Below, piece after piece: positions 1-64,000 of a DNA stretch of 64,000 bases. Under the pieces are notes generated by a model. The model worked only from the letters and a program-made list of their open reading frames with translations, did not search any database and was not told the origin of the DNA. The DNA comes from Ignavibacteria bacterium (GTDB lineage: Bacteria; Bacteroidota; Ignavibacteria; Tepidaquicellales; Tepidaquicellaceae): positions 62,001-126,000 of the forward strand of contig JABAQZ010000011.1 in the NCBI GenBank assembly GCA_019187405.1, in the 5' to 3' direction. Within the stretch, counting starts at the first letter, position 1. The number at the start of each line of letters is the position of its first letter. A program made the position numbers and the translations under genes.

Positions 1-42
1 TTTATTAAGCATATCTAAAGTATATTCTACCGCGCTCTTCAT
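1..42 (-). CDS. 5' end of an unidentified gene, cut by the window edge
   Basis: An ATG on the minus strand opens a frame of 14 codons that runs off the window (MKSAVEYTLDMLNK). The same frame extends upstream to a TTG at 87, only 8 bases after the stop of the glycosyltransferase at 95, so the true start could be either. The position suggests it is the next gene of the same minus-strand operon. Too little is visible to name a function. Confidence 0.35.
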   Translation of the reverse strand, partial: MKSAVEYTLDMLNK

Positions 43-94
43 GCTGCAGATACTTATTTTAATCCCTTTGAACCGGAAACTATGCAAATATAAT

Positions 95-1231
95 TTAGTT
101 TAGGACTTTATAAAATGTATTAATTATATTTTGTAGATTTTTTTCAAGAGTAAATTCATTTTCATATTTTCGCTTTGCCGCCGTTCCCATTCTCATTCTC
201 TGTTCTTTATCATCAGCAAGGCGAATTATAAAATCTGCCGCCTGCTCCGGAGCTTTCTTTTCCGTCAGAAATCCCGTCTCACCGTGTATTACCATTTCTG
301 AGATAGCCCCGATATCTTTTGTTGATATCACAGGTATTCCGTAAGCCATAGCCTCGATAATAACGAGCGGACAGCCTTCATAAGGATAAAAAGTGGGAAA
401 AATAAAAATGTCTGTCTCACGGAAAAGTTTATCTTTTTCATTTCCGGTAACCACGCCATTGAAAACTATGTTATTCCTGATTTTATGCTTATCTATTAAT
501 TCAAGCGCTTTGGATTTGGTCTGCCGCTCATTGTCCGTCCACATGCCGGCAATCTGAAAACTTGCGTCTTTATATTTTGCAATAACTTTGACTGCTGCTT
601 TTATTACATCGAGAATTCCTTTAGTCTCAAAAAGATTTCCCATAAATGTTATCACAGGATATCTGAATTCATTTTCATTTTTAACTGAAGTATCACTTGA
701 TATTTCAAAATCCATGCCGTTTGGGAAAGATGTTACATTTTTGACAAACCCTTCGAATACTCTTTTAAGATTTTCGCTGTAAACAATTGCCGTATCAACT
801 TTGCTCAATGTATATCTTATGAATTTTTTTACAATACCCTGAGAATTATTGTAAAATACATTTCTAAAATAACTGCCTTCATGTAAATGAATGAGAATTT
901 TTGCATTTGAAAAGTATGATGATATCAAAATAAACAAACCGTCTCTTAAATAAGGTAGAAAATTAGATGAAACCGGAATGTAAACAATATCAGGTTCAAT
1001 TTTTTTTAAAAGCTTTTTCAGATTAAATATTGAAGTTAAGGCAGTCTTAACGTTTGTATAATCGAGTTTTGACAGATTGTTTATATCCCGATGATCCGAA
1101 ATATCCAGGTGACTAACTGAAAATTCATTTTTAATCCGTGAATTTATCAGACTATGAAAGTACATGTTTGATCCGTGATATGGAGGAGGTAAACTTCCTA
1201 TCATAATGATTTTCTTCTTTTCGGATTTCAT
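95..1231 (-). CDS. Glycosyltransferase family 4 (GT-B)
   Basis: A 378-residue retaining glycosyltransferase of the GT4 type, expected at the cytoplasmic face of the membrane, moving a sugar from an activated donor to a growing glycan. Seen: an N-terminal strand and glycine-rich loop (IGSLPPPYHGSN, residues 11-22), the C-domain opening FMGNLFETKG (196-205), and the E-x7-E donor-binding motif in EGCPLVIIE (285-293) followed by AYGIPVI. Length is normal for the family. The ATG start is followed by a lysine-rich tip and the usual first beta strand. It is divergent from the FG-GAP gene at 1424. The donor and acceptor cannot be read from sequence. Confidence 0.9.
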   Translation of the reverse strand: MKSEKKKIIMIGSLPPPYHGSNMYFHSLINSRIKNEFSVSHLDISDHRDINNLSKLDYTNVKTALTSIFNLKKLLKKIEPDIVYIPVSSNFLPYLRDGLFILISSYFSNAKILIHLHEGSYFRNVFYNNSQGIVKKFIRYTLSKVDTAIVYSENLKRVFEGFVKNVTSFPNGMDFEISSDTSVKNENEFRYPVITFMGNLFETKGILDVIKAAVKVIAKYKDASFQIAGMWTDNERQTKSKALELIDKHKIRNNIVFNGVVTGNEKDKLFRETDIFIFPTFYPYEGCPLVIIEAMAYGIPVISTKDIGAISEMVIHGETGFLTEKKAPEQAADFIIRLADDKEQRMRMGTAAKRKYENEFTLEKNLQNIINTFYKVLN

Positions 1232-1423
1232 TAATCTTTGTGATGCTTCATATTATCTGAATCAATTTACATAAATTTTTAATTTTTATAAAATCTGTTT
1301 GCAATTCTTATTCCAAACAATGACTTTACAAAATGAAATTTAATATTTCGTTAAAGCAGTATTTAAGACATATATATTGATTTTGAATTACATATTAAAC
1401 ATATTTTCAAAAATCTTTTAAAG

Positions 1424-3184
1424 ATGAAATATATAATAATAATTTCAGTTCATTTTGTCTTACTGATGTTTCAGTTTACCGCTTCGGCACAGTCGCCGCA
1501 GGTAATATCAATGTCTCCTCAGAGACAGAAAATTAATGCTCCGAGAAATGCACAAATAGTTGTAACGTTTAATACAGCATTAAATCCAGCGTCAGTAAAC
1601 AACTCCACATTCAGAGTTTTTGCAAAATTATCAGGACCTGTTTTAGGGACAATAGAATTAATGAACGGAAATACTCAAATCCGCTTTACTCCGGCTAATT
1701 CATTTTTAGCCGGTGAATGGATAACCGTTTCATTGTCAAAAGGAATTCAAAGCAGTACTAATGTAAACATGCAGAAAGGATTTGTATGGAATTTCTGGAC
1801 AAAATCGGAAACCGGAACTTTGCAGCAGACCAGAATTTCCACCATCCCTGTAAGAAGACAAGGTGAAGGTCTTATTCAATGCTATGGCGCGCTTGGCATG
1901 GATCTAAACAATGACAGAAAAACAGATCTTGCAGTCGTAAATGAAGTTTCGAAAGATTTCAGAATTTTTTTAAACAACGGAACAAACTTTGATACAATGT
2001 TTTCCATTTATCCTTTACCTGCTGGAAATTATCCGAGTCCGAGTGAAGCTGCTGATTTTAATCTCGATGGTAAAGTAGATATTGTAATCGGCAATGCAGG
2101 CAATAATATACTTAGTCTTTTCATTGCGCAAGGTAATGCAGTCTTTAATTCAGAAATACCTTATACTGCTTCAAACAATGTCAGAGGTGTTGCCGTTGGT
2201 GATATCGACGGCGACGGTGATGACGATGTGGTTACGGCAAACAGGGGCGGAAGCAATATTTCGATTTTCAAAAATAATGGAAACGGATCATTTGCTGGCG
2301 CCGTAAACGTCAATACTCCGGGTAATGCGGAAACAGCAGTAATGCTGACAGATGCAAATAATGACGGAATACTTGATGCATTTATAGGTTGTTACAGCAG
2401 CAGAGAAATTGTGCTTATGATCGGCGACGGGGAAGGTAACTTTACTTTTTCGAGCCGCTCGGATCTTATCGGAAGCCCGTGGGCTATTGCAGTTGGAGAT
2501 ATTAACGGCGATGGAAATGCCGATGTTGCAGCAGCATTGTCCAGCTATAACAGAATGGGAGTGATTTTCGGTAATGGCGCCGGCGGACTTGGAAGTGTTG
2601 CAACTTATATCTCGGGATCATTTCCTCTTGCACAGGATATTGGCGACCTTGACGGAGATAACGATCTCGATCTTATAACGAGCAATTATACCGGAGGTAA
2701 TTTTTATGTTTTTAGAAATAACGGAAGCGGAATATTCTCAGATGCACCGGTGGTTCTGCCGGCATCAAGCTCGGGTTCTTGTATTACAGTTCATGACAGA
2801 GATAATGACGGAGATCTTGATATGGCAGGAATTGACGAAGTGGATGATCTGCTTTTTATTTTTAACAACGGAACTACCGGAGTACAGCAGATATCCAATG
2901 AAGTTGCGGAAACTTATTCGCTTCATCAGAATTATCCAAATCCGTTTAACCCTTCTTGCAGAATTAATTATGAGATTGCAGTTTCGGGAGAAACGATTTT
3001 GACAATTTATGATGTACTGGGAAGCGAAATAATTACCTTAGTTAATGAATATCAAAATGCCGGTAACTATTCCGTGGAATTTTCAAGTGAATTCATTGCT
3101 GGCGGACTGCCGAGCGGAATTTATTTCTACAGACTAAAATCCGGGAACTATGATGAAACTAAATCTATGGCGCTCCTCAAATAA
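1424..3184 (+). CDS. Secreted FG-GAP/VCBS repeat protein with T9SS C-terminal sorting domain
   Basis: A 586-residue exported protein. Residues 1-22 form a signal peptide ending ASA-Q. Residues about 25-127 look like a bacterial Ig-like (SbsA/Big_5) domain. From about 145 to 480 there are repeated calcium-site motifs such as DFNLDGKVDI, DIDGDGDDDV, DINGDGNADV and DRDNDGDLDM, typical of FG-GAP/VCBS beta-propeller blades. The last 100 residues contain NYPNPFNPS (504-512) and end GIYFYRLKSG...MALLK, the pattern of a type A sorting domain recognised by the type IX secretion system. The protein is therefore probably delivered to the cell surface or outside. Its ligand is unknown. It has no evident link to the polysaccharide genes around it. 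Confidence 0.9.
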   Translation: MKYIIIISVHFVLLMFQFTASAQSPQVISMSPQRQKINAPRNAQIVVTFNTALNPASVNNSTFRVFAKLSGPVLGTIELMNGNTQIRFTPANSFLAGEWITVSLSKGIQSSTNVNMQKGFVWNFWTKSETGTLQQTRISTIPVRRQGEGLIQCYGALGMDLNNDRKTDLAVVNEVSKDFRIFLNNGTNFDTMFSIYPLPAGNYPSPSEAADFNLDGKVDIVIGNAGNNILSLFIAQGNAVFNSEIPYTASNNVRGVAVGDIDGDGDDDVVTANRGGSNISIFKNNGNGSFAGAVNVNTPGNAETAVMLTDANNDGILDAFIGCYSSREIVLMIGDGEGNFTFSSRSDLIGSPWAIAVGDINGDGNADVAAALSSYNRMGVIFGNGAGGLGSVATYISGSFPLAQDIGDLDGDNDLDLITSNYTGGNFYVFRNNGSGIFSDAPVVLPASSSGSCITVHDRDNDGDLDMAGIDEVDDLLFIFNNGTTGVQQISNEVAETYSLHQNYPNPFNPSCRINYEIAVSGETILTIYDVLGSEIITLVNEYQNAGNYSVEFSSEFIAGGLPSGIYFYRLKSGNYDETKSMALLK

Positions 3185-3347
3185 TTAAACAGTAATCAAT
3201 TAAAAAATAATTTTTTCCTGCTTTGTCTGATTTGTTTTTAATGTAATAATTTTACGTTGCAAACATGATTGCATTAATGTTTAATTTCTTTTTCAGTCAT
3301 TGCAGTAATTATTGTAAAAAAATTCGATTCAGTAATTTTTTATTATC

Positions 3348-4532
3348 ATGAAATTGAGATATGACATAAATTCTGTAAATCCTATTATGCTCGTTATATT
3401 TTCATTCATCATTATAATTACGCCAGATGTATTTTATTCAATGTCATTTAATTTAAACAAACCGGATAACTCATTTAAAATGAATTTTCAGAATCAACCG
3501 AATTCAGACGATTCGTCGGATTTCAGCAGTGACGGTCCAATTATTGTTTATGAAAACGGCAATATAGTCAGTTACTCCATTATACCTGCGGATAATAATT
3601 TTGAAGTAAAAAAGGAAAGCATAAACAGTAAAGATAAACTTACATGTATAATTGATGAAACAGGACAGAGATTTGATTTTCAACTTAAAGATTCAATACA
3701 TGTTGAAAAGGATGAATATGAACTGCCTAATAGAATGCTGATAATTTCAGACATTGAAGGTAACTTCAAAGGCTTTGAAGTAATTTTAAAAGCTGCAGGC
3801 GTGATAAATGAAAAATTTAATTGGACATTCGGCAACGGTCATTTGGTTTTGGCGGGAGATTTTTTTGACAGAGGTATAAACGTTACGGAATGTTTATGGC
3901 TGATTTACAAACTGGAATCGGAAGCAGAACAACAGGGTGGAAAAGTTCATTTCATTTTGGGTAATCATGAAGTGATGAATTTAAGAAAAGATTTCAGATA
4001 TGTAAGAAGAAAGTACCTTGTAAACGCAGATTCTCTTAAACTTAATTATCAAAGTTGGTATGACGTTAATACTGAACTTGGCAAATGGTTAAGAAGCAAG
4101 AATGCAGTCGAAAAAATAGGCGATTTCCTGTTCCTGCATGCAGGTATAAACAAAAGCTATCCGGCGGAATCACTTACAATTAATGAAATTAATAATAACA
4201 TACGAGTAACTATCGATAAGTCATTTGAAAAAGGTGAAGCTTCAAAAGACAATTTCATCGGGAGCAAAGGTCCATTGTGGTACAGAGGAATAATCAAGGA
4301 AGAAGAATCTCAGCAGGATATTGATCAGACGCTTTCTTTTTATGATGCTTCAAAAATGATTTTAGGACATACAATTGTTGATAAAATGAAATATATGTTT
4401 AATAAAAAAATCATTGCAATTGATATTGATCATCAGGAAAATTCTGAAAATGGAATAATGTACGCTTTGTATTTTGAAAACGGAAATTTTTACATTATTG
4501 ACAACAATGGGATTAAAGAAGATTTACAATAA
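3348..4532 (+). CDS. Periplasmic calcineurin-like metallophosphatase (ApaH/Shewanella-like type)
   Basis: A 394-residue protein with a hydrophobic segment at about 12-30 (signal peptide or anchor) and a metallophosphatase domain. Motifs in order: SDIEGN (134-139), GDFFDRG (170-176), GNHE (205-208), LHAGIN (263-268) and GHT (340-342). This order is that of PPP-type and ApaH-like phosphatases. The usual D-x-H of the first motif reads D-I-E here, so one metal ligand differs or the assignment of that ligand is offset. Expected activity is hydrolysis of phosphoester bonds in the periplasm; the substrate is not known. It follows the FG-GAP gene by 163 bp and converges with the minus-strand operon. 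Confidence 0.8.
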   Translation: MKLRYDINSVNPIMLVIFSFIIIITPDVFYSMSFNLNKPDNSFKMNFQNQPNSDDSSDFSSDGPIIVYENGNIVSYSIIPADNNFEVKKESINSKDKLTCIIDETGQRFDFQLKDSIHVEKDEYELPNRMLIISDIEGNFKGFEVILKAAGVINEKFNWTFGNGHLVLAGDFFDRGINVTECLWLIYKLESEAEQQGGKVHFILGNHEVMNLRKDFRYVRRKYLVNADSLKLNYQSWYDVNTELGKWLRSKNAVEKIGDFLFLHAGINKSYPAESLTINEINNNIRVTIDKSFEKGEASKDNFIGSKGPLWYRGIIKEEESQQDIDQTLSFYDASKMILGHTIVDKMKYMFNKKIIAIDIDHQENSENGIMYALYFENGNFYIIDNNGIKEDLQ

Positions 4533-4540
4533 CGAATTAA

Positions 4541-4570
4541 TAAAAAAAGATTTTAAGCGAAGGAAAATCT
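4541..4570 (-). terminator. Probable intrinsic terminator of the 23-kb minus-strand operon
   Basis: Read on the minus strand, AGATTTT pairs with AAAATCT across a nine-base loop (4548-4554 with 4564-4570), followed directly by a run of seven T. It begins 30 bases after the stop codon of the last minus-strand gene (4600). The 7-bp stem is short and has only one G-C pair, so termination could be weak. The site lies between two convergent genes. Confidence 0.5.
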
Positions 4571-4599
4571 CGACAGTACATTTATGATTTAAAAGCGAA

Positions 4600-5760
4600 T
4601 TAAGATTTAATATCCTTTCCGGTTACTTCGATTGCTTCACGGAATCCTTCAAGCATCTTTTCCAGACTGCATTCTTCTTTTGCGGTTTTGAACGCATTTT
4701 TCCTTAAGTTTATCAATTGTTCTTCATCAGAAATCAATTTATACATTTTGCCGCAGAGATCATCGGGATCTCTGTCATTTGCAAGAAATCCGTTGACTCC
4801 TTCTTTAAGATAAGATATTCCTTCACAATGAAAGAATTCTCCTTTGTTAGTTGATATTACGGGAGTCCCGTAACAGAAAGAATGAACAACTGAATTCCCA
4901 AGTCTGCCGGGCATTATTAAGGCATCGCTAATGTAAAGCCACTTTCCAGTTGTTTCTACATCGAGAATTTCACCGAGGAAAAAAGCTCCGGTAATCTCAT
5001 GATTGGATTTTAGATATTCGAGCTTTTCTCTTTCCGGACCGTCGCCGATAATGGTAAGTCTGCAGTCTCCATACTTTTTTTCAAAAAGTGAATATGCTTT
5101 TAATAACACATCAACTTCCTTATCCGGTACGAGTCTTCCTATATAAATGAAATTTATTTTATCTTCAATGCCGAGCTCTTTTTTAATTTTATCTTTGCCG
5201 AGCATATCAAATTTACTTTTTAAGTCAAAATGCATTGTAGTATCGATAGTATTCTGGGCAACAAAATAATGTGATTTCTTTTTTGAGAATTTCTCTACCA
5301 CATCTTTGCCGTATTTCCAGTAAAAAATTACCGCATCAGCTTTTTGAGAAAGTATTAATCTGATTTTATGGAGAAAGTTTTTACCCGGATCAAACCCCGT
5401 AAGATGATCATATCCAAGACTCCATAAGACAAGTTTGAATTTAAGGAGACTCCTCAGCAGAAATAAAAAATACAGATTCAGATTTCCAACATTAAAGACC
5501 GAAACTACGATATCCGGTTTTTCTTTAATCAGAATTTTATAAATAGAGGAAAAAAAGACTTTACCTTCTTTTTGAAAATAATAATTACTTGTTTTCTGAA
5601 AAATGTCACTGTCTAATTTATCTGCATTCTTCAGGACTTCGCGCTTAAATGGATTTCCGTAAAGCACTTTTAATGAAGGATAAATTGCTTTCAGTCGCTT
5701 GAAAAATCCTGTCCTGTAATGAGGCAGAATTCTCTGCAGTATGATAATTTTTTTATGCAT
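4600..5760 (-). CDS. Glycosyltransferase, GT4-like, with altered E-x7-E motif
   Basis: 386 residues with the two-domain GT-B layout: an N-terminal half with several hydrophobic stretches, then the C-domain strand INFIYIGRLVPDKEVDVLLKA, a GDGPEREKLE loop, and the late segment GNSVVHSFCYGTPVIST followed by GVNGFLAND. This is the place where GT4 enzymes have E-x7-E, but here the first Glu is replaced (GRLGNSVVHSF), so the enzyme belongs to a divergent branch or binds the donor differently. It is the last gene of the minus operon. Its ATG shares one base with the stop of the asnB-like gene, suggesting translational coupling. Donor and acceptor unknown. Confidence 0.82.
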   Translation of the reverse strand: MHKKIIILQRILPHYRTGFFKRLKAIYPSLKVLYGNPFKREVLKNADKLDSDIFQKTSNYYFQKEGKVFFSSIYKILIKEKPDIVVSVFNVGNLNLYFLFLLRSLLKFKLVLWSLGYDHLTGFDPGKNFLHKIRLILSQKADAVIFYWKYGKDVVEKFSKKKSHYFVAQNTIDTTMHFDLKSKFDMLGKDKIKKELGIEDKINFIYIGRLVPDKEVDVLLKAYSLFEKKYGDCRLTIIGDGPEREKLEYLKSNHEITGAFFLGEILDVETTGKWLYISDALIMPGRLGNSVVHSFCYGTPVISTNKGEFFHCEGISYLKEGVNGFLANDRDPDDLCGKMYKLISDEEQLINLRKNAFKTAKEECSLEKMLEGFREAIEVTGKDIKS

Positions 5761-7646
5761 CAGAGATTGCTTATCCTGTAAAGTTTAGACCAAAGTTCAA
5801 GATTAATTATTCTCCATATCGGAAATCCGTAAGCATGTTTTTTCTGATTAAAAAACTTTCTTATTTTCTGCTGATCCCAGATTTTTTTGTTATTGAATGA
5901 TTCTGAATTTAACAAAAACCCCGTAAACTTTTTTGCTTCGGTATCTTCAAGCCATTTTTCAAAAGGAGTAAGAAATCCGATTTTACTTTTCGACTCAATC
6001 ACCGACGCAGGAAGTTTTCCTTTAAAAACGTCCCTCAGAAGTTTTTTTGTTACGCCGTTTTCAATTTTACTTTTTAACGGAACACAGAACGCCATTTCCA
6101 TAATTCTGTAATCAATAAAAGGAGATCTGATCTCAACTGAATTCTGCATTGAAGAATGGTCCTCGTAATGCAATATCTGATTGAATCCCTGATACTGAAT
6201 ATTGTATTTTAAATAATCGTTTAATCCGGAAGTCGAAAAAATTTTCAATTCAGGATTATCGAGATAATCATAATTTGAATTAACGAAATCACTCCTCAAT
6301 ACCGGAATCATTTTTTCTTTATACTTGGCGCGAAAATATGAAGCATGTTTTCTTGATAAAATTGATTTAGCAATCTGACCTAAGAGATATGAGTATGAAA
6401 ATCCGTTCTTATCCGGAAGATTTCGTAACTCAGCAATAAATTCCGAAGGGTTATTCCTCAAAAGGTTTAATAAGAAATATCCGGCAATATATTTGCCATA
6501 ACCGCACCAAGCTTCATCAGCGCCTTGTCCGTTCAGAGTAACTTTTACTTTCTGATTTTTAATTTCTTTCATAAGGAGAAAGTGTGCAAAGCTTGTTGTG
6601 CTGAACACGGGTTCGCCCATTCCATAAACAAATCCTTCAAGATTTTCTAATAAATTTTCCGCAGTTGGAGTCAGCGTAATGCTTTTTATATGCTGCAATG
6701 AAGCTGCTGTTTCTGAAATTTGTTTTGATTCATCTGATTTAAACCCCGGGAATACAGCCGAATAGGCTTTTACTTCTCTTTCGAAAATTTCATTGCGTTT
6801 TGCTAATTCATTTGAAATTACGGCAATGATGCCTGAATCTATTCCGCCGCTAAGTAAAATAGAAACGGGCACATCGCTTCTGAATCTAATTTTGACAGAG
6901 TCATACAGCAATTCTTCAAATTCCTTTTTTAAGTCAATGCCAGTATAATCTGCTTCTTTGAAATCCCAATACTTATTGATTGAAACATTTTCGTTTTCAA
7001 TTAAGAGATTATGAGCCGGCTTGAGCTCTTTTATTCTATTAAAAAAAGTATCACCGTTATTTGTCCTGTAACCGTATGCGAGATAATCGTAAACCTTGCC
7101 CGGATTTGCTTCGGTAATATTTTTCACTTTCAGCAGTGATTTAATTTCACTCGAAAAAACAAACTGATGGTTGTCGAGATAGTAATAAAATGGCTTCACT
7201 CCGAATCTGTCTCTCGATGCAAAAAGTATTTTTTTCCGGAAATCATAAATTGCAAATGCCCACATGCCGTTGAATCTGTTTACACAATCTTGTCCATATT
7301 CTTCGTATGAGTGAAGGATTACTTCGGTATCGCTTTTGGTTTTGAATTTATGACCTTTGCTTTGAAGTCCGGGAATTAATTCAAGATAATTATAAATCTC
7401 TCCGTTATAAATTATCGCAAGAGATTTGTCTTCATTAAACATCGGCTGAGAAGCCTCTATCGAAAGATCAATGATGCTCAATCTTCTGTGTCCGAAACAT
7501 AAAGGATAATTTATGAGGACACCTTCACCATCCGGACCTCTGTGGGATATTTCGGCGTTCATCTTCAGTATATGCTCTTCCAGAAAAGAATCCGGCTTAT
7601 CCGAATTAAAATTATTAAAATACAATATCCCGTTTATTCCGCACAT
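5760..7646 (-). CDS. asnB: AsnB-like glutamine-dependent amidotransferase
   Basis: 628 residues, full length for class II asparagine synthetases. The N-terminal glutaminase domain begins MCGING, with Cys2 as the nucleophile, followed by SHRGPDG and YNGEIYN. The C-terminal synthetase domain has the pyrophosphate loop SGGIDS (266-271). The family activates a carboxyl group with ATP and amidates it with glutamine-derived ammonia. Homologs in O-antigen loci are believed to amidate uronic acids, and the WbpA/B/D/E uronic acid genes of this operon would supply a suitable acid. That role is inference; free asparagine synthesis remains possible. Overlaps the downstream glycosyltransferase by one base. 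Confidence 0.9.
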   Translation of the reverse strand: MCGINGILYFNNFNSDKPDSFLEEHILKMNAEISHRGPDGEGVLINYPLCFGHRRLSIIDLSIEASQPMFNEDKSLAIIYNGEIYNYLELIPGLQSKGHKFKTKSDTEVILHSYEEYGQDCVNRFNGMWAFAIYDFRKKILFASRDRFGVKPFYYYLDNHQFVFSSEIKSLLKVKNITEANPGKVYDYLAYGYRTNNGDTFFNRIKELKPAHNLLIENENVSINKYWDFKEADYTGIDLKKEFEELLYDSVKIRFRSDVPVSILLSGGIDSGIIAVISNELAKRNEIFEREVKAYSAVFPGFKSDESKQISETAASLQHIKSITLTPTAENLLENLEGFVYGMGEPVFSTTSFAHFLLMKEIKNQKVKVTLNGQGADEAWCGYGKYIAGYFLLNLLRNNPSEFIAELRNLPDKNGFSYSYLLGQIAKSILSRKHASYFRAKYKEKMIPVLRSDFVNSNYDYLDNPELKIFSTSGLNDYLKYNIQYQGFNQILHYEDHSSMQNSVEIRSPFIDYRIMEMAFCVPLKSKIENGVTKKLLRDVFKGKLPASVIESKSKIGFLTPFEKWLEDTEAKKFTGFLLNSESFNNKKIWDQQKIRKFFNQKKHAYGFPIWRIINLELWSKLYRISNL

Positions 7647-7649
7647 TGA

Positions 7650-8855
7650 TTACTTAATCTTATTGGCTTTTAAAATGTTGAATGTGTCATTTGCATTTTT
7701 TTCCCAGGTGAAATGTTCTCTAACAATTTTTTTCCCTGCAACAGACATTCGCTTCATTCTTTCCTTATCCGAAATTAATGTTAACACAGCTTCGGAAAGA
7801 TCTTTCTCAGAAAAAGGTTTTACAAGTACCGTATCATATCCGAGAAGTTTTAGTTCTTCGCCGCCTCCGCTTCCCTCACATGCAACAACAGGCAATCCCT
7901 TTGACAGTGCTTCAATGAAGACAATGCCGAAAGCTTCGGGATAACTCGGCAAAACAAATATATCAGCATTATCATAAAATTCATTCAGTTCATTTTGTGA
8001 TTTTGAACCTGCAAAAATTACTTCATTCTTAATTGAAAGATTCTCAGCCAATTCTTCATAATTTGATTTGTGAATTCCACCGCCTATAATTATCAGTTCA
8101 GCATTTGATTTTTCTTTAATGAATTTAAAAGCATGCAAGAGAGTGTCAATGTTTTTTCTTTTTTCATTCAGATGGCTGACGCATATGATTTTTATTTTAC
8201 CGGAATTAAAAATTTTGGCGCTTTCCGGTATCTGAAAGTTTTGTCCGAGATAAACAATCTCGATATTTTTCAGTTCGGGTTTCTCCTTTGACAATTCTTC
8301 TTTATTCAAAGCACTGTGGACAATTATTTTATCAGCTTTATCAAAGACATTCAGAAAATCTGAATAATTCTCCGGAAATAATTTTTTTAATGTCGGGATA
8401 TCCTCATGATGGTCAATGTATAACGGCAATTTTTTTTCCGCTGCATATTTTGATAAAATGCCAGCCCATGGTCTTATCCAGTGTGAATATAGAATATCCG
8501 GATTAAACTTATCAATTAATTTTTTCAGATGGTTGTAATAAAAAAAAATTAATAATTTGCTTTCGGATATTTCAAAACCGGGTCTCGGGAGAGAAAAATA
8601 TCTGAAGTAATATACTTTAAGATTACCTTCATCAATATTTTTAGTATCTCTTAATTTACAATACCAGCTTACAAGATTTGAAAACGATTTTATAATATTA
8701 AAAGAAAATATTTCCCGCGGTGGAATTAACCTTAAAGGTACAACAACAATTACGCTGCAATATTTGGATAATGCCTTAGCATGTTTGTAAACGAATTCAC
8801 CGGTTACCGGTCTGAATTTATTCGGAAAGCATTCGGATATTTCAAGTACTTTCAT
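7650..8855 (-). CDS. Glycosyltransferase family 4 (GT-B)
   Basis: About 401 residues, starting at the ATG (8855) just downstream of an in-frame TTG. The N-terminus MKVLEISECFPN leads into a loop with GEFVYKHAKAL, typical of GT4 enzymes. The C-domain shows ICVSHLNEKRKNIDTLLHAF, an IIGGG loop, and the classic donor motif PEAFGIVFIEALSKGLPVV with both Glu of E-x7-E. The start lies 3 bases after the stop of a ruined methyltransferase gene, so the two were once coupled. It acts in the cytoplasm on the glycan built by this operon. Sugar specificity not readable. Confidence 0.9.
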   Translation of the reverse strand: MKVLEISECFPNKFRPVTGEFVYKHAKALSKYCSVIVVVPLRLIPPREIFSFNIIKSFSNLVSWYCKLRDTKNIDEGNLKVYYFRYFSLPRPGFEISESKLLIFFYYNHLKKLIDKFNPDILYSHWIRPWAGILSKYAAEKKLPLYIDHHEDIPTLKKLFPENYSDFLNVFDKADKIIVHSALNKEELSKEKPELKNIEIVYLGQNFQIPESAKIFNSGKIKIICVSHLNEKRKNIDTLLHAFKFIKEKSNAELIIIGGGIHKSNYEELAENLSIKNEVIFAGSKSQNELNEFYDNADIFVLPSYPEAFGIVFIEALSKGLPVVACEGSGGGEELKLLGYDTVLVKPFSEKDLSEAVLTLISDKERMKRMSVAGKKIVREHFTWEKNANDTFNILKANKIK

Positions 8856-8858
8856 CAA

Positions 8859-9310
8859 TTAATAATCTCTGACTATCTTTGCTTTTCCAAAATATCCCAT
8901 TGAAGAAAAATTTTCATTCATAATTAGCTGCTCTTCATTGCGAAGCTTTTTCCTGAAACTCCCGGTTGTAAACAAATAAATAAAAACAGTTGCAATGAAG
9001 TAATGGATTTAAAAATATATGTTTTTGTATAATCTTAACAAAGGTTTTTCCAAAACATTATAAGAAGCTTTTGATAAAATATAATGCACAAAAAAAATCC
9101 GATGAAGCTGATGCGCCTGAATAAACAGTCAAAACTTTATACCGATTAAAAATATCATCGTCATCTTAAGAACTTCGGCATTGAAATATTTATTCAGAGA
9201 AAAAGTTATGTTACAGCCGGCTGAAGAATCGCAAACTTCAGAATAAAACGGAATCAAGTTTTATAGCCGCAGCCGAAGTCAGGTAGATTTGCTTTAAGCA
9301 AATACTTCTA
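8859..9310 (-). pseudogene. Degraded class I SAM-dependent methyltransferase
   Basis: The stretch between two glycosyltransferase genes holds a decayed reading frame on the minus strand. A DFGCGY segment (9263-9280), the usual SAM-binding motif I, lies in one frame. After a frameshift the frame continues through in-frame stops at 9261, 9129 and 9009 to a stop at 8859. Around 9090-9040 it reads RIFFVHYILSKASYNVLEK, which matches the late methyltransferase pattern where R-(F/Y)-T-x2-x-I-x2-L-L-x2-A-G-F usually stands. About 140 codons remain from motif I to the end, so the middle has also shrunk. The order and spacing show it was once an operon gene. The upstream part (9311-9415) shows nothing recognisable. 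Confidence 0.65.
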
Positions 9311-9415
9311 ATGCTGAAAGCATTCCGCCGGCAGTAAGTTATTATAAAAAAGACAGAACCAAAAAATATAAATACATATTTGCCGGATTTATTTAAATGA
9401 AGCCGGGATCATACA

Positions 9416-10477
9416 TCAGATAATTTGTTCAAGAATATTCTTTAAAGATTTTTCCAAAGTATAATTTTCGATTACTTTTTTTCTTGCATTTTCTGAAATA
9501 TCCTTCATCTCGTTTTTATTTTTAAGAAAATAAGATGCTTTATCCTTTAATTCTTTCTTGCTTTTGAAAAAAACAATTTCAGAATTGTCGAAAAAAAGCT
9601 CTATGTCTTTTCTGTATTCAGCCAAAACAAAAATACCTGACGCCATGCAGTCGAAAACTCTTGTTGAGACTCCGTTAACGACACCTGAATTGACCACGAC
9701 CGGGTAAATACTTGCGCAGTTGCATGCGATATTGACTATATTGGCAGGGAGAGGGTTGCAAGTAAAATGGTTTTGTAGTTCCGGATAATAATCAAACAAT
9801 TCATACCAAAACTTATCTCCGAATATTTTCAGGTTGAATCCGGTAAGCTCATTAAGTAAAGTTGCTCGTCTCAATCCCCAAGAATTCAGGAAATAACCTG
9901 TTCCGATAAATAAAAAATCTGCGCAGTATTTTTTTTGATCTTCTGCAGAAGGAGTCATTTTGAAAAAGGTATCAGTATCTGTTCCGATAGGTGAATGAAT
10001 GATGTTTTCAACACCAACCATTTTCAGACCGTCGATCCATCCCGTATCCGGTAGTATAACATAATCGGCTTCGATTACATTAAGAAGAAAAAGTTTTTTA
10101 TCCTGAATAAGATAATTTGGATCATCGCCGAGAAAAACAATTACCTTTGTTCCATTGCTGCGAAAAAATTTAATTGTCTCAGGTAAAAGTTTGCAGTCAT
10201 TATAAACAAAAATGAATGAGGGTTTTTCTTTGAGATATTTCTGTTTCACTGATTCATTAATAACACAATAATATTTTTTCTGAACAGCATTGTCAAATTT
10301 TCTTGGGAATCTGTGAGAATAAGGCGTTAGCTTTTTCCAATAATCGGGATACAATGAATGAATGTTTATGTATGATGAATTCTTATTGTTTTTCTTTAAA
10401 GCTTTTGCGAAATAAAATTCAAGCGGACCGAGATTCTGCTCTCCAAGAACCCAGTAAAGATCATTTAATGAAATCAT
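9416..10477 (-). CDS. CgeB-like glycosyltransferase
   Basis: 353 residues from ATG 10477, chosen because it follows the stop of the polymerase gene by one base and starts at MISLNDLYWVLGEQNLGP; the longer open frame would overlap that gene by about 100 bases. The N-half contains a VFLGDDPNYL loop and ADYVILPDTGW. The C-half has DFLFIGTGYF, then GVVNGVSTRVFDCMASGIFVLAEY, and ends with NYTLEKSLKNILEQII. This is the layout of the CgeB / Glyco_trans_1_2 group of GT-B enzymes, common in spore-coat and O-antigen loci. Acts in the cytoplasm on the repeat unit; donor unknown. Confidence 0.8.
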   Translation of the reverse strand: MISLNDLYWVLGEQNLGPLEFYFAKALKKNNKNSSYINIHSLYPDYWKKLTPYSHRFPRKFDNAVQKKYYCVINESVKQKYLKEKPSFIFVYNDCKLLPETIKFFRSNGTKVIVFLGDDPNYLIQDKKLFLLNVIEADYVILPDTGWIDGLKMVGVENIIHSPIGTDTDTFFKMTPSAEDQKKYCADFLFIGTGYFLNSWGLRRATLLNELTGFNLKIFGDKFWYELFDYYPELQNHFTCNPLPANIVNIACNCASIYPVVVNSGVVNGVSTRVFDCMASGIFVLAEYRKDIELFFDNSEIVFFKSKKELKDKASYFLKNKNEMKDISENARKKVIENYTLEKSLKNILEQII

Positions 10478-10478
10478 A

Positions 10479-11792
10479 TCAGATGTATGTTCCTTTTTCC
10501 TGTTTTGCCAGATTATAAAAAATATTTGCAAGCGCAAATAAAATTGCGCCGGTTGCATTAAAATAAAACATGTCAATACTGAATATGCTCATGAAGATTA
10601 TCATCAGCATGACAGTTGCAAAGCAAACGAATAAAATATAATAGTCCTTGAAGAAAATTATTATGTTATCAAAATACTGCTTAACAAAAAACAAAAGCAT
10701 TACTATTCCGGAAAACCCGAAAATTGTGATGAAGTTTGGAAAGCCAAGATCATTTGTCGTTAGTCTTCTTGAAATTGTGGAAAAACCCGCTCCGAAAACA
10801 GGATACTCAAACCATACAGAAATCATCTGTAACAATGTATATTCTCTTCCGAGAAATGATGCATCAGTCTTATCTGCTAAATCACTGATGGAATTAACCC
10901 TTAAAAGAAATATATCAAAAATCTGATTGAATGTAGAAGAAGTAAAAAGCAATATAAATCCAATCAATGCAAATGATCCAATAAGCGAAAACAGTTTTAC
11001 TTTTACATAACTTTCTCTTTCTCTTTTTAAAAGAAGAAACAAAGACAGCACAATCAGGAAGAAAGCAAATCCAATAATCCATATTCTGCTTAATGCAATC
11101 ATAATTGCCAGCAGATATACTGCAATTAGCAATAACCCGAAATTTTTTCTGTCTGTAAAATAATAATAACATCCGTAAAAAAGATTAAAAGGCAGAAGGT
11201 ATCCGATTCTTGACCAAATATATCCGGTCTTTATTCCTCCAAACTCTACCGAAAAAGGATTTTCACCGTAAAAGAAACTTTCTTTTTCAAATAATCTGAT
11301 AGGAACTCTTTTTTGCATAATGTATTCATAAACCTGTACAATTATAAAAAAGAATACCAGAAACAAAATTGTTTTTTCAAAAAAATTAACCGCATCTTTA
11401 TTCTTTATAAGCAATACAAAATAAGGCAGCAGCAGAAAATTTCCCAGCGGTCTGATGACACTTATTGCATCTTTGATTGTAAAAGAAGAGATTAAAAACG
11501 GAATGATGGCTGATATCACGCAAAGCGCCAGCAATATGTTTAAAGAAAGTTTATATCTAAGTAAAAAAAGATCCTTGGATTTGAGCAATAAAACACAAGT
11601 AAGTGATATCCAGAATATATCCATGAAAAATATTTTTCCTATGCCACCAAAATCTCCTATTTCAAGATTTGGATTTACATAAACAAATTCTCCGAAATTA
11701 GTAATTACCATCATCACTATAACGATTCCGGTTCTGTAATTATACAGAAGCAAAACGAGACTGGTAATCATCAATATATATACAAGTATCAT
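10479..11792 (-). CDS. wzy: O-antigen polymerase/ligase family membrane protein (Wzy-like)
   Basis: 437 residues, about a dozen hydrophobic segments, starting at ATG 11792 (an adjacent upstream TTG is less likely). The central part has IALSRIWIIGFAFFL, and after a periplasmic stretch SFLGREYTLLQMISVWFEYP leads into VFGAGFST. The S-R-x-W segment and the later R...W...P-x-F-G-x-G pattern are those of the O-antigen ligase/Wzy_C family. In a Wzx/Wzy pathway this protein joins lipid-linked repeat units in the periplasm. Sequence alone does not separate polymerase from ligase; the presence of Wzx in the same operon favours polymerase. Confidence 0.82.
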   Translation of the reverse strand: MILVYILMITSLVLLLYNYRTGIVIVMMVITNFGEFVYVNPNLEIGDFGGIGKIFFMDIFWISLTCVLLLKSKDLFLLRYKLSLNILLALCVISAIIPFLISSFTIKDAISVIRPLGNFLLLPYFVLLIKNKDAVNFFEKTILFLVFFFIIVQVYEYIMQKRVPIRLFEKESFFYGENPFSVEFGGIKTGYIWSRIGYLLPFNLFYGCYYYFTDRKNFGLLLIAVYLLAIMIALSRIWIIGFAFFLIVLSLFLLLKRERESYVKVKLFSLIGSFALIGFILLFTSSTFNQIFDIFLLRVNSISDLADKTDASFLGREYTLLQMISVWFEYPVFGAGFSTISRRLTTNDLGFPNFITIFGFSGIVMLLFFVKQYFDNIIIFFKDYYILFVCFATVMLMIIFMSIFSIDMFYFNATGAILFALANIFYNLAKQEKGTYI

Positions 11793-11801
11793 CAATTTAC
11801 T

Positions 11802-12527
11802 TTAGTGTTGAGCTTCAGATTTATTATTCAATAAAAAATATTTACCCCAAATGAATTCAAAGGAATCTTTTCCGGCATTAAACAACAAATCAATAATCGA
11901 GCAGTTTTCAAGAAAATCGCCAAAGAGCTGAGGATATTCATTGTAAACCGGTTCGAAATAATTCAGTCTAACATTTGTGTTAAGCCATTTATTATCATCC
12001 ATGTAATCCTTTGCACGGGTTCCGATGAAAAAATTGTCGGCATTTAATTTTTCACAAATATCAATTAGTCTCTGAGTCGGATCTTCAGTTGTAATATTCA
12101 TCGAAGATAATATCTTGAATTTTGTATTTTTAATTCCGAGGAATAAGGAAATATTTTCTATCAGATAAATGTTTAAATCAGAGAGTTTCTCCCAGTCTTT
12201 TTTAAAACAATCTTCAAAAAAATCAGAATACTCTTTGAAATAAGGCGCTTTTGAGTAACAGTGTTGTATGCTTAACCAGTGTTTCTTTTTCCAGTCGGTA
12301 TGATTATCGATCATGACTTCATTTATCTTTTGTCCGTATCTGCCTTTTTGCAGCACAGGAACGGTCAGCCAAATGTATCCTGATTTACCTTTAATCCTGT
12401 TTCTGTTGTGATGTCCGTTTTTTACAAACTGAGTATCATCCATAAAGACATAAATATCCGATTTCTGTATTAAATGAAAATGTTTTCTCAGAAACAAATA
12501 AAAAGGCTGCATTACGACAACGTTCAA
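11802..12527 (-). CDS. wbqC: WbqC family protein
   Basis: 241 residues. The family signature is clear: VVVMQPFYLFLRKHFHLIQK, VFMDDTQFVKNG, HNRNRIKG and WLTVPV in the first third. WbqC proteins occur in O-antigen loci beside aminotransferases and acyl/formyl transferases and are thought to take part in making an N-acylated amino sugar, but the chemistry is not settled. Here it sits next to a sugar N-formyltransferase, which fits. The start is a TTG at 12527, giving MNVVVMQP; the next ATG (12512) would remove the conserved first strand. No upstream ATG exists in frame. Confidence 0.82.
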   Translation of the reverse strand: MNVVVMQPFYLFLRKHFHLIQKSDIYVFMDDTQFVKNGHHNRNRIKGKSGYIWLTVPVLQKGRYGQKINEVMIDNHTDWKKKHWLSIQHCYSKAPYFKEYSDFFEDCFKKDWEKLSDLNIYLIENISLFLGIKNTKFKILSSMNITTEDPTQRLIDICEKLNADNFFIGTRAKDYMDDNKWLNTNVRLNYFEPVYNEYPQLFGDFLENCSIIDLLFNAGKDSFEFIWGKYFLLNNKSEAQH

Positions 12528-12578
12528 ATTATAACGGCAAAATTAAATTTATAAATTATTATTTTTAAAATAAAAATT

Positions 12579-13424
12579 TTATTTCTTTTTAAATAACCTA
12601 ATACCAATTGAATCAATGACTGCGTCAACATGATTTTCGGATTCTGAGATAAAATTATTCTGACCTTCAAGCTTAATGATTTGATAAGAATCAACGGAGA
12701 CTTTTCTGCCATTTAAAATAAAAAATGTTCCGGGAAAAGGGTTTAACGCCCGGATTTTATTTGTCAAAGATAAAATATTTTTTTCATTATTCAGCATGCA
12801 GTCTTCGGCAGATGGTTTGTGATGAAAACTCGACTTACTTTCATTCTGAATAATTCCCTCAGGTTTGTTTCCGTCTCTAAATTTTCCGATAATATCTGGA
12901 ACTATCTTTTCGCAAGTATCGGACAATTTTTTTTTAAGAGAGCTGAAATTATCTTCATCTTCGATATTTATTTCAGTCTGATAAATTATATTGCCTGAGT
13001 CTAATTTTTCTGTAACGTAATGAACGGTAACGCCGGTTGTCTTTTCGCCGTTTAAAATAACCGCCTGTTCCGGATAAGGTCCTCTGTAAGCCGGAAGAAG
13101 TGAAGGATGAAAATTTATTACGCCAATTTCAGGCAGATCAAGCAGCTTATTTGACAACAATGTTCCAAAAGATGATACAACTATCAAATCCGGATTTTCT
13201 TTTGCAATTCTGTTCAGGATTTCCATTTTGTTAACATTTAAATCAAAGTAGCAATCAATGCCGTTTTCTCTGCATATATCGTGAACTTGTTTTTCGGGAT
13301 AATAGGGAAATGGAAAATCATATTTCTTTGTATAAGCCGAAGTTACGGTAATATCATTTGATTTCAATAAACCTCTGAGCGTCGAACTCCCATAACCGGT
13401 ATAACCCAATAATATTATCTTCAT
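12579..13424 (-). CDS. Sugar N-formyltransferase
   Basis: 281 residues. The N-terminal domain is that of N10-formyltetrahydrofolate-dependent formyltransferases: GVINFHPSLLPAYRG gives the catalytic Asn104 and His106, and LDSG gives Asp142. It is shorter than Met-tRNA formyltransferase, and its C-terminal part (PFPGTFFILNGRKV) is a small Fmt-C-like subdomain, as in the enzymes that formylate 4-amino or 3-amino sugars on nucleotide carriers. The product would be an N-formylamino sugar. A candidate amine donor is the product of the aminotransferase at 17353. WbqC lies just downstream. Confidence 0.85.
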   Translation of the reverse strand: MKIILLGYTGYGSSTLRGLLKSNDITVTSAYTKKYDFPFPYYPEKQVHDICRENGIDCYFDLNVNKMEILNRIAKENPDLIVVSSFGTLLSNKLLDLPEIGVINFHPSLLPAYRGPYPEQAVILNGEKTTGVTVHYVTEKLDSGNIIYQTEINIEDEDNFSSLKKKLSDTCEKIVPDIIGKFRDGNKPEGIIQNESKSSFHHKPSAEDCMLNNEKNILSLTNKIRALNPFPGTFFILNGRKVSVDSYQIIKLEGQNNFISESENHVDAVIDSIGIRLFKKK

Positions 13425-13440
13425 AATGACGTTAATATAT

Positions 13441-14736
13441 TCAAATATTACTGTATGCTTTTCCGGTTGTAAGTTTTTTCAAATCAGCAACAGCTTTTGT
13501 AAACGACAAAATATCAAGTACCCTGAAGTTCTGCGATTTGCTTGTTAATTGCAGCAAATAAAAATTTACCGCAATCGAGCATAAGGCAACAAGCGGCAAA
13601 ACATATCCGGCACCGTTTACCTTTAAAAAATAAATCATCAAAAGTGAAAATATGATCGAAAAAAAAGCGGAGGCTAATGTTGATATCAGTATGAAATTAA
13701 ATTTATTGAAAGCAAGTAAAATCAGTCCGCTGAACATTATGACAGGCCATAGCAATATAGTAAAAGAAAAACTTTTTAAAATTAAAACAGATTTCATAAA
13801 CTTTTCTCCGAATATCAAGCTAATGATATCATTTGAAAAATAAAATGTAAACAAAAACAAAACTATTCCTATTGCGATGTATGTATAAAAAATAAGACTT
13901 ATATACTTAAAACTTTCTTCTCCCGATGATTTTACGTTTTTTAAAAGCGCCGGCATTAAGGTGTAGCTCAAACCCTGAACGACGGTAAGAAGTATGAGAT
14001 AGATTTTATATGATGCATTGTATAAGCCGACAGATTCTTCATCAAGAAAAAATCCTAATGATAAAATTATAAATGATGCTGTAATCCCCTCAGCTTTATA
14101 TGAAAGCCCGAGTTTATAGGCTTCTTTCAGTGTATTAAAATTTTCTTTGAGATTTAAACTGATTTTTATTTCATGTTTATTTATAAAAGGAACAAACAGA
14201 ATTAAGGAAGTTGTCAATGACTGAATAACGGACAAAATAATCAGAGTGAAAACTCCGGGATAATTTACGAAGACAATAAATACAAGGATTGCATAAATAA
14301 TCTGACCGCAAAGCTCAGAGAAGGAGTTAAAATAAAGCCGGTTTCCAGCAAGATAATAATACCTGATTGACAATACCTGTGAAACATAAGTTATGGAAAA
14401 TACAAGTATCATGATGTATTTGTAAAAGTCGAGGAAAAAATAAGATACGACGATCAACGCAGCAAATGAAACAAACAGCGTAAGTAACTGAAGCGAAATA
14501 ATTTTACCTATAACTATTGAAGGCTCAGTCTTTTCACAAAGTTTGTTTGTGCCGTAATTCAGGTAACCGAAATCTATAAAAAATCCAAAATACGATAGAA
14601 CTACAAAAAGATAAGTAAATTGTCCGTAACCCTCGGGACCAAGAACTCGGGTGATAATTGGTAATGTAATGAACCCGATTAACCTTGCAACAAGGTCCAC
14701 ACCTAACTTGGAAAAAAAATTAATAATTAATCTCAA
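13441..14736 (-). CDS. wzx: Wzx-type flippase (polysaccharide biosynthesis family)
   Basis: 431 residues with about 12 predicted membrane helices. The N-terminus reads FFSKLGVDLVARLIGFITLP then ITRVLGPEGYGQFTYLF, a signature of the MOP/PST exporters. These proteins carry undecaprenyl-linked repeat units across the inner membrane. It overlaps the upstream nucleotidyltransferase gene by four bases and is 17 bases from the formyltransferase gene, within one operon. Together with the Wzy-like and Wzc proteins it defines a Wzx/Wzy-dependent pathway. Confidence 0.88.
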   Translation of the reverse strand: MRLIINFFSKLGVDLVARLIGFITLPIITRVLGPEGYGQFTYLFVVLSYFGFFIDFGYLNYGTNKLCEKTEPSIVIGKIISLQLLTLFVSFAALIVVSYFFLDFYKYIMILVFSITYVSQVLSIRYYYLAGNRLYFNSFSELCGQIIYAILVFIVFVNYPGVFTLIILSVIQSLTTSLILFVPFINKHEIKISLNLKENFNTLKEAYKLGLSYKAEGITASFIILSLGFFLDEESVGLYNASYKIYLILLTVVQGLSYTLMPALLKNVKSSGEESFKYISLIFYTYIAIGIVLFLFTFYFSNDIISLIFGEKFMKSVLILKSFSFTILLWPVIMFSGLILLAFNKFNFILISTLASAFFSIIFSLLMIYFLKVNGAGYVLPLVALCSIAVNFYLLQLTSKSQNFRVLDILSFTKAVADLKKLTTGKAYSNI

Positions 14737-15398
14737 GTTTTACCGGCTAAAGTTTTTTGTCTCCAGATACTGGCATTCAATATACTGTCGATATCTCCTA
14801 TATCATACCAGTTTCCATTGTAAATTAAGTAATCAGATTTGTCCGAGCTGAATAATTCAGATGAAGCTTTTTTACCCAAATCATTTTTTATTATATAAGG
14901 TGCGATGACTCCCATTTCTGAAACGGGATTTCTATATGAATAAATTTTTCTCGTTATGTCGAAACTTCCCATTTCCGAAAGTTTTTCCGTATCCATTAAT
15001 TTGATTAGTGAAAAAAGGAATTCAGGATTAGCTGTTTTAAAATGCATTATCATAGAGTCAATATCTGCATCGCAGATGTTATCTCCCGGATAAAGAACAG
15101 CATTTTTTTTTGTCTTAGTAACTTCTTTAACGTATTCCCACCCGGAAAAAATACCGCTTACTTTGTTATCATCCTGAACTATCGTTCTGATATTTTCATT
15201 TTTAAAAAAACGGTCGTTATCTTCATTTGTGAGAATAAGAATTTCATCGATGTGATTAGAATTTTTCAGAAGCTCTAAGCCGAATTTAAATACCGGTTTG
15301 TCATATACCGGTATCAGAGGTTTTGATATATACTTTGAGATTTCTCCGAGACGAACGCCTCTGCCTCCGCAAAATAGAACACCTAAAAATTTTTCCAT
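14733..15398 (-). CDS. Sugar-1-phosphate nucleotidyltransferase (HddC/RmlA-like)
   Basis: 221 residues with the nucleotide-binding start LFCGGRGVRLGEISKYISKP, a conserved PVYDKP, the metal site YPGDNICDAD, and a late NGNWYDIGDIDSI. This is the fold of RmlA and of heptose-1-phosphate guanylyltransferase. It overlaps the GHMP kinase gene by 16 bases, so kinase and nucleotidyltransferase are probably made together and act in sequence: kinase to sugar-1-phosphate, then NDP-sugar. GDP-heptose synthesis is one possible reading (see findings). The nucleotide cannot be told from the sequence. Confidence 0.82.
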   Translation of the reverse strand: MEKFLGVLFCGGRGVRLGEISKYISKPLIPVYDKPVFKFGLELLKNSNHIDEILILTNEDNDRFFKNENIRTIVQDDNKVSGIFSGWEYVKEVTKTKKNAVLYPGDNICDADIDSMIMHFKTANPEFLFSLIKLMDTEKLSEMGSFDITRKIYSYRNPVSEMGVIAPYIIKNDLGKKASSELFSSDKSDYLIYNGNWYDIGDIDSILNASIWRQKTLAGKT

Positions 15399-16390
15399 AA
15401 TACTTCCGTCCCTTTAGTACTGAACTTAATATCCAGGGAAATAAAATTCGGATACAGTTCATACTTAAGCTTTTCCTTGGTTCCGGAATCTCCTGCAAAA
15501 GCCAAAAGGAATCCTCCTCCTCCGGCTCCGAGTATTTTACCGCCGATGATTCCGCGGGATTTTAATAATTCATAGAGTTGATCGATATATGGATTAGTAA
15601 CATGGTTGTTGGAAGATTTTTTGAGTTTCCAGCCTTCGTCAAGCAGTCTGCCGATTCTTTTCAGACTAAAATTTTTTGATTCGAGCTCTGTAAGGAAATC
15701 ATGTGAAAGCATTTTTATCTCGTGAAAATATTTTTTTGTATAAGGATGTTCAGCATTTTCGCCGAGAGCCGTCTGAATGATTTTGTTTTCTCTGGCAATG
15801 TTGGTAAAAATCAGAAAGATTCTTTTTTCAAGCTGTAAAAGATTTTCACGGGAAATTTTTACCTTCTTTACTTCAATTTTATCTTTGTTAAATTTTATGC
15901 TGTTGAAGCCTCCAAACACAGTTGCATATTGATCCTGTTTTCCACCGATTGTTCCTGCATCTTCTTCAAGCCTGTATGTTAATTCTGCAAGTTCGCGATT
16001 AGATTTTATTTTCTTGTCACGCAGTTCGCTGCACCCTTTTATCAGACAGCTCATCATGGCAGATGATGCTCCGAGTCCGCTTCCCGTAGTCATTACATCA
16101 GAGGTGAGTATGACTTCAGCGCCTTTAAAAATGCCGAAATGCTCCAATGCCGTTCTTGCATAATTGTGTTTTACTCTGCTTGCAATGGACTCTGTTTCGA
16201 TTTCCGCATGATGAACTCTGACGTTTGAATCAAACATATCCTTTAATGCGGCATAATTATACAAATCAATAGTTGATGAAACAACATGTCCCTGTTCGTT
16301 TCGAAAATATGATTCAATGTCAGTTCCACCCCCGGCAAAGCTTATTCTGAGCGGCGAACGGAGAATGATATGTCGTTTATTATATAGCAT
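15383..16390 (-). CDS. GHMP-family sugar kinase (HddA-like)
   Basis: 335 residues. RSPLRISFAGGGTDIESY (11-28) and the ATP loop TTGSGLGASSAM (101-112) mark the GHMP kinases, and the first motif is that of the D-glycero-D-manno-heptose 7-phosphate kinase group. A third motif, LGAGGGGFLLAF, is near the end. The enzyme would phosphorylate C1 of a sugar or sugar phosphate, feeding the nucleotidyltransferase it overlaps. No sedoheptulose-7-phosphate isomerase or heptose bisphosphatase gene is present in the window, so a heptose substrate would need these enzymes from elsewhere. Starts at ATG 16390, overlapping the next SDR stop by one base. Confidence 0.85.
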   Translation of the reverse strand: MLYNKRHIILRSPLRISFAGGGTDIESYFRNEQGHVVSSTIDLYNYAALKDMFDSNVRVHHAEIETESIASRVKHNYARTALEHFGIFKGAEVILTSDVMTTGSGLGASSAMMSCLIKGCSELRDKKIKSNRELAELTYRLEEDAGTIGGKQDQYATVFGGFNSIKFNKDKIEVKKVKISRENLLQLEKRIFLIFTNIARENKIIQTALGENAEHPYTKKYFHEIKMLSHDFLTELESKNFSLKRIGRLLDEGWKLKKSSNNHVTNPYIDQLYELLKSRGIIGGKILGAGGGGFLLAFAGDSGTKEKLKYELYPNFISLDIKFSTKGTEVLWKNF

Positions 16391-17337
16391 CAGATTTTTC
16401 CTTCAAGAAGATATTCAATATACTTTTTAGTTCCGTCATTAACCGTAACCTGCGGTTTAAATCCGAGCGCATCGCTTATTTTTTTTACTGAGGCACATCT
16501 TCTTTTGACAAGGTGCGGATCGCTTTCAACATATTTTACTTTTGCCTTTTTGCCGAGTAGATTTTCAATCAGGGAAAGAATTTCTTTTAAGCTTGTTTCA
16601 ATTCCGGTTCCTACATTAAAATGTTCGTTCTTAACTTCGTCATTAAACATAGCCAGCACGTTTGCTCTTGCGGCATCAGAAGAATGAACAAGGTCCAGAG
16701 TCTGACTGCCGTCTCCATACATAATTATTTCTCTTCCTTCGTAAATGGCATGTATCCATTTTTGAAATACCTGTGTATAAAAAGCTCCGAGTCCCTGCCT
16801 TTCGCTGTAAATATTGAAATAACGAAATCCAACAAAAGGAACATTGTGTGAATATGCCCATGAGTGCATCAATGCTTCCTTTGCAATTTTTGTAGCGCCG
16901 TAGAGAGTTCTGTTGTCAAACGGATGATCCTCCGTAACCGGAACAAATCTGGGATTGCCGTAAACGGATGCAGACGAACCGTAAGTCAGTTTCTTTACTC
17001 CGGATTTTGCACAGGCGTTGATGATGTTGAATGTGCCTTTGATGTTTGTATCGATTGCTTTTTCCGGAAATTTATCCGAATCCATAATCATCAGTGATGC
17101 CTGATGTGATACATATTCAGGTTTGTGCTTGTCAAATACATATTTTACCATTTCATGACTTCCAATGTCAATTGTCTCGAGTGAATAATTTTCATTCTTA
17201 AGATGTTGTTTTACGTTGTTAAATTTTCCGTTGTAAAAATTATCCACCACAACAACGCTGTGTCCCATTTCAAGACACTGGTCTGCAATGAAAGAGCCGA
17301 TATTTCCTGCACCACCGGTTATTAAAATTTTTGCCAA
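16390..17337 (-). CDS. NAD-dependent nucleotide-sugar epimerase/dehydratase (extended SDR)
   Basis: 315 residues with GGAGNIG (8-14) for NAD binding, SSASVYG, and the catalytic pair Tyr146/Lys150 in YGATK. The C-terminal part has the YGDGSQTLDLVHSSDAARA substrate-binding stretch seen in GalE-like enzymes. Starts with TTG at 17337. It lies between the aminotransferase and the GHMP kinase, so it likely acts on the nucleotide sugar made by that kinase/nucleotidyltransferase pair. Whether it is a 4-epimerase, a dehydratase or a reductase is not clear from motifs. Confidence 0.82.
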   Translation of the reverse strand: MAKILITGGAGNIGSFIADQCLEMGHSVVVVDNFYNGKFNNVKQHLKNENYSLETIDIGSHEMVKYVFDKHKPEYVSHQASLMIMDSDKFPEKAIDTNIKGTFNIINACAKSGVKKLTYGSSASVYGNPRFVPVTEDHPFDNRTLYGATKIAKEALMHSWAYSHNVPFVGFRYFNIYSERQGLGAFYTQVFQKWIHAIYEGREIIMYGDGSQTLDLVHSSDAARANVLAMFNDEVKNEHFNVGTGIETSLKEILSLIENLLGKKAKVKYVESDPHLVKRRCASVKKISDALGFKPQVTVNDGTKKYIEYLLEGKI

Positions 17338-17352
17338 TTGCTATTCTCCTGA

Positions 17353-18540
17353 TTATACAAATACTGTTTTATGCGCAAGTTTTTTTTCATAAATGTACTT
17401 CAAAGCATCTGCAACATATTTAATATCCTCTTTGGTATATTTTGAACAAAGAGGAATTGACAAAATTCTGTTCATCAGCCATTCTGAATTTGGTAAAGAA
17501 ATATCCTTATATTTCTCAGAATAATAAATATTTTTATGAACGGGATAAAAATGAAGGTTTGTTCCGATGTTGAGTTTCTTCAGCTCCGACATCATCTTGT
17601 CGCGGTCGACATCATCATCGAGAATCTTAATTACATAAACATGATTTGCCCATTTTCCTTTTTCGGTTTTAAAAACAGGCAGCTTCAGCCAGTCGAAGTC
17701 AGAAAGCATTTCATCATAACATTCCACAAGAAAATTTCTTTTACTTAACAGTTCATCTTTTCTTTTCAGCTGTGCAAGCCCGATGCCTGCCTGAATGTCG
17801 GTCATGTTGAATTTATATCCCGGAACGATACATTGAACATGCGGACTGGAATTTTCTGCCGAATATCTCTTCCATGAATCTTTCGGGAGCCCGTGGTTTG
17901 ACCATATCCTGCATTGTTCTGCAAAGTCATCGTCGTCAGTGGTTATCATGCCTCCGTCTCCGGTTGTCAGGTTTTTTGTTGCGTAAAAGCTAAACGTCGA
18001 TGCAAGTCCGCATTGTCCTACAGGCTTGTTTTTAAAAGCTGAAAATACCGCATGAGCAGCATCATAAATGATTTTCACACCGGTATTCTCCGAAATGGAA
18101 TCAAACCAGTCAATATCTACTGGTAGCCCGGATAAATGCACCGGGAATATTGCTTTGATTTTATCGCCGTATTTCTTGAGATACACAGATACATCTTCAT
18201 GCTTAATGTTCATCGTATCTAATTCCACGTCGCAGAATAATGGAGTGCCTTCCAGCTGTTCGACAATGTTTGCTGTCGACTGCCAAGTAATCGAGGGGAC
18301 AATTACAAAATCTCCTTTTCCAACTCCGGCAACTTTTGCTGCAAGAAACAATGCCGCCGTGCAAGAGCTTACTGCTACTGCATTCTTAACCTGATGGAAT
18401 TCCGCAAATTTTGATTCGAATTCTTTGACTTTAGGTCCTGAACTAATCCAACCGGAATCCATAGCTTCCAATACCTGACTCCTTTCTTCATTTGTCAAAT
18501 CAGGTATTGCAAGAGACAAAAAATTATCCCTTCTTTTCAT
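17353..18540 (-). CDS. DegT/DnrJ/EryC1 family PLP-dependent sugar aminotransferase
   Basis: 395 residues. The PLP lysine is Lys189 in FYATKNLTTGDGGM, with SSCTAALFLA and IYDAAHA as cofactor-binding segments. Members convert a keto sugar on a nucleotide to an amino sugar with glutamate. Downstream genes for Gmd and an RmlC-like enzyme could provide the 4-keto substrate, and the N-formyltransferase and WbqC could act on the amine. That chain is inferred from position only. ATG start at 18540. Confidence 0.88.
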   Translation of the reverse strand: MKRRDNFLSLAIPDLTNEERSQVLEAMDSGWISSGPKVKEFESKFAEFHQVKNAVAVSSCTAALFLAAKVAGVGKGDFVIVPSITWQSTANIVEQLEGTPLFCDVELDTMNIKHEDVSVYLKKYGDKIKAIFPVHLSGLPVDIDWFDSISENTGVKIIYDAAHAVFSAFKNKPVGQCGLASTFSFYATKNLTTGDGGMITTDDDDFAEQCRIWSNHGLPKDSWKRYSAENSSPHVQCIVPGYKFNMTDIQAGIGLAQLKRKDELLSKRNFLVECYDEMLSDFDWLKLPVFKTEKGKWANHVYVIKILDDDVDRDKMMSELKKLNIGTNLHFYPVHKNIYYSEKYKDISLPNSEWLMNRILSIPLCSKYTKEDIKYVADALKYIYEKKLAHKTVFV

Positions 18541-18610
18541 TTTTGAAAATTAATACTGAATACAGATTTAAATGTTAAATAAAATACCGGACTGCATCGC
18601 CAAGTAAAAT

Positions 18611-19129
18611 TCAGAGTAACTTAGCTTCAGAATCCTTTTTTGAAAGGATAGGATTGCTTGCCGGCCAGTAAATATTTAATTTCGGGTCGTTCCATTTAAC
18701 GCATATTTCATTTTCAGGATCATAGTACTCCGACATTTTATAATGAAAAATACATTCATCGCTTAAAACAAGATGAGCATTGCCGAAACCGGGAGGCACA
18801 AGAATCTGATGCCTGTTATCCTCAGTTAAAATAAACGACTGCCACTGTAAATACTTCTTAGAATCTTTTCTCATGTCAGCAACCACAAAATAAATTCTGC
18901 CTCTCATACATTGGATCAGCTTCCATGTTTTATTATCGTAATGAATTCCTCTTAGAACATTTCTGCCCGAAGTCGAAATATCATCTCTAACAAACTTCAC
19001 TTCAATTCCGTTTTTTAAGTAATCTTCTATGTTGTATGTCTCCACATATTCTCCTCTGTGGTCTTCAAATACGGAAGGAATAATTTTCTTTACTCCTTCT
19101 AGATTTGTGTCTTCGACTTTCAGTATCAT
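18611..19129 (-). CDS. RmlC-like nucleotide-sugar epimerase (cupin)
   Basis: 172 residues, normal for RmlC. The catalytic His63 is in LRGIHYD, and Tyr130 (FHYKMSEYYDPENE) and WNDPKLNIYWP match the fold. Two details differ from dTDP-rhamnose enzymes: the segment normally PGFAHGFLVLS reads PGFGNAHLVLS, and KTWKLIQC follows the His. From memory, the GDP-heptose epimerases of Campylobacter (MlghB/DdahB type) share the GN(S/A)H form. Next to gmd, this suggests epimerisation of a GDP-4-keto-6-deoxy sugar, perhaps a heptose. The next gene starts after a 5-base gap. Confidence 0.8.
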   Translation of the reverse strand: MILKVEDTNLEGVKKIIPSVFEDHRGEYVETYNIEDYLKNGIEVKFVRDDISTSGRNVLRGIHYDNKTWKLIQCMRGRIYFVVADMRKDSKKYLQWQSFILTEDNRHQILVPPGFGNAHLVLSDECIFHYKMSEYYDPENEICVKWNDPKLNIYWPASNPILSKKDSEAKLL

Positions 19130-19134
19130 TTATT

Positions 19135-20178
19135 TTAATAACCTTTTTTCTGAACCATTTCTATGTCGGCTTTGACCATGATTTTAACTAATTCTTCAAA
19201 AGTTACTTTCGGAGACCAACCGAGAAGCTTCTTTGCTTTTGAAGGATCGCCAATCAGCAGATCAACTTCGGTAGGTCTGAAATATCCTTTGTCAATTTCT
19301 ACAATAGTCTTTCCGGATTTTTTATCAATTCCTTTTTCATTTTCATTTTTTCCTTTCCATTCAATTTCGATTCCTATTTCCTTGAACGCATGCACGATGA
19401 ATTCCCTTACGGTATGTGTTTCACCGGTTGCAAGAACAAAATCTTCCGGCTTGTCGAGCTGAAGCATTTTCCACATTCCTTCGCAGTACTCCGGAGCATA
19501 ACCCCAGTCTCTTTTTGCATCAATGTTTCCCATGACAAGTTTATCCTGAATGCCGCATTTGATTCGTGCTACTGCTCGAGTTACTTTTCTTGTTACAAAT
19601 GTTTCGCCTCTTCGGGGAGATTCATGATTAAACAAAATTCCATTGCAGGCAAAAATGTCATAAGCCTCTCTGTAATTTACGACTATCCAGTATCCGTAAA
19701 TCTTTGCAACACCATACGGACTTCTTGGATAAAAAGGAGTCTTTTCCGATTGCGGGATTTCCTGCACTTTACCATAAAGCTCGCTCGTCGATGCCTGATA
19801 AAATTTTACTTTACGCAAACCTGTTTCTCGGATTGCATCGAGAAATCTCAATGTCCCGAGTGCATCAACCTGTGCCGTATAATCCGGTACTTCAAATGAT
19901 ACTTTAACATGACTTTGCGCAGCGAGATTATAAATCTCATCCGGCTCAATTTTTTCGAGAAGTCTGTTAAGACTGCTCGTGTCAACAAGATCTCCGAAAT
20001 GAAGAAATAGTTTGTTGTTTAGCAGTCTCTCGTTTGAATAAAGATGATCAATTCTTTTTGTGTTAAAAGAACTGCTTCTTCTGATAATTCCATGAACTTC
20101 ATATCCTTTGTCAAGCAATAGCTCAGTTAGATAACTGCCGTCCTGACCTGTTATTCCCGATATTAATGCTTTTTTCAT
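19135..20178 (-). CDS. gmd: GDP-mannose 4,6-dehydratase family enzyme
   Basis: 347 residues, strongly recognisable: [20 protein letters not shown] at the N-terminus, [12 protein letters not shown], catalytic Thr/Ser-Glu in STSELYG (130-136), Tyr155/Lys159 in SPYGVAK, and [16 protein letters not shown]. Gmd converts GDP-D-mannose to GDP-4-keto-6-deoxymannose using bound NADP. Close relatives (DmhA/WcbK) act on GDP-D-glycero-D-manno-heptose, and sequence by eye does not separate them. The RmlC-like enzyme follows within 5 bases and an aminotransferase after that. Confidence 0.93.
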
Positions 20179-20184
20179 TAAACT

Positions 20185-21354
20185 TTAGTTTTTTTCAGTA
20201 AATTGTTTAATTGTTTTTACGGTAAATTCAATTTGTTCTTCCGTTAATTCGGGATAAATCGGCAATGCGACTGATGTCTCCGCGCAAATCTCGGATATTG
20301 GAAAATCTCCCTTCTTATATCCAAGATATGAAAAACATTCCTGTAGATGGAATGGAACCGGGTAGTATATTTCCGTGCCTATTTCATTTTCAGTCAGATG
20401 CTTTCTCAATTCATCTCTTTTCTGAACTCTTATTACATACTGATTGTAAATGTGATAATATTTCAATTCAGGCGATTTGTAAACAGGATCCGGAAGGAGT
20501 ACTTTGTTTTCTTTGTCAAATTCTGTTTTACCTTCCTTAACAGCGAGTCCGTAGTTTTTAAAATAAGAAGTATATTTTTCTGCATTCTCCTGCCTCTTCT
20601 TTGTCCATGAATCGAGATGGGGAAGTTTAACGTTTAGCACCGCCGCCTGTATGGCATCGAGTCTGAAATTTCCTCCGATAATTTTATGATAATACTTTGG
20701 CTTGCCGCCATGAACCCTTAGTATCCTCAGCTTTTCGGCAAGTATCGAATCGTTTGTGGTTACAAGCCCGCCGTCTCCAAAGCATCCAAGATTTTTACTT
20801 GGATAAAAAGAAAAACATCCTATGTGTCCGATGTTGCCAACCTTAACTCCGTTTTTATATTGTGTGCCGATTGCCTGTGCTGCATCTTCAATGACTTTGA
20901 GATTGTACTTATCGGCTATTTTCATAATAGGATCCATGTCCGCGCTTTGTCCGTAAAGATGAACAGGAACGATTGCTTTTGTCTTTTTTGAAATTAAGCC
21001 TTCAAGTTTTTTTGGATCAATGTTAAATGTTACCGGATCAGAATCTATGAATACAGGTTTTGCATTCAGTCTGCTGACAACTCCGGCTGTTGCAAAGAAA
21101 GAGTATGTAGGAATTATAACCTCATCATCCGGCTTGATGTCAATTGCCATCAAAGCCACAAGAAGTGCATCCGTTCCCGATGATACTCCGATGGCATGTT
21201 TGCATTCGAGATATTCGCAAAGATTTTTCTCAAGCAGTTCGACTTCTTTTCCGAGTATGCAGCTCTGAGATTCGGCAACATCTATCAATGCCTTGTCAAT
21301 ATCAGGCTTGATGGTCTTGTATTGTGCTTTTAAGTCTAATAATGGAACTTTCAT
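20185..21354 (-). CDS. wbpE: DegT/DnrJ/EryC1 aminotransferase, WbpE-like
   Basis: 389 residues. PLP lysine Lys187 in FYPSKNLGCFGDGG, preceded by VIEDAAQAIG and SSGTDALLVALMA. The opening MKVPLLDLKAQYKTIKPDID is typical of WbpE/WlbC enzymes, which aminate C3 of UDP-2-acetamido-3-keto-glucuronic acid. The neighbours WbpA, WbpB and WbpD occur in the same operon, which supports this assignment strongly. ATG start at 21354. Confidence 0.88.
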   Translation of the reverse strand: MKVPLLDLKAQYKTIKPDIDKALIDVAESQSCILGKEVELLEKNLCEYLECKHAIGVSSGTDALLVALMAIDIKPDDEVIIPTYSFFATAGVVSRLNAKPVFIDSDPVTFNIDPKKLEGLISKKTKAIVPVHLYGQSADMDPIMKIADKYNLKVIEDAAQAIGTQYKNGVKVGNIGHIGCFSFYPSKNLGCFGDGGLVTTNDSILAEKLRILRVHGGKPKYYHKIIGGNFRLDAIQAAVLNVKLPHLDSWTKKRQENAEKYTSYFKNYGLAVKEGKTEFDKENKVLLPDPVYKSPELKYYHIYNQYVIRVQKRDELRKHLTENEIGTEIYYPVPFHLQECFSYLGYKKGDFPISEICAETSVALPIYPELTEEQIEFTVKTIKQFTEKN

Positions 21355-21378
21355 TAATTTATTTTCGGTATGTTTAAT

Positions 21379-22695
21379 TTAATCAATATTTATTTTTTCT
21401 CTGCCAATGCTTGTATAATGAAAACCAAGCGACTTCATCATATCTAGATTATACAAATTTCTTCCGTCAAAGATTACTTTTGATTTAAGAAGGTTTGCGA
21501 TTTTACCGAAGTCCGGGGTTCTGAATAACGACCATTCGGTTGCAATGATAAGAGCATCGGCATCTTTAAGCGCATCATAATGATCTTTATCAAAGTCGAT
21601 TTTATCACCAAGAGATTTTTTTACATTTTCCATTGCTTCGGGATCAAATGCAGTAATCTTTGCGCCTTCTTTCAGCAGTCTGTCAATTACATACAAAGCC
21701 GGAGCTTCGCGAATGTCATCAGTATCCGGTTTAAAAGCCAGTCCCCAAAGAGCAAACCTTTTTCCTTTAATATCTCCATTATAGAAACGAAGTATCTTCT
21801 CCACTATGATCGTCTTTTGAACTTCGTTAACGGTCATTACTGAGTCAAGAATTCTAAAATTATATCCGTACTCCTTTGCTGATTTGTAAAGAGCTTTGAC
21901 GTCTTTCGGGAAACAGCTTCCGCCGTATCCTATTCCTGGAAACAAAAAACGTTTCCCGATTCTTGTATCGCTTCCCATTCCTTTTCTGACCATATCAACA
22001 TTTGCGCCGATGATGTCACAGATGTTGGCAATCTCGTTCATGAAAGTAATTCTTGCCGCGAGATACGAATTTGATGCATACTTTGTAAGTTCCGAAGATC
22101 TTTCATCCATGAAAATAATCGGATTACCCTGCCTTACAAACGGCGTAAACAATTCTTCGAGCATTTTTTTAGCTTTTTCTGATTTCGTACCGATCACAAT
22201 TCTGTCAGGTTTCATGAAATCACCCACGGCAAGACCTTCTCGAAGGAATTCCGGATTTGAAACAACATCAAATTCTGTTTTGGAATTTTTTGATATTGCT
22301 TCACGAACTTTTTCGGCAGTTCCCACCGGCACTGTGCTTTTGTTAACAATAATTTTATACTTGTCAATTATTTTCCCCAGCTGCTCTGCAACTCCAAGAA
22401 TGTATGACAAATCCGCAGAGCCGTCTTCTCCGGGCGGAGTCGGCAGCGCAAGAAATATTATGTCAGATTTGTCAGCCGCATCCTTAAGATCTGTGGTGAA
22501 TGTCAATCTTCCTGAACTGACGTTTCTGTGAAACAAAATATCCAGATCGGGTTCATAAATGGGAATAATGTTGCTATTCAGCTTTTTGACTTTTTCTTTG
22601 TCAATATCTACGCAGATAACTTCATTACCCGTATCGGCTAAACAGGTTCCGGTGACAAGCCCGACATATCCGGTGCCGACGATTGCAATTTTCAT
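21379..22695 (-). CDS. ugd: UDP-glucose 6-dehydrogenase
   Basis: 438 residues, standard length. NAD site GTGYVGLVTG (7-16), NKSTVPVGT, NPEFLREG, and catalytic Cys261 in GYGGSCFPKD. Oxidises UDP-glucose twice to UDP-glucuronic acid in the cytoplasm. It lies inside the group of WbpA/B/D/E genes, so this operon encodes two different 6-dehydrogenases: this one of UDP-glucose type, and the WbpA type at 24294 with a different active-site context. UDP-glucuronate could be a precursor of a second acidic sugar of the glycan. Confidence 0.92.
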   Translation of the reverse strand: MKIAIVGTGYVGLVTGTCLADTGNEVICVDIDKEKVKKLNSNIIPIYEPDLDILFHRNVSSGRLTFTTDLKDAADKSDIIFLALPTPPGEDGSADLSYILGVAEQLGKIIDKYKIIVNKSTVPVGTAEKVREAISKNSKTEFDVVSNPEFLREGLAVGDFMKPDRIVIGTKSEKAKKMLEELFTPFVRQGNPIIFMDERSSELTKYASNSYLAARITFMNEIANICDIIGANVDMVRKGMGSDTRIGKRFLFPGIGYGGSCFPKDVKALYKSAKEYGYNFRILDSVMTVNEVQKTIIVEKILRFYNGDIKGKRFALWGLAFKPDTDDIREAPALYVIDRLLKEGAKITAFDPEAMENVKKSLGDKIDFDKDHYDALKDADALIIATEWSLFRTPDFGKIANLLKSKVIFDGRNLYNLDMMKSLGFHYTSIGREKINID

Positions 22696-22726
22696 TTACG
22701 GAATTTTTCCTTTCCCTAATATTAAT

Positions 22727-23308
22727 TTAATTAATTTCTACGACTAAAGAGTTTTCAAGTTTATATTTTTTCTTAGACTTTTCGCAGTAAGCAGTTCCGT
22801 CTTTTTCAAAGTTAAGTCTTGTGCCTGCTTCACTTACCCAGCCGATGACTTTACCAGGATTTCCTACTACAAGTGCATAATCAGGAACATCTTTTGTAAC
22901 TACCGTTCCTGCACCGATAAGGCAATGCTTTCCAATCGTTGTGCCGCAGACAATCGTGGCATTTGCTCCGATAGAAGCTCCTTCTTTTACAAGAGTGTTA
23001 ACATAAAACTCCGCTCCTCGCTGCGGATACTTGCACTTTGGAAGCAGTATGTTTGTAAACACCATTGATGGTCCGCAAAAAACATAATCTTCAAGCGTTA
23101 CTCCTTCATAAATCGAAACGTTGTTTTGTATCTTGCAGAAATTTCCTATGACTACATTGTTTGCTACGTTTACATTCTGACCTAATGTACATTTTTCACC
23201 GATCTTTGCCCCGGGTTGAATGTGCGAAAAATGCCAGATCGAAGACCCTTTGCCTATTGTTACATTGTCATCGACAACTGCTGTCGGATGAACTTTATAA
23301 TCAGACAT
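22727..23308 (-). CDS. wbpD: UDP-3-amino-sugar uronate N-acetyltransferase, WbpD-like
   Basis: 193 residues built of left-handed beta-helix hexapeptide repeats (VTIGKGSSI, AKIGEKCTLG, VVIGNFCKI, ASIGANATIV, TTIGKHCLIG). The region NILLPKCKYPQRGAEFY and the tail VGNPGKVIGWVSEAGTRL are typical of the WbpD/WlbB acetyltransferases. It would acetylate the 3-amine made by WbpE using acetyl-CoA. The gene sits 12 bases upstream of wbpB. ATG start at 23308. Confidence 0.88.
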   Translation of the reverse strand: MSDYKVHPTAVVDDNVTIGKGSSIWHFSHIQPGAKIGEKCTLGQNVNVANNVVIGNFCKIQNNVSIYEGVTLEDYVFCGPSMVFTNILLPKCKYPQRGAEFYVNTLVKEGASIGANATIVCGTTIGKHCLIGAGTVVTKDVPDYALVVGNPGKVIGWVSEAGTRLNFEKDGTAYCEKSKKKYKLENSLVVEIN

Positions 23309-23320
23309 GATTTTTTCTTT

Positions 23321-24292
23321 TTAAATTTTTATTAATTCCTTTTGTGCGCGCTCGAGTGTTTCCAGAACTTCAATTGCATTTTTACCGTCGGATCTGGGAG
23401 TTTTTTTCTGTGTAATGCATTCGGCAAAATGCTTTTGCTCAAGCTCAAGCGGCGATGTGCTGTCAAATTCTATATTGATAAAATCCTCATCTCTTTTTAC
23501 TGGAATTCCGTTTACCATCTCTATTCCCTTAGGATAAAATTTCAGCTTATTGTCTTTTAATGAATCTTCAAATACAATCATTGATTTGTCGCCGATGATA
23601 ACGAGCCGTTGTTCTTTAAAAGGATGAAGCCAGCTGACATAAATGTGAGCATGTATGTTATTTTTAAATTTCATCACTGTCAGCGTTGTGTCCTGAATAT
23701 TTTTTGTAAGGAATACAGAGCCTGTTGCATTGACTTTCTCCGGTATATCTCCCGTAAGAAACTGAATTACCGAAATATCATGAGGAGCAAAACTCCATAA
23801 TATATTTTCTTCCGTTCTGACTGTTCCGAGATTAAGTCTGTTGCTGTAAATGTACTGAAGCTTTCCCAGTCTGCCTTCGTCGAGTAATTCTTTTATTTTT
23901 AAAACAGCAGGATGATAAAGCAGGAGATGACCTACCATGAGAATCAGTCTTTTGCTGATCGCAAGATCATTAAGTATGACCGCCTCTTCCGATTTAAGTG
24001 TTATCGGCTTTTCAACAAGCACATGCTTTCCGGCATTTAGAAGTTTTTTTGTAATTTCAAAATGAGTTTCGGCAGGAGTGGAGACTATTACTCCTTTTAC
24101 ATCCGCGTCTTCAATAACTTTGCTGATATCTTCCGAGAATATAATGGAGCCTGATATATCCTTCACGGCTTTTTCTTTATCCGCCGAGTCAATACAGTAC
24201 TTTAATTTATCGCCAAAGAGCTTGCAAGCAGTCTTGACGTGATTCATTCCCCACTTGCCGCAGCCTACGACTGCAATGCTGAAATCAGTCAT
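23321..24292 (-). CDS. wbpB: UDP-GlcNAcA 3-dehydrogenase, WbpB-like (Gfo/Idh/MocA)
   Basis: 323 residues from ATG 24292, which lies one base after the stop of wbpA; a longer frame from 24352 would overlap wbpA by 60 bases. The start MTDFSIAVVGCGKWGMNHVK gives the Rossmann loop, and EKPITL is the conserved Lys-Pro segment of Gfo/Idh/MocA enzymes. In the WbpA-B-E-D route it oxidises C3 of UDP-GlcNAc uronate to the ketone that WbpE aminates. The family match is clear; the exact substrate is assigned from the neighbours. Confidence 0.87.
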   Translation of the reverse strand: MTDFSIAVVGCGKWGMNHVKTACKLFGDKLKYCIDSADKEKAVKDISGSIIFSEDISKVIEDADVKGVIVSTPAETHFEITKKLLNAGKHVLVEKPITLKSEEAVILNDLAISKRLILMVGHLLLYHPAVLKIKELLDEGRLGKLQYIYSNRLNLGTVRTEENILWSFAPHDISVIQFLTGDIPEKVNATGSVFLTKNIQDTTLTVMKFKNNIHAHIYVSWLHPFKEQRLVIIGDKSMIVFEDSLKDNKLKFYPKGIEMVNGIPVKRDEDFINIEFDSTSPLELEQKHFAECITQKKTPRSDGKNAIEVLETLERAQKELIKI

Positions 24293-24293
24293 C

Positions 24294-25601
24294 TTATGCT
24301 TTGTATAATTTTTTCCCCAGGAAATTTTTGAATGCATTTCTTGTATCGACAATTATTTTTGCATTCTCAAAAATAAACTTATAGTCAAAATATGAGTGAT
24401 CCGTTGACAAAAGCACAAGATCATATTTCGAAATATTTTTCTTTGTAAGCTTTACTGATTTTTTGCTGAACTCATACTTACGAAGTCTGGGAATTGTATT
24501 AACATAATCATCGCTGTAATCCACAACCGCGCCTTCATCCTGAAGCAGCTCAATGAGCTTAAGTGACGGAGATTCTCTCAGATCGTCAATGTCTTTTTTA
24601 TAAGCGAGTCCAAGCAGAAGTATTTTGGAATCTTTAAGACATTTTTTGTTTTCATTGAGCGCATGATAAACCTTGTTAACCACATACTCCGGCATGGATG
24701 TATTTATTTCGCCGGCAAGCTCGATGAACTTCGTCGAGATTTCATATTCACGCGCCTTCCATGTAAGATAAAACGGATCGATCGGAATGCAGTGTCCTCC
24801 GAGACCAGGTCCTGGATAAAACGGCGTATATCCAAACGGTTTTGTTGAAGCAGCTTCGATTACTTCCCATACATCGATTCCCATTCTGTCAAATACTACC
24901 TTAAGCTCATTGACAAGAGCTATGTTAATTGATCTGAAAATGTTTTCAAGAAGTTTTGTGGATTCGGCTGCTTTAGTTGAAGATACGGGAACAACTTTGA
25001 CAATCACTTTTTCATATATAAGCTTTCCGATTTCGGTGCATTGCTTGGTTACTCCGCCGAGAACTTTTGGAATCGTAGAGGTCGAATATTTTTCGTTATT
25101 CGGGTCTTCTCTTTCGGGTGAAAAGCAGAGATAAAAATCTTTTCCGGCTTTTAATCCTTTTGATTCGAATATTTTAAGGAGAATTTCGTCAGTTGTCCCG
25201 GGATAAGTTGTGCTTTCGAGAGAAACAAACTGTCCTTTTCTAATATACTTTCCTATTACTTCGGCAGTATTAATGACGTAGCTCATGTCAGGCTCACGGT
25301 TTACGTTGAGCGGCGTAGGAACGCAAATTATAATAGCATCTGCTTCGGGCAATTTGGAAAAATCCGAAGTTGCAATTAATGTGTTCTTGTTTACGGCTGA
25401 TTTTATTTTATCCGAAGGAATGTGTTTGATGTATGATTGTTTCTCGCTGTTGATTTTTTTTACTTTACTTTCATCGAGATCAAATCCTATTACCTTTATC
25501 CCTTTATTTGCAAATTCAAGCGCAAGTGGTAATCCAACATATCCTAATCCGATAATTCCTACTGTAAATTTATTTTGTTTTACTTTGCTTTTTAAGTCCA
25601 A
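24294..25601 (-). CDS. wbpA: UDP-N-acetyl-hexosamine 6-dehydrogenase, WbpA-like
   Basis: 435 residues beginning at TTG 25601. Motifs: IGLGYVGLPLALEFANKG, LESTTYPGTT, FSPEREDPNN, and catalytic Cys271 in GPGLGGHCIPIDP. The GGHCIPIDP form and the SPEREDPGN-like motif are those of UDP-GlcNAc/UDP-ManNAc dehydrogenases, distinct from Ugd (GGSCFPKD). It would make UDP-GlcNAc uronic acid as the first step toward UDP-2,3-diacetamido uronic acid. No WbpI-type 2-epimerase is visible in the window, so the gluco form may be the end product. Confidence 0.9.
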   Translation of the reverse strand: MDLKSKVKQNKFTVGIIGLGYVGLPLALEFANKGIKVIGFDLDESKVKKINSEKQSYIKHIPSDKIKSAVNKNTLIATSDFSKLPEADAIIICVPTPLNVNREPDMSYVINTAEVIGKYIRKGQFVSLESTTYPGTTDEILLKIFESKGLKAGKDFYLCFSPEREDPNNEKYSTSTIPKVLGGVTKQCTEIGKLIYEKVIVKVVPVSSTKAAESTKLLENIFRSINIALVNELKVVFDRMGIDVWEVIEAASTKPFGYTPFYPGPGLGGHCIPIDPFYLTWKAREYEISTKFIELAGEINTSMPEYVVNKVYHALNENKKCLKDSKILLLGLAYKKDIDDLRESPSLKLIELLQDEGAVVDYSDDYVNTIPRLRKYEFSKKSVKLTKKNISKYDLVLLSTDHSYFDYKFIFENAKIIVDTRNAFKNFLGKKLYKA

Positions 25602-25652
25602 ATAAATCCTTTCGTTGTTAAATTAATATTAAAGTAGTTGTATATAACGCTG

Positions 25653-27935
25653 TCAGGTTCTCATGCTGCCGTTAATTCCGACTTTATCTTTCGGTTTGTC
25701 TTCTGAAGGTCTGGTGTAATAATAATAATAATTGTAATAATAACCGTAAGCGCTTTTGTAACTGAAGTTATTGAAAACAACTCCGAGAAAATTGTGATTA
25801 TTCAGGCTCATTAGTTTTTCGCACGTTCTGAAAAAAGCATCCGACGGAGTCTTATTTGCCCGAAGGACAAGTATCGTTCCGTCAGTTATCCTGAATAAAA
25901 TTTCGGCATCGGTAACAGATATAAACGGAGGAGAATCGATGATAACGATATCATATATCTCCCTCATTTTATCAAGAAACATATTCATCTGTTTTGATGC
26001 AAGCAGCTCTGATGGATTTGGGGGAATTGTTCCGCTGGTTATTACCTTAAGATTTTCTATTTTGGTGCTTCGAGTTATTTCTTCAAGATTTGCATTTGAA
26101 AAAAGATAATCACTCAAACCCGGATAACGGTCAGTTTCAAACACATTGTGAATCCTTGGTTTTCTCAAATCACAGTCAAGCAGAAGAACTTTCTTGTCCA
26201 TCTGAGCAAGACTGCCGGCAACGTTAATCGAAATTGTTGTCTTTCCTTCTGAAGGGACCGAGCTTGTAAGCAGTATTGTCTTAACAGGATTTTCTTCAAG
26301 TTTGGCATACTGCAGTCTTGTCCTTAATGCTTTAAACGCTTCCGACGGAGGCGACTTCGGTTTGTTTGCAACAATAAATTCGTTTTGTCCACCTCCTCTC
26401 AGCTCGTCAATCGTCGGAATCCAGGACAAAACGCTGATACCTCTGTTCTCGATTTCATCAGGACTTTTTACCGTATGGTCAAAATAATTTCTTGCAAATG
26501 CAAAACCGATGCTCACCGCAAGACCCAATACCGTTCCCATAAAAACTATAAGCATCCTGTTTGGCTTAGATGGTTTGGAAGCAAGTACTCCCGGAGCAAT
26601 GACGAGCACTGTTCCGAGCTTAATTCTTTCGTTTATCTTTGCTTCCTGATATTTCTCTTCAAGTATAAGATAGAGTTTTTCGGTTGCCTTCCGGTTTCTT
26701 TCAAGCTTCGCATATTCAATGCTTTGCGAGGGAAGTTTGGAAAACTGTTCTTCGTATTTTGAAAGCATGCCGGACAAAGTGTTGACTTTTGTACGGTTTG
26801 ACTGCATTGCAATATTTGCTTCGATCAGCTTTTGATACAGCAGTCTTCTTTCTTCCGGTGTATTTGCAAAAACTCCTGCTTTTAAAGTGGAGATTTTTTC
26901 ATCAAGCGTTTTCTTTAAAGGTTCAATTTTTTTGTTATACTCATCAATTGTCTTATTCTTCAGATTTTCATTCTGAGGAATCGAAGCTTCAATATCTCTT
27001 TTTGATTCAAGCTCGGCAATTTTTGTCTGAAGCTCATTAAGATAAGTTTCTTCAATTTTACTCTGAACATATTCGTCAAGCGTAGGATCGATTCTGTCAA
27101 TTTCGGATTTTAGACTGTTGAATTCTTTTTCATTGGAGCTCATCTCGATATTTGCCGCATTCTTCTGCGCTTCAAGCTGTGAAATATTTTCTACAAGATT
27201 TTTTACCTGAGCATCCATGAGTATCAGTCCGCCTTGCTTCTGATAATTTTCCAGTTCAAGCTCTGCGGCTGAAAGATCCTTAAATTTCTTCTCACGCTCT
27301 TCGTTTAGATATTTTGTTAATGTAGTCAGTTCAATTCTCGATAATTCAAGACTGAATCTCTGATATACCTGTGCATAAAGATTTGCAATAAGCATCGCCT
27401 CATACTTTGACGGACTTTCGACAACAATATCAACTACGTCCAAACCTCTCTTTTGATCAATTTTTACAATGTTAGAAAGAATATCAGTTAACACAGGTAC
27501 GGAGACAAGAGAATTATTATCATTAGCTCCGTGATTAAATACATAATAAAAATTTTCTTTGTCTTCGCTCACTTGAAACGAATCCAAAAGGTTTTGGGCA
27601 AGGGATTCTCTTATTCTATAACTTTTGAGAACTTCAATTTCATTTGAAATATATCTGTCGGTAATGAAGTCCTGAAATTCAGGAATCAGACTGGAACTGA
27701 GAACGCTTCCCTGAGGTCTGTTGATTTTTATGGTTGCGGTGGATTTATAAATATCTTTTGCATTTAAAACATATAAAATTGTAATGATTATAAAAGCGAG
27801 AGTAATAATAATAATAGGGATAAGATTAGTTCTTAAAATATTCAGATAATTTTTAATATTATCTTTTGAGTCTTTTAAATTTGGCGCACCGTTTTTAATA
27901 ATGCCGGCAGAGCCGTTTAAATTTGGAATATCCAC
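25653..27935 (-). CDS. wzc: Wzc-type polysaccharide co-polymerase / BY-kinase
   Basis: 760 residues in the inner membrane. A first helix at about 34-53 and a second at about 462-480 flank a long coiled-coil periplasmic domain of the Wzz type. The cytoplasmic kinase part has Walker A SVPSEGKTTISINVAGS, Walker A' LLLDCDLRKPRIHNVF, and Walker B YDIVIIDSPPF. The tail holds a tyrosine cluster, SAYGYYYNYYYYYTR, the site of autophosphorylation in this family. It governs chain length and export with an outer-membrane-linked SLBB partner. Start is GTG at 27935. First gene of the 23-kb operon, behind a leader of about 150 bases. Paralog of the protein at 34471. Confidence 0.93.
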   Translation of the reverse strand: MDIPNLNGSAGIIKNGAPNLKDSKDNIKNYLNILRTNLIPIIIITLAFIIITILYVLNAKDIYKSTATIKINRPQGSVLSSSLIPEFQDFITDRYISNEIEVLKSYRIRESLAQNLLDSFQVSEDKENFYYVFNHGANDNNSLVSVPVLTDILSNIVKIDQKRGLDVVDIVVESPSKYEAMLIANLYAQVYQRFSLELSRIELTTLTKYLNEEREKKFKDLSAAELELENYQKQGGLILMDAQVKNLVENISQLEAQKNAANIEMSSNEKEFNSLKSEIDRIDPTLDEYVQSKIEETYLNELQTKIAELESKRDIEASIPQNENLKNKTIDEYNKKIEPLKKTLDEKISTLKAGVFANTPEERRLLYQKLIEANIAMQSNRTKVNTLSGMLSKYEEQFSKLPSQSIEYAKLERNRKATEKLYLILEEKYQEAKINERIKLGTVLVIAPGVLASKPSKPNRMLIVFMGTVLGLAVSIGFAFARNYFDHTVKSPDEIENRGISVLSWIPTIDELRGGGQNEFIVANKPKSPPSEAFKALRTRLQYAKLEENPVKTILLTSSVPSEGKTTISINVAGSLAQMDKKVLLLDCDLRKPRIHNVFETDRYPGLSDYLFSNANLEEITRSTKIENLKVITSGTIPPNPSELLASKQMNMFLDKMREIYDIVIIDSPPFISVTDAEILFRITDGTILVLRANKTPSDAFFRTCEKLMSLNNHNFLGVVFNNFSYKSAYGYYYNYYYYYTRPSEDKPKDKVGINGSMRT

Positions 27936-28033
27936 TATTTTATTAATAATTTATAAACCGTAAATTCGATTAAATATTGACTTTGAAGCTGATTAATAGA
28001 GAAAATCAGGAAGAATTTAATTAAGAAAATAAA

Positions 28034-28063
28034 AAACTAAATAATTCGGAAATTATTTAGTTT
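28034..28063 (-). terminator. Terminator-like hairpin in the leader of the wzc operon
   Basis: Positions 28034-28046 pair perfectly with 28051-28063 (13 bp, four-base loop). On the minus strand the stem is followed by TTTTTTATTTT, the form of an intrinsic terminator. It lies about 100 bases upstream of the wzc GTG and downstream of the promoter candidate, so it could act as an attenuator. The stem has a single G-C pair, so it may be weak. On the plus strand the following bases are not T-rich, so it points only toward wzc. Confidence 0.5.
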
Positions 28064-28091
28064 ACTTCAAAAATTGTCAGAATTCACGTAT

Positions 28092-28123
28092 CAAAGATAA
28101 AATCTTTCTTTTATATTTTCAAC
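28092..28123 (-). promoter_or_regulatory. Candidate Bacteroidota-type promoter of the wzc operon
   Basis: On the minus strand TATCTTTG (28092-28099) fits the TANNTTTG -7 box, with GTTG (28120-28123) 20 bases upstream near the place of the TTTG -33 box. The GTTG is the end of TTTAAGTAAGTTG, the 12-mer shared with the plus-strand promoter. Transcription would begin near 28085 and pass the hairpin at 28034-28063 before wzc. Confidence 0.4.
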
Positions 28124-28327
28124 TTACTTAAATATGCGTTTACAAATGCTTTTTCGTTCAGACTTCTCATAGAAAACTAACTTCATTAAAATAAAAAATC
28201 AAATTACAATTAAGAAATCAAATACTTTAAAAACATAATTGCAAAATTTTGAATACATATTAATAAATTGAAACTTATTTCAGGAATTCATAAAATTGTA
28301 AAAAATCCACAAATTCGAATAATCTAT

Positions 28328-28365
28328 TTTAAGTAAGTTCGGACTTTTATTTTAGGTTAAATTTT
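28328..28365 (+). promoter_or_regulatory. Candidate promoter of the SLBB-upxY-galE operon
   Basis: TTTAAGTAAGTT (28328-28339) is followed, after 18 bases, by TAAATTTT (28358-28365), which resembles TANNTTTG with the last base changed. The SLBB gene starts at 28387. The same 12-mer stands at the matching place of the minus-strand promoter, in the same orientation relative to transcription. It may be a shared -33 region or a binding site for a common regulator. Confidence 0.4.
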
Positions 28366-28386
28366 TTTATGTTAAATCGCTAATTT

Positions 28387-28950
28387 TTGAACACATCATT
28401 TAAATTTTTGAAATTACGATACTTCTTACTGATTATCATAATCGTAATGCTATTACCTGCCGCTTCTTTTTCCCAATTAGACCGTCAGAAAGTAGGCAAT
28501 GAGTCATTTTTTAATCAGCAGGGAGGATTTTTTAATTACGGAGATAAGGATAAAGTTAATATTGACGTAAATGTATGGGGATTTGTAAAATTTCCCGGGA
28601 AGTATCTGATACCCGAAGGATCAACGGTTCAGGATTTAATTTCATACAGCGGAGGTCCGAGCGTTGAAGCTAAGCTGGAAGAAATAATTTTATTCAGACC
28701 CAAAAATGATTCGCTTGGAAATTTTAAAGATGAAATTTTCAGTGTAACATACAACGACTTATTCTGGGAAGAATTAAAACATAAGAAAGACAGAATAAAT
28801 CCGATATTGAAACCAGGAGACATATTAATTTTAAAAGGGGAGCCCAGATATTTTGCAAGAGATAATGTTAATTTTATACTAAGTATCTCAGCTGTACTGA
28901 TATCACTGGGAATACTTGTGGTAACTGCAATATCAGTTGGAAAGCAATAA
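28387..28950 (+). CDS. SLBB-domain polysaccharide export protein
   Basis: 187 residues, starting at TTG 28387. A signal peptide covers about residues 1-30 (hydrophobic stretch ending ASFSQ). The middle (VNIDVNVWGFVKFPGKYLIP then EGSTVQDLISYSGGP) is a soluble-ligand-binding beta-grasp domain, and a membrane helix (SISAVLISLGILVVTAISVG) ends the protein. The N-terminal export domain of full Wza proteins is absent, so this is a short OPX-related protein that probably links Wzc to an outer-membrane partner. Paralog of 33875. It overlaps upxY by one base (TAATG). Confidence 0.82.
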   Translation: MNTSFKFLKLRYFLLIIIIVMLLPAASFSQLDRQKVGNESFFNQQGGFFNYGDKDKVNIDVNVWGFVKFPGKYLIPEGSTVQDLISYSGGPSVEAKLEEIILFRPKNDSLGNFKDEIFSVTYNDLFWEELKHKKDRINPILKPGDILILKGEPRYFARDNVNFILSISAVLISLGILVVTAISVGKQ

Positions 28951-29504
28951 TGTATATGCAAATATTGTCAGAATATAAAAAAGCAGAAAATTTTGTTGAA
29001 AGTTTTAAGAAGTGGTATGTCATTCAGACAAAACCGCGAAGCGAAAAGATTGTACAAAGACAGATCCAGATGAAAGGTGTAGAATCATATCTTCCTTTGG
29101 TGGAAAAAGTAAGGCTTTGGTCTGACAGAAAGAAAAAAATTCAGATACCATTGTTTTCCGGTTATGTTTTTGTTTATGCGGATGAATTAGAAAGAGTTAA
29201 TGCAATTATAAACACATCGGGAGCAATCAGGTATTTATTTTATGAGAAAAAGCCAGCAGTAATAAAGGACTATGAGATGGAGTTAATAAAGCAGGCATTG
29301 ACTGAGCCGGAAAAAATCAGCATTGAAGAAAAAAAGATTAATAAAGGGGATCTTATCGTTGTCTCAAAAGGACCGTTTAAAGGCATGAAAGGTTATGTAA
29401 ATGATTTCAGAGGTAAGTACAAGTTGACGGTTAATTTAGAGGAATTATCGTATTCATTCAGCATTATACTCAACTCAAGCGAAGTAAACATTACTGTAAA
29501 CTGA
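28950..29504 (+). CDS. upxY: UpxY-family NusG-like transcription antiterminator
   Basis: 184 residues. The NusG N-terminal domain is seen in KKWYVIQTKPRSEKIVQRQI, ESYLPLVE and the strand PLFSGYVFVYAD. A C-terminal KOW-type domain follows (VVSKGPFKGMKGYVNDFRGK). UpxY proteins of Bacteroidota bind RNA polymerase in the leader of a capsule operon and prevent early termination, usually of the operon they belong to. Here it could serve this operon and the divergent wzc operon, whose leader carries a terminator-like hairpin. That link is inference. Confidence 0.88.
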   Translation: MYMQILSEYKKAENFVESFKKWYVIQTKPRSEKIVQRQIQMKGVESYLPLVEKVRLWSDRKKKIQIPLFSGYVFVYADELERVNAIINTSGAIRYLFYEKKPAVIKDYEMELIKQALTEPEKISIEEKKINKGDLIVVSKGPFKGMKGYVNDFRGKYKLTVNLEELSYSFSIILNSSEVNITVN

Positions 29505-29575
29505 TATCAGTTTTCCGTTGCGGAATTATCCGGACAGCTTGAGTTTAAATGCATATAAAATTATAATAAAAAAAC

Positions 29576-29583
29576 TAACTTTG
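29576..29583 (+). promoter_or_regulatory. Possible -7 box upstream of the galE-like gene
   Basis: TAACTTTG matches the TANNTTTG consensus and lies 82 bases before the ATG at 29665, in a 160-base gap. No good TTTG -33 box is seen at the right distance, so this is weak. Confidence 0.22.
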
Positions 29584-29664
29584 TGGCTTAGAAATTTTGA
29601 TAAATGTAAGTCAATTAGCGGAGCTGTGTTCGGAATGAAATTTTAAAAAATCATAAAATTAATA

Positions 29665-30624
29665 ATGTCAAAAATTAAATTTCTTGTAACCGGAGGAGCA
29701 GGATTTATAGGTTCAAATATTGTCAGTGAATTACTTAAGTCGGGACATTATGTCAGGGTGTTGGATAATTTTTCATCCGGTAAGAGAGAAAATCTAAAAG
29801 GTTTAGAGAGCGATATTGATCTTATAGAAGGCGACATCAGGAGTTACCATATTGTTCAGCAGGCGGTTAAAGGGATAGAGGTAGTATTGCATCAAGCCGC
29901 ATTGCCTTCGGTACCCAGATCAATAAAAGATCCCATTACCACAAACGACGTAAATGTAAACGGAACATTAAACATACTTGAAGCTTCGGTGGGAAGCGGA
30001 GTGAGGAGAGTCGTATATGCTTCTTCATCTTCGGTTTACGGAGATAATCCCGAACTGCCCAAGCATGAAAACATGCTTCCAAATCCTTTATCGCCTTATG
30101 CAGTTTCGAAGCTTGCCGGAGAAAAGTACTGTACCGTTTTTTCGAGATTGTTTGAGTTGGAAACTGTAGCGCTGAGATATTTCAATGTATTCGGACCCAA
30201 TCAGGATCCTTATTCGCAGTATTCGGCAGTGATTCCAAGATTCATCAAAGCGATCATGAACGACATACCGCCGAAGATATTCGGAGACGGGGAGCAGTCA
30301 AGAGATTTTACTTATGTATCGAATGTAATAAATGCAAACATCCTTGCTTCGACATCGAGATGTGATTCAGGCATATCTCTCAACTGCGCATGTCACGGTA
30401 ACATAACATTGAATCAGTTGGTTGGCTGCATAAACGAATATCTCGGAAAAAGAATCGAGCCGGAGTATCTTCCGCCAAGAGCAGGAGACATTAAGCATTC
30501 CTATGCAGATATTAATCTTGCAAAAGAAAAAATAGATTATAATCCGGGCATTGATTTTCAAACAGGGCTAAAGCTTACAATAGAAAGTTTTGCTGAGAAA
30601 TTTGAAAAGCAAGAATATAGATAA
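29665..30624 (+). CDS. NAD-dependent UDP-sugar 4-epimerase (GalE/WbpP-like)
   Basis: 319 residues, ATG start. GGAGFIGSN (10-18) binds NAD; SSSSVYG and Tyr145/Lys149 in SPYAVSK form the active site. The stretch RYFNVFGPNQDPYSQYSAVI, then FGDGEQSRDFTYV, is that of the WbpP/TviC group, which epimerises UDP-GlcNAc or its uronate at C4, although UDP-glucose is possible. It is the last gene before the restriction-modification island, and the gap to that island is 86 bases. Confidence 0.87.
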   Translation: MSKIKFLVTGGAGFIGSNIVSELLKSGHYVRVLDNFSSGKRENLKGLESDIDLIEGDIRSYHIVQQAVKGIEVVLHQAALPSVPRSIKDPITTNDVNVNGTLNILEASVGSGVRRVVYASSSSVYGDNPELPKHENMLPNPLSPYAVSKLAGEKYCTVFSRLFELETVALRYFNVFGPNQDPYSQYSAVIPRFIKAIMNDIPPKIFGDGEQSRDFTYVSNVINANILASTSRCDSGISLNCACHGNITLNQLVGCINEYLGKRIEPEYLPPRAGDIKHSYADINLAKEKIDYNPGIDFQTGLKLTIESFAEKFEKQEYR

Positions 30625-30639
30625 ACTCAATCTGTTGTG

Positions 30640-30651
30640 CGCAACCTTAAA
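30640..30651. repeat. 12-bp direct repeat flanking the endonuclease gene (mate at 31803-31814)
   Basis: CGCAACCTTAAA occurs here and again at 31803-31814, on either side of the endonuclease gene and its 3' palindromic element. It could mark a duplication made on insertion. A chance match is possible at this length. Confidence 0.4.
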
Positions 30652-30710
30652 ACGACCGTTCGTGCATAAAATTACTGACGACTTGACTGACATTTTTTTA
30701 CCTTTGACCA

Positions 30711-31826
30711 ATGCGAGAGAACGACAAGAAATTTAAAACCGTCATAGACAAAAACACCTTTTATTGTTACAACCCTGCTTTCCAAGACAGTTATGAAAGC
30801 TATATCAATTCATTAAAGGAAACACTTCTCGTTCTTAAAAATCAAGTTGAAACACAAGGACTAAAAAAACAGCATTTTGAAGACCTGTTTGCCGACAAAG
30901 AGAATGGACTTAGGGCTTTACTTGCCCTGACTGGTTTTGCCAACGAGAGTTTGAAACGACTTATTACAGTTGTTCGGGTTGCCGACAATAAAGAACTTTC
31001 TAAACTGCTTCACAAAGACAAATGGGCTGACAACGAAAACAGCAACGACCTTAAAGAGTGGGGAGACAAAAAAATAATCAATCTGTTAAAGGACAATTCC
31101 TATTTCCGAAAAGGAATTGTAAACCTGTTTTTTGAAGGTTCAACAACACCGTTTTTGGCGCATACACTTTCACTATTTGAACTTAAGAAACTGAGTATTT
31201 CAAAATTGAAATTTGAAATACCTGCAATGATTGACACGCTTGTCCGCTACAAAGAAAAAGGATCATATTCGGGGCAAGCCGAAAATAATCCAGAGTATTT
31301 TATTGCTGAAATTCTTCGTGAGGCAGGAGTAAAATTTGAGAAGGGTGATTTGACCGAGCTTTTCAAAAATGAGCCAGTTGAAAAGCGGACGATGGACTTC
31401 ATTATTCCGAGCAAAAAATCGCCCCAAATAATAATTGAAAGTTCATTCCTCGTTACAACATCTTCGGGACAAGGTGATAAATCAAAAACCGAAGGGAACT
31501 TCAAGAAACTGATTGCAAAATATTACCGAAAAGCAAAGTTTATCGGCTTTGTTGACGGCATAGGTTGGTATGTGCGCAAGGGTGATTTAATGAGAATGGT
31601 TACCGCTTACGATGATGTTTTTACATTTCACAAAGACGAAGTTGAACGCTTCAAAGAAAATAAAAATTATTATGGCGTTACCCTGCTTCTGCAATCGCAC
31701 AAGCCAACACACAAGCAGGGTCGGGCTTTCCGCTACAATCTTTTTGCTCACCGCTCAATGCCAACACAGCAAAAAGGATTTCCGCTGCAATCCCTAACGC
31801 AACGCAACCTTAAATTAGCAGCATAA
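30711..31826 (+). CDS. Probable type II restriction endonuclease
   Basis: 371 residues. The middle (about 195-280) looks like a PD-(D/E)XK nuclease of the DpnII-like kind: NPEYFIAEILREAGVKFEKG, then MDFII with an Asp, IIIESSF with a Glu, and TSSGQGDKSKTEGNFKKL, followed by GFVDGIGWYV. A DNA methyltransferase lies 0.8 kb downstream, which fits a restriction-modification pair. The last 45 or so codons run through a palindromic repeat element (31675-31800), so the natural C-terminus may have been replaced. ATG start. The family is a judgement by eye; the recognition sequence is unknown. Confidence 0.6.
   Translation: MRENDKKFKTVIDKNTFYCYNPAFQDSYESYINSLKETLLVLKNQVETQGLKKQHFEDLFADKENGLRALLALTGFANESLKRLITVVRVADNKELSKLLHKDKWADNENSNDLKEWGDKKIINLLKDNSYFRKGIVNLFFEGSTTPFLAHTLSLFELKKLSISKLKFEIPAMIDTLVRYKEKGSYSGQAENNPEYFIAEILREAGVKFEKGDLTELFKNEPVEKRTMDFIIPSKKSPQIIIESSFLVTTSSGQGDKSKTEGNFKKLIAKYYRKAKFIGFVDGIGWYVRKGDLMRMVTAYDDVFTFHKDEVERFKENKNYYGVTLLLQSHKPTHKQGRAFRYNLFAHRSMPTQQKGFPLQSLTQRNLKLAA
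31675..31800. repeat. Nested palindromic element overlapping the endonuclease 3' end
   Basis: The outer arms GCGTTA (31675-31680) and TAACGC (31795-31800) enclose two hairpins. CCCTGCTT (31681-31688) pairs with AAGCAGGG (31713-31720), and TTTTTGCT (31741-31748) pairs with AGCAAAAA (31768-31775). A near-direct repeat TTTCCGCTRCAATC occurs at 31727-31740 and 31779-31792. The whole can fold as a three-way cruciform. I recall similar intergenic elements in Bacteroidota genomes, and the shape also resembles an integron attC site, but neither can be confirmed here. Confidence 0.7.
31803..31814. repeat. 12-bp direct repeat, second copy (mate at 30640-30651)
   Basis: CGCAACCTTAAA, identical to the copy upstream of the endonuclease gene. 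This copy lies within the last codons of that gene, two bases after the palindromic element ends. Confidence 0.4.
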
Positions 31827-31831
31827 ATTTT

Positions 31832-32395
31832 ATGATGGAAAATCATCCAAATGCTTTAGAGAAAGTAGGAATAGGTTTAGCATGTTCTGTTGAAACTTTT
31901 AAGGGTTGTAAAATTCAACTTGTAAAAAAGACATCTGGCTTTAATGGTTTGTCAACTAACAAAGATGGAGAAGTTAGAAAGATATAAGTCAAGTCAATGC
32001 AAAATCAATTTACATGGATAGCAATAAGTAGTGTAATTGCAATTGACAAATTATTTTTTGAGAGAGATTACTAGATTTATTTTGTTCTCGTTCCAGATAA
32101 TTATGTAGTGATGGTGAAAGGATTGCCCTTCTTGAAAAAACAACTATCGTTTACTTCCAATGATGAGTTTATTGAAAATTTAAATGAATGGATGAAATAT
32201 ACAAGGAGAATTTCTAAAGGTTCTGCATTAAAATTTCAACCAAAACTTAAATTGAAATTTCCTACTCCTCTGAATAAATTAGTTCAACACTTAATTGAAA
32301 ATCCCAATGACCATGAATGGCACGGGAGTGTAATTGAGATTTGGCAGAATCAAAGTGAATGGAAATGTCTTTATAAAGCACCAGAAAAAGAATAA
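31832..32395 (+). pseudogene. Gene of unknown function broken by two in-frame stop codons
   Basis: One frame of 188 codons runs from ATG 31832 to the TAA at 32393, interrupted only by TAA at 31985 and TAG at 32072. The reading between the stops (VKSMQNQFTWIAISSVIAID) and after them (IYFVLVPDNYVVMVKGLPF) looks like real protein. Each stop is one C-to-T change from a Gln codon. The first stop lies just before VKS; if it was Gln, the segment would read QVKS, which could be the end of a PD-(D/E)XK-like site, but this is weak. The part from GTG 32108 or ATG 32111 could still be made as a short protein. Its place between endonuclease and methyltransferase suggests a third part of the defence island. 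Confidence 0.5.
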
Positions 32396-32399
32396 CAAT

Positions 32400-32624
32400 A
32401 TGAGTTTAAAAATTGAACAAAGAATTATTGGAAATCAAATCACAGAATTTGAACCAAGAATTTATTCAACAGGAGTTCATTTAATTCCAATGAAAGTTGA
32501 ACTGAATGGAAAAGAAAAATTCATTTGGGTTGCCGATGAATTTGAAGATGATACTTTTATTAATGGAAAAAATATTTCTCCAAAAATCATTTCAGAAAAA
32601 ATTGAAGAAATGTTTGTTGAATAA
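32400..32624 (+). CDS. Small hypothetical protein of the restriction-modification island
   Basis: 74 residues from ATG 32400 (MSLKIEQRIIGNQ), four bases after the stop of the broken gene before it. A longer frame from 32334 overlaps that gene and is less likely. It is rich in Glu and Lys with a central KFIWVADEFEDDTFING stretch. I do not recognise a family. Position suggests it belongs with the methyltransferase that follows by about 20 bases. Confidence 0.5.
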   Translation: MSLKIEQRIIGNQITEFEPRIYSTGVHLIPMKVELNGKEKFIWVADEFEDDTFINGKNISPKIISEKIEEMFVE

Positions 32625-32644
32625 TTCAAGGCGATTGCCTGAAG

Positions 32645-33634
32645 TTGTTAAAGCAACTTCCAGACAATTCCGTTGATGTGACTTTTGCAGACCCACCTTT
32701 CAACTTAAAGAAGGGTTACAATAGTTATAAATACAGTTTAAAACTGCAAGAGTATTTGAGTTGGTGTGAGGATTGGATTTCCGAAATGGTTCGTATTACA
32801 AAACCGACAGGTTCAATTTTTTTACACAACATTCCAAAATGGCTAACTTACTACGCTGCATTTTTAAACAAACAAGCAGACTTTAAGCATTGGATAAGTT
32901 GGGATGCACCTACAGCCCCAATGGGAAAATCTTTACAACCCGGACACTACGGAATTTTATTTTACGCAAAGAAAGCCAAGCAATTAAAGTATTATGAAAT
33001 CCGCCATCCACATAAGCGCACAAGAAAGACACATATTCTTGCAAAAGATTACGGAGGTAAAAAATCAATGCTTCATCCTTTTGGACCTTTGGTTTCTGAT
33101 GTTTGGACGGACATTCATAGAATTAAACACAACAAATTCAGAGACGAGCATCCTTGCCAACTTCCAATTCATTTACTTGAGCGCATAATCTTAATGAGTT
33201 CAGACGAAGGTGACATTATTCTTGACCCATTTAACGGCACGGGAACAACAGCATTAGCAGCAAAACGACTTGGCAGACAATATATCGGCTTTGACCTTGA
33301 CAAAGAGTATGTGAAAATCACACAGCAAAAATTAGAACACGAAAAGCCTGTTTCTAAAATTGGCGACCGTTGGGTTAGTTTCTACCTTGACGAAGTTGTA
33401 ACACTTCGCAACAACGATTGGGATTACTTAAAGGATTTCTACTACATTCCAAACAACCCCGAAGAAATTGACACGACCCCGATTGTATTAAAATCAAAAG
33501 TCAGCATACAGACACCATTAAAGAGTTATGCTAAACTTAACGGAAATGGCAACGGTGAACATAAAAACCAGGCGACTTTATTTGAACCGATTGTAGAATA
33601 CGGACAGAAAAAGAAGAGAAAGGCAGCGCACTAA
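32645..33634 (+). CDS. DNA adenine/cytosine-N methyltransferase (beta-class type II)
   Basis: 329 residues from TTG 32645. The catalytic motif DPPF is near the start (FADPPFNLKKGYNSY), and the SAM motif DPFNGTGTTALAAKRLGR lies late, followed by YIGFDLDKEY, which is the beta-class order. It methylates an exocyclic amine of adenine or cytosine in a short DNA target. The codons just before the TTG (32624-32644, in frame) would read IQGDCLK, matching the conserved GDCL that normally precedes this part, yet no standard start exists further upstream before the TGA at 32618. The start may be unusual or the 5' end altered. Codon use is unlike the neighbouring sugar genes. Confidence 0.85.
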   Translation: MLKQLPDNSVDVTFADPPFNLKKGYNSYKYSLKLQEYLSWCEDWISEMVRITKPTGSIFLHNIPKWLTYYAAFLNKQADFKHWISWDAPTAPMGKSLQPGHYGILFYAKKAKQLKYYEIRHPHKRTRKTHILAKDYGGKKSMLHPFGPLVSDVWTDIHRIKHNKFRDEHPCQLPIHLLERIILMSSDEGDIILDPFNGTGTTALAAKRLGRQYIGFDLDKEYVKITQQKLEHEKPVSKIGDRWVSFYLDEVVTLRNNDWDYLKDFYYIPNNPEEIDTTPIVLKSKVSIQTPLKSYAKLNGNGNGEHKNQATLFEPIVEYGQKKKRKAAH

Positions 33635-33636
33635 AA

Positions 33637-33746
33637 GGGCTTAGCGATAGCGGGCAAGCAGTAGTTAATTGAAGTGTTGTGCTTCTATTTTAGATTTGTG
33701 CTTGTCGACAGTTTTGTGCTTCGTAATGCCCGACATCGCCAAGCCC
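33637..33746. repeat. Palindromic element after the methyltransferase gene
   Basis: The arms at 33637-33656 and 33727-33746 match at 17 of 20 positions as an inverted repeat (GGGCTTxGCGAT...CGGGCA). Between them TTGTGCTT occurs three times (33677, 33696 and 33714), spaced 19 and 18 bases. The element starts two bases after the methyltransferase stop codon, mirroring the palindrome at the end of the endonuclease gene. It is more GC-rich than its surroundings. The rest of the gap to 33875 shows nothing clear. Confidence 0.6.
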
Positions 33747-33874
33747 CGAACCGGTTTGCGAATATATATTTTTATGACTAAGATTTTTTGATAAATTTTC
33801 TTATGTTTAGACACAATTTTTAAAAACAGAAATAAATCAGGATAGATCATATTTTTAACAATCGAAACAAAATT

Positions 33875-34429
33875 TTGAAAAAATTCCGATTCAGTATTTT
33901 AATAGTACTGTTCTTTTTAATAAAATCCGGTTTAGTATATTCTCAGTTTGACAGTTCAAAAATAAAAATAGGACCGGAAGATTTACAATCAATAAAAGGT
34001 AATTATCATAATTACGCAGATAAGAATAAAGTAAACATAGAAGTTATTGTTATCGGAGGTTCTACTCCCGGTAAATATCTTATCCCGCAGGGAACAACAG
34101 TTTTTGAGCTTCTATTGATGGCAAATTCATCTTCCGAAAAGGGAGTCGAAGACGTAAAGCTTATCAGATTTTCTACTGAAACTCCGAAGTTGAAAGGAAA
34201 TGAAGTTATATTTCTTGATTTTGATAATTTGTATAATGACAGTAAAGATGAAATATTGGAAGCAATGAAAAATCCGGTCTTAAAACCTGGAGATTTGTTG
34301 GTAGTGCCAAAGGTTGAAGAAAAGTACACATTCTGGTTTTATGCCAGGGAAATTATTTCATATATTGGAACGTTTATTTCGTTTTATTACCTGATTTATA
34401 ATGTAGTAAGAGACGTTAGAAGGGATTGA
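33875..34429 (+). CDS. SLBB-domain polysaccharide export protein (second copy)
   Basis: 184 residues from TTG 33875. A signal peptide (KKFRFSILIVLFFLIKSGLV then YSQ) is followed by a beta-grasp domain with VNIEVIVIGGSTPGKYLIPQ and GTTVFELLLMANS, then VLKPGDLLVVPK and a C-terminal membrane helix. The plan is the same as the protein at 28387, with which it shares the NYxDKxKVNI and KYLIPxGxTV segments. It is probably the partner of the Wzc that follows after 41 bases. It opens the long plus-strand operon behind the restriction-modification island. Confidence 0.82.
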   Translation: MKKFRFSILIVLFFLIKSGLVYSQFDSSKIKIGPEDLQSIKGNYHNYADKNKVNIEVIVIGGSTPGKYLIPQGTTVFELLLMANSSSEKGVEDVKLIRFSTETPKLKGNEVIFLDFDNLYNDSKDEILEAMKNPVLKPGDLLVVPKVEEKYTFWFYAREIISYIGTFISFYYLIYNVVRDVRRD

Positions 34430-34470
34430 TTAATTTTTACAATTTGTAAAAATTTTAATTTAGATTAGAA

Positions 34471-36723
34471 ATGGCAAAAAATACTTCGTTTGACGAGTTC
34501 GATGATTTTGAACAATCGCAAGATAATGCACCATCCAAGGATGTTGTAAAAGATTATATTAATGTAGTCAGACAGAATCTCATTCCGATTCTGATTATAC
34601 TTTCCATTAGCATAATTTATACGCTGATTTATGTTAATACCGCGACAAACATATACAGATCACAAACAAGTTTGAAGCTTGAAAGCCCGCAGGGAAATAT
34701 ACTGACGGCAACATTCGGAGCGGATGCTTCAAACGCGACTAATGAGAAATACATAGCCGGACAGATAGCCGTAATGAAAAGTTATGACATTAGAAATATA
34801 GTTGCAAAAAATCTTATAGACTCTTTTAACACCGGATACAGAGTTTACAGTCTGCTTTTGAACAGAGCGTTTCTTCCGGAGACAGTTGCCGTTTCGCAGG
34901 AAGCTTTGAGAAGCATACTGGGCAATCTGGTAGTAATAACGGCAATTAAAGGGCTTGATGCAATCAGCATCACTGCCGAGGGTCCGATTTTCGAAGAGCT
35001 TCAATACATTACAAAAGCTTATGCAGATGCATATATTCAGCACAATATAGAAGTCAGCAGGGAAGATATTACAAATGTAAAGAAATTTATCGTAGATGAA
35101 AGAGAGAAGAAGTTTAAAGAGCTAAACGATGCCGAGTCACGAATAGAAGATTTTCAGAAGAGGACGGGCTACATATCTTTATCGTCGCAGACCGGATCGC
35201 TTGTCAGTGCCATTTCAAATTATGAAGCTACGATAAAAGCAAATGAAATAGAGATTAAAGTCAGACAAAATACTCTTAATGCGCTTAAGTCGCAATATGA
35301 CAAGATGGATCCGCAGTTATATGATTACATACAGGCGCAGATCAATCAGTCATACCTTGGCGCTATACAATCGCAGGTGTCTTCATTGGAGGTTCAAAGA
35401 GACATCGAGCTTGCACCTATAGAAAATGAAAGTGTCAGAGAAAAGACCAGAGAGAGCTATGATAAAAAGCTTGCAAGCTTAAGAGAAAAGCTTGACAATC
35501 AGATTGAAATATTAAAATCGGGAATAAATGCAACTACTCCTTCGGATAAAAAAAATCTTAACGAAGAGATATTCAAGGAAAAGCTGATGGTTGAAGATCT
35601 TCAGATGAAAAACAAGTTTTATACGGATCTGATAAACAAATCTCAAAACGAACTTAAAGGACTTCCAGAAAAAATGGGAGAGCTTGTAAAGCTTGAAAGA
35701 GAAAGAGGCTCTGCCGAAAAACTTTTCACGATGCTTGAGCAGAAGTATCAGGAAGCAACCATCAACGAAAGGGCAAGAGTAGGTAATGCTTCAATACTTG
35801 ATCTTGGAATAGATAACAACATGCCTGTAGCTCCGGATAGACCTAAAATTATTTTGTTTGGCGTACTCATCGGGCTTGCTTTGGGACTGGCTTTTGCATT
35901 TATAAGAAATTATCTCGATAAATCAATTAAGACTCCGGACGAGTTAGAAAGCAAAGGCGCAAGCGTATTATCCTGGATTCCGAAAATTGAATCAGTCGGA
36001 AAGAATGGTGTTTCGACTCCCGAATTCATTGTCGGCAGCAAAGCTAATTCCGCCGCATCCGAAGCATTCAAAGCATTGAGGACAAGAATACAATTTTCAA
36101 AACTTGAATCGGATCAGCTTAAAACAATACTTGTAACGAGCTCGATACCTTTTGAAGGTAAGACAATAGTATCATCGAATCTTGCGGGAAGTTTCGCACA
36201 GGCGGGTAAAAAAGTTCTCATTATGGATTGTGATTTAAGAAAACCGAGAGTTCATAATGTATTTGAAACGGATAAGTTTCCGGGATTAAGCGATTACTTG
36301 TTTACTAATGTAACGCTTGAAGACATTACAAGGAGAACGCCGCTCGATAATCTTTATTTCATAACCAGCGGGACAATTCCTCCGAATCCTTCCGAATTGC
36401 TCGGGTCGGTTCAGATGAAGCAGTTTATGAACAAGCTCAAAGAAATATATGATATTGTGATAGTGGATTCGCCTCCGTTTATTACAGTTACAGATTCGGA
36501 AATATTATACAACATTACCGACGGAACGGTTCTTGTTTGTCAGGCAAATAAAACGCCGGCAGATGCGTTCTGGAAAACTTACGAAAGATTAAACAAGAAA
36601 TATCCTCATCATCTGCTTGGCTGCGTGTTGAATAATTTCAATTTCAAGAGTTCATACGGTTACTATTATAATTATTACTATTATTATTCACAACCGGAAT
36701 CAAACAAGAAAATTCTGAAATAA
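34471..36723 (+). CDS. wzc: Wzc-type polysaccharide co-polymerase / BY-kinase (second copy)
   Basis: 750 residues, ATG start. Same order as the protein at 25653: helix 1 (LIPILIILSISIIYTLIYV), a long coiled-coil periplasmic region, helix 2 (IILFGVLIGLALGLAFAFI), and a kinase with Walker A SIPFEGKTIVSSNLAGS, Walker A' LIMDCDLRKPRVHNVF, and Walker B YDIVIVDSPPF. The tail SSYGYYYNYYYYYSQ is nearly identical to the first copy. Its neighbours are an SLBB protein before it and an ABC exporter after it. An ABC pathway does not normally use a Wzc with a kinase tail, so the two routes may share parts or a polymerase lies outside the window. Confidence 0.93.
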   Translation: MAKNTSFDEFDDFEQSQDNAPSKDVVKDYINVVRQNLIPILIILSISIIYTLIYVNTATNIYRSQTSLKLESPQGNILTATFGADASNATNEKYIAGQIAVMKSYDIRNIVAKNLIDSFNTGYRVYSLLLNRAFLPETVAVSQEALRSILGNLVVITAIKGLDAISITAEGPIFEELQYITKAYADAYIQHNIEVSREDITNVKKFIVDEREKKFKELNDAESRIEDFQKRTGYISLSSQTGSLVSAISNYEATIKANEIEIKVRQNTLNALKSQYDKMDPQLYDYIQAQINQSYLGAIQSQVSSLEVQRDIELAPIENESVREKTRESYDKKLASLREKLDNQIEILKSGINATTPSDKKNLNEEIFKEKLMVEDLQMKNKFYTDLINKSQNELKGLPEKMGELVKLERERGSAEKLFTMLEQKYQEATINERARVGNASILDLGIDNNMPVAPDRPKIILFGVLIGLALGLAFAFIRNYLDKSIKTPDELESKGASVLSWIPKIESVGKNGVSTPEFIVGSKANSAASEAFKALRTRIQFSKLESDQLKTILVTSSIPFEGKTIVSSNLAGSFAQAGKKVLIMDCDLRKPRVHNVFETDKFPGLSDYLFTNVTLEDITRRTPLDNLYFITSGTIPPNPSELLGSVQMKQFMNKLKEIYDIVIVDSPPFITVTDSEILYNITDGTVLVCQANKTPADAFWKTYERLNKKYPHHLLGCVLNNFNFKSSYGYYYNYYYYYSQPESNKKILK

Positions 36724-36838
36724 GCGCCCCCAATACAAAAGTTTTTATTAGATATGAAAATTTTTGCCATTGTATATTTTAGTTTGTCCGAAAACTTCAG
36801 CCAAATAAATTTATTTTCCGAAAAATTTAAATCAGATA

Positions 36839-37696
36839 ATGTCTAAGAATTATTCAGATTCAGATTGGACTCTTGAGATTAAACCGGTATCAGGCTGGTT
36901 TAATTTTCACATAAAGGATGTCTGGAGATACAGGGACCTTCTGTTAATGTTTGTTAAGAGAGACTTTGTTGCTGTATATAAGCAGACAATATTGGGACCG
37001 TTCTGGTTCTTTATTCAGCCGATACTTACTACAATCACATTCACAATTGTATTTGGCAAGATTGCAAAAATTCCGACAGAAGGTCTGCCTCCTATGCTAT
37101 TTTATATGTCGGGAGTTGTGTGCTGGAATTATTTTTCGGATTGTCTGACAAAAACATCTTCTACGTTTATTTCGAATGCTCATATTTTTGGCAAGGTATA
37201 TTTCCCACGGCTTGTAAGCCCTCTTGCAAACATTACGTCACTATTGATGAAGTTCGGAATACAGATGCTGCTGCTGACATGTTTTATCTTTTATTTCATT
37301 GCAAACGATGCGGATGTTCATCCAAATATTTATATACTGATTACTCCTTATCTTATTCTGCTTATGGCAGGATTGGGACTAGGATTCGGAATTATAGTTT
37401 CGTCACTTACCACAAAATACAGAGATCTGACTTTCTTAGTTGGATTCGGCGTTCAGCTGCTTATGTATGCAACGCCGGTAATTTATCCTGTTTCCGCGCT
37501 GCCGGATGAATACAAATCTCTTGTCAAACTTAATCCAATGACATCAATAATTGAAACATTCAGATTCTCGTTTCTCGGCGCTGGAAGTTTTGATGCATCG
37601 AATTTACTTTATACTACAGTATTTGTGATTTTTGTGCTTTCAATAGGTATTGTTATTTTTAACAGAGTTGAAAAAACTTTTATGGATACTGTCTAA
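36839..37696 (+). CDS. wzm: ABC-2 type polysaccharide export permease (Wzm)
   Basis: 285 residues with about six membrane helices. The N-terminal part RDLLLMFVKRDFVAVYKQTI leads to LGPFWFFIQP and the first helix, a conserved Wzm/TagG signature; a late NPMTSIIETFRF is also typical. With the ATPase 12 bases downstream it forms the exporter that moves finished, lipid-linked glycan across the inner membrane. ATG start. The gap before it (36724-36838) is AT-rich. Confidence 0.9.
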   Translation: MSKNYSDSDWTLEIKPVSGWFNFHIKDVWRYRDLLLMFVKRDFVAVYKQTILGPFWFFIQPILTTITFTIVFGKIAKIPTEGLPPMLFYMSGVVCWNYFSDCLTKTSSTFISNAHIFGKVYFPRLVSPLANITSLLMKFGIQMLLLTCFIFYFIANDADVHPNIYILITPYLILLMAGLGLGFGIIVSSLTTKYRDLTFLVGFGVQLLMYATPVIYPVSALPDEYKSLVKLNPMTSIIETFRFSFLGAGSFDASNLLYTTVFVIFVLSIGIVIFNRVEKTFMDTV

Positions 37697-37708
37697 ATTT
37701 ATCTCATA

Positions 37709-39037
37709 ATGAGTTCAGTAATTAAAGTCGATAATCTTTCAAAGATATACAGGCTGGGTTTGATAAGCAGAAGAACTATAGCCGAAGATCTTAATAAATT
37801 CTGGTCAAGAATAACCGGGAAGGAAAATCCATATCTGAAAATCGGAGAAACAAATGTCCGTTCAGTAAAAGGAAAATCAGATTATATCTGGGCTTTGAAA
37901 GATATCAGCTTTGAAGTTAAAGACGGAGAAAGATTTGGAATAATAGGCAAAAACGGAGCAGGCAAGTCAACGCTTCTGAAAATCCTTTCTAGAGTTGCAA
38001 GTCCTACCGAAGGTAAAATCAGAATTAAAGGAAGAGTGGCGAGTCTTCTTGAAGTAGGTACAGGATTTCATCCTGAACTAACCGGAAGAAACAATATTTT
38101 TCTTAACGGTTCGATACTTGGTATGACTCAAAAAGAAATCAAGAGCAAATTTGACAGCATAGTGGATTTTTCTGGCGTTGAAAGATACATTGATACTCCG
38201 GTAAAGAGATATTCGTCGGGAATGTATGTCAGGCTTGCTTTTGCAGTTGCCGCGCATCTTGAACCAGAGATACTCATTGTAGATGAAGTGCTTGCCGTTG
38301 GAGACGCCGAGTTTCAGAAAAAGTGTTTGGGTAAAATGCATGACGTTTCCGAGAAAGAAGGAAGGACGGTGCTTTTTGTCAGCCACAATCTTCAGGCAAT
38401 AAAAAATCTTTGTCAGAAAACGATTATTCTTAATAACGGCGAGCTATTTGCCAGCGGTGAAACTGAAGAAGCTTTGAAGAGATATAATCAGCTTAACCGA
38501 GAAATCAAAATTACTGCCGAGACGCATGTTAATAATATCAAAAACAGGAGGGGAAGCGGAGCGATAAGATTTACAGGTATCGATGTGCTCGATGACACAG
38601 GAAATAAAAGATTTGAATATGAACTCGGCGAAACGGTTAGATTTAAAATATCATACAGGACATTCAAGGAAATGCAGGGTATCACGTTAATAGTTGCATT
38701 GCTATCCGGACTTTCAAGAGAATGCCTGACACTTGCCTGTTATGACATTGTTAAATCAAAAGTGGAACCTGGCGTAACAGGCGAAGCAGTCATAGAATTT
38801 AATGATATAAACATAAAGCCAGGTGAATATCCTCTTTATTTTGAATTGATCGATAACAAACTCAACTCTTATTCAAAGGATGTAGTAGATGATATCACGG
38901 CTCCGCTTGTAATAAAGAGAAATGATTATGCAGAAAAGAAAAGTTTTGATCCATCAAAACCATCGGGATTTTTTGAGACACCATCCCGACTTACATTAAA
39001 TGAAATATTTAGAGAAAGTGATCGTATAAGAGCTTAA
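37709..39037 (+). CDS. wzt: ABC transporter ATPase with glycan-binding tail (Wzt)
   Basis: 442 residues. Residues 1-250 are the ATPase: Walker A GKNGAGKST (80-88), the signature YSSGMYVRLAFAVAAH, and Walker B ILIVDEVLAVGD. The N-terminal half carries the family insert after IYRLGLISRR. Residues about 270-442 form a C-terminal beta-sandwich (from GSGAIRFTGIDVLDD onward) of the kind that recognises the modified end of the glycan in O9a-type systems. It acts with the permease just upstream. A second Wzt with a very similar start begins at 63552. Confidence 0.92.
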   Translation: MSSVIKVDNLSKIYRLGLISRRTIAEDLNKFWSRITGKENPYLKIGETNVRSVKGKSDYIWALKDISFEVKDGERFGIIGKNGAGKSTLLKILSRVASPTEGKIRIKGRVASLLEVGTGFHPELTGRNNIFLNGSILGMTQKEIKSKFDSIVDFSGVERYIDTPVKRYSSGMYVRLAFAVAAHLEPEILIVDEVLAVGDAEFQKKCLGKMHDVSEKEGRTVLFVSHNLQAIKNLCQKTIILNNGELFASGETEEALKRYNQLNREIKITAETHVNNIKNRRGSGAIRFTGIDVLDDTGNKRFEYELGETVRFKISYRTFKEMQGITLIVALLSGLSRECLTLACYDIVKSKVEPGVTGEAVIEFNDINIKPGEYPLYFELIDNKLNSYSKDVVDDITAPLVIKRNDYAEKKSFDPSKPSGFFETPSRLTLNEIFRESDRIRA

Positions 39038-39076
39038 CATTAAAATTCTTTTAAATTAAATTTAAATTTTATAAGA

Positions 39077-40096
39077 ATGAGCAATACTAATTCATCAGGA
39101 AACATAGCAGTTAAATTATTAGGCAAAGATTTCTTAGACAAGTATCCTCTGCTTTTTTCGGGAGGAACCATTGCAAACATGCTTGGATATAATATTTTTA
39201 GAACTTTGTATATGAATCTTTGGAGGACAAAGCCTTCAAGAGTTTCCAAAGAGTATCAGAAATATGCGGACATTCTGGAAAAAGACGGCATAGTAGTGAT
39301 ACCGGATTTTTTTCCAAAAGAGCAGTTTGATGCAATTAAAAAAGAATTCGATGAACTTTATGCCGGCTGGTCTCCATTTGATTTCAACGAAAAAGATTTT
39401 AGTAAAAGACAGAATGATTTTCCGGAATATTTCAAAACCATAGCTGAAAAAATTGTAACTCCCGAGACTCCTGCATTCACGGAATATTTTTTAAAGAATC
39501 CGTTTATAAATGAGCTTGCAACTTCCGTAGTGCACAGGAAGAGCAGAATAACGCCGTATCATCACTTCTGGTTTTTGCAGAGAAGAAATCTTGACGGAGA
39601 AAATGTCGGTTATCTTCATACTGCCGCTTATCCGCATGCAGATGTCTTTTATCCGACAATAAAAGTATTTCTTTATCTGAATGATGTTGACGAATCAAAT
39701 GCTGCATACATTTATGCAAAAGGATCACACAAGTTAAGTATAAAGAGATTATGGTTTGAATATAAACTAAGCATTAAGTATTCAAGAACAAAGGATGACA
39801 GAGTAACAGATGAGGAACTGGCTAAGATTGGTTTTTATCCTGAATCAATTTGCGGAAAGGCAAACACACTTTTCATTTCAAATAACATGGGATATCACAA
39901 CAGGGGAGACTTTTCAAATTTGAAACCGAGACAGACAGCTCAGCTTGATTTTCGTCATCTCGAGACATGGAGAAATACATTATTTAGAAATGAAAAAGAT
40001 ATTTTTTCAAGGTTGTCGAGAAAGTTTGTTAAATCATTTGACAAATCATTAAAACAAAATAAGCTTGCAAATATCAGTAATAATAACATGTCATAA
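39077..40096 (+). CDS. Phytanoyl-CoA dioxygenase-like Fe(II)/2-oxoglutarate oxygenase
   Basis: 339 residues, ATG start. The metal site H-x-D is HAD (187-189) in AAYPHADVFYPTIKVFLYL, and the distal His is His274 in GYHNRGDF with an Arg shortly after (PRQTAQ). DESNAAYIYAKGSHKL is a typical PhyH segment. Members hydroxylate varied small molecules; in a glycan operon a sugar or lipid carrier substrate is conceivable, but nothing visible decides it. The following glycosyltransferase overlaps by 32 bases. Confidence 0.82.
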   Translation: MSNTNSSGNIAVKLLGKDFLDKYPLLFSGGTIANMLGYNIFRTLYMNLWRTKPSRVSKEYQKYADILEKDGIVVIPDFFPKEQFDAIKKEFDELYAGWSPFDFNEKDFSKRQNDFPEYFKTIAEKIVTPETPAFTEYFLKNPFINELATSVVHRKSRITPYHHFWFLQRRNLDGENVGYLHTAAYPHADVFYPTIKVFLYLNDVDESNAAYIYAKGSHKLSIKRLWFEYKLSIKYSRTKDDRVTDEELAKIGFYPESICGKANTLFISNNMGYHNRGDFSNLKPRQTAQLDFRHLETWRNTLFRNEKDIFSRLSRKFVKSFDKSLKQNKLANISNNNMS

Positions 40097-40709
40097 TTAT
40101 GCCCGTTATCTTTCGAGGGCAATCAGAAGTGCGGTAAATCAATCTATCGGTAAAAACGAGTATGAGATAATTGTCGTGGACGATGCAAGCTCTGATGAAA
40201 CGCAGAATGTAATGATGTCATATTCTGGTCTGATAAAACCTTTAACGTTTAAAGATAACATTGGACTTGCCGCTGCAAGAAACGAAGGCATTAAGAAAGC
40301 GCTCGGCAGATATGTAGTGAATCTCGATGCTGACGACTACATGGATGAAAATCTTCTGCTTTTTGAATCAATGTTTCTGAATTTCAATGCTGAATGGGAT
40401 GCCGTATCATGCGATTACTTTTTAATTGATGAGGATGAAAATCATATAGGAAGGGTATCCGGAGCAGAAAAACCAATTGCTTGCGGAGTAATGTTTAGAA
40501 CTGACAGACTGTTTGAAATCGGACTTTATGATGAAAATTTCAAAATGAGAGAAGAAGAAGAGCTCCGTATAAGATTTGAAAAAGACCATCTCATAAAAAA
40601 TATAGAAATACCTTTATACAGATACAGGAAACATGAATTTAATATGACAAACAATACTGACGAAATGGAAAAGTATGGTAAGTTTCTTAAGAAAAAACAC
40701 AGCAGTTAA
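40065..40709 (+). CDS. Family 2 glycosyltransferase (GT-A)
   Basis: 214 residues, starting at TTG 40065, inside the end of the preceding gene. The N-terminus ISVIITCHNYARYLSRAIRS, then IIVVDDASSDETQ and NLDADDYM (the DxD-like metal site) are classic GT2 features. It ends soon after a KMREEEELRIRFEK stretch, so it is shorter than most GT2 enzymes and lacks membrane segments. It would add one sugar in the cytoplasm. Confidence 0.87.
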   Translation: MQISVIITCHNYARYLSRAIRSAVNQSIGKNEYEIIVVDDASSDETQNVMMSYSGLIKPLTFKDNIGLAAARNEGIKKALGRYVVNLDADDYMDENLLLFESMFLNFNAEWDAVSCDYFLIDEDENHIGRVSGAEKPIACGVMFRTDRLFEIGLYDENFKMREEEELRIRFEKDHLIKNIEIPLYRYRKHEFNMTNNTDEMEKYGKFLKKKHSS

Positions 40710-40715
40710 AATTTA

Positions 40716-41462
40716 ATGCGTCCCGAGAACCTTGCACTGATAGCGGCAAGAATGGGTTCAGAAAGAATGCCGGGCAAAGTACTCAAACAGCTTGCAGGCA
40801 TCCCGTCTTTAGTTCACATTTTTAAAATATTAAAGCAATCAAAACTTACGGATGAATTTGCTGTAATTACGACTGAATTGGAAGCAGATGACGAAATTGA
40901 AAAAATCTGTATCAGTCATAAAGTGAAAGTCATACGAGGTTCTGTACATGATGTACTGGACAGATTCAGAATTGCAATCAAGAAGTACAATCCAAAAAGA
41001 GTAATCAGAGTAACCGGTGATGATCCGCTGATGGATCCTGAAATAATAGACAAAGTAATTGCGGGACATTTAAGCGGTAATTTTGATTACACATCGAATA
41101 TCTTAGAGAGGACTTATCCAAGAGGAATGGATACGGAAGTAATAGAATCAACTGCGCTTGAGAAAGTCTGGAGATCAACTGCAGACAAAGATGACCATGA
41201 GCATGTTACGTTATATATCAGAAGGAATCCCGGAATGTTCAGATTGAACAGTATAAAAAATGAAAAAGAAAATTTAAGTGATTTACGGCTTTGTCTGGAT
41301 ACCGAAGATGATTATGAACTTGTAAAAAATATTTATGACAAGTTATACAAAGGTAATGTATTAAAACTTGATGAAGTGATCTCACATCTGAATGAAAATC
41401 CCGAGCTGAAAAACTTAAATCGTAACGTTAAGCAGAAAGAAGTGAAAGGTATCGTATATTAA
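40716..41462 (+). CDS. SpsF-type cytidylyltransferase-like protein (copy 1)
   Basis: 248 residues, ATG start. LIAARMGSERMPGKVLKQL is the nucleotide-binding segment of the acylneuraminate cytidylyltransferase/KdsB/SpsF family, and RVTGDDPLMDPEIID is the metal site. Late segments DHEHVTLYI and LCLDTEDDYELV are typical of SpsF. It probably activates an acidic or keto sugar with CTP in the nonulosonate module. The gene at 45760 is a paralog, and both are followed by a Gfo/Idh gene. Confidence 0.85.
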   Translation: MRPENLALIAARMGSERMPGKVLKQLAGIPSLVHIFKILKQSKLTDEFAVITTELEADDEIEKICISHKVKVIRGSVHDVLDRFRIAIKKYNPKRVIRVTGDDPLMDPEIIDKVIAGHLSGNFDYTSNILERTYPRGMDTEVIESTALEKVWRSTADKDDHEHVTLYIRRNPGMFRLNSIKNEKENLSDLRLCLDTEDDYELVKNIYDKLYKGNVLKLDEVISHLNENPELKNLNRNVKQKEVKGIVY

Positions 41463-41526
41463 ATTTATGTTTTTACTAATTTCGGAAGATTAAAAAACCG
41501 GTTGCAAAAAATTTTAACTGTATAAA

Positions 41527-42495
41527 TTGAAATTTCTGATTTGCGGACTGGGTTCTATTGGAATGAGGCATTTGAATGTTTTGAAAAAAACCGGAGATCA
41601 TGAGTTTGCTGCTTTCAGGTCAGGGATGGGAACAAACAGAAATACCCCGGAAGGTGTAACCGAAATCTCAAATCTTGACGACTTGGACAAACATAACATC
41701 GAAGCCGCATTAATTACAAATCCGACTTATCTTCATATAGATACTTCAATTAAAATCGCTCGTCATGGAATACCGATGTTCATAGAAAAACCGCTCGATA
41801 TGAATCTGACTAATTCAGACGAGCTGTATGAAATTGTAAACAAAAAAAAAATTCCCGTGCTTATTGGATATAACATGATTCATCATCCGGGAATTAAAAC
41901 TCTGAGAAAATTAACAGACGATGGAAGAATTGGAAAAGTAATTTCGGCAAGGGCGCAGTTTGGCACATTCATGCCCGGCTGGCATCCGGAAGAAGATTAT
42001 AAACTTTCTTATGCGGCGGTAAAATCAATGGGAGGCGGGGTTGTGCTTACATCGATACATGAACAGAATTATCTGACACATTTATTCGGTGAAGTTATGG
42101 AGGTGATGGCGATGGAAACAGGAAACGGAGTAACCGGTATTGACTCAGAAGAAGGAATCGAGATTTTACTAAAACATAAATCGGGGATCGTTTCAAACAT
42201 ACATTTAAATTTTTATCAGAAGCCTTATTACAGAAACTGTCAGATAATTGGAACAGAAGGAACGCTTTACTGGGATTTCATGAAACCGGAAGTCAGAATA
42301 ATGACTGATAAAAATACAGAAGTATTAAAACTTGGCGATGATCCGATAGAACTTCTTAACAAAAGCTATAATGATCAGATGATGCATTTTATAAAAGTTG
42401 CCAAAGGCGAGACACAGCCTGCAGCAGGATTAAAGGAAGGAATGGAAGATGTAAGAACGGCTTTGAGAATTTTAAAATTAATTAACAGAAATTAA
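41527..42495 (+). CDS. Gfo/Idh/MocA family oxidoreductase (copy 1)
   Basis: 322 residues from TTG 41527. KFLICGLGSIGMRHLNVLKK is the NAD(P) loop and EKPLDMN the conserved Lys-Pro segment. These enzymes oxidise or reduce a hydroxyl/keto group on sugars or nucleotide sugars. It lies between an SpsF-like gene and an SDR, an arrangement that reminds of the ptm genes of Campylobacter legionaminate loci, but the comparison is from memory. Substrate unknown. Confidence 0.83.
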   Translation: MKFLICGLGSIGMRHLNVLKKTGDHEFAAFRSGMGTNRNTPEGVTEISNLDDLDKHNIEAALITNPTYLHIDTSIKIARHGIPMFIEKPLDMNLTNSDELYEIVNKKKIPVLIGYNMIHHPGIKTLRKLTDDGRIGKVISARAQFGTFMPGWHPEEDYKLSYAAVKSMGGGVVLTSIHEQNYLTHLFGEVMEVMAMETGNGVTGIDSEEGIEILLKHKSGIVSNIHLNFYQKPYYRNCQIIGTEGTLYWDFMKPEVRIMTDKNTEVLKLGDDPIELLNKSYNDQMMHFIKVAKGETQPAAGLKEGMEDVRTALRILKLINRN

Positions 42496-42499
42496 TAGT

Positions 42500-43324
42500 A
42501 TGGAAATTCAGAGAACAACGGATCCGGAAAAAATTAATTTTAAGGATAAGTTTTATTTAACGGGAAAAGCAGTAATAATTTCAGGTGGAATGGGATTAAT
42601 CGGTAAAGCGTTTGCCGAAGCCTGTCTTCAGTTTGGAGCAAAAGTCGTAATTGCCGACATAGATAAAACAAATCCTGAAAAGTATGCAGAAGATTTAAAG
42701 AAAAAAACCGGGAGAGAAGTTGCCGGCGTATCGATGAATGTTGCCAAGCGAAAGGATGTCGAGCTGCTAAAAAAAATTACGCTGGAAAAATACGGAAGCA
42801 TTGATGGATTGATCAACTGCCATCAGAATAAGACGGCAAGATTTTTTGCAAACTTTGATGAGTTTACTGATGAGGACTGGGATGCTATTGTAGAGACAAA
42901 TCTGAAGGGGACATTTCTTACATGTCAGATAATAGGAGGATACATGGCAGAAAAAGGAAGCGGCTCTATAATTAACATGCCGTCAACTTATTCAGTCGTA
43001 GCTCCGAATCAAAATCTTTATAAAGGTACGACGCTTGGGACTCCGGCAGCATACTCTGCATCAAAAGGCGGAGTGATGGCATTGTCACAGTATCTTGCCA
43101 CTTACTGGGCTGATAAAGGAGTAAGAGTAAATCAGATTACTCCACACGGAGTTTGGAACAATCATGAAGAAGCATTTGAAAAAAATTTTTCAAACTTTTC
43201 TCCGATGCAAAGGATGAGTTACAATCACGAAGTTGCCTGTGCGGCGGTTTATCTTCTTTCGGATGCATCGAGTTACGTAACGGGAGACAACTTAAGAGTT
43301 GACGGCGGCTGGACAGCTTGGTAG
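42500..43324 (+). CDS. Classical short-chain dehydrogenase/reductase
   Basis: 274 residues, ATG start. AVIISGGMGLIGKAFAEACL gives the cofactor loop, INCHQNKTARF stands at the NNAG position in altered form, and Tyr185/Lys189 lie in AAYSASKGGV. The end YVTGDNLRVDGGWTAW is the usual SDR tail. Such genes (PtmA-like) occur in nonulosonate loci. It starts five bases after the Gfo/Idh gene and is followed by the NeuB-like gene, so it should act on a precursor in this pathway. Confidence 0.83.
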   Translation: MEIQRTTDPEKINFKDKFYLTGKAVIISGGMGLIGKAFAEACLQFGAKVVIADIDKTNPEKYAEDLKKKTGREVAGVSMNVAKRKDVELLKKITLEKYGSIDGLINCHQNKTARFFANFDEFTDEDWDAIVETNLKGTFLTCQIIGGYMAEKGSGSIINMPSTYSVVAPNQNLYKGTTLGTPAAYSASKGGVMALSQYLATYWADKGVRVNQITPHGVWNNHEEAFEKNFSNFSPMQRMSYNHEVACAAVYLLSDASSYVTGDNLRVDGGWTAW

Positions 43325-43351
43325 TTTTATTAATTTTAAAACCTGGAAGAA

Positions 43352-44404
43352 ATGACGATACTTGAAGTATATAAAAATTACAGAGCTGATATAATAAATA
43401 AACCTTATGTAATAGCTGAAGCCGGAGTTAATCATGAGGGAGACATCGAGCTGGCAAAAAGGCTTATACATGAGGCAGCAGAAGGCGGCGCACATGCGAT
43501 AAAGTTTCAGACATACAAAGCAGAAACGATAGCCTCGAGACATAGTCCGTCTTATTGGGATTTAAGCAAGGAGCCTACGAGAAGCCAGTTTGAGCTTTTT
43601 AAAAAGTATGATAAATTCTGGAAAAAAGAATTTGAGCAGCTGAAAAAGGAATGTGATAAATCGGGGATTGAATTTATGTCAACGCCATTTGATTTTAATG
43701 CGGCAGATTTTCTAAATGACATGATGCCTGCTTTCAAAATATCTTCATCCGACCTGACTAACACACCATTCATCAGGCATATTTGTAAATTTGGCAAGCC
43801 GGTAATTTTATCAACAGGCGCATCAAATATTTCTGAAATTATACAGGCAACAGAAGTAATCAGCGAATATGGAGTTCCGTTATCATTAATGCACTGCATT
43901 CTCAATTATCCGACTATCGACGAGAACGCAAATCTCGGGATGATACTAGATTTGAAAAAGAAATTTCCCGAAACAATTCCGGGATATTCCGATCATACGA
44001 TGCCGGGAAATATGGACGTACTTAAGACGGCTTATTTGCTTGGCGCCGTAATACTTGAAAAGCATTTTACATTTGACAAAACATTGCCGGGAAACGATCA
44101 TTATCATGCAATGGACAAAGACGATTTAAAATTATTTTTCAAAGAAACTGAAAGAGTTTTCAAATTGCTCGGCAGTTTCCGCAAGAGACCAATTCCCACA
44201 GAAGAAACATCGAGACAGAATGCCAGAAGGAGTCTTGTATTAAGCAAGAAAATACAGGCTGGTGATATAATTTCGCAGGAGCATCTCACATACAAAAGAC
44301 CTGCAAGCGGTATTAGTCCGAAATACATTGATGAAGTGATCGGGAAAAAAGCTGTTGCAGACATTGAGCCGGATACGATCCTGAAATGGAATATGATAGA
44401 GTAA
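43352..44404 (+). CDS. neuB: NeuB-family nonulosonic acid synthase with SAF domain
   Basis: 350 residues, ATG start. YVIAEAGVNHEGDIELAKRL, KFQTYKAE, STPFD, KISSSDLTN, LSTGAS, GYSDHT and EKHFTFD are the ordered motifs of sialic, legionaminic and pseudaminic acid synthases. The last 65 residues form the antifreeze-like SAF domain (ARRSLVLSKKIQAGD). The enzyme condenses phosphoenolpyruvate with a six-carbon amino sugar to give a nine-carbon keto acid. Which of the three classes it belongs to cannot be fixed by eye. It is the core of the module from 40716 to 52981. Confidence 0.9.
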   Translation: MTILEVYKNYRADIINKPYVIAEAGVNHEGDIELAKRLIHEAAEGGAHAIKFQTYKAETIASRHSPSYWDLSKEPTRSQFELFKKYDKFWKKEFEQLKKECDKSGIEFMSTPFDFNAADFLNDMMPAFKISSSDLTNTPFIRHICKFGKPVILSTGASNISEIIQATEVISEYGVPLSLMHCILNYPTIDENANLGMILDLKKKFPETIPGYSDHTMPGNMDVLKTAYLLGAVILEKHFTFDKTLPGNDHYHAMDKDDLKLFFKETERVFKLLGSFRKRPIPTEETSRQNARRSLVLSKKIQAGDIISQEHLTYKRPASGISPKYIDEVIGKKAVADIEPDTILKWNMIE

Positions 44405-44445
44405 AAATATTTTAAAAAATTTTAAGCAATAAAACAAAAGACAAA

Positions 44446-45093
44446 ATGCCTATAAAAGAATTTACTGAACAGGAAAAAGTATGGCGGTCGCATTTCGGCG
44501 AAGAGTATAACAAGAGAAATACTTATACAAACGAAGAGCTGGATGAAGTTTTCAAAAAAGTAATTGGAATTTCAAGAACAGAAATAAATAAAGAATTCAT
44601 AAATGAAATTGATCGTGAGTCTAAAATACTTGAAGTAGGATGCAATATCGGAATGATGCTTGTGAATTTGCAGAAAACAGGTTTTAAAAATCTCAGCGGA
44701 ATTGAAATACAGCCAAAGGCAATTGAAACGGCAAAGTTAAGATCGGAAGGAATTAATTTTACGGAAGGAAGCGCATACAGTCTTCCCTATAGTGATAATG
44801 ATTTTGACATGGTGTTTACGTGTCATGTATTGATTCATCTGCCTCCGGATAAAATCAGAATAGCGCTCGGGGAGATGGTAAGATGCAGCAGAAAGTATAT
44901 TTATTGTGAAGAATATTATGCGGATGAAATTACCGAGATAAAAAATTATCACGGCAAGAATAACATAGTATGGAAAAGAGATTTTGAAAAATTAATTTCC
45001 AGTGAATTTAAAGATCTTAAATTAATAAAGAGCAAAAAGTACAAATATACCGGCAGCGAAAACATAGAAACAGTATTTCTATTCAGCAAATAA
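44446..45093 (+). CDS. Class I methyltransferase, pseudaminate-associated type (copy 1)
   Basis: 215 residues. SAM motif I is ILEVGCNIGMML, with an acidic residue at the end of the next strand (SGIEIQ) and FDMVFTCHVLIHLPP after it. The N-terminus EQEKVWRSHFGEEYNKRNTY is a signature of the methylases found beside pseudaminic acid genes. It would O- or N-methylate the sugar acid. It directly follows the NeuB-like gene and is a tandem paralog of the next gene. Confidence 0.83.
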   Translation: MPIKEFTEQEKVWRSHFGEEYNKRNTYTNEELDEVFKKVIGISRTEINKEFINEIDRESKILEVGCNIGMMLVNLQKTGFKNLSGIEIQPKAIETAKLRSEGINFTEGSAYSLPYSDNDFDMVFTCHVLIHLPPDKIRIALGEMVRCSRKYIYCEEYYADEITEIKNYHGKNNIVWKRDFEKLISSEFKDLKLIKSKKYKYTGSENIETVFLFSK

Positions 45094-45119
45094 TTTGAAC
45101 AAACATTTAATAAAATAAA

Positions 45120-45758
45120 ATGAAAACAACACATCAGGAAGAAGTCTGGAAGTCCAAATTTGGCGAAGAGTATAATTACAGGAATGTATATGACAACAAA
45201 GCATTGGACGATGTTTATACAAGCGATATTGGAATTACAAGAACCGAAATGAACAAGAGATTCATAGGTGATTTTGACAGAGACATTAAGATACTTGAAA
45301 TAGGATGCAACATTGGAGTTCAGCTTGTAAATCTTCAGGAAATGGGTTTTAAGAATTTATACGGGCTCGAGCTTCAATGGCATGCAATTGAAATCGCACA
45401 TCAAAAGACGAAAGGTCTCAACATTGTTCAGGGAACGGCATACGACATTCCTTTTAAGACAGGTTACTTTGATTTGGTATTTACAAATAGAGTGCTGATA
45501 CACATAAATCCGGACAGGCTGGCAGATGCATTAAAAGAGATTGTCAGATGTACTAACAGTTTCGTTTACGGAAGCGAATATTATAATGATAAGCTTACGG
45601 AGATAAAAAGGTATGAAGGTTATGAAAACGTACTTTGGAAAAGAGATTTTGCAAAATTTTATCTTGATAATTTTCCGGAGCTAAAATTAGTAAAAGAAGA
45701 AAAGTATAAATATACTTTTAATGATGATGTAGATTCAACTTTTCTTTTAAAAAAGTAG
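45120..45758 (+). CDS. Class I methyltransferase, pseudaminate-associated type (copy 2)
   Basis: 212 residues, 26 bases after its paralog. It shares HQEEVWKSKFGEEYNYRNVY, KILEIGCNIGVQLVNLQEMG and the end pattern KYKYT. Differences cluster in the middle, for example YGLELQWHAIEIA versus SGIEIQPKAIETA, where the substrate pocket may lie. A tandem duplication is the likely origin. The two proteins may methylate different positions or different sugars. Confidence 0.83.
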   Translation: MKTTHQEEVWKSKFGEEYNYRNVYDNKALDDVYTSDIGITRTEMNKRFIGDFDRDIKILEIGCNIGVQLVNLQEMGFKNLYGLELQWHAIEIAHQKTKGLNIVQGTAYDIPFKTGYFDLVFTNRVLIHINPDRLADALKEIVRCTNSFVYGSEYYNDKLTEIKRYEGYENVLWKRDFAKFYLDNFPELKLVKEEKYKYTFNDDVDSTFLLKK

Positions 45759-45759
45759 A

Positions 45760-46539
45760 TTGAAAAAAATAAAAACGGTTGCTTGCATTGAAGCAAGGAT
45801 GACTTCGAGCCGTCTGCCCGGGAAAGTGATGATGGAGTTATGCTGCAGACCGGTATTGGATATTCTCATCGAAAGACTTTCATTGTCGAAATTTACAGAT
45901 GAAGTTATCATTGCGACGACGTCAAATAAAACTGACGATAAAATTGAAGAGCTTGGCAGAAAGCTTGGAATATTTGTTTACAGGGGAAGCGAGGATGATG
46001 TACTTGACAGAGTAGTAAGAGCAGTCGAATCTGTTAATGCAGATGCGGTGATCGAGATAACCGGCGATTGTCCGCTAATGGATCCTGCAGTAGTGGATTA
46101 TACGGCCGGCGAGTTTATAAAAAATTATCCAATGTATGATTATGTAACAAACATCGGTTATATCGATGATGAGAAAAGAGAAATACCGGTTGGTATGGAT
46201 GTAAGGGTTTTTAAATTTGACGAGCTGAAAAAAATAAGCGGATTAACTAATGATCCCGAAGACAGAGAGCATGTGTCTTTATATTTTTTCAGAGGCGGGA
46301 AAAATAAATACAGATTAAAGAATGTCAAGACGCCGGATAAATGGAAGCGGGAATACAATCCTAGATTAACTCTCGATACAAGAGAGGATTATGAAGTTAT
46401 CAGCAGAATATATGAGACATTAAGCGAATACAATCCGCGATTTGGTTTAGAAGACATACTTAAATTTCTTGACAGTAACAGAGATATTGCGGAAATAAAT
46501 TCGGGCGTAATTCAGAAAACGGTAAAAGACATTGGTTAA
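45760..46539 (+). CDS. SpsF-type cytidylyltransferase-like protein (copy 2)
   Basis: 259 residues, starting at TTG 45760, one base after the preceding stop. ACIEARMTSSRLPGKVMMEL and EITGDCPLMDPAVVD match copy 1 at 40716. DREHVSLYFF and LTLDTREDYEVI are also conserved. One of the two copies may serve the NeuB product and the other a different sugar. It overlaps the next gene by eight bases. Confidence 0.84.
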   Translation: MKKIKTVACIEARMTSSRLPGKVMMELCCRPVLDILIERLSLSKFTDEVIIATTSNKTDDKIEELGRKLGIFVYRGSEDDVLDRVVRAVESVNADAVIEITGDCPLMDPAVVDYTAGEFIKNYPMYDYVTNIGYIDDEKREIPVGMDVRVFKFDELKKISGLTNDPEDREHVSLYFFRGGKNKYRLKNVKTPDKWKREYNPRLTLDTREDYEVISRIYETLSEYNPRFGLEDILKFLDSNRDIAEINSGVIQKTVKDIG

Positions 46540-47506
46540 ATTTTCTGCAGTTCTCATTGGATGCGGCGACATTGGATATTTATTTGACCGCGACAAAAAG
46601 CGTAAAGGAGCTTTAACTCACTTTAAGGCATTTAGAGATTCAGGGAAGTTTAATCTTATTGCAGTATCGGAAATAAGAGAAGAAATCAGGGAAGAAATTC
46701 AAAGTAAGTATGGAATCCCGGCATTTGGAGATTACAAAAAAATGTTAAAAGAAATCAAGCCTGACATAATTGCGATTGCTTCAGACGACGAGACTCATTA
46801 TCCGATGCTTTGCGAATCATTGAAATGCAAACCAAAGCTTGTATTTATTGAAAAGCCGCTGGCATTGAAATATGAAGAAGTTAAAAATGTTATTAAGAAT
46901 TTTAAGAAAGAAAAAATACTGCTTCAGGTAAATTACACCAGAAGATTTTTAAAAGAGTTTGACGAAGCGGGTACGTTTATTAAAAGCGGGAAAATCGGTA
47001 AGCCGGAATCGGCGGTACTTTATTACTCGAGAGGACTAACGCATAATGCATCGCATTATATTGACTTGATGAACAGTTACATTGGCGAGACGGAAAAGAA
47101 TCTCATAAAAATATCGGAGAAAAAGGGGATAGGGGATGCTGATAGTACTGTAAGTTTTGATTTAATTTATAAAAACGGATTTGAGATGAGATTCATAGGT
47201 CTCAATCCAACAAAGCTTGCATTTGCGGAGATTGACATTGCAGGAACATCGGGAAGGGTAAGGATTAACTGCAATAACGAGATAGAGTATTACAAAGTAA
47301 GAGAAAACAGATTATTCAAGGGATACTATTCTTATGAGTTATTCAAAAGCGTAGTTATAGATTTCACAAAAGCACTGCCTAATGCGGTGGAAAATATTTA
47401 CAGTGCGCTTTGCGGAAAAGAAAATCTCAAATCGTCCGGAGAGAACTCATTAAAAATTTTTGAATTAATAAAAAGAATCAGGGAGAAAGAGTTATGTCGA
47501 AATTAG
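46532..47506 (+). CDS. Gfo/Idh/MocA family oxidoreductase (copy 2)
   Basis: 324 residues from TTG 46532. KFSAVLIGCGDIGYLFDRDK is the cofactor loop and FIEKPLALKYEE the Lys-Pro segment, followed by LQVNYTRRF. It lies directly after SpsF copy 2, as copy 1 lies after SpsF copy 1, but the two oxidoreductases are not close in sequence. The next gene, an aminotransferase, overlaps by 13 bases, so a keto sugar made here could be aminated at once. Confidence 0.82.
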   Translation: MVKFSAVLIGCGDIGYLFDRDKKRKGALTHFKAFRDSGKFNLIAVSEIREEIREEIQSKYGIPAFGDYKKMLKEIKPDIIAIASDDETHYPMLCESLKCKPKLVFIEKPLALKYEEVKNVIKNFKKEKILLQVNYTRRFLKEFDEAGTFIKSGKIGKPESAVLYYSRGLTHNASHYIDLMNSYIGETEKNLIKISEKKGIGDADSTVSFDLIYKNGFEMRFIGLNPTKLAFAEIDIAGTSGRVRINCNNEIEYYKVRENRLFKGYYSYELFKSVVIDFTKALPNAVENIYSALCGKENLKSSGENSLKIFELIKRIREKELCRN

Positions 47507-48813
47507 CATTGTTTGGCGGCAAGCCTGTAAGAACCGAAATTTATCCTCACAGCAACAGCATAGGAGAAGAAGAAAAAAGAGCTGTCATAAAGGTACTCGA
47601 ATCGGGAAATCTTTCGCAGTATGTGGGTTCATGGAACGACGATTTTTACGGCGGACCAACCGTAAGGCAGTTTGAAAAAGACTGGAGCGGGTTTTTTGGC
47701 GTGAAGCATACGATTGCGGTTAACTCAAATACTTCGGGATTGTACGCATGCATTGGAGCATGTGATATCGGTCCCGGCGATGAAGTGATTGTTTCACCTT
47801 ATACCATGACAGCAGGAGCGATAGCTCCGCTGATTTACGGAGCAGTGCCCGTGTTTGCAGATATAGATGAAGATATTTTTTGTCTCGATCCGAAAAGTAT
47901 TGAGGCAAACATTACTCCGAGAACCAAAGCAATACTCGTAGTTCACATCTGCGGACATCCGACCGATATGGATGAAGTAATGAGAATTGCATCGAAGTAT
48001 AAGCTGAAAGTGATTGAAGACTGCGCTCAATCTCCAAATGCCGAATACAAAGGCAGGAAAGTTGGGACAATCGGCGATGTAGGGATTTTCAGTTTGAATT
48101 ATCACAAGCACATTCACACAGGCGAAGGCGGAATGATTACGACGAACAACGATACAATTGCGGAAAAAGTACAGCTTATCAGAAACCATGGCGAAGCAGT
48201 AGTCGAAGGCAAGAAGACAAAGGATATTTACAACACCTTTGGATTTAATTACAGGATGACCGAGATGGAAGCGGCAGTAGGGATTGAGCAGTTGAAGAAG
48301 CTCGTTCCGCTAGTAAATAAGAGAATTGAGAATGCGAATTATTTATCGGAGAGATTAAGAGAACTTCCGGGAATAATTCCGCCGGTAGTAAAAGAAGGAT
48401 GCACACATGTTTATTACATGCATACATTCAAGTACAAAAAAGAAATAACGGGAGTGAGCAGGAATTTATTTGTTGATGCCGTGAAAGCCGAACTTCCATT
48501 GATGAGACTTAGAGAGACCACGCCTATTATGGGCGTAGGATTTGCGCCGCCGCTATATCTTCAGCCGATTTATCAGCAGAGACTTCATAAATGTTCATTC
48601 AACTGTCCGAGATATGAAGGTGAAGTTTCGTATGAAAGAGGTTTGTGTCCTGTTGCAGAGAAGATGTATTTTGAAGAAGTCTTTACGCATGAATACATGA
48701 GACCGACATTTACAAAGAAAGAGCTTGATGAAGTGTTGACTGCATATTTTAAAGTATATGAGAATCTCGATGAATTAAAAAAGCATGAGTCAAAAAATGC
48801 AGTTGCAAACTGA
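47494..48813 (+). CDS. DegT/DnrJ/EryC1 aminotransferase with cysteine-bearing tail
   Basis: 439 residues, longer than the usual 370-400. The PLP lysine lies in SLNYHKHIHTGEGGM, and VIEDCAQSPNAEYKG is the Asp segment. An insertion near the end (about 365-395) has three Cys in KCSFNCPRYEG and RGLCPVAE, seen in a subgroup related to spore-coat SpsC or to larger C-terminally extended members. It starts MSKLALFGGKPVRTEIYP. It likely aminates a sugar of the nonulosonate module. ATG start. Confidence 0.85.
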   Translation: MSKLALFGGKPVRTEIYPHSNSIGEEEKRAVIKVLESGNLSQYVGSWNDDFYGGPTVRQFEKDWSGFFGVKHTIAVNSNTSGLYACIGACDIGPGDEVIVSPYTMTAGAIAPLIYGAVPVFADIDEDIFCLDPKSIEANITPRTKAILVVHICGHPTDMDEVMRIASKYKLKVIEDCAQSPNAEYKGRKVGTIGDVGIFSLNYHKHIHTGEGGMITTNNDTIAEKVQLIRNHGEAVVEGKKTKDIYNTFGFNYRMTEMEAAVGIEQLKKLVPLVNKRIENANYLSERLRELPGIIPPVVKEGCTHVYYMHTFKYKKEITGVSRNLFVDAVKAELPLMRLRETTPIMGVGFAPPLYLQPIYQQRLHKCSFNCPRYEGEVSYERGLCPVAEKMYFEEVFTHEYMRPTFTKKELDEVLTAYFKVYENLDELKKHESKNAVAN

Positions 48814-49851
48814 ATGGATAAAAAAATTCTTATGGCATTTGATGATCCCGGCGGCGGTCTTGCATTAACAAGTCTTATAGAGCCATTAAAAAATGAAGGT
48901 ATAAAAATTAGATTGTATTCGGGACTACTAAGCAGGAAATTTACGGGAGATTATGAATCGGAAATTCTAGGCAGCAACATTGACAAGCAGACAGCCGAAA
49001 AAATTTTGGAAGAAAATGAACCTGACATGTTAATTACCGGCACAAGCGCTGGTAATGCGGAGCAGTTATTAAGGAATGATGCATTTGAAAAAAACATTAC
49101 GTCGGTTGTGATTTTGGATTTCTGGAAAGATTACGGAAGAAGATGGTATTTTGCGGATTACAATATTGAGGAAACTAAGGATTATGTTTTTGTAATGGAT
49201 GAATGCACCAAAGCTGAAATGGAGAAAGAAGGTTTTCGGGAAAAGTTTCTGCTTGTTACAGGTCATCCATATCTTGACAAGATTTTTAATTACGGAAATA
49301 ATAAACCGGTTGTTCATGGCAGGGAAAATCATTATTTATTTTTATCACAGCCTTTGAATGTAATAGGAATTAAAAATTACGCCATACATCCGCTGGAGTA
49401 TTTACTAAATTCTTTAAAAACACTTACAGCAGAAAAAGGAAATATAAAATTAACTGTGAAGCTGCATCCCGTAGAGACAATTACAACTGAGCTTGAAAAT
49501 GCGGTTCAAAAGTTTCATTCAGAAGTATTAAGCATAAGAATCATAAAAAACGAAATCAGTATTGACAATCTCATAGACGAGTCGGAGATAGTAATCGGGT
49601 TTAATACAATTGCAATGTTTGAAGCTCGTGCAAAAAACAAAAGAACAATAAGTTTGAAAGCAGTGAAGGTAAAAGAATCTCTTGACAAAGCGATGATGAG
49701 AGCGGGAATTGAAATCGTTGAGATAAATACCAAAGACATTACAAGCGTATTAAAAAATAAAACTGAGTTACATATTCCTCAAAACTTCCATAAAGGAGCT
49801 ATAGAAAATTGCAAAAGAGAAATATTAAATCTTCTCGGCAGAAAAAATTAG
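48814..49851 (+). CDS. GT-B-like protein of unknown specificity
   Basis: 345 residues, ATG start. The N-half begins KKILMAFDDPGGGLALTSLI, and the C-half has LTVKLHPVE, a lone SEIVIGFNTIAMFEARA and a final strand, suggesting two Rossmann-like domains as in UDP-GlcNAc 2-epimerases, PseG-like hydrolases or glycosyltransferases. A mid-part reads FLLVTGHPYLDKIF. I do not recognise one family with certainty. In this context it could hydrolyse or epimerise the precursor sugar, or transfer the finished acid. Confidence 0.6.
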   Translation: MDKKILMAFDDPGGGLALTSLIEPLKNEGIKIRLYSGLLSRKFTGDYESEILGSNIDKQTAEKILEENEPDMLITGTSAGNAEQLLRNDAFEKNITSVVILDFWKDYGRRWYFADYNIEETKDYVFVMDECTKAEMEKEGFREKFLLVTGHPYLDKIFNYGNNKPVVHGRENHYLFLSQPLNVIGIKNYAIHPLEYLLNSLKTLTAEKGNIKLTVKLHPVETITTELENAVQKFHSEVLSIRIIKNEISIDNLIDESEIVIGFNTIAMFEARAKNKRTISLKAVKVKESLDKAMMRAGIEIVEINTKDITSVLKNKTELHIPQNFHKGAIENCKREILNLLGRKN

Positions 49852-50396
49852 AGAAAGCAAAGCCATTTCTTTTTGGGAAAAACATTTTACTTAGTCCGTT
49901 AACTGAAGCAGACATTTCCGATGACTACATAAGCTGGTTTAACGACAGGGAAGTATGCAGGGATAATTCTCATGCCGTATTTCCGAATACATATAAAAAA
50001 ACCGCAGCTTATTTGAAATCAATAGAGAACAGCAAAACGGATTTTGTATTTTCAATAAGATGGAAAAAAAATAAACTTCACATAGGCAATGTTTCTTTAC
50101 AGAATATCAACTGGGTAAACAGGTCGGCGGAAATAGCAATCATTATCGGAAATAAAAATTATTGGAACAAAGGTGTTGGAAGCGAAGCATACCAGCTGAT
50201 TTTGGATTATGGATTCGGGACATTGAACCTGAACAGAATAGCATCTGGACAGACAATTACAAATAAAGGAATGATAAAAGTATGCAAGAAAAACGGTATG
50301 AAAAGAGAAGGATTATTGAGACAGGTTATATATAAAGAGGGGAAATATCTTGATGCGGTAATTTTTTCAATTTTAAAAAAAGAATTCGAAAAATAA
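49809..50396 (+). CDS. GNAT-family N-acetyltransferase
   Basis: 195 residues from TTG 49809, overlapping the previous gene by 43 bases; an ATG start would remove the first conserved strand. ILLSPLTEADISDDYISWFN, NRSAEIAIIIG, NYWNKGVGSEAY (acetyl-CoA loop) and MIKVCKKNGMKREGLLRQ match the RimJ/RimL and PseH/LegH-like group. It would acetylate an amine on a nucleotide sugar of the nonulosonate pathway. The aminotransferase two genes upstream would supply that amine. Confidence 0.82.
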   Translation: MQKRNIKSSRQKKLEKAKPFLFGKNILLSPLTEADISDDYISWFNDREVCRDNSHAVFPNTYKKTAAYLKSIENSKTDFVFSIRWKKNKLHIGNVSLQNINWVNRSAEIAIIIGNKNYWNKGVGSEAYQLILDYGFGTLNLNRIASGQTITNKGMIKVCKKNGMKREGLLRQVIYKEGKYLDAVIFSILKKEFEK

Positions 50397-50403
50397 AATT
50401 ATT

Positions 50404-51603
50404 ATGGACAAGGAAAATTCGGGAAAGCCTATAATGGAAGGAGTGCAGTATTGTATCCGATGCTGCATACCATCGACGCAGGAGGGAGTCAAGTTTGATG
50501 AATTGGGAATTTGTCAGGCATGTCAATCATCAGAGCAGAAGATACACATAAACTGGGTAGAGAAGGAGAAAGAGTTAAGAGAAATATTAAATCAGGCAAA
50601 AGCAAATGCCGGGAATAATTATGACTGCATAATTCCGATAAGCGGCGGTAAAGACAGTACATTTCAGCTTCATGTGCTCACAAAAGTTTATGACATGAAG
50701 CCACTTGCCGTTACATTCAGCCATAACTGGTTTAGCGAGACAGGCTGGTATAACCTGATAAATTCGCTTGAAAAATTTAATGTCGATCATATAATGTTTA
50801 CACCCAGCAGAGATCTTGTAAACAGACTTGCAAGAAGATCTCTCGATGCAATCGGAGATACATGCTGGCATTGTCATGCAGGAGTAGGAGCATTTTCAAC
50901 TCAGGTTGCAGTTAGGTTCAACATTCCACTTCTGATTTTCGGAGAATCAATTGCTGAAGCGTCGGGTCGTTCATCTTACAAAAATCCTCTTATGGAGTTT
51001 AATGCAGAATATCTTTTAAAAGTATCCACGAAGAGAAATCCGATTGAGATGGTTTGCGATTACATTTCGGAAAAAGAAATGAAGCCGTTTTTCTTTCCGA
51101 CAATGGAGGAAATGGAGAAAGCAGGGATCAGGCTTCTTCATTTAGGCGATTACATTTTCTGGGATGACGAGAGGCAGATGGAATTTGTCCGTGATACATA
51201 CGGCTGGAAGGAAACGGAAGTCGAAGGCACATACAAAGGATACAAAAGCGCAGAGTGTATTATGCCGGGCATGCATGATTTTACAAATTATCTTAAAAGG
51301 GGATACGGGAGATCAACTTATCAAGCAAGCATTGATGTGAGAAACGGACTGCTGACAAGAGAAGAAGGGTTTGATCTTTCCAGAAAATACGACACTGAAA
51401 TTCCCGAATCACTTGAGTATTATCTTAAAATTACCGGGATGTCGAAGGAAGAATTTTATAAAATCATGAAAGAGAAAAGACTTGATGAAATAAAAAACAT
51501 AGAGCTTCCTGTAATTCAGAAAACAAGAAAGAATAAGGAAAGGATATTTCCATTTGCACAACAGATAATTGAAAAAGAAGAAAAATCAAAAAGCAATGAG
51601 TGA
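50404..51603 (+). CDS. N-acetyl sugar amidotransferase (WbpG/PseA family)
   Basis: 399 residues, ATG start. Paired cysteines YCIRCCIPS and GICQACQ (residues 17-40) form a likely zinc site. The PP-loop ATPase motif is SGGKDS (80-85), and DTCWHCHAGVGAFSTQVA and LIFGESIAEASGRS follow. WbpG-type enzymes turn an N-acetyl group into an acetamidino group using ATP and ammonia, as in acetamidino forms of pseudaminic and legionaminic acid. The usual HisH/HisF-like ammonia supply is not encoded nearby; an amidase gene overlaps instead. Confidence 0.9.
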   Translation: MDKENSGKPIMEGVQYCIRCCIPSTQEGVKFDELGICQACQSSEQKIHINWVEKEKELREILNQAKANAGNNYDCIIPISGGKDSTFQLHVLTKVYDMKPLAVTFSHNWFSETGWYNLINSLEKFNVDHIMFTPSRDLVNRLARRSLDAIGDTCWHCHAGVGAFSTQVAVRFNIPLLIFGESIAEASGRSSYKNPLMEFNAEYLLKVSTKRNPIEMVCDYISEKEMKPFFFPTMEEMEKAGIRLLHLGDYIFWDDERQMEFVRDTYGWKETEVEGTYKGYKSAECIMPGMHDFTNYLKRGYGRSTYQASIDVRNGLLTREEGFDLSRKYDTEIPESLEYYLKITGMSKEEFYKIMKEKRLDEIKNIELPVIQKTRKNKERIFPFAQQIIEKEEKSKSNE

Positions 51604-52981
51604 TGTACTGATAAATACTGAAAAAAGCATATTTCTCGAGACCTCCATAAAAAATTTAATCTCAATGATTCAGAGTGGAGAGACAGATCCGCTCGAAATA
51701 GCAGATGCATGCATAAAATTTACCGAGAAGTATAATGAAAAATACAAAGTATGGGTTACATTTGACAAAGAAAAACTAAAACGTGAAAGTGTTTTATCAT
51801 TAGAGAGAATTGAAAAAGGAGAAAAGATCAGGGAGCTTGAATCAATTCCCATCGGTGTAAAGGACATATTCAACACTGTAGATTTTCCGACACAGATGGG
51901 AAGTCCATTATGGAAAGGATTTACGCCGGGAAATGATGCGCGCGTGATATATTATTTAAAAATGGCAGGAGCATTAATTCCGGGAAAAACCGATACGGCA
52001 GAATTTGCAGTGCATGCTATCGGCAACTGTCTTAATCCTCATGATATTTCAAGAACACCCGGCACATCATCCAGCGGATCATCCGCAGCAGTTGCTCTAG
52101 GAATGGTACCGGCAGCGATAGGGACACAGACAGCGGGTTCTATATCAAGACCTGCGAGTTTTTGCGGAGTTTACGGATGCAAACCATCTTTTGGATTAAT
52201 ACCAAGAACTGGAATGCTTAAGACTACGGACAGTCTTGATACGATCGGATTTTTTACATCAAAATACGAAGACTTGATAACGATGTTTGAGACAATGCGC
52301 GTACACGGATCAAATTATCCCGTAAGCGACGGAGCTTTGTCGGATATTAAAAGGCAAAGCAGACAAAACAGGAAAAATTGGAAAGTAGGATTTGTAAAGT
52401 CTCATGTTTGGGACTTTTCGCCTGAATATGCAAAACAGTCTATTCTGGATTTTGTGGAAGAGCTAAGGAAATTGCCGGAGATTGAAGTGTCCGAAGCAGA
52501 GTTACCTATTGCTGTAAAAAATTCACACAACATTCACGAAACGATTTACGATAAAACATTATCATATTATTTTCAGGAAGAGCTGAAAGAGCCGGAGCAT
52601 GTCTCGGAAATTATGAACGAAATATTTTTAAGAGGAAAAAAGATATCGAAAGAAAAATATCTTGATGCGCTAACCGAGCAGGAAAAACTGATTCACCAAA
52701 TGGATGAATACATGAAAGATTACGATGTGTTGATTTCATTGAGCACATCGGGAGAAGCTCCCATGAGGGATGAACAGGAAAAACCCGATCCATCGCTGAT
52801 ATGGACACTGACGCACTTACCTGTAGTATGTTCGCCAAAATTTTTATCACCGGACAGACTTCCTTTTGGAGTTCAGTTTACTGCAAGAAAATATAACGAT
52901 TATCTTTTGTTTAAATTTACTGATTACCTGAGGTATTCAGATTTGATACCCGAAGGTACTTATCCGGAAATAAAATTTTGA
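51596..52981 (+). CDS. Amidase signature family protein (GatA-like)
   Basis: About 461 residues from ATG 51596, which overlaps the preceding stop by eight bases; an in-frame TTG 27 bases upstream is less likely. IPIGVKDIFNT holds the catalytic Lys, GTSSSGSSAAVALGM the cis-Ser, and GTQTAGSISRPASFCG the nucleophilic Ser. Amidases release ammonia from amides. The overlap with the sugar amidotransferase suggests that it supplies ammonia to it, or acts on its product. GatB/GatC homologs are not present. Confidence 0.87.
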   Translation: MSDVLINTEKSIFLETSIKNLISMIQSGETDPLEIADACIKFTEKYNEKYKVWVTFDKEKLKRESVLSLERIEKGEKIRELESIPIGVKDIFNTVDFPTQMGSPLWKGFTPGNDARVIYYLKMAGALIPGKTDTAEFAVHAIGNCLNPHDISRTPGTSSSGSSAAVALGMVPAAIGTQTAGSISRPASFCGVYGCKPSFGLIPRTGMLKTTDSLDTIGFFTSKYEDLITMFETMRVHGSNYPVSDGALSDIKRQSRQNRKNWKVGFVKSHVWDFSPEYAKQSILDFVEELRKLPEIEVSEAELPIAVKNSHNIHETIYDKTLSYYFQEELKEPEHVSEIMNEIFLRGKKISKEKYLDALTEQEKLIHQMDEYMKDYDVLISLSTSGEAPMRDEQEKPDPSLIWTLTHLPVVCSPKFLSPDRLPFGVQFTARKYNDYLLFKFTDYLRYSDLIPEGTYPEIKF

Positions 52982-52991
52982 TAATTAACAA

Positions 52992-54656
52992 TTGGTATTA
53001 GTTAAAAAAATAAAACGAAAGCTTACTCAAAACAAAGTTGTAAGAAGAGTTAGCAAGGAACACAGACTAAGGAAGTTTTATAAGCACGGAATTACCGGCA
53101 TAGAAAATTCCAAAACAATTTTATTTTGGTCAACCGGGGGGATGCTGATACAGACAAGTCTTGAAGCAGTGAATGCATGTGCGTTAAAATTAAGAGGGCA
53201 TAATGTAAAAATGATTCTTTGTGACGGAGTATTCAAAGCGTGTGCAAAGCGTGTTGACAATCCGGAAATCGAAATTAAAGACTGGGGAAAATACTGCCCG
53301 GGATGCATTAAGAAAAATTCAGAGATACCCGAGAAGCTTGGAATTGAATATGAGTTTATAAGCAATTTGATTAACGGAGAAGAATTACAGAAGCTGCGTG
53401 AAATTTCAGAAACGGTTAATTTTAAAAACTATAAAGACTTTAAGTATAAAGATTACTGCATCGGTACTCATATAGCTTCGGCGATGGTACGACATACAAG
53501 GGGAGGAAGCTTTGAAGGATTGGAGGAGTTATTAAAGGAATATTCCACTGCAGTACTCGTAGTAACTGAAACTTCTGAAAGAGCATTGTCAAAATACAAA
53601 CCTGACATGGTTTATATGTCACATGGAATTTATGCCGACTGGGGACCGGCCTGCACAGTAGCGCTTGAAAAAAAGTTACCTGTAGTATCTTATGTCTGCA
53701 GTTATCTTAATTCACATTTTTATTACGGAATAATCAGAAATTACAAAGAAACTTTTACCGGTATCAGAAAAAGTACTTGGGAATTATTTAAGGATATAGG
53801 GCTTACTGATGTTCAAAAAAAGAGGTTGAAAGATTTTCTTCAAAGAAGATATATGAAAAAAATCAGCGGGGACATGAATGGATTGATTAAAGATTTCAGA
53901 GGAGATAAGGATTATTTTTTTAAAAAATACGGACTGGATAAGGACAAGCCGGTATGGGGAATAATGACACACATTAACTGGGATGCCGCCTCAGATTATT
54001 TTCCCATGATATATGAAAATTTTGACGATTGGTTATATGATACAGTGAAAACAATTTATGACATTAATGATGTACAGTGGTTAATAAAAATACATCCATC
54101 AGAGAAGGTGGATAATCCTGAGACCGGGTGTCAGAAATTTATCGAAAAAAATTTCCCCGATCTGCCTCCGCATATAAAGGTAGTAAAAATGGATGACGAC
54201 ATAAGTCCGGAAGATTTTTATTCACTGTTGAGCGGAGCTGTAACAGTGATGGGAACAGGCGGGCTGGAGCTTTCAATAAAAGGTAAGCCGGTGATACTTG
54301 CAGGCGAAGCCCATTATTCGGGAAAGGGTTTTACATACGATGCAAAGGATAAGGAACATTACGCGAGGATGCTGCGAGACGCTGCCAAAATTGAAAAACC
54401 GGATGAGGAAAAAGTAAATGCTGCTATAAGGTATGCTTATATTTATTTCATACTCAGACAGATTCCGCTTCCTCCGGCAATCGGAGAGAATCTGAAAATA
54501 AACATGGATAAAATTAAATCGATATTACCCGGCAGAGATAAATTTACGGATTTTCTTTGCAATGCAATTGCCGAAGGGAAAGACATGATATTACCTGAAG
54601 AATTGATGGATCAGACCAAAGTTGAACAGAAGGATCAAATCAGACAGCATGTATAA
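52992..54656 (+). CDS. Capsule polysaccharide biosynthesis-type protein (GT-B, KpsS/Capsule_synth-like)
   Basis: 554 residues from TTG 52992, the only plausible start near the operon gap. The last third has WLIKIHPSEKVDN, then VTVMGTGGLELSIKGKPVIL and GEAHYSGKGFTYD, the signature of capsule synthesis proteins related to Kdo and sialic acid transferases. The N-part has cysteines in KYCPGCIKKN. It may transfer the nonulosonic acid to the glycan. The donor is inferred from the neighbouring genes only. Confidence 0.72.
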   Translation: MVLVKKIKRKLTQNKVVRRVSKEHRLRKFYKHGITGIENSKTILFWSTGGMLIQTSLEAVNACALKLRGHNVKMILCDGVFKACAKRVDNPEIEIKDWGKYCPGCIKKNSEIPEKLGIEYEFISNLINGEELQKLREISETVNFKNYKDFKYKDYCIGTHIASAMVRHTRGGSFEGLEELLKEYSTAVLVVTETSERALSKYKPDMVYMSHGIYADWGPACTVALEKKLPVVSYVCSYLNSHFYYGIIRNYKETFTGIRKSTWELFKDIGLTDVQKKRLKDFLQRRYMKKISGDMNGLIKDFRGDKDYFFKKYGLDKDKPVWGIMTHINWDAASDYFPMIYENFDDWLYDTVKTIYDINDVQWLIKIHPSEKVDNPETGCQKFIEKNFPDLPPHIKVVKMDDDISPEDFYSLLSGAVTVMGTGGLELSIKGKPVILAGEAHYSGKGFTYDAKDKEHYARMLRDAAKIEKPDEEKVNAAIRYAYIYFILRQIPLPPAIGENLKINMDKIKSILPGRDKFTDFLCNAIAEGKDMILPEELMDQTKVEQKDQIRQHV

Positions 54657-55662
54657 TCAGCAGGACACATTAAAATTTTCAGTTTTAATTTCCACTTATA
54701 ACAGAGCGGAATCGATAATAAAATGTCTTGAGTCGCTTGTCAATCAAAATTATCCGAAAGAAGATTATGAAGTAATTGTTCTTAACAACAATTCAAAAGA
54801 CAATACTGAAACTGCCGTCGAAAAATTTATTAAAGAACACAAAGATACGAACATCAGATATTATTTCGTTCCAAGAGCAGGACAGGTATATGCCAGACAA
54901 ATCGGAATTCTTGCGGCAAAGAATGAAATCCTTTCCTTTACGGATGATGATGCAATACTAATGCCTGACTGGATTAAGGAAATAGCCAATGTTTTCAATC
55001 TTAACAAGAAAGCAGTCGGTGTAGCGGGAAAAATAGAAATCAAATGGGATGAGACTCCTCCTGATTGGATAAGAGATTATGAAACTCAATTGGGAAAACT
55101 GAATTACGGAGACGAGATACTGTATAAGAAGGGACTATACATGAATGCAGGAAATTTAAGTATTAAAAAAGAAGTGCTGATAGAAGTTGGCGGATTCAAT
55201 CCGGAAATGGTCGGGGAGTGGCTTATCGGAGACGGAGAAACCGGGTTATGGTTAAGACTTAAAAACAGGGGTTATCTTATCGGCTGGGCTCCGAAAGCTT
55301 TAATGCTTCATTGTCAGATAGCAAAGAAGAATGCGACAATTGATGATATAAAAAGAAGATTTATAAATAACGGGATATGCAAACCTTACAACATTTATGC
55401 GATAGATAAAGGAGGCGCATTTGCCTTATTTAAAAATATGCTGAAAGCTATGAGAAACGGAATATACTGGCAGTACAGGAAAGCAGGAAATTTAATAAGA
55501 GGAAGAAAAAAAGGAGTTTACGAAGCAATGTTTAAAAGCGCATATCATTTTGCTCAAGTCAGATATACATTAAAACTTTTTACGGACAAGGAATTTAGAA
55601 GAGCAATTACACGTGAAGACTGGATTGTAAAAAATTATAAAACACCGGTGGCGGCATTATGA
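54649..55662 (+). CDS. Family 2 glycosyltransferase (GT-A)
   Basis: 337 residues from ATG 54649, which overlaps the previous gene by eight bases (ATGTATAA); an in-frame TTG nine codons upstream is possible. [33 protein letters not shown] and FTDDDAIL show the GT-A nucleotide and metal sites. [20 protein letters not shown] and [12 protein letters not shown] are acceptor-side motifs. Adds a sugar in the cytoplasm; specificity unknown. The next gene overlaps by four bases. Confidence 0.88.
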
Positions 55663-56957
55663 AAAAAGTTTATGTTGGCATGAGCGCTGATCTGATTCAT
55701 CCCGGTCATCTAAACATAATCAGCGAAGCAAGAAAACTTGGAACAGTTGTAGTCGGATTGTTGACTGATAAAGCGATTGCAAGTTATAAACGGCTGCCGT
55801 ATTTAAATTATGAGCAGAGAAGAGTTATAATTGAAAATATTAAAGGAGTGGAAAGCGTAATTCCGCAGGAGACGCTTGATTACGTTCCCAATCTAAAAAA
55901 AATAAAACCGGATTTTGTAGTTCACGGAGATGATTGGAAAACCGGAGTTCAGTCAAAGACAAGACAAGATGTAATTGACACACTGAAAGAATGGGGAGGC
56001 AAACTGATTGAAATTGAATATACAAAAGGAATTTCATCTTCAATTCTTAATGCCGGAATAAAGGAAGTCGGTACGACGCCGGAAATAAGAATGAAGAGAT
56101 TGAAAAGACTCATTGATTCAAAATCCATAGTTAGACTAATCGAAGTTCATAATGGTCTGACGGGACTGATTGCAGAAAATTTTTCCATACAAAAAAACAA
56201 TCAGGTCAGGGAATTTGACGGCATGTGGCTGAGCAGTCTTACGGATTCAACAGCCAAAGGAAAGCCGGATATTGAAGCAGTTGACCTGACCTCCAGGCTC
56301 CAGACACTGAATGACATTGCGGAAGTTACAACTAAACCTATAGTATTTGACGGCGATACCGGCGGAAAGACGGAGCATTTTGTATTCAGCGTAAAAACTT
56401 TGGAAAGGCTTGGAGTATCAGCAGTCATTATCGAAGATAAAATCGGACTTAAAAAAAATTCGCTTTTCGGAGCTGACGCCGGACAGACTCAGGACTCAAT
56501 AGAAAATTTCTGTAATAAGATACTGGCTGGAAAGAGGTCGCAGATAACGGAGGACTTTATGATAATTGCAAGAGTAGAGAGTCTTATACTCAAGGCAGGT
56601 CTTGATGATGCCGTGAAAAGAGCAAAGGCATATATAAATTCGGGAGCAGACGGAATTATGATACACAGCAAGGAAAAAAATCCCGATGAGATTTTTGCTT
56701 TCTGTAAAGAGTATTCAAAGTTTGAAAAAAAACCTGCACTTGTTGCTGTACCTTCAACTTTCAACGCTGTTTATGAAAAAGATTTATGTGATGCGGGAGT
56801 AAACATTGTAATATATGCGAATCAGCTCATAAGAAGTGCATATCCTGCAATGATAAAGACGGCAGGACAGATTCTTGAAAATGAAAGATCTTACGAAGCA
56901 GACGAAAACATGATGTCAATCAACGAGATAATTAAACTAATCCCGGGCGGAAGCTGA
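55659..56957 (+). CDS. aepX: Cytidylyltransferase-PEP mutase fusion
   Basis: 432 residues, ATG start. Residues 1-135 form a nucleotidyltransferase with HPGH (14-17) and KGISSSIL, like glycerol-3-phosphate cytidylyltransferase. Residues about 145-432 are phosphoenolpyruvate mutase, with DGDTGG (231-236) and the hallmark [10 protein letters not shown] (259-268). The mutase makes phosphonopyruvate, the C-P bond-forming step. The fused domain could activate the final phosphonate with CTP. It overlaps the decarboxylase gene by one base. A fusion of this kind is known in bacteria with phosphonate glycans, as far as I recall. Confidence 0.92.
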
Positions 56958-58084
56958 TGATTGAACCTAAGGAAGTATATGATTCTTTTATTCAAAACGG
57001 GATTAAGTTTTTTACGGGAGTTCCGGATTCTTTGCTGAAAGATTTTTGCTCATACATTTCAGATAATGCGGGAAACGAAAATCATGTTATCAGCACGAAT
57101 GAAGGCTCGGCTATTGCCTTAGCCGCAGGTTATTATCTTGCAACAAGCCAGCCTGCATTGGTTTACATGCAAAATTCCGGATTAGGAAATTCCGTAAATC
57201 CGATATTGTCTCTTGCCGACAGTGAAGTTTACGGCATACCTATGATATTGATGATTGGTTGGCGCGGTGAGCCCGGCAAAAAAGACGAACCTCAGCATGT
57301 AAAGCAGGGAAGAGTAATGCTCGGAATTCTTGATGCAATGGAATTACCATATTTTATTTTGGACAAAGATTCAGACAACATAAATGAATTAATCCAAAAT
57401 GCAGTCAGACTATCCTGTGAAAAAAATTCTCCGGTTGCTTTAATAGTACGAGAAGGCGCATTTAAGAAGTATGATCTGAAAAATAATGACACAAATAATT
57501 ACACGTTGAGCAGAGAAGAAACAATCGGTCTTCTTATAGAGAATCTTGACGGTGATGAAATAATTATATCGACAACAGGTAAAGCATCACGTGAGTTATA
57601 TGAATACCGTGAAAGAAAAAATCAAAGTCATGAAAAGGATTTTTTAACTGTGGGTTCTATGGGACACAGTTCGCAAATTGCGCTCGGCATTGCGTTTCAG
57701 AAAAAAAACAAGAAGGTATATGTGATTGACGGAGACGGGGCATTGCTGATGCATTTGGGAGCAGCTGCTGTTTGCGGTACTGCTGCGCCGGATAATTTCA
57801 GACACATACTGATAAATAACGGTTCGCATGAATCAGTTGGCGGTCAGCAAACTGCAGGATTTAAAGTCAATTTTCTTGAAATGGCAAAAGCATGCGGATA
57901 TAAAAGCAGTTCATCAGCCGAAACTCGGGATGATGTTTTGAAGGAAATCGGAAAATTGAAATCCGAGAAAGGTCCGTTATTTCTTGAGATAAAAGTAAAC
58001 AAAAATTCGAGATCAGATTTAGGGAGACCTACGGCTTCACCTTGTCAGAACAAAGAAATATTCATGAAGTATTTATCGGATTAA
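56957..58084 (+). CDS. aepY: Phosphonopyruvate decarboxylase
   Basis: 375 residues, ATG start. Thiamine diphosphate sites: GVPDSLLKDF at the N-terminus, STNEGSAIALAAGYYLA (with the catalytic Glu), and the magnesium/diphosphate motif DGDGALLMHLG followed by NNGSHESVGGQQT. It turns phosphonopyruvate into phosphonoacetaldehyde, which pulls the unfavourable mutase reaction forward. The gene is sandwiched with one-base overlaps between the mutase and the dehydrogenase. Confidence 0.93.
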   Translation: MIEPKEVYDSFIQNGIKFFTGVPDSLLKDFCSYISDNAGNENHVISTNEGSAIALAAGYYLATSQPALVYMQNSGLGNSVNPILSLADSEVYGIPMILMIGWRGEPGKKDEPQHVKQGRVMLGILDAMELPYFILDKDSDNINELIQNAVRLSCEKNSPVALIVREGAFKKYDLKNNDTNNYTLSREETIGLLIENLDGDEIIISTTGKASRELYEYRERKNQSHEKDFLTVGSMGHSSQIALGIAFQKKNKKVYVIDGDGALLMHLGAAAVCGTAAPDNFRHILINNGSHESVGGQQTAGFKVNFLEMAKACGYKSSSSAETRDDVLKEIGKLKSEKGPLFLEIKVNKNSRSDLGRPTASPCQNKEIFMKYLSD

Positions 58085-59217
58085 TGCAGGAAGAATATTT
58101 TGGCGAAGGAATGATAAACAGGCTGCCTGCTTTTCTTAAAAGAATTGGTTGTAAAAAAATTTTTTTAGTTACCGGGAAAAAATCTTTTGAAAAATCTGGA
58201 GCAAGAGACAAAATTTTTAATGCAGGTTTTGATTTTGAATATGTACGATTTAGTGATTTTACGGAAAATCCGAAAACAGAAGATGTGGAAAAGGGAATTA
58301 AGCAATTAAAAAATTCTCAATGCGATACAATAGTGGCAATCGGCGGAGGAAGCGTTATAGACATGGCAAAACTTATTAATATATTTTCTGCAAACAGCAT
58401 GGATGTAAATTCATTCATTTCAAATTCAATCAGGATTGAGAGGAAAGGAAAACCGCTGACAGCCATTCCGACTACTTCGGGAGCAGGAAGCGAAGCTACT
58501 CATTTTGCGGTATTATATAATGATAAGGAAAAATATTCTGCTGCACATGAATTTATTCTTCCGGATCTTGTAATAATAGATCCTGAGCTTACGTACGATC
58601 TTACTCCGCAGCAGACAGCTGTTTCCGGAATTGATGCATTAGCGCAGGCGATTGAATCTCACTGGAGCGTAAATTCTACAGATGAATCAAAAAAATATTC
58701 ATCATCAGCAATTAAACTTGTGATAGACAATCTTGCAGATGCTGTTAAAAATCCAAAGCCGGAATCAAGAAGAGAAATGTCAAGGGCTGCCAATCTTGCA
58801 GGTAAAGCGATTAACATTACAAAAACAACGGCTCCGCATGCATTGTCATATACAATGACTTCATACTTTGGAGTAACTCACGGTCAGGCTGTAAGCATTA
58901 CGCTTGGAGAATTTATGAAATATAATTTTGAAGTTTCTGAAACTGATGTAACAGACAAAAGAGGAGCAGAATATGTTAAAAGAAGCATACTTGAAATTGC
59001 GGAAATAATGGGATGCTCAAGTGCTTATGATGCAGCGGATAAGATAAAAATTCTTATGAAGGATACAGGGCTGAAAACAAGTCTGAAAGGTCTGGGAATT
59101 TCATCTTCTGAATCATTGAAGCTGATAGCCGAGAATGTGAACACGGAAAGATTGCAGAACAATCCCAGAAAGCTTACAAAAAGCGGACTTGAAGTTATTA
59201 TCAGAAACATTATTTAA
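58084..59217 (+). CDS. Iron-containing alcohol dehydrogenase, probable phosphonoacetaldehyde reductase
   Basis: 377 residues from ATG 58084, which shares one base with the decarboxylase stop; a TTG 42 bases upstream is less likely. GGGSVIDMAK is the nucleotide loop, PTTSGAGSEAT the second loop, and metal ligands lie in SGIDALAQAIESHWS and TTAPHALSY...GVTHGQAV. Homologs (PhpC and similar) reduce phosphonoacetaldehyde to 2-hydroxyethylphosphonate. No AEP transaminase gene is present, so hydroxyethyl- rather than aminoethylphosphonate is the expected product. Confidence 0.85.
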   Translation: MQEEYFGEGMINRLPAFLKRIGCKKIFLVTGKKSFEKSGARDKIFNAGFDFEYVRFSDFTENPKTEDVEKGIKQLKNSQCDTIVAIGGGSVIDMAKLINIFSANSMDVNSFISNSIRIERKGKPLTAIPTTSGAGSEATHFAVLYNDKEKYSAAHEFILPDLVIIDPELTYDLTPQQTAVSGIDALAQAIESHWSVNSTDESKKYSSSAIKLVIDNLADAVKNPKPESRREMSRAANLAGKAINITKTTAPHALSYTMTSYFGVTHGQAVSITLGEFMKYNFEVSETDVTDKRGAEYVKRSILEIAEIMGCSSAYDAADKIKILMKDTGLKTSLKGLGISSSESLKLIAENVNTERLQNNPRKLTKSGLEVIIRNII

Positions 59218-60429
59218 TTGTTGCCCCGGCTCAAAAAGCAAATCAGTGAATATGCTGTCAGAGCGTTAATGCAGACTGACAAGGCATTAAAAAAGAAAAT
59301 TATCATACTGGATATTGAAGAGCTTTCGTTTATTCCTTACATATATCCCGTTTACAGAAAACTCAAAGAAAAAACAGATAAAATTTCATACTACATTTCC
59401 ACACACTACATCGGACATGAATCACTTAAGATTTTTGAAATACCGGTAAAGAAGCAATTTGGAGTTAAGCTCAGCAGGAAATTGAATACAGCCGATATAT
59501 TTTTATCTCCTCACATTTACGGAGTCGGGAGCAAGGAGACAATGAAAATTCACATTAACCACAACCAGCCGGTTAAATATGAATCATATCAGAAAGAAGA
59601 CTTTGTCAATTTTGACATTCATTTTCTGACAAGCCCGCTTCATAAAGAGCAGACTGATAACACGATCATCAAATACGAATTGGAGGATAGAAAGATAAGA
59701 CTGTTTGAAATCGGATATCCGAAATCCGACGAACTGCTTAACGGCAAATACAAAAGAGAGGATGAATTAATGAAGCTGAAGCTGAATCCTGAATTTAAAA
59801 CTGTATTATATGCGCCATCATGGGATGAAGGATTGTCATTGAGAACAAAAGGCGAAGAAATAATTTCAGAAATTTTAAAATTGAAAAACATAAATCTGAT
59901 TGTCAAACTTCATCCGATCAGCTATTGTCCTGAGAATGGACCCAATTATATATTTTATACAGGCGGTATAAACTGGAAAGAGAAGCTGAAAAAATTTGAA
60001 GCATTTTCAAATTTCAGGCATGCTCCGCTTAACAGCATAGATCCTCTCTTGTCGGCGGCAGATATTCTTGTTACAGACTTAAGCAGTGTTGCGCTTGAGT
60101 TTATTATACTCGATAAACCCGTAATATATATTGACTGTCCCGAATTTTTTGAAAAGACGCTGAAAAATATTTATTCAGGATTCGGAGATACTAATGAAGA
60201 GATGGTAAAAAATGATCCGAAGGCAAATGCAGGGAGACATACTGGAAACGTTGTTTACAATTTGGAAGAGTTAAACAATACAATAATTAATTGTCTTAAT
60301 AATCCCGGAGAAAATTCGAATAAGAGACAAGAGTTATCTAAAAAATTAATTTACAATCCAGGTAAATCCGCAGAAGCTGCAGCAGATAAAATAATTGAAT
60401 TGTTGAATATACAACCAAAGGCGGCTTGA
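59218..60429 (+). CDS. CDP-glycerol glycerophosphotransferase-like protein (TagB/TagF type)
   Basis: 403 residues from TTG 59218, directly after the dehydrogenase stop. YAPSWDEGLS, LIVKLHPIS, then SAADILVTDLSSVALEFI and KPVIYIDCPE are the ordered motifs of the TagF family, which moves a phospho-group from a CDP-linked donor to an acceptor. In this operon the donor could be the CMP-activated hydroxyethylphosphonate. That reading rests on gene order. A direct glycosyltransferase or polyol phosphate role remains possible. Confidence 0.8.
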   Translation: MLPRLKKQISEYAVRALMQTDKALKKKIIILDIEELSFIPYIYPVYRKLKEKTDKISYYISTHYIGHESLKIFEIPVKKQFGVKLSRKLNTADIFLSPHIYGVGSKETMKIHINHNQPVKYESYQKEDFVNFDIHFLTSPLHKEQTDNTIIKYELEDRKIRLFEIGYPKSDELLNGKYKREDELMKLKLNPEFKTVLYAPSWDEGLSLRTKGEEIISEILKLKNINLIVKLHPISYCPENGPNYIFYTGGINWKEKLKKFEAFSNFRHAPLNSIDPLLSAADILVTDLSSVALEFIILDKPVIYIDCPEFFEKTLKNIYSGFGDTNEEMVKNDPKANAGRHTGNVVYNLEELNNTIINCLNNPGENSNKRQELSKKLIYNPGKSAEAAADKIIELLNIQPKAA

Positions 60430-61226
60430 CAGAGAATAAAAACAAAATCATTGATAAGCTGGCTGAAGACTGGCTTGAGAGCGGACTCGAAAAAGGGGAC
60501 ATGGTGCTTGTTCACAGCGCTTTATCAAATTATTTAAAAAGATTCAGAGAAAAAAATATTAAGTTATCGCCGAATGATATTCTTGAATCATTTTTAAGAG
60601 CAGTGGGAGAAAATGGGACTTTGATTTTTCCTACTTTTAATTTTGAGTTTACAAAAGGCAAGACATTCGATATAAGAAATACAGTTTCGGAAACCGGCGC
60701 GCTGACTGAAGCAGCAAGGCTTCATCCTGATTCTGTCAGAACGGGGCATCCGTTGTTTTCATTTACAGCGCTTGGAAAAGAGAAAGACAGATTCAGAGGA
60801 TTATACAATTTCAGTGCATTCGGGAAAGATTCTCCTTTCGGAATTCTTCATGAGGTAAACGGAAAGATTGCTGTTCTCGATATTGGAGGAGAAAGAAGTT
60901 CAACATTTTATCATTATGTCGAGGAAAGCGAAAATGCTCCCAACAGATATCATAAAATTTTCAGAGGACCTTACATCGATTATGACGGTAAGGAGAGTAT
61001 AAGGGAATTTAATCTTTATGCGCGCAATCTCGAAATGAATGTAATAACGGATATTAAACCAATGGAAGATCTTATTTGGTCTAAAAATCTTTACATCGGA
61101 TATCCGCCTGGAGAAGGGACCTGCCTTCATGTTATAGATGCCAATACATTGTATGATGAAATTGCAGCAATTATAAGACAGGGTAAGGCGCTTAACATGC
61201 TTTACAGGATTGGGAAAAAAGATTGA
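60426..61226 (+). CDS. AAC(3)-family N-acetyltransferase
   Basis: 266 residues from TTG 60426, overlapping the previous stop by four bases (TTGA). LVHSALSNYLKRF, ENGTLIFPTFNFEF, RTGHPLFSF and FGILHEVNGKIAVLDIG are in the order of the aminoglycoside 3-N-acetyltransferase family. In polysaccharide loci such proteins probably acetylate amino sugars rather than give antibiotic resistance. It overlaps the DUF4910 gene by four bases, again as TTGA. Confidence 0.85.
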   Translation: MTENKNKIIDKLAEDWLESGLEKGDMVLVHSALSNYLKRFREKNIKLSPNDILESFLRAVGENGTLIFPTFNFEFTKGKTFDIRNTVSETGALTEAARLHPDSVRTGHPLFSFTALGKEKDRFRGLYNFSAFGKDSPFGILHEVNGKIAVLDIGGERSSTFYHYVEESENAPNRYHKIFRGPYIDYDGKESIREFNLYARNLEMNVITDIKPMEDLIWSKNLYIGYPPGEGTCLHVIDANTLYDEIAAIIRQGKALNMLYRIGKKD

Positions 61227-62515
61227 AAGAGCAGATGGAAAAATATTTTGACAGGCTATGGCCGATTAACAGAAGTCTTACTGGCAATGGAAACAGAGAA
61301 ACTTTAAAAATACTTTCGGAAATTGCCGATATAAAAATTTCCGAGATACCTTCCGGAACGGAATGCTTTGACTGGACAGTTCCTCCAGAATGGAATGTAA
61401 AAGAAGCTTGGATTGAAGACAGCAAAGGTAGAAAAATAGTTGACATCAGAGACAACAATCTACACTTGATGAGCTACTCCGAAAAATTTTCAGGGAAAAT
61501 GAAATTAGATGAATTGAAAAAGCATCTTTATTCATTGCCTGAACAGCCGGATGTTATTCCTTATCTTACAACATATTATAAAAAGAGGTGGGGATTTTGC
61601 ATCAGTCATAATCAGCTGGAGAGTCTTAAGGAAGACGATTATAGTATTTTCATTGATTCGGAATTTAATTCTGCAGGATCCATGACTATCGGAGAGGCAT
61701 TGATAAAAGGAAATTCTGATTATGAGATACTGCTTTCTACATACATCTGTCATCCTTCGATGGCAAATAATGAATTATCCGGACCGATAACAGCGTCGTT
61801 TATTTTCAATGAATTAAAAAAAAATCAACAGCCGAGATTTACATACAGGTTTTTATTTCTTCCCGAAACAATCGGAGCGATTTATTATTTGTCGGTAAAC
61901 GGTAATCACTTAAAGGAAAAAATAAAAGCCGGATATGTAATAACATGCATTGGCGATCCAGGTAAGTTTACATATAAAAGGAGCAGGCGCGGGAATACGC
62001 TTGCAGACAGAGCAGCAGAATATGTGTTGACACAAACGGAAAAAGATTATATAACGGAAGATTTCTTTCCTACCGGGAGTGATGAAAGACAGTATTGCTC
62101 TCCGGGGTTCGATTTGCCGGTGGGATCTTTAATGAGAACCAGATACTATAATTACAAAGAGTACCATACTTCGGCAGACAACAAAAGTTTTATTTCATTT
62201 AAAGCGATGGAAGATTCCGTAAAAAAATATTTGAAAATTATTTCAGTAATGGAAAGAAATAATTATTTCATAAATAAAAATCCATATTGCGAGCCGCAGT
62301 TAGGCAAGAGAGGTTTGTATCCGACTGTCGGTTCAGTGAAAGATACCGGTATGATAGTAGATGCATACATGTGGATATTGAGTTATGCCGATGGTAAAAA
62401 TGATTTGCTGAGCATTTCTGAAAAAAGCGGGATTGATTTTGAAAGACTCTTTGAGGCATCAAATAAATTAATTGAAAACGATCTGATAGAAATTGTCGAT
62501 AAAGTCAATTCATGA
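61223..62515 (+). CDS. DUF4910 aminopeptidase-like protein with winged-helix tail
   Basis: 430 residues from TTG 61223. N-terminal DRLWPINRSLTGNGNRETL is the family hallmark. Metal-ligand candidates: His in STYICHPSMANNELSG, Glu in LPETIGAI, Asp in PTGSDERQYCSPG, His in EYHTSADN. The family resembles M28 aminopeptidases and is found in polysaccharide loci, where its substrate is unknown; amide hydrolysis of a glycan precursor has been proposed for relatives. It ends in a short winged-helix-like segment (GIDFERLFEASNKL). The partner AAC(3) gene overlaps upstream. Confidence 0.8.
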   Translation: MKEQMEKYFDRLWPINRSLTGNGNRETLKILSEIADIKISEIPSGTECFDWTVPPEWNVKEAWIEDSKGRKIVDIRDNNLHLMSYSEKFSGKMKLDELKKHLYSLPEQPDVIPYLTTYYKKRWGFCISHNQLESLKEDDYSIFIDSEFNSAGSMTIGEALIKGNSDYEILLSTYICHPSMANNELSGPITASFIFNELKKNQQPRFTYRFLFLPETIGAIYYLSVNGNHLKEKIKAGYVITCIGDPGKFTYKRSRRGNTLADRAAEYVLTQTEKDYITEDFFPTGSDERQYCSPGFDLPVGSLMRTRYYNYKEYHTSADNKSFISFKAMEDSVKKYLKIISVMERNNYFINKNPYCEPQLGKRGLYPTVGSVKDTGMIVDAYMWILSYADGKNDLLSISEKSGIDFERLFEASNKLIENDLIEIVDKVNS

Positions 62516-62541
62516 AAAATCCATTTAACAAAAATTTTTAG

Positions 62542-63501
62542 ATGCATAAATATTTCATAACCGGGTTTTCCGGATTTGTCGGAAGAAACTTTGTAAAGTA
62601 TCTGGAAGATAGTAAGCTGCTGAGTTCGGTGATGGGTATTGACATTGCCAATCCGGAAATAAACCCGAAAGATTATGATTATGTCAGCATAAAATTTTCA
62701 AAATCGGATTTAAAAGACAGGGAAAAAATATGCAAGCTGATATATGATTTCAAACCTGATTACATTGTGCATCTGGCTTCATACAGCAGTGTGGCTGGAA
62801 GCTGGAAAAGTCCAAATTCCAGTTTTCAGAACAACGTAAATATTTTTGTAAACCTGATGGAAGCGATTTTACTGTCAGGTATCAGATGCAGAATACTTTC
62901 GGTCGGTTCATCTGAAGTTTACGGAAAGGTAAAAGTCAACGAGCTTCCTCTAAGGGAATGCAACAGATTGAATCCATCGAGTCCGTTTGGAGTTGCGAGA
63001 ATGACACAGGAAATGCTTTCAAAACTTTACTGTGAAGTTTACAATCTTGACATTGTAATAACACGGTCATTCAATCACATTGGTCCGGGACAAAATGATA
63101 ATTTTGCCATTTCATCATTTGCAAAACAGCTTGTTGAAGTAAAGAAGAATGGTCACAAGGATTTCATAAAGACAGGAGACGTTTATGTGGTTAGAGATTT
63201 CATTGATGTCAGGGACGTAGTCAGGGCGTACAACAAGCTGCTTCATAACGGGAAGAAGGGGGAGATATATAATGTTTGCAGCGGCTGCGGTGTTTCTCTT
63301 CAGAATGCAATTCAAATGATGTGTGAAATTCTCGATGTACAGATAATGATTAAAGAAGACATGAAGTTGATCAGGCCAAAGGACAATCCTGTTATAGTAG
63401 GATCAAATGAAAAAATGAAAACTGAATTAAACTGGATTAACGAATACACTCTTGAAAAAAGTCTGAGTGATGTTTTAAATTATTACATAAATTATAATTA
63501 A
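62542..63501 (+). CDS. Extended SDR of the GMD/Rmd kind with altered catalytic pair
   Basis: 319 residues, ATG start. ITGFSGFVGRNF is the cofactor loop and VGSSEVYGK the Ser/Glu segment. At the place of Tyr-x3-Lys the sequence reads FGVAR, so Tyr is Phe149 and Lys is Arg153. The following TRSFNHIGPGQ and VRDFIDVRDVVRAY resemble GDP-4-keto-6-deoxymannose reductases. Loss of the catalytic Tyr argues for a changed reaction or an inactive enzyme. It is 26 bases from DUF4910 and 50 bases before the second Wzt. Confidence 0.8.
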   Translation: MHKYFITGFSGFVGRNFVKYLEDSKLLSSVMGIDIANPEINPKDYDYVSIKFSKSDLKDREKICKLIYDFKPDYIVHLASYSSVAGSWKSPNSSFQNNVNIFVNLMEAILLSGIRCRILSVGSSEVYGKVKVNELPLRECNRLNPSSPFGVARMTQEMLSKLYCEVYNLDIVITRSFNHIGPGQNDNFAISSFAKQLVEVKKNGHKDFIKTGDVYVVRDFIDVRDVVRAYNKLLHNGKKGEIYNVCSGCGVSLQNAIQMMCEILDVQIMIKEDMKLIRPKDNPVIVGSNEKMKTELNWINEYTLEKSLSDVLNYYINYN

Positions 63502-63551
63502 CTAATCCGGAATTATAAAACCTGAAAGTGATCAGAAATATTTAATAGAAT

Positions 63552-64000
63552 GTGAGCAAAGTAATTAAAATAGAAAATTTATCCAAGGTTTACAGACTTG
63601 GTGTATTATCGTCGAGAGCTGTTTCTCAGGATTTCAGCAGATTTATTGCCAGAATAAGAGGAAAGGAAGATCCGTATCTGAAGGTAAATGAATATAATTT
63701 GAAAAATTCCGGCAGAAGTAATCTGCTCATTCAGGCATTAAATAATATTAATCTGGAAATAAGCCAAGGAGAAATACTCGGCATAATAGGAAAAAACGGT
63801 GCAGGAAAATCCACACTGCTTAAAATTCTGTCAAGAGTAACATCGCCTACTTCAGGTAAAGTAAAAATCAAGGGAAGGATTTCGAGTCTGCTTGAAGTTG
63901 GAACAGGATTTCATCAGGAGCTTACGGGAAGGGAAAATATTTTTCTTAATGGTTCGATACTTGGAATGACAAAAAAGGAAATCCGCAGAAAATTTGACGA
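63552..64000 (+). CDS. wzt: Second Wzt-type ABC transporter ATPase (partial, cut by window edge)
   Basis: 149 codons visible from GTG 63552 to the window end, in an open frame. It starts SKVIKIENLSKVYRLGVLSS, has Walker A GKNGAGKSTLLKILSRV, and continues EVGTGFHQELTGRENIFLNG. Segment by segment it matches the Wzt at 37709, including the insert GKEDPYLKVNE. A duplication or a second export system is likely. The rest, including any glycan-binding tail and a permease, lies outside the window. Confidence 0.9.
   Translation, partial: MSKVIKIENLSKVYRLGVLSSRAVSQDFSRFIARIRGKEDPYLKVNEYNLKNSGRSNLLIQALNNINLEISQGEILGIIGKNGAGKSTLLKILSRVTSPTSGKVKIKGRISSLLEVGTGFHQELTGRENIFLNGSILGMTKKEIRRKFD

Follow-up and report, generated by a model that had tools for sequence, protein, structure and literature searches.

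The WbuX and amidase genes of the window overlap

The window analysed here is a stretch of 64,000 nt from the genome of an Ignavibacteria bacterium (assembly GCA_019187405.1, contig JABAQZ010000011.1, positions 62,001 to 126,000, forward strand). It encodes a WbuX-family sugar amidotransferase whose gene runs into that of an amidase. The features of the pair are given below in window coordinates; "clade" denotes the amidase-linked WbuX proteins surveyed in a later section.

50404..51603, + strand: WbuX/NASAT-family N-acetyl-sugar amidotransferase, 399 aa (TIGR03573; ATG start)
50641..50658, + strand: PP-loop codons of WbuX (SGGKDS, residues 80-85, S80-S85), invariant in the clade
51596..51603, + strand: ATGAGTGA, the 8 bases shared by the end of WbuX and the start of the amidase
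51596..52981, + strand: amidase-signature enzyme, 461 aa, malonamidase-E2-like (PF01425); proposed ammonia source for WbuX
51860..51862, + strand: codon of catalytic Lys89 of the amidase, conserved in 66/66 clade amidases
52067..52069, + strand: codon of cis-Ser158 of the amidase triad, conserved in 66/66 clade amidases
52139..52141, + strand: codon of nucleophile Ser182 of the amidase, conserved in 66/66 clade amidases
52148..52150, + strand: codon of amidase Arg185, aligned to Arg158 of malonamidase E2; 65/66 clade amidases

The WbuX protein scored 336.7 bits against TIGR03573, above the curated cut-off of 203.2. The motifs of the NASAT family are a tetracysteine (CxxC...CxxC) and the PP-loop SGGxDS (PMC10607449). 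In the window protein the zinc tetracysteine is formed by C17, C20, C37 and C40, which are invariant across the clade. LpNASAT from Legionella pneumophila (PDB 8WEX) was the only solved structure to match (approximately 330 residues, E 2.4e-43); the paper reporting it describes the enzyme alone and does not name an ammonia donor (PMC10607449).

The amidase reading frame is intact, with a likely ATG start at 51596 and a stop at 52981. Both the PF01425 domain (234 bits, cut-off 27) and the Lys-cisSer-Ser triad place the protein in the amidase-signature (AS) family. An earlier note on this DNA had described a WbpG/PseA-family gene overlapping a GatA-like amidase by eight bases. The overlap was borne out, 51596-51603 being shared by the two reading frames, while "GatA-like" proved a loose description. 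The protein is not GatA, since it scored 197.4 bits against TIGR00132 (cut-off 481.1); the true GatA of the same genome is a separate gene (C1:333541, 484 bits). On sequence grounds, malonamidase-E2-like amidase-signature enzyme is the better label.

Malonamidase E2 of Bradyrhizobium japonicum was the best PDB match of the window amidase and is its closest solved relative, with the triad and the carboxylate-binding Arg158 both kept. The predicted fold of a homologue that is naturally fused to WbuX (described below) matched malonamidase E2 with Z 48 and 33% identity, and GatA with Z 44-46; the matches to this fusion were mostly amidases, so that the comparison says little about its WbuX half. 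Malonamidase E2 stands alone in its structures, with no synthetase partner, and at approximately 33% identity the use of malonamate is not to be assumed.

The 66 clade amidases also possess invariant residues of their own, including H140, K209, T210, D212, Y325 and W403. Two GatA glutamine-recognition residues, the Arg of the EVKRRI motif and the Asp of NDIYT, were not conserved in the alignment of clade amidases. A paralogue of GatA with a GatA-type glutamine site was thus ruled out, both by the score below cut-off and by the missing glutamine-site residues; for the EVKRRI Arg, the role in glutamine recognition is described in PMC4027206. The amide donor could be glutamine bound in another manner, or another small amide.

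The pair lies in a sugar and glycan cluster

Upstream of the pair, all on the same strand, are genes of a nonulosonate-type sugar pathway, most of which recur among the 80 loci of the clade.

43352..44404, + strand: NeuB-family synthase of the upstream sugar pathway (PF03102 and SAF); homologues at 41/80 clade loci
45760..46539, + strand: SpsF-type cytidylyltransferase (PF02348); 23/80
46532..47506, + strand: Gfo/Idh oxidoreductase (PF01408); 53/80
47494..48813, + strand: DegT-family aminotransferase (PF01041); 63/80
48814..49851, + strand: conserved sugar-pathway protein without a Pfam match
49809..50396, + strand: GNAT acetyltransferase (PF13302); 64/80

The protein without a Pfam match keeps its place beside NeuB, Gfo/Idh and DegT homologues at other loci. 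The GNAT acetyltransferase is the probable maker of the N-acetyl group modified by WbuX.

The same glycan cluster includes a phosphonate module (window 55659-59217, + strand) comprising a cytidylyltransferase/PEP-mutase fusion, a phosphonopyruvate decarboxylase and an iron alcohol dehydrogenase. Homologues of the PEP mutase and decarboxylase also lie downstream of WbuX and the amidase in several MAGs of Ignavibacteria and related bacteria, for example at L072-L074, L077 and L143. An ABC-2 membrane protein, a Wzt-type ATPase and then a weakly PhyH-like protein are encoded at window 36839-39037 and 39077-40096 (+ strand), and the cluster looks like one for an ABC-exported polysaccharide. A Flavo-1 RNA (RF01705) was detected on the - strand at window 31715-31803 (60.4 bits, gathering score 42).

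The genome lacks detectable HisH and HisF

In canonical WbuX systems, ammonia is generated by the glutaminase HisH and reaches WbuX via the channel of HisF. The earlier note had weighed against its own proposal the chance of distinct hisH2/hisF2 genes elsewhere in the genome. None was found in the 3.78 Mb assembly, rated 98.1% complete, and the dedicated HisH and HisF genes of a canonical WbuX-HisH-HisF system are therefore missing from it. No HisH scored above cut-off, the sole weak match being an intact GMP-synthase-like protein; nor was a HisF/WbuZ present, the one strong His_biosynth match being HisA-like. This HisA-like protein (G000:C1:194390-195079, L004) stands alone, neither HisH nor HisF having been detected in the genome, and it scored slightly under the cut-off for HisA.

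An amidase accompanies one clade of WbuX and HisH/HisF the others

Sampling of the clade started from two seeds, both with an amidase, and scanning 84,980 species yielded 80 loci. Many of these come from MAGs, and since in a few cases a single genome contributes two fragments, the counts are slightly inflated. A locus was treated as informative if downstream sequence was present or an amidase was a neighbour (72/80). The survey that the earlier note had proposed, for adjacent amidases and absent hisH/hisF, came out in its favour: an amidase was found at 71 of the 72 informative loci, and HisH/HisF serving the clade WbuX at none of them. The amidase homologues were 37-70% identical and almost always immediately downstream on the same strand, with -23 to +61 bases between the two genes at most loci; at L128 (L128:6540-9083) the amidase lies upstream of WbuX. 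Loci bearing an amidase span 23 named phyla of bacteria and archaea.

At eight of the nine remaining loci the contig ends within WbuX, and in four of these eight genomes an amidase of 45-65% identity is present on a different contig. The single complete exception is a Collierbacteria locus (L121:8001-9095), where WbuX stands without an amidase. HisH/HisF genes occurred around clade WbuX only at L097, L101 and L139, there near a second, non-clade WbuX. HisH above cut-off was absent from 10 of 34 other clade genomes tested, most of them MAGs. No clade match was found in phages or viral contigs, and plasmids held only WbuX of at most 33% identity; a phage or plasmid origin was rejected on these grounds.

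The controls were 60 WbuX loci from outside the clade but within the same phylum, examined with flanks of approximately 6 kb where the contig allowed. HisH was present at 52 of these, HisF at 53 and either one at 54, and none of the 60 had an amidase beside WbuX. The difference between 71/72 and 0/60 excludes a chance neighbour. Within the window's own family, all four non-clade WbuX were accompanied by HisH and HisF, and the clade members examined there by the amidase. Six control loci (L156, L159, L162, L168, L192 and L212) had neither HisH or HisF within approximately 6 kb nor an amidase, and a search for a third donor type beside four of the six revealed nothing obvious. WbuX at these six loci may be served by more distant genes or a third donor, or may use ammonia free in solution, so that WbuX may be able to work on free ammonia alone.

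In a tree of 124 WbuX proteins, the amidase-linked members formed one side of a branch with an SH-aLRT of 100. This separate branch has invariant residues of its own, for example in CWHCH and KRG.

Partner genes differ on one sugar core within a genus

Genomes of one genus allowed the partner genes to be compared on a shared sugar core. In G205 the core is accompanied by a clade WbuX and the amidase (L107). The same kind of core in G311 is accompanied by a non-clade WbuX, HisH and WbuZ/HisF, with no amidase; the DegT protein of G311 shares 85% identity with its counterpart at the amidase locus L094 and 74% with the one at L093. Two further genomes, G225 and G145, have other core genes together with DegT proteins that share 71% and 65% identity with the G311 protein, and in the 19 kb examined neither WbuX, HisH/HisF nor amidase was found. 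Since these two genomes have the core but lack WbuX and amidase alike, the amidase is disfavoured as a member of the sugar core itself. Taken together, the four genomes indicate that the amidase goes with this type of WbuX, not with the sugar core, and that it replaces HisH/HisF.

WbuX and the amidase are fused in some species and diverge together

Three loci of the clade encode WbuX and the amidase as a natural fusion, a single reading frame of 870-875 aa, and one of the three is from an isolate genome.

L097: fusion, Solidesulfovibrio alcoholivorans DSM 5433
L103: fusion, Desulfarculus sp.
L114: fusion, Thalassospira sp.

The L097 fusion was modeled with AlphaFold2. The paired rows of the alignment came from the three fusions and from seven pairs of adjacent genes, translated across one or two stop codons. 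The prediction had a mean pLDDT of 92.1 and a pTM of 0.91, despite a disordered linker at residues 391-408. As a control, the adjacent GNAT-WbuX pair of the same operon was subjected to the same procedure and gave a pLDDT of 90.4 and a pTM of 0.65, from an alignment of seven paired rows that was less varied. Given this difference in pTM, the packing of WbuX against the amidase is a confident prediction that does not arise simply from linking two adjacent genes.

Pairwise distances among WbuX proteins and among their amidases were correlated (r=0.83; Mantel test, 0/500 shuffles as high). Over all loci, the correlation of WbuX with DegT was 0.47, with GNAT 0.30, with Gfo 0.47 and with NeuB 0.24, and the values for neighbouring genes overall lay between 0.2 and 0.55.

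A proposed two-component sugar amidotransferase

Amidotransferases consist of a synthetase and an ammonia-making module. Judged from gene content and the predicted structure, the amidase probably releases ammonia for WbuX in place of HisH/HisF. The pair would then be a two-component N-acetyl-sugar amidotransferase, present as one chain in some species. In an ATP-dependent step at its PP-loop, WbuX would activate the carbonyl of an N-acetyl group on an amino sugar; in the window this sugar is probably an intermediate of the nonulosonate-type pathway whose genes lie directly upstream. The Ser-cisSer-Lys amidase would free ammonia from a small amide, and within the WbuX-amidase complex this would be transferred to displace the activated oxygen, giving an acetamidino group. 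The amide hydrolysis, the delivery or channelling of ammonia, the amidine product and the identity of the sugar are what we infer. The suggestion of the earlier note that an amidase stands in for HisH/HisF thus finds support in the mutual exclusion, the swap within one genus, the natural fusions and the want of hisH/hisF in the window's own genome, with delivery itself presumed.

The earlier note had also raised the possibility that the amidase edits the acetamidino group. In a broader form, the amidase would act on the sugar either ahead of WbuX or after it, for example by editing the acetamidino group or a different N-acyl group, with the clade WbuX using free ammonia. AS enzymes hydrolyse many amides, and varied ones are among the structure matches; the clade amidases lack the GatA glutamine-site residues; and fusion and co-divergence would equally suit two consecutive enzymes. 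Editing does not, however, account for the absence of HisH/HisF exactly where the amidase is present, nor for a core with WbuX, HisH and HisF but no amidase in G311 and with none of these in G225 and G145. We consider it unlikely, and retain it because fusion and co-divergence, taken alone, fit it while the exclusion pattern does not.

Less probable still is a reading in which WbuX draws its ammonia from solution and the amidase serves as an obligate partner with a structural or regulatory role, or does no more than increase the local ammonia level, with no channelling. The confident predicted packing would agree with such a role, as would L121 and some control loci, where WbuX has no donor gene nearby; yet the triad is kept in 66/66 clade amidases, and a partner with a purely structural function would have no need of it. 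Finally, the clade WbuX might have abandoned acetamidino chemistry and, jointly with the amidase, form a different group, such as an amide on a carboxylate. That it forms a separate branch with its own invariants would suit this reading, and we know of no member of the clade that has been assayed. The window WbuX nevertheless scores well above the family cut-off and keeps the family motifs, a GNAT gene precedes WbuX at many loci, and clade WbuX substitutes for the HisH/HisF type in the same sugar core, making a change of chemistry highly improbable. Supply of ammonia by the amidase is the reading that we favour.

Relation to known systems and significance

The proposed enzyme shares with WbpG/WbuX plus HisH2/HisF2 (WbuY/WbuZ) the WbuX family, PP-loop, tetracysteine and type of cluster, and the sugar core occurs with either version. 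It differs in that the window clade is without HisH/HisF and is instead paired with, or fused to, an amidase-signature enzyme. A further parallel is GatCAB/GatFAB, in which the AS enzyme GatA passes ammonia by a tunnel to the ATP-using GatB (PMC4027206). The fold is shared, and here too an AS enzyme is proposed to release ammonia for an ATP-using partner. That partner, however, is a PP-loop sugar enzyme rather than GatB, and the amidase has a GatA score below cut-off and lacks the glutamine-site residues.

No description of a WbuX-amidase partnership was found in the open-access literature, subscription papers lying outside the search. In that literature no paper joined amidase, acetamidino and amidotransferase, and none naming WbuX or N-acetyl sugar amidotransferase mentioned an amidase. 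The component families are known; the new part is the swap of the donor module on a WbuX amidotransferase. Our analysis suggests a second, undescribed route of ammonia supply to bacterial and archaeal sugar modification. More tentatively, the pair could belong to a second class of sugar amidotransferase, one assembled independently and occurring in more than 20 phyla, in which an AS enzyme channels ammonia from a non-glutamine amide directly to a PP-loop synthetase, the donor fold being swapped outside the tRNA-dependent GatCAB; we hold this wider claim to be possible but somewhat doubtful.

If correct, one synthetase family would have exchanged a triad glutaminase and barrel channel for an AS enzyme, with both versions serving the same pathway in one genus. 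A widespread amidase, which general models label just "amidase" or weakly GatA-like, would gain a function. The natural fusions offer a test system in a single protein. The pairing would also aid the prediction of acetamidino sugars in candidate-phylum bacteria, SAR86, Pelagibacter, Prochlorococcus and archaea.
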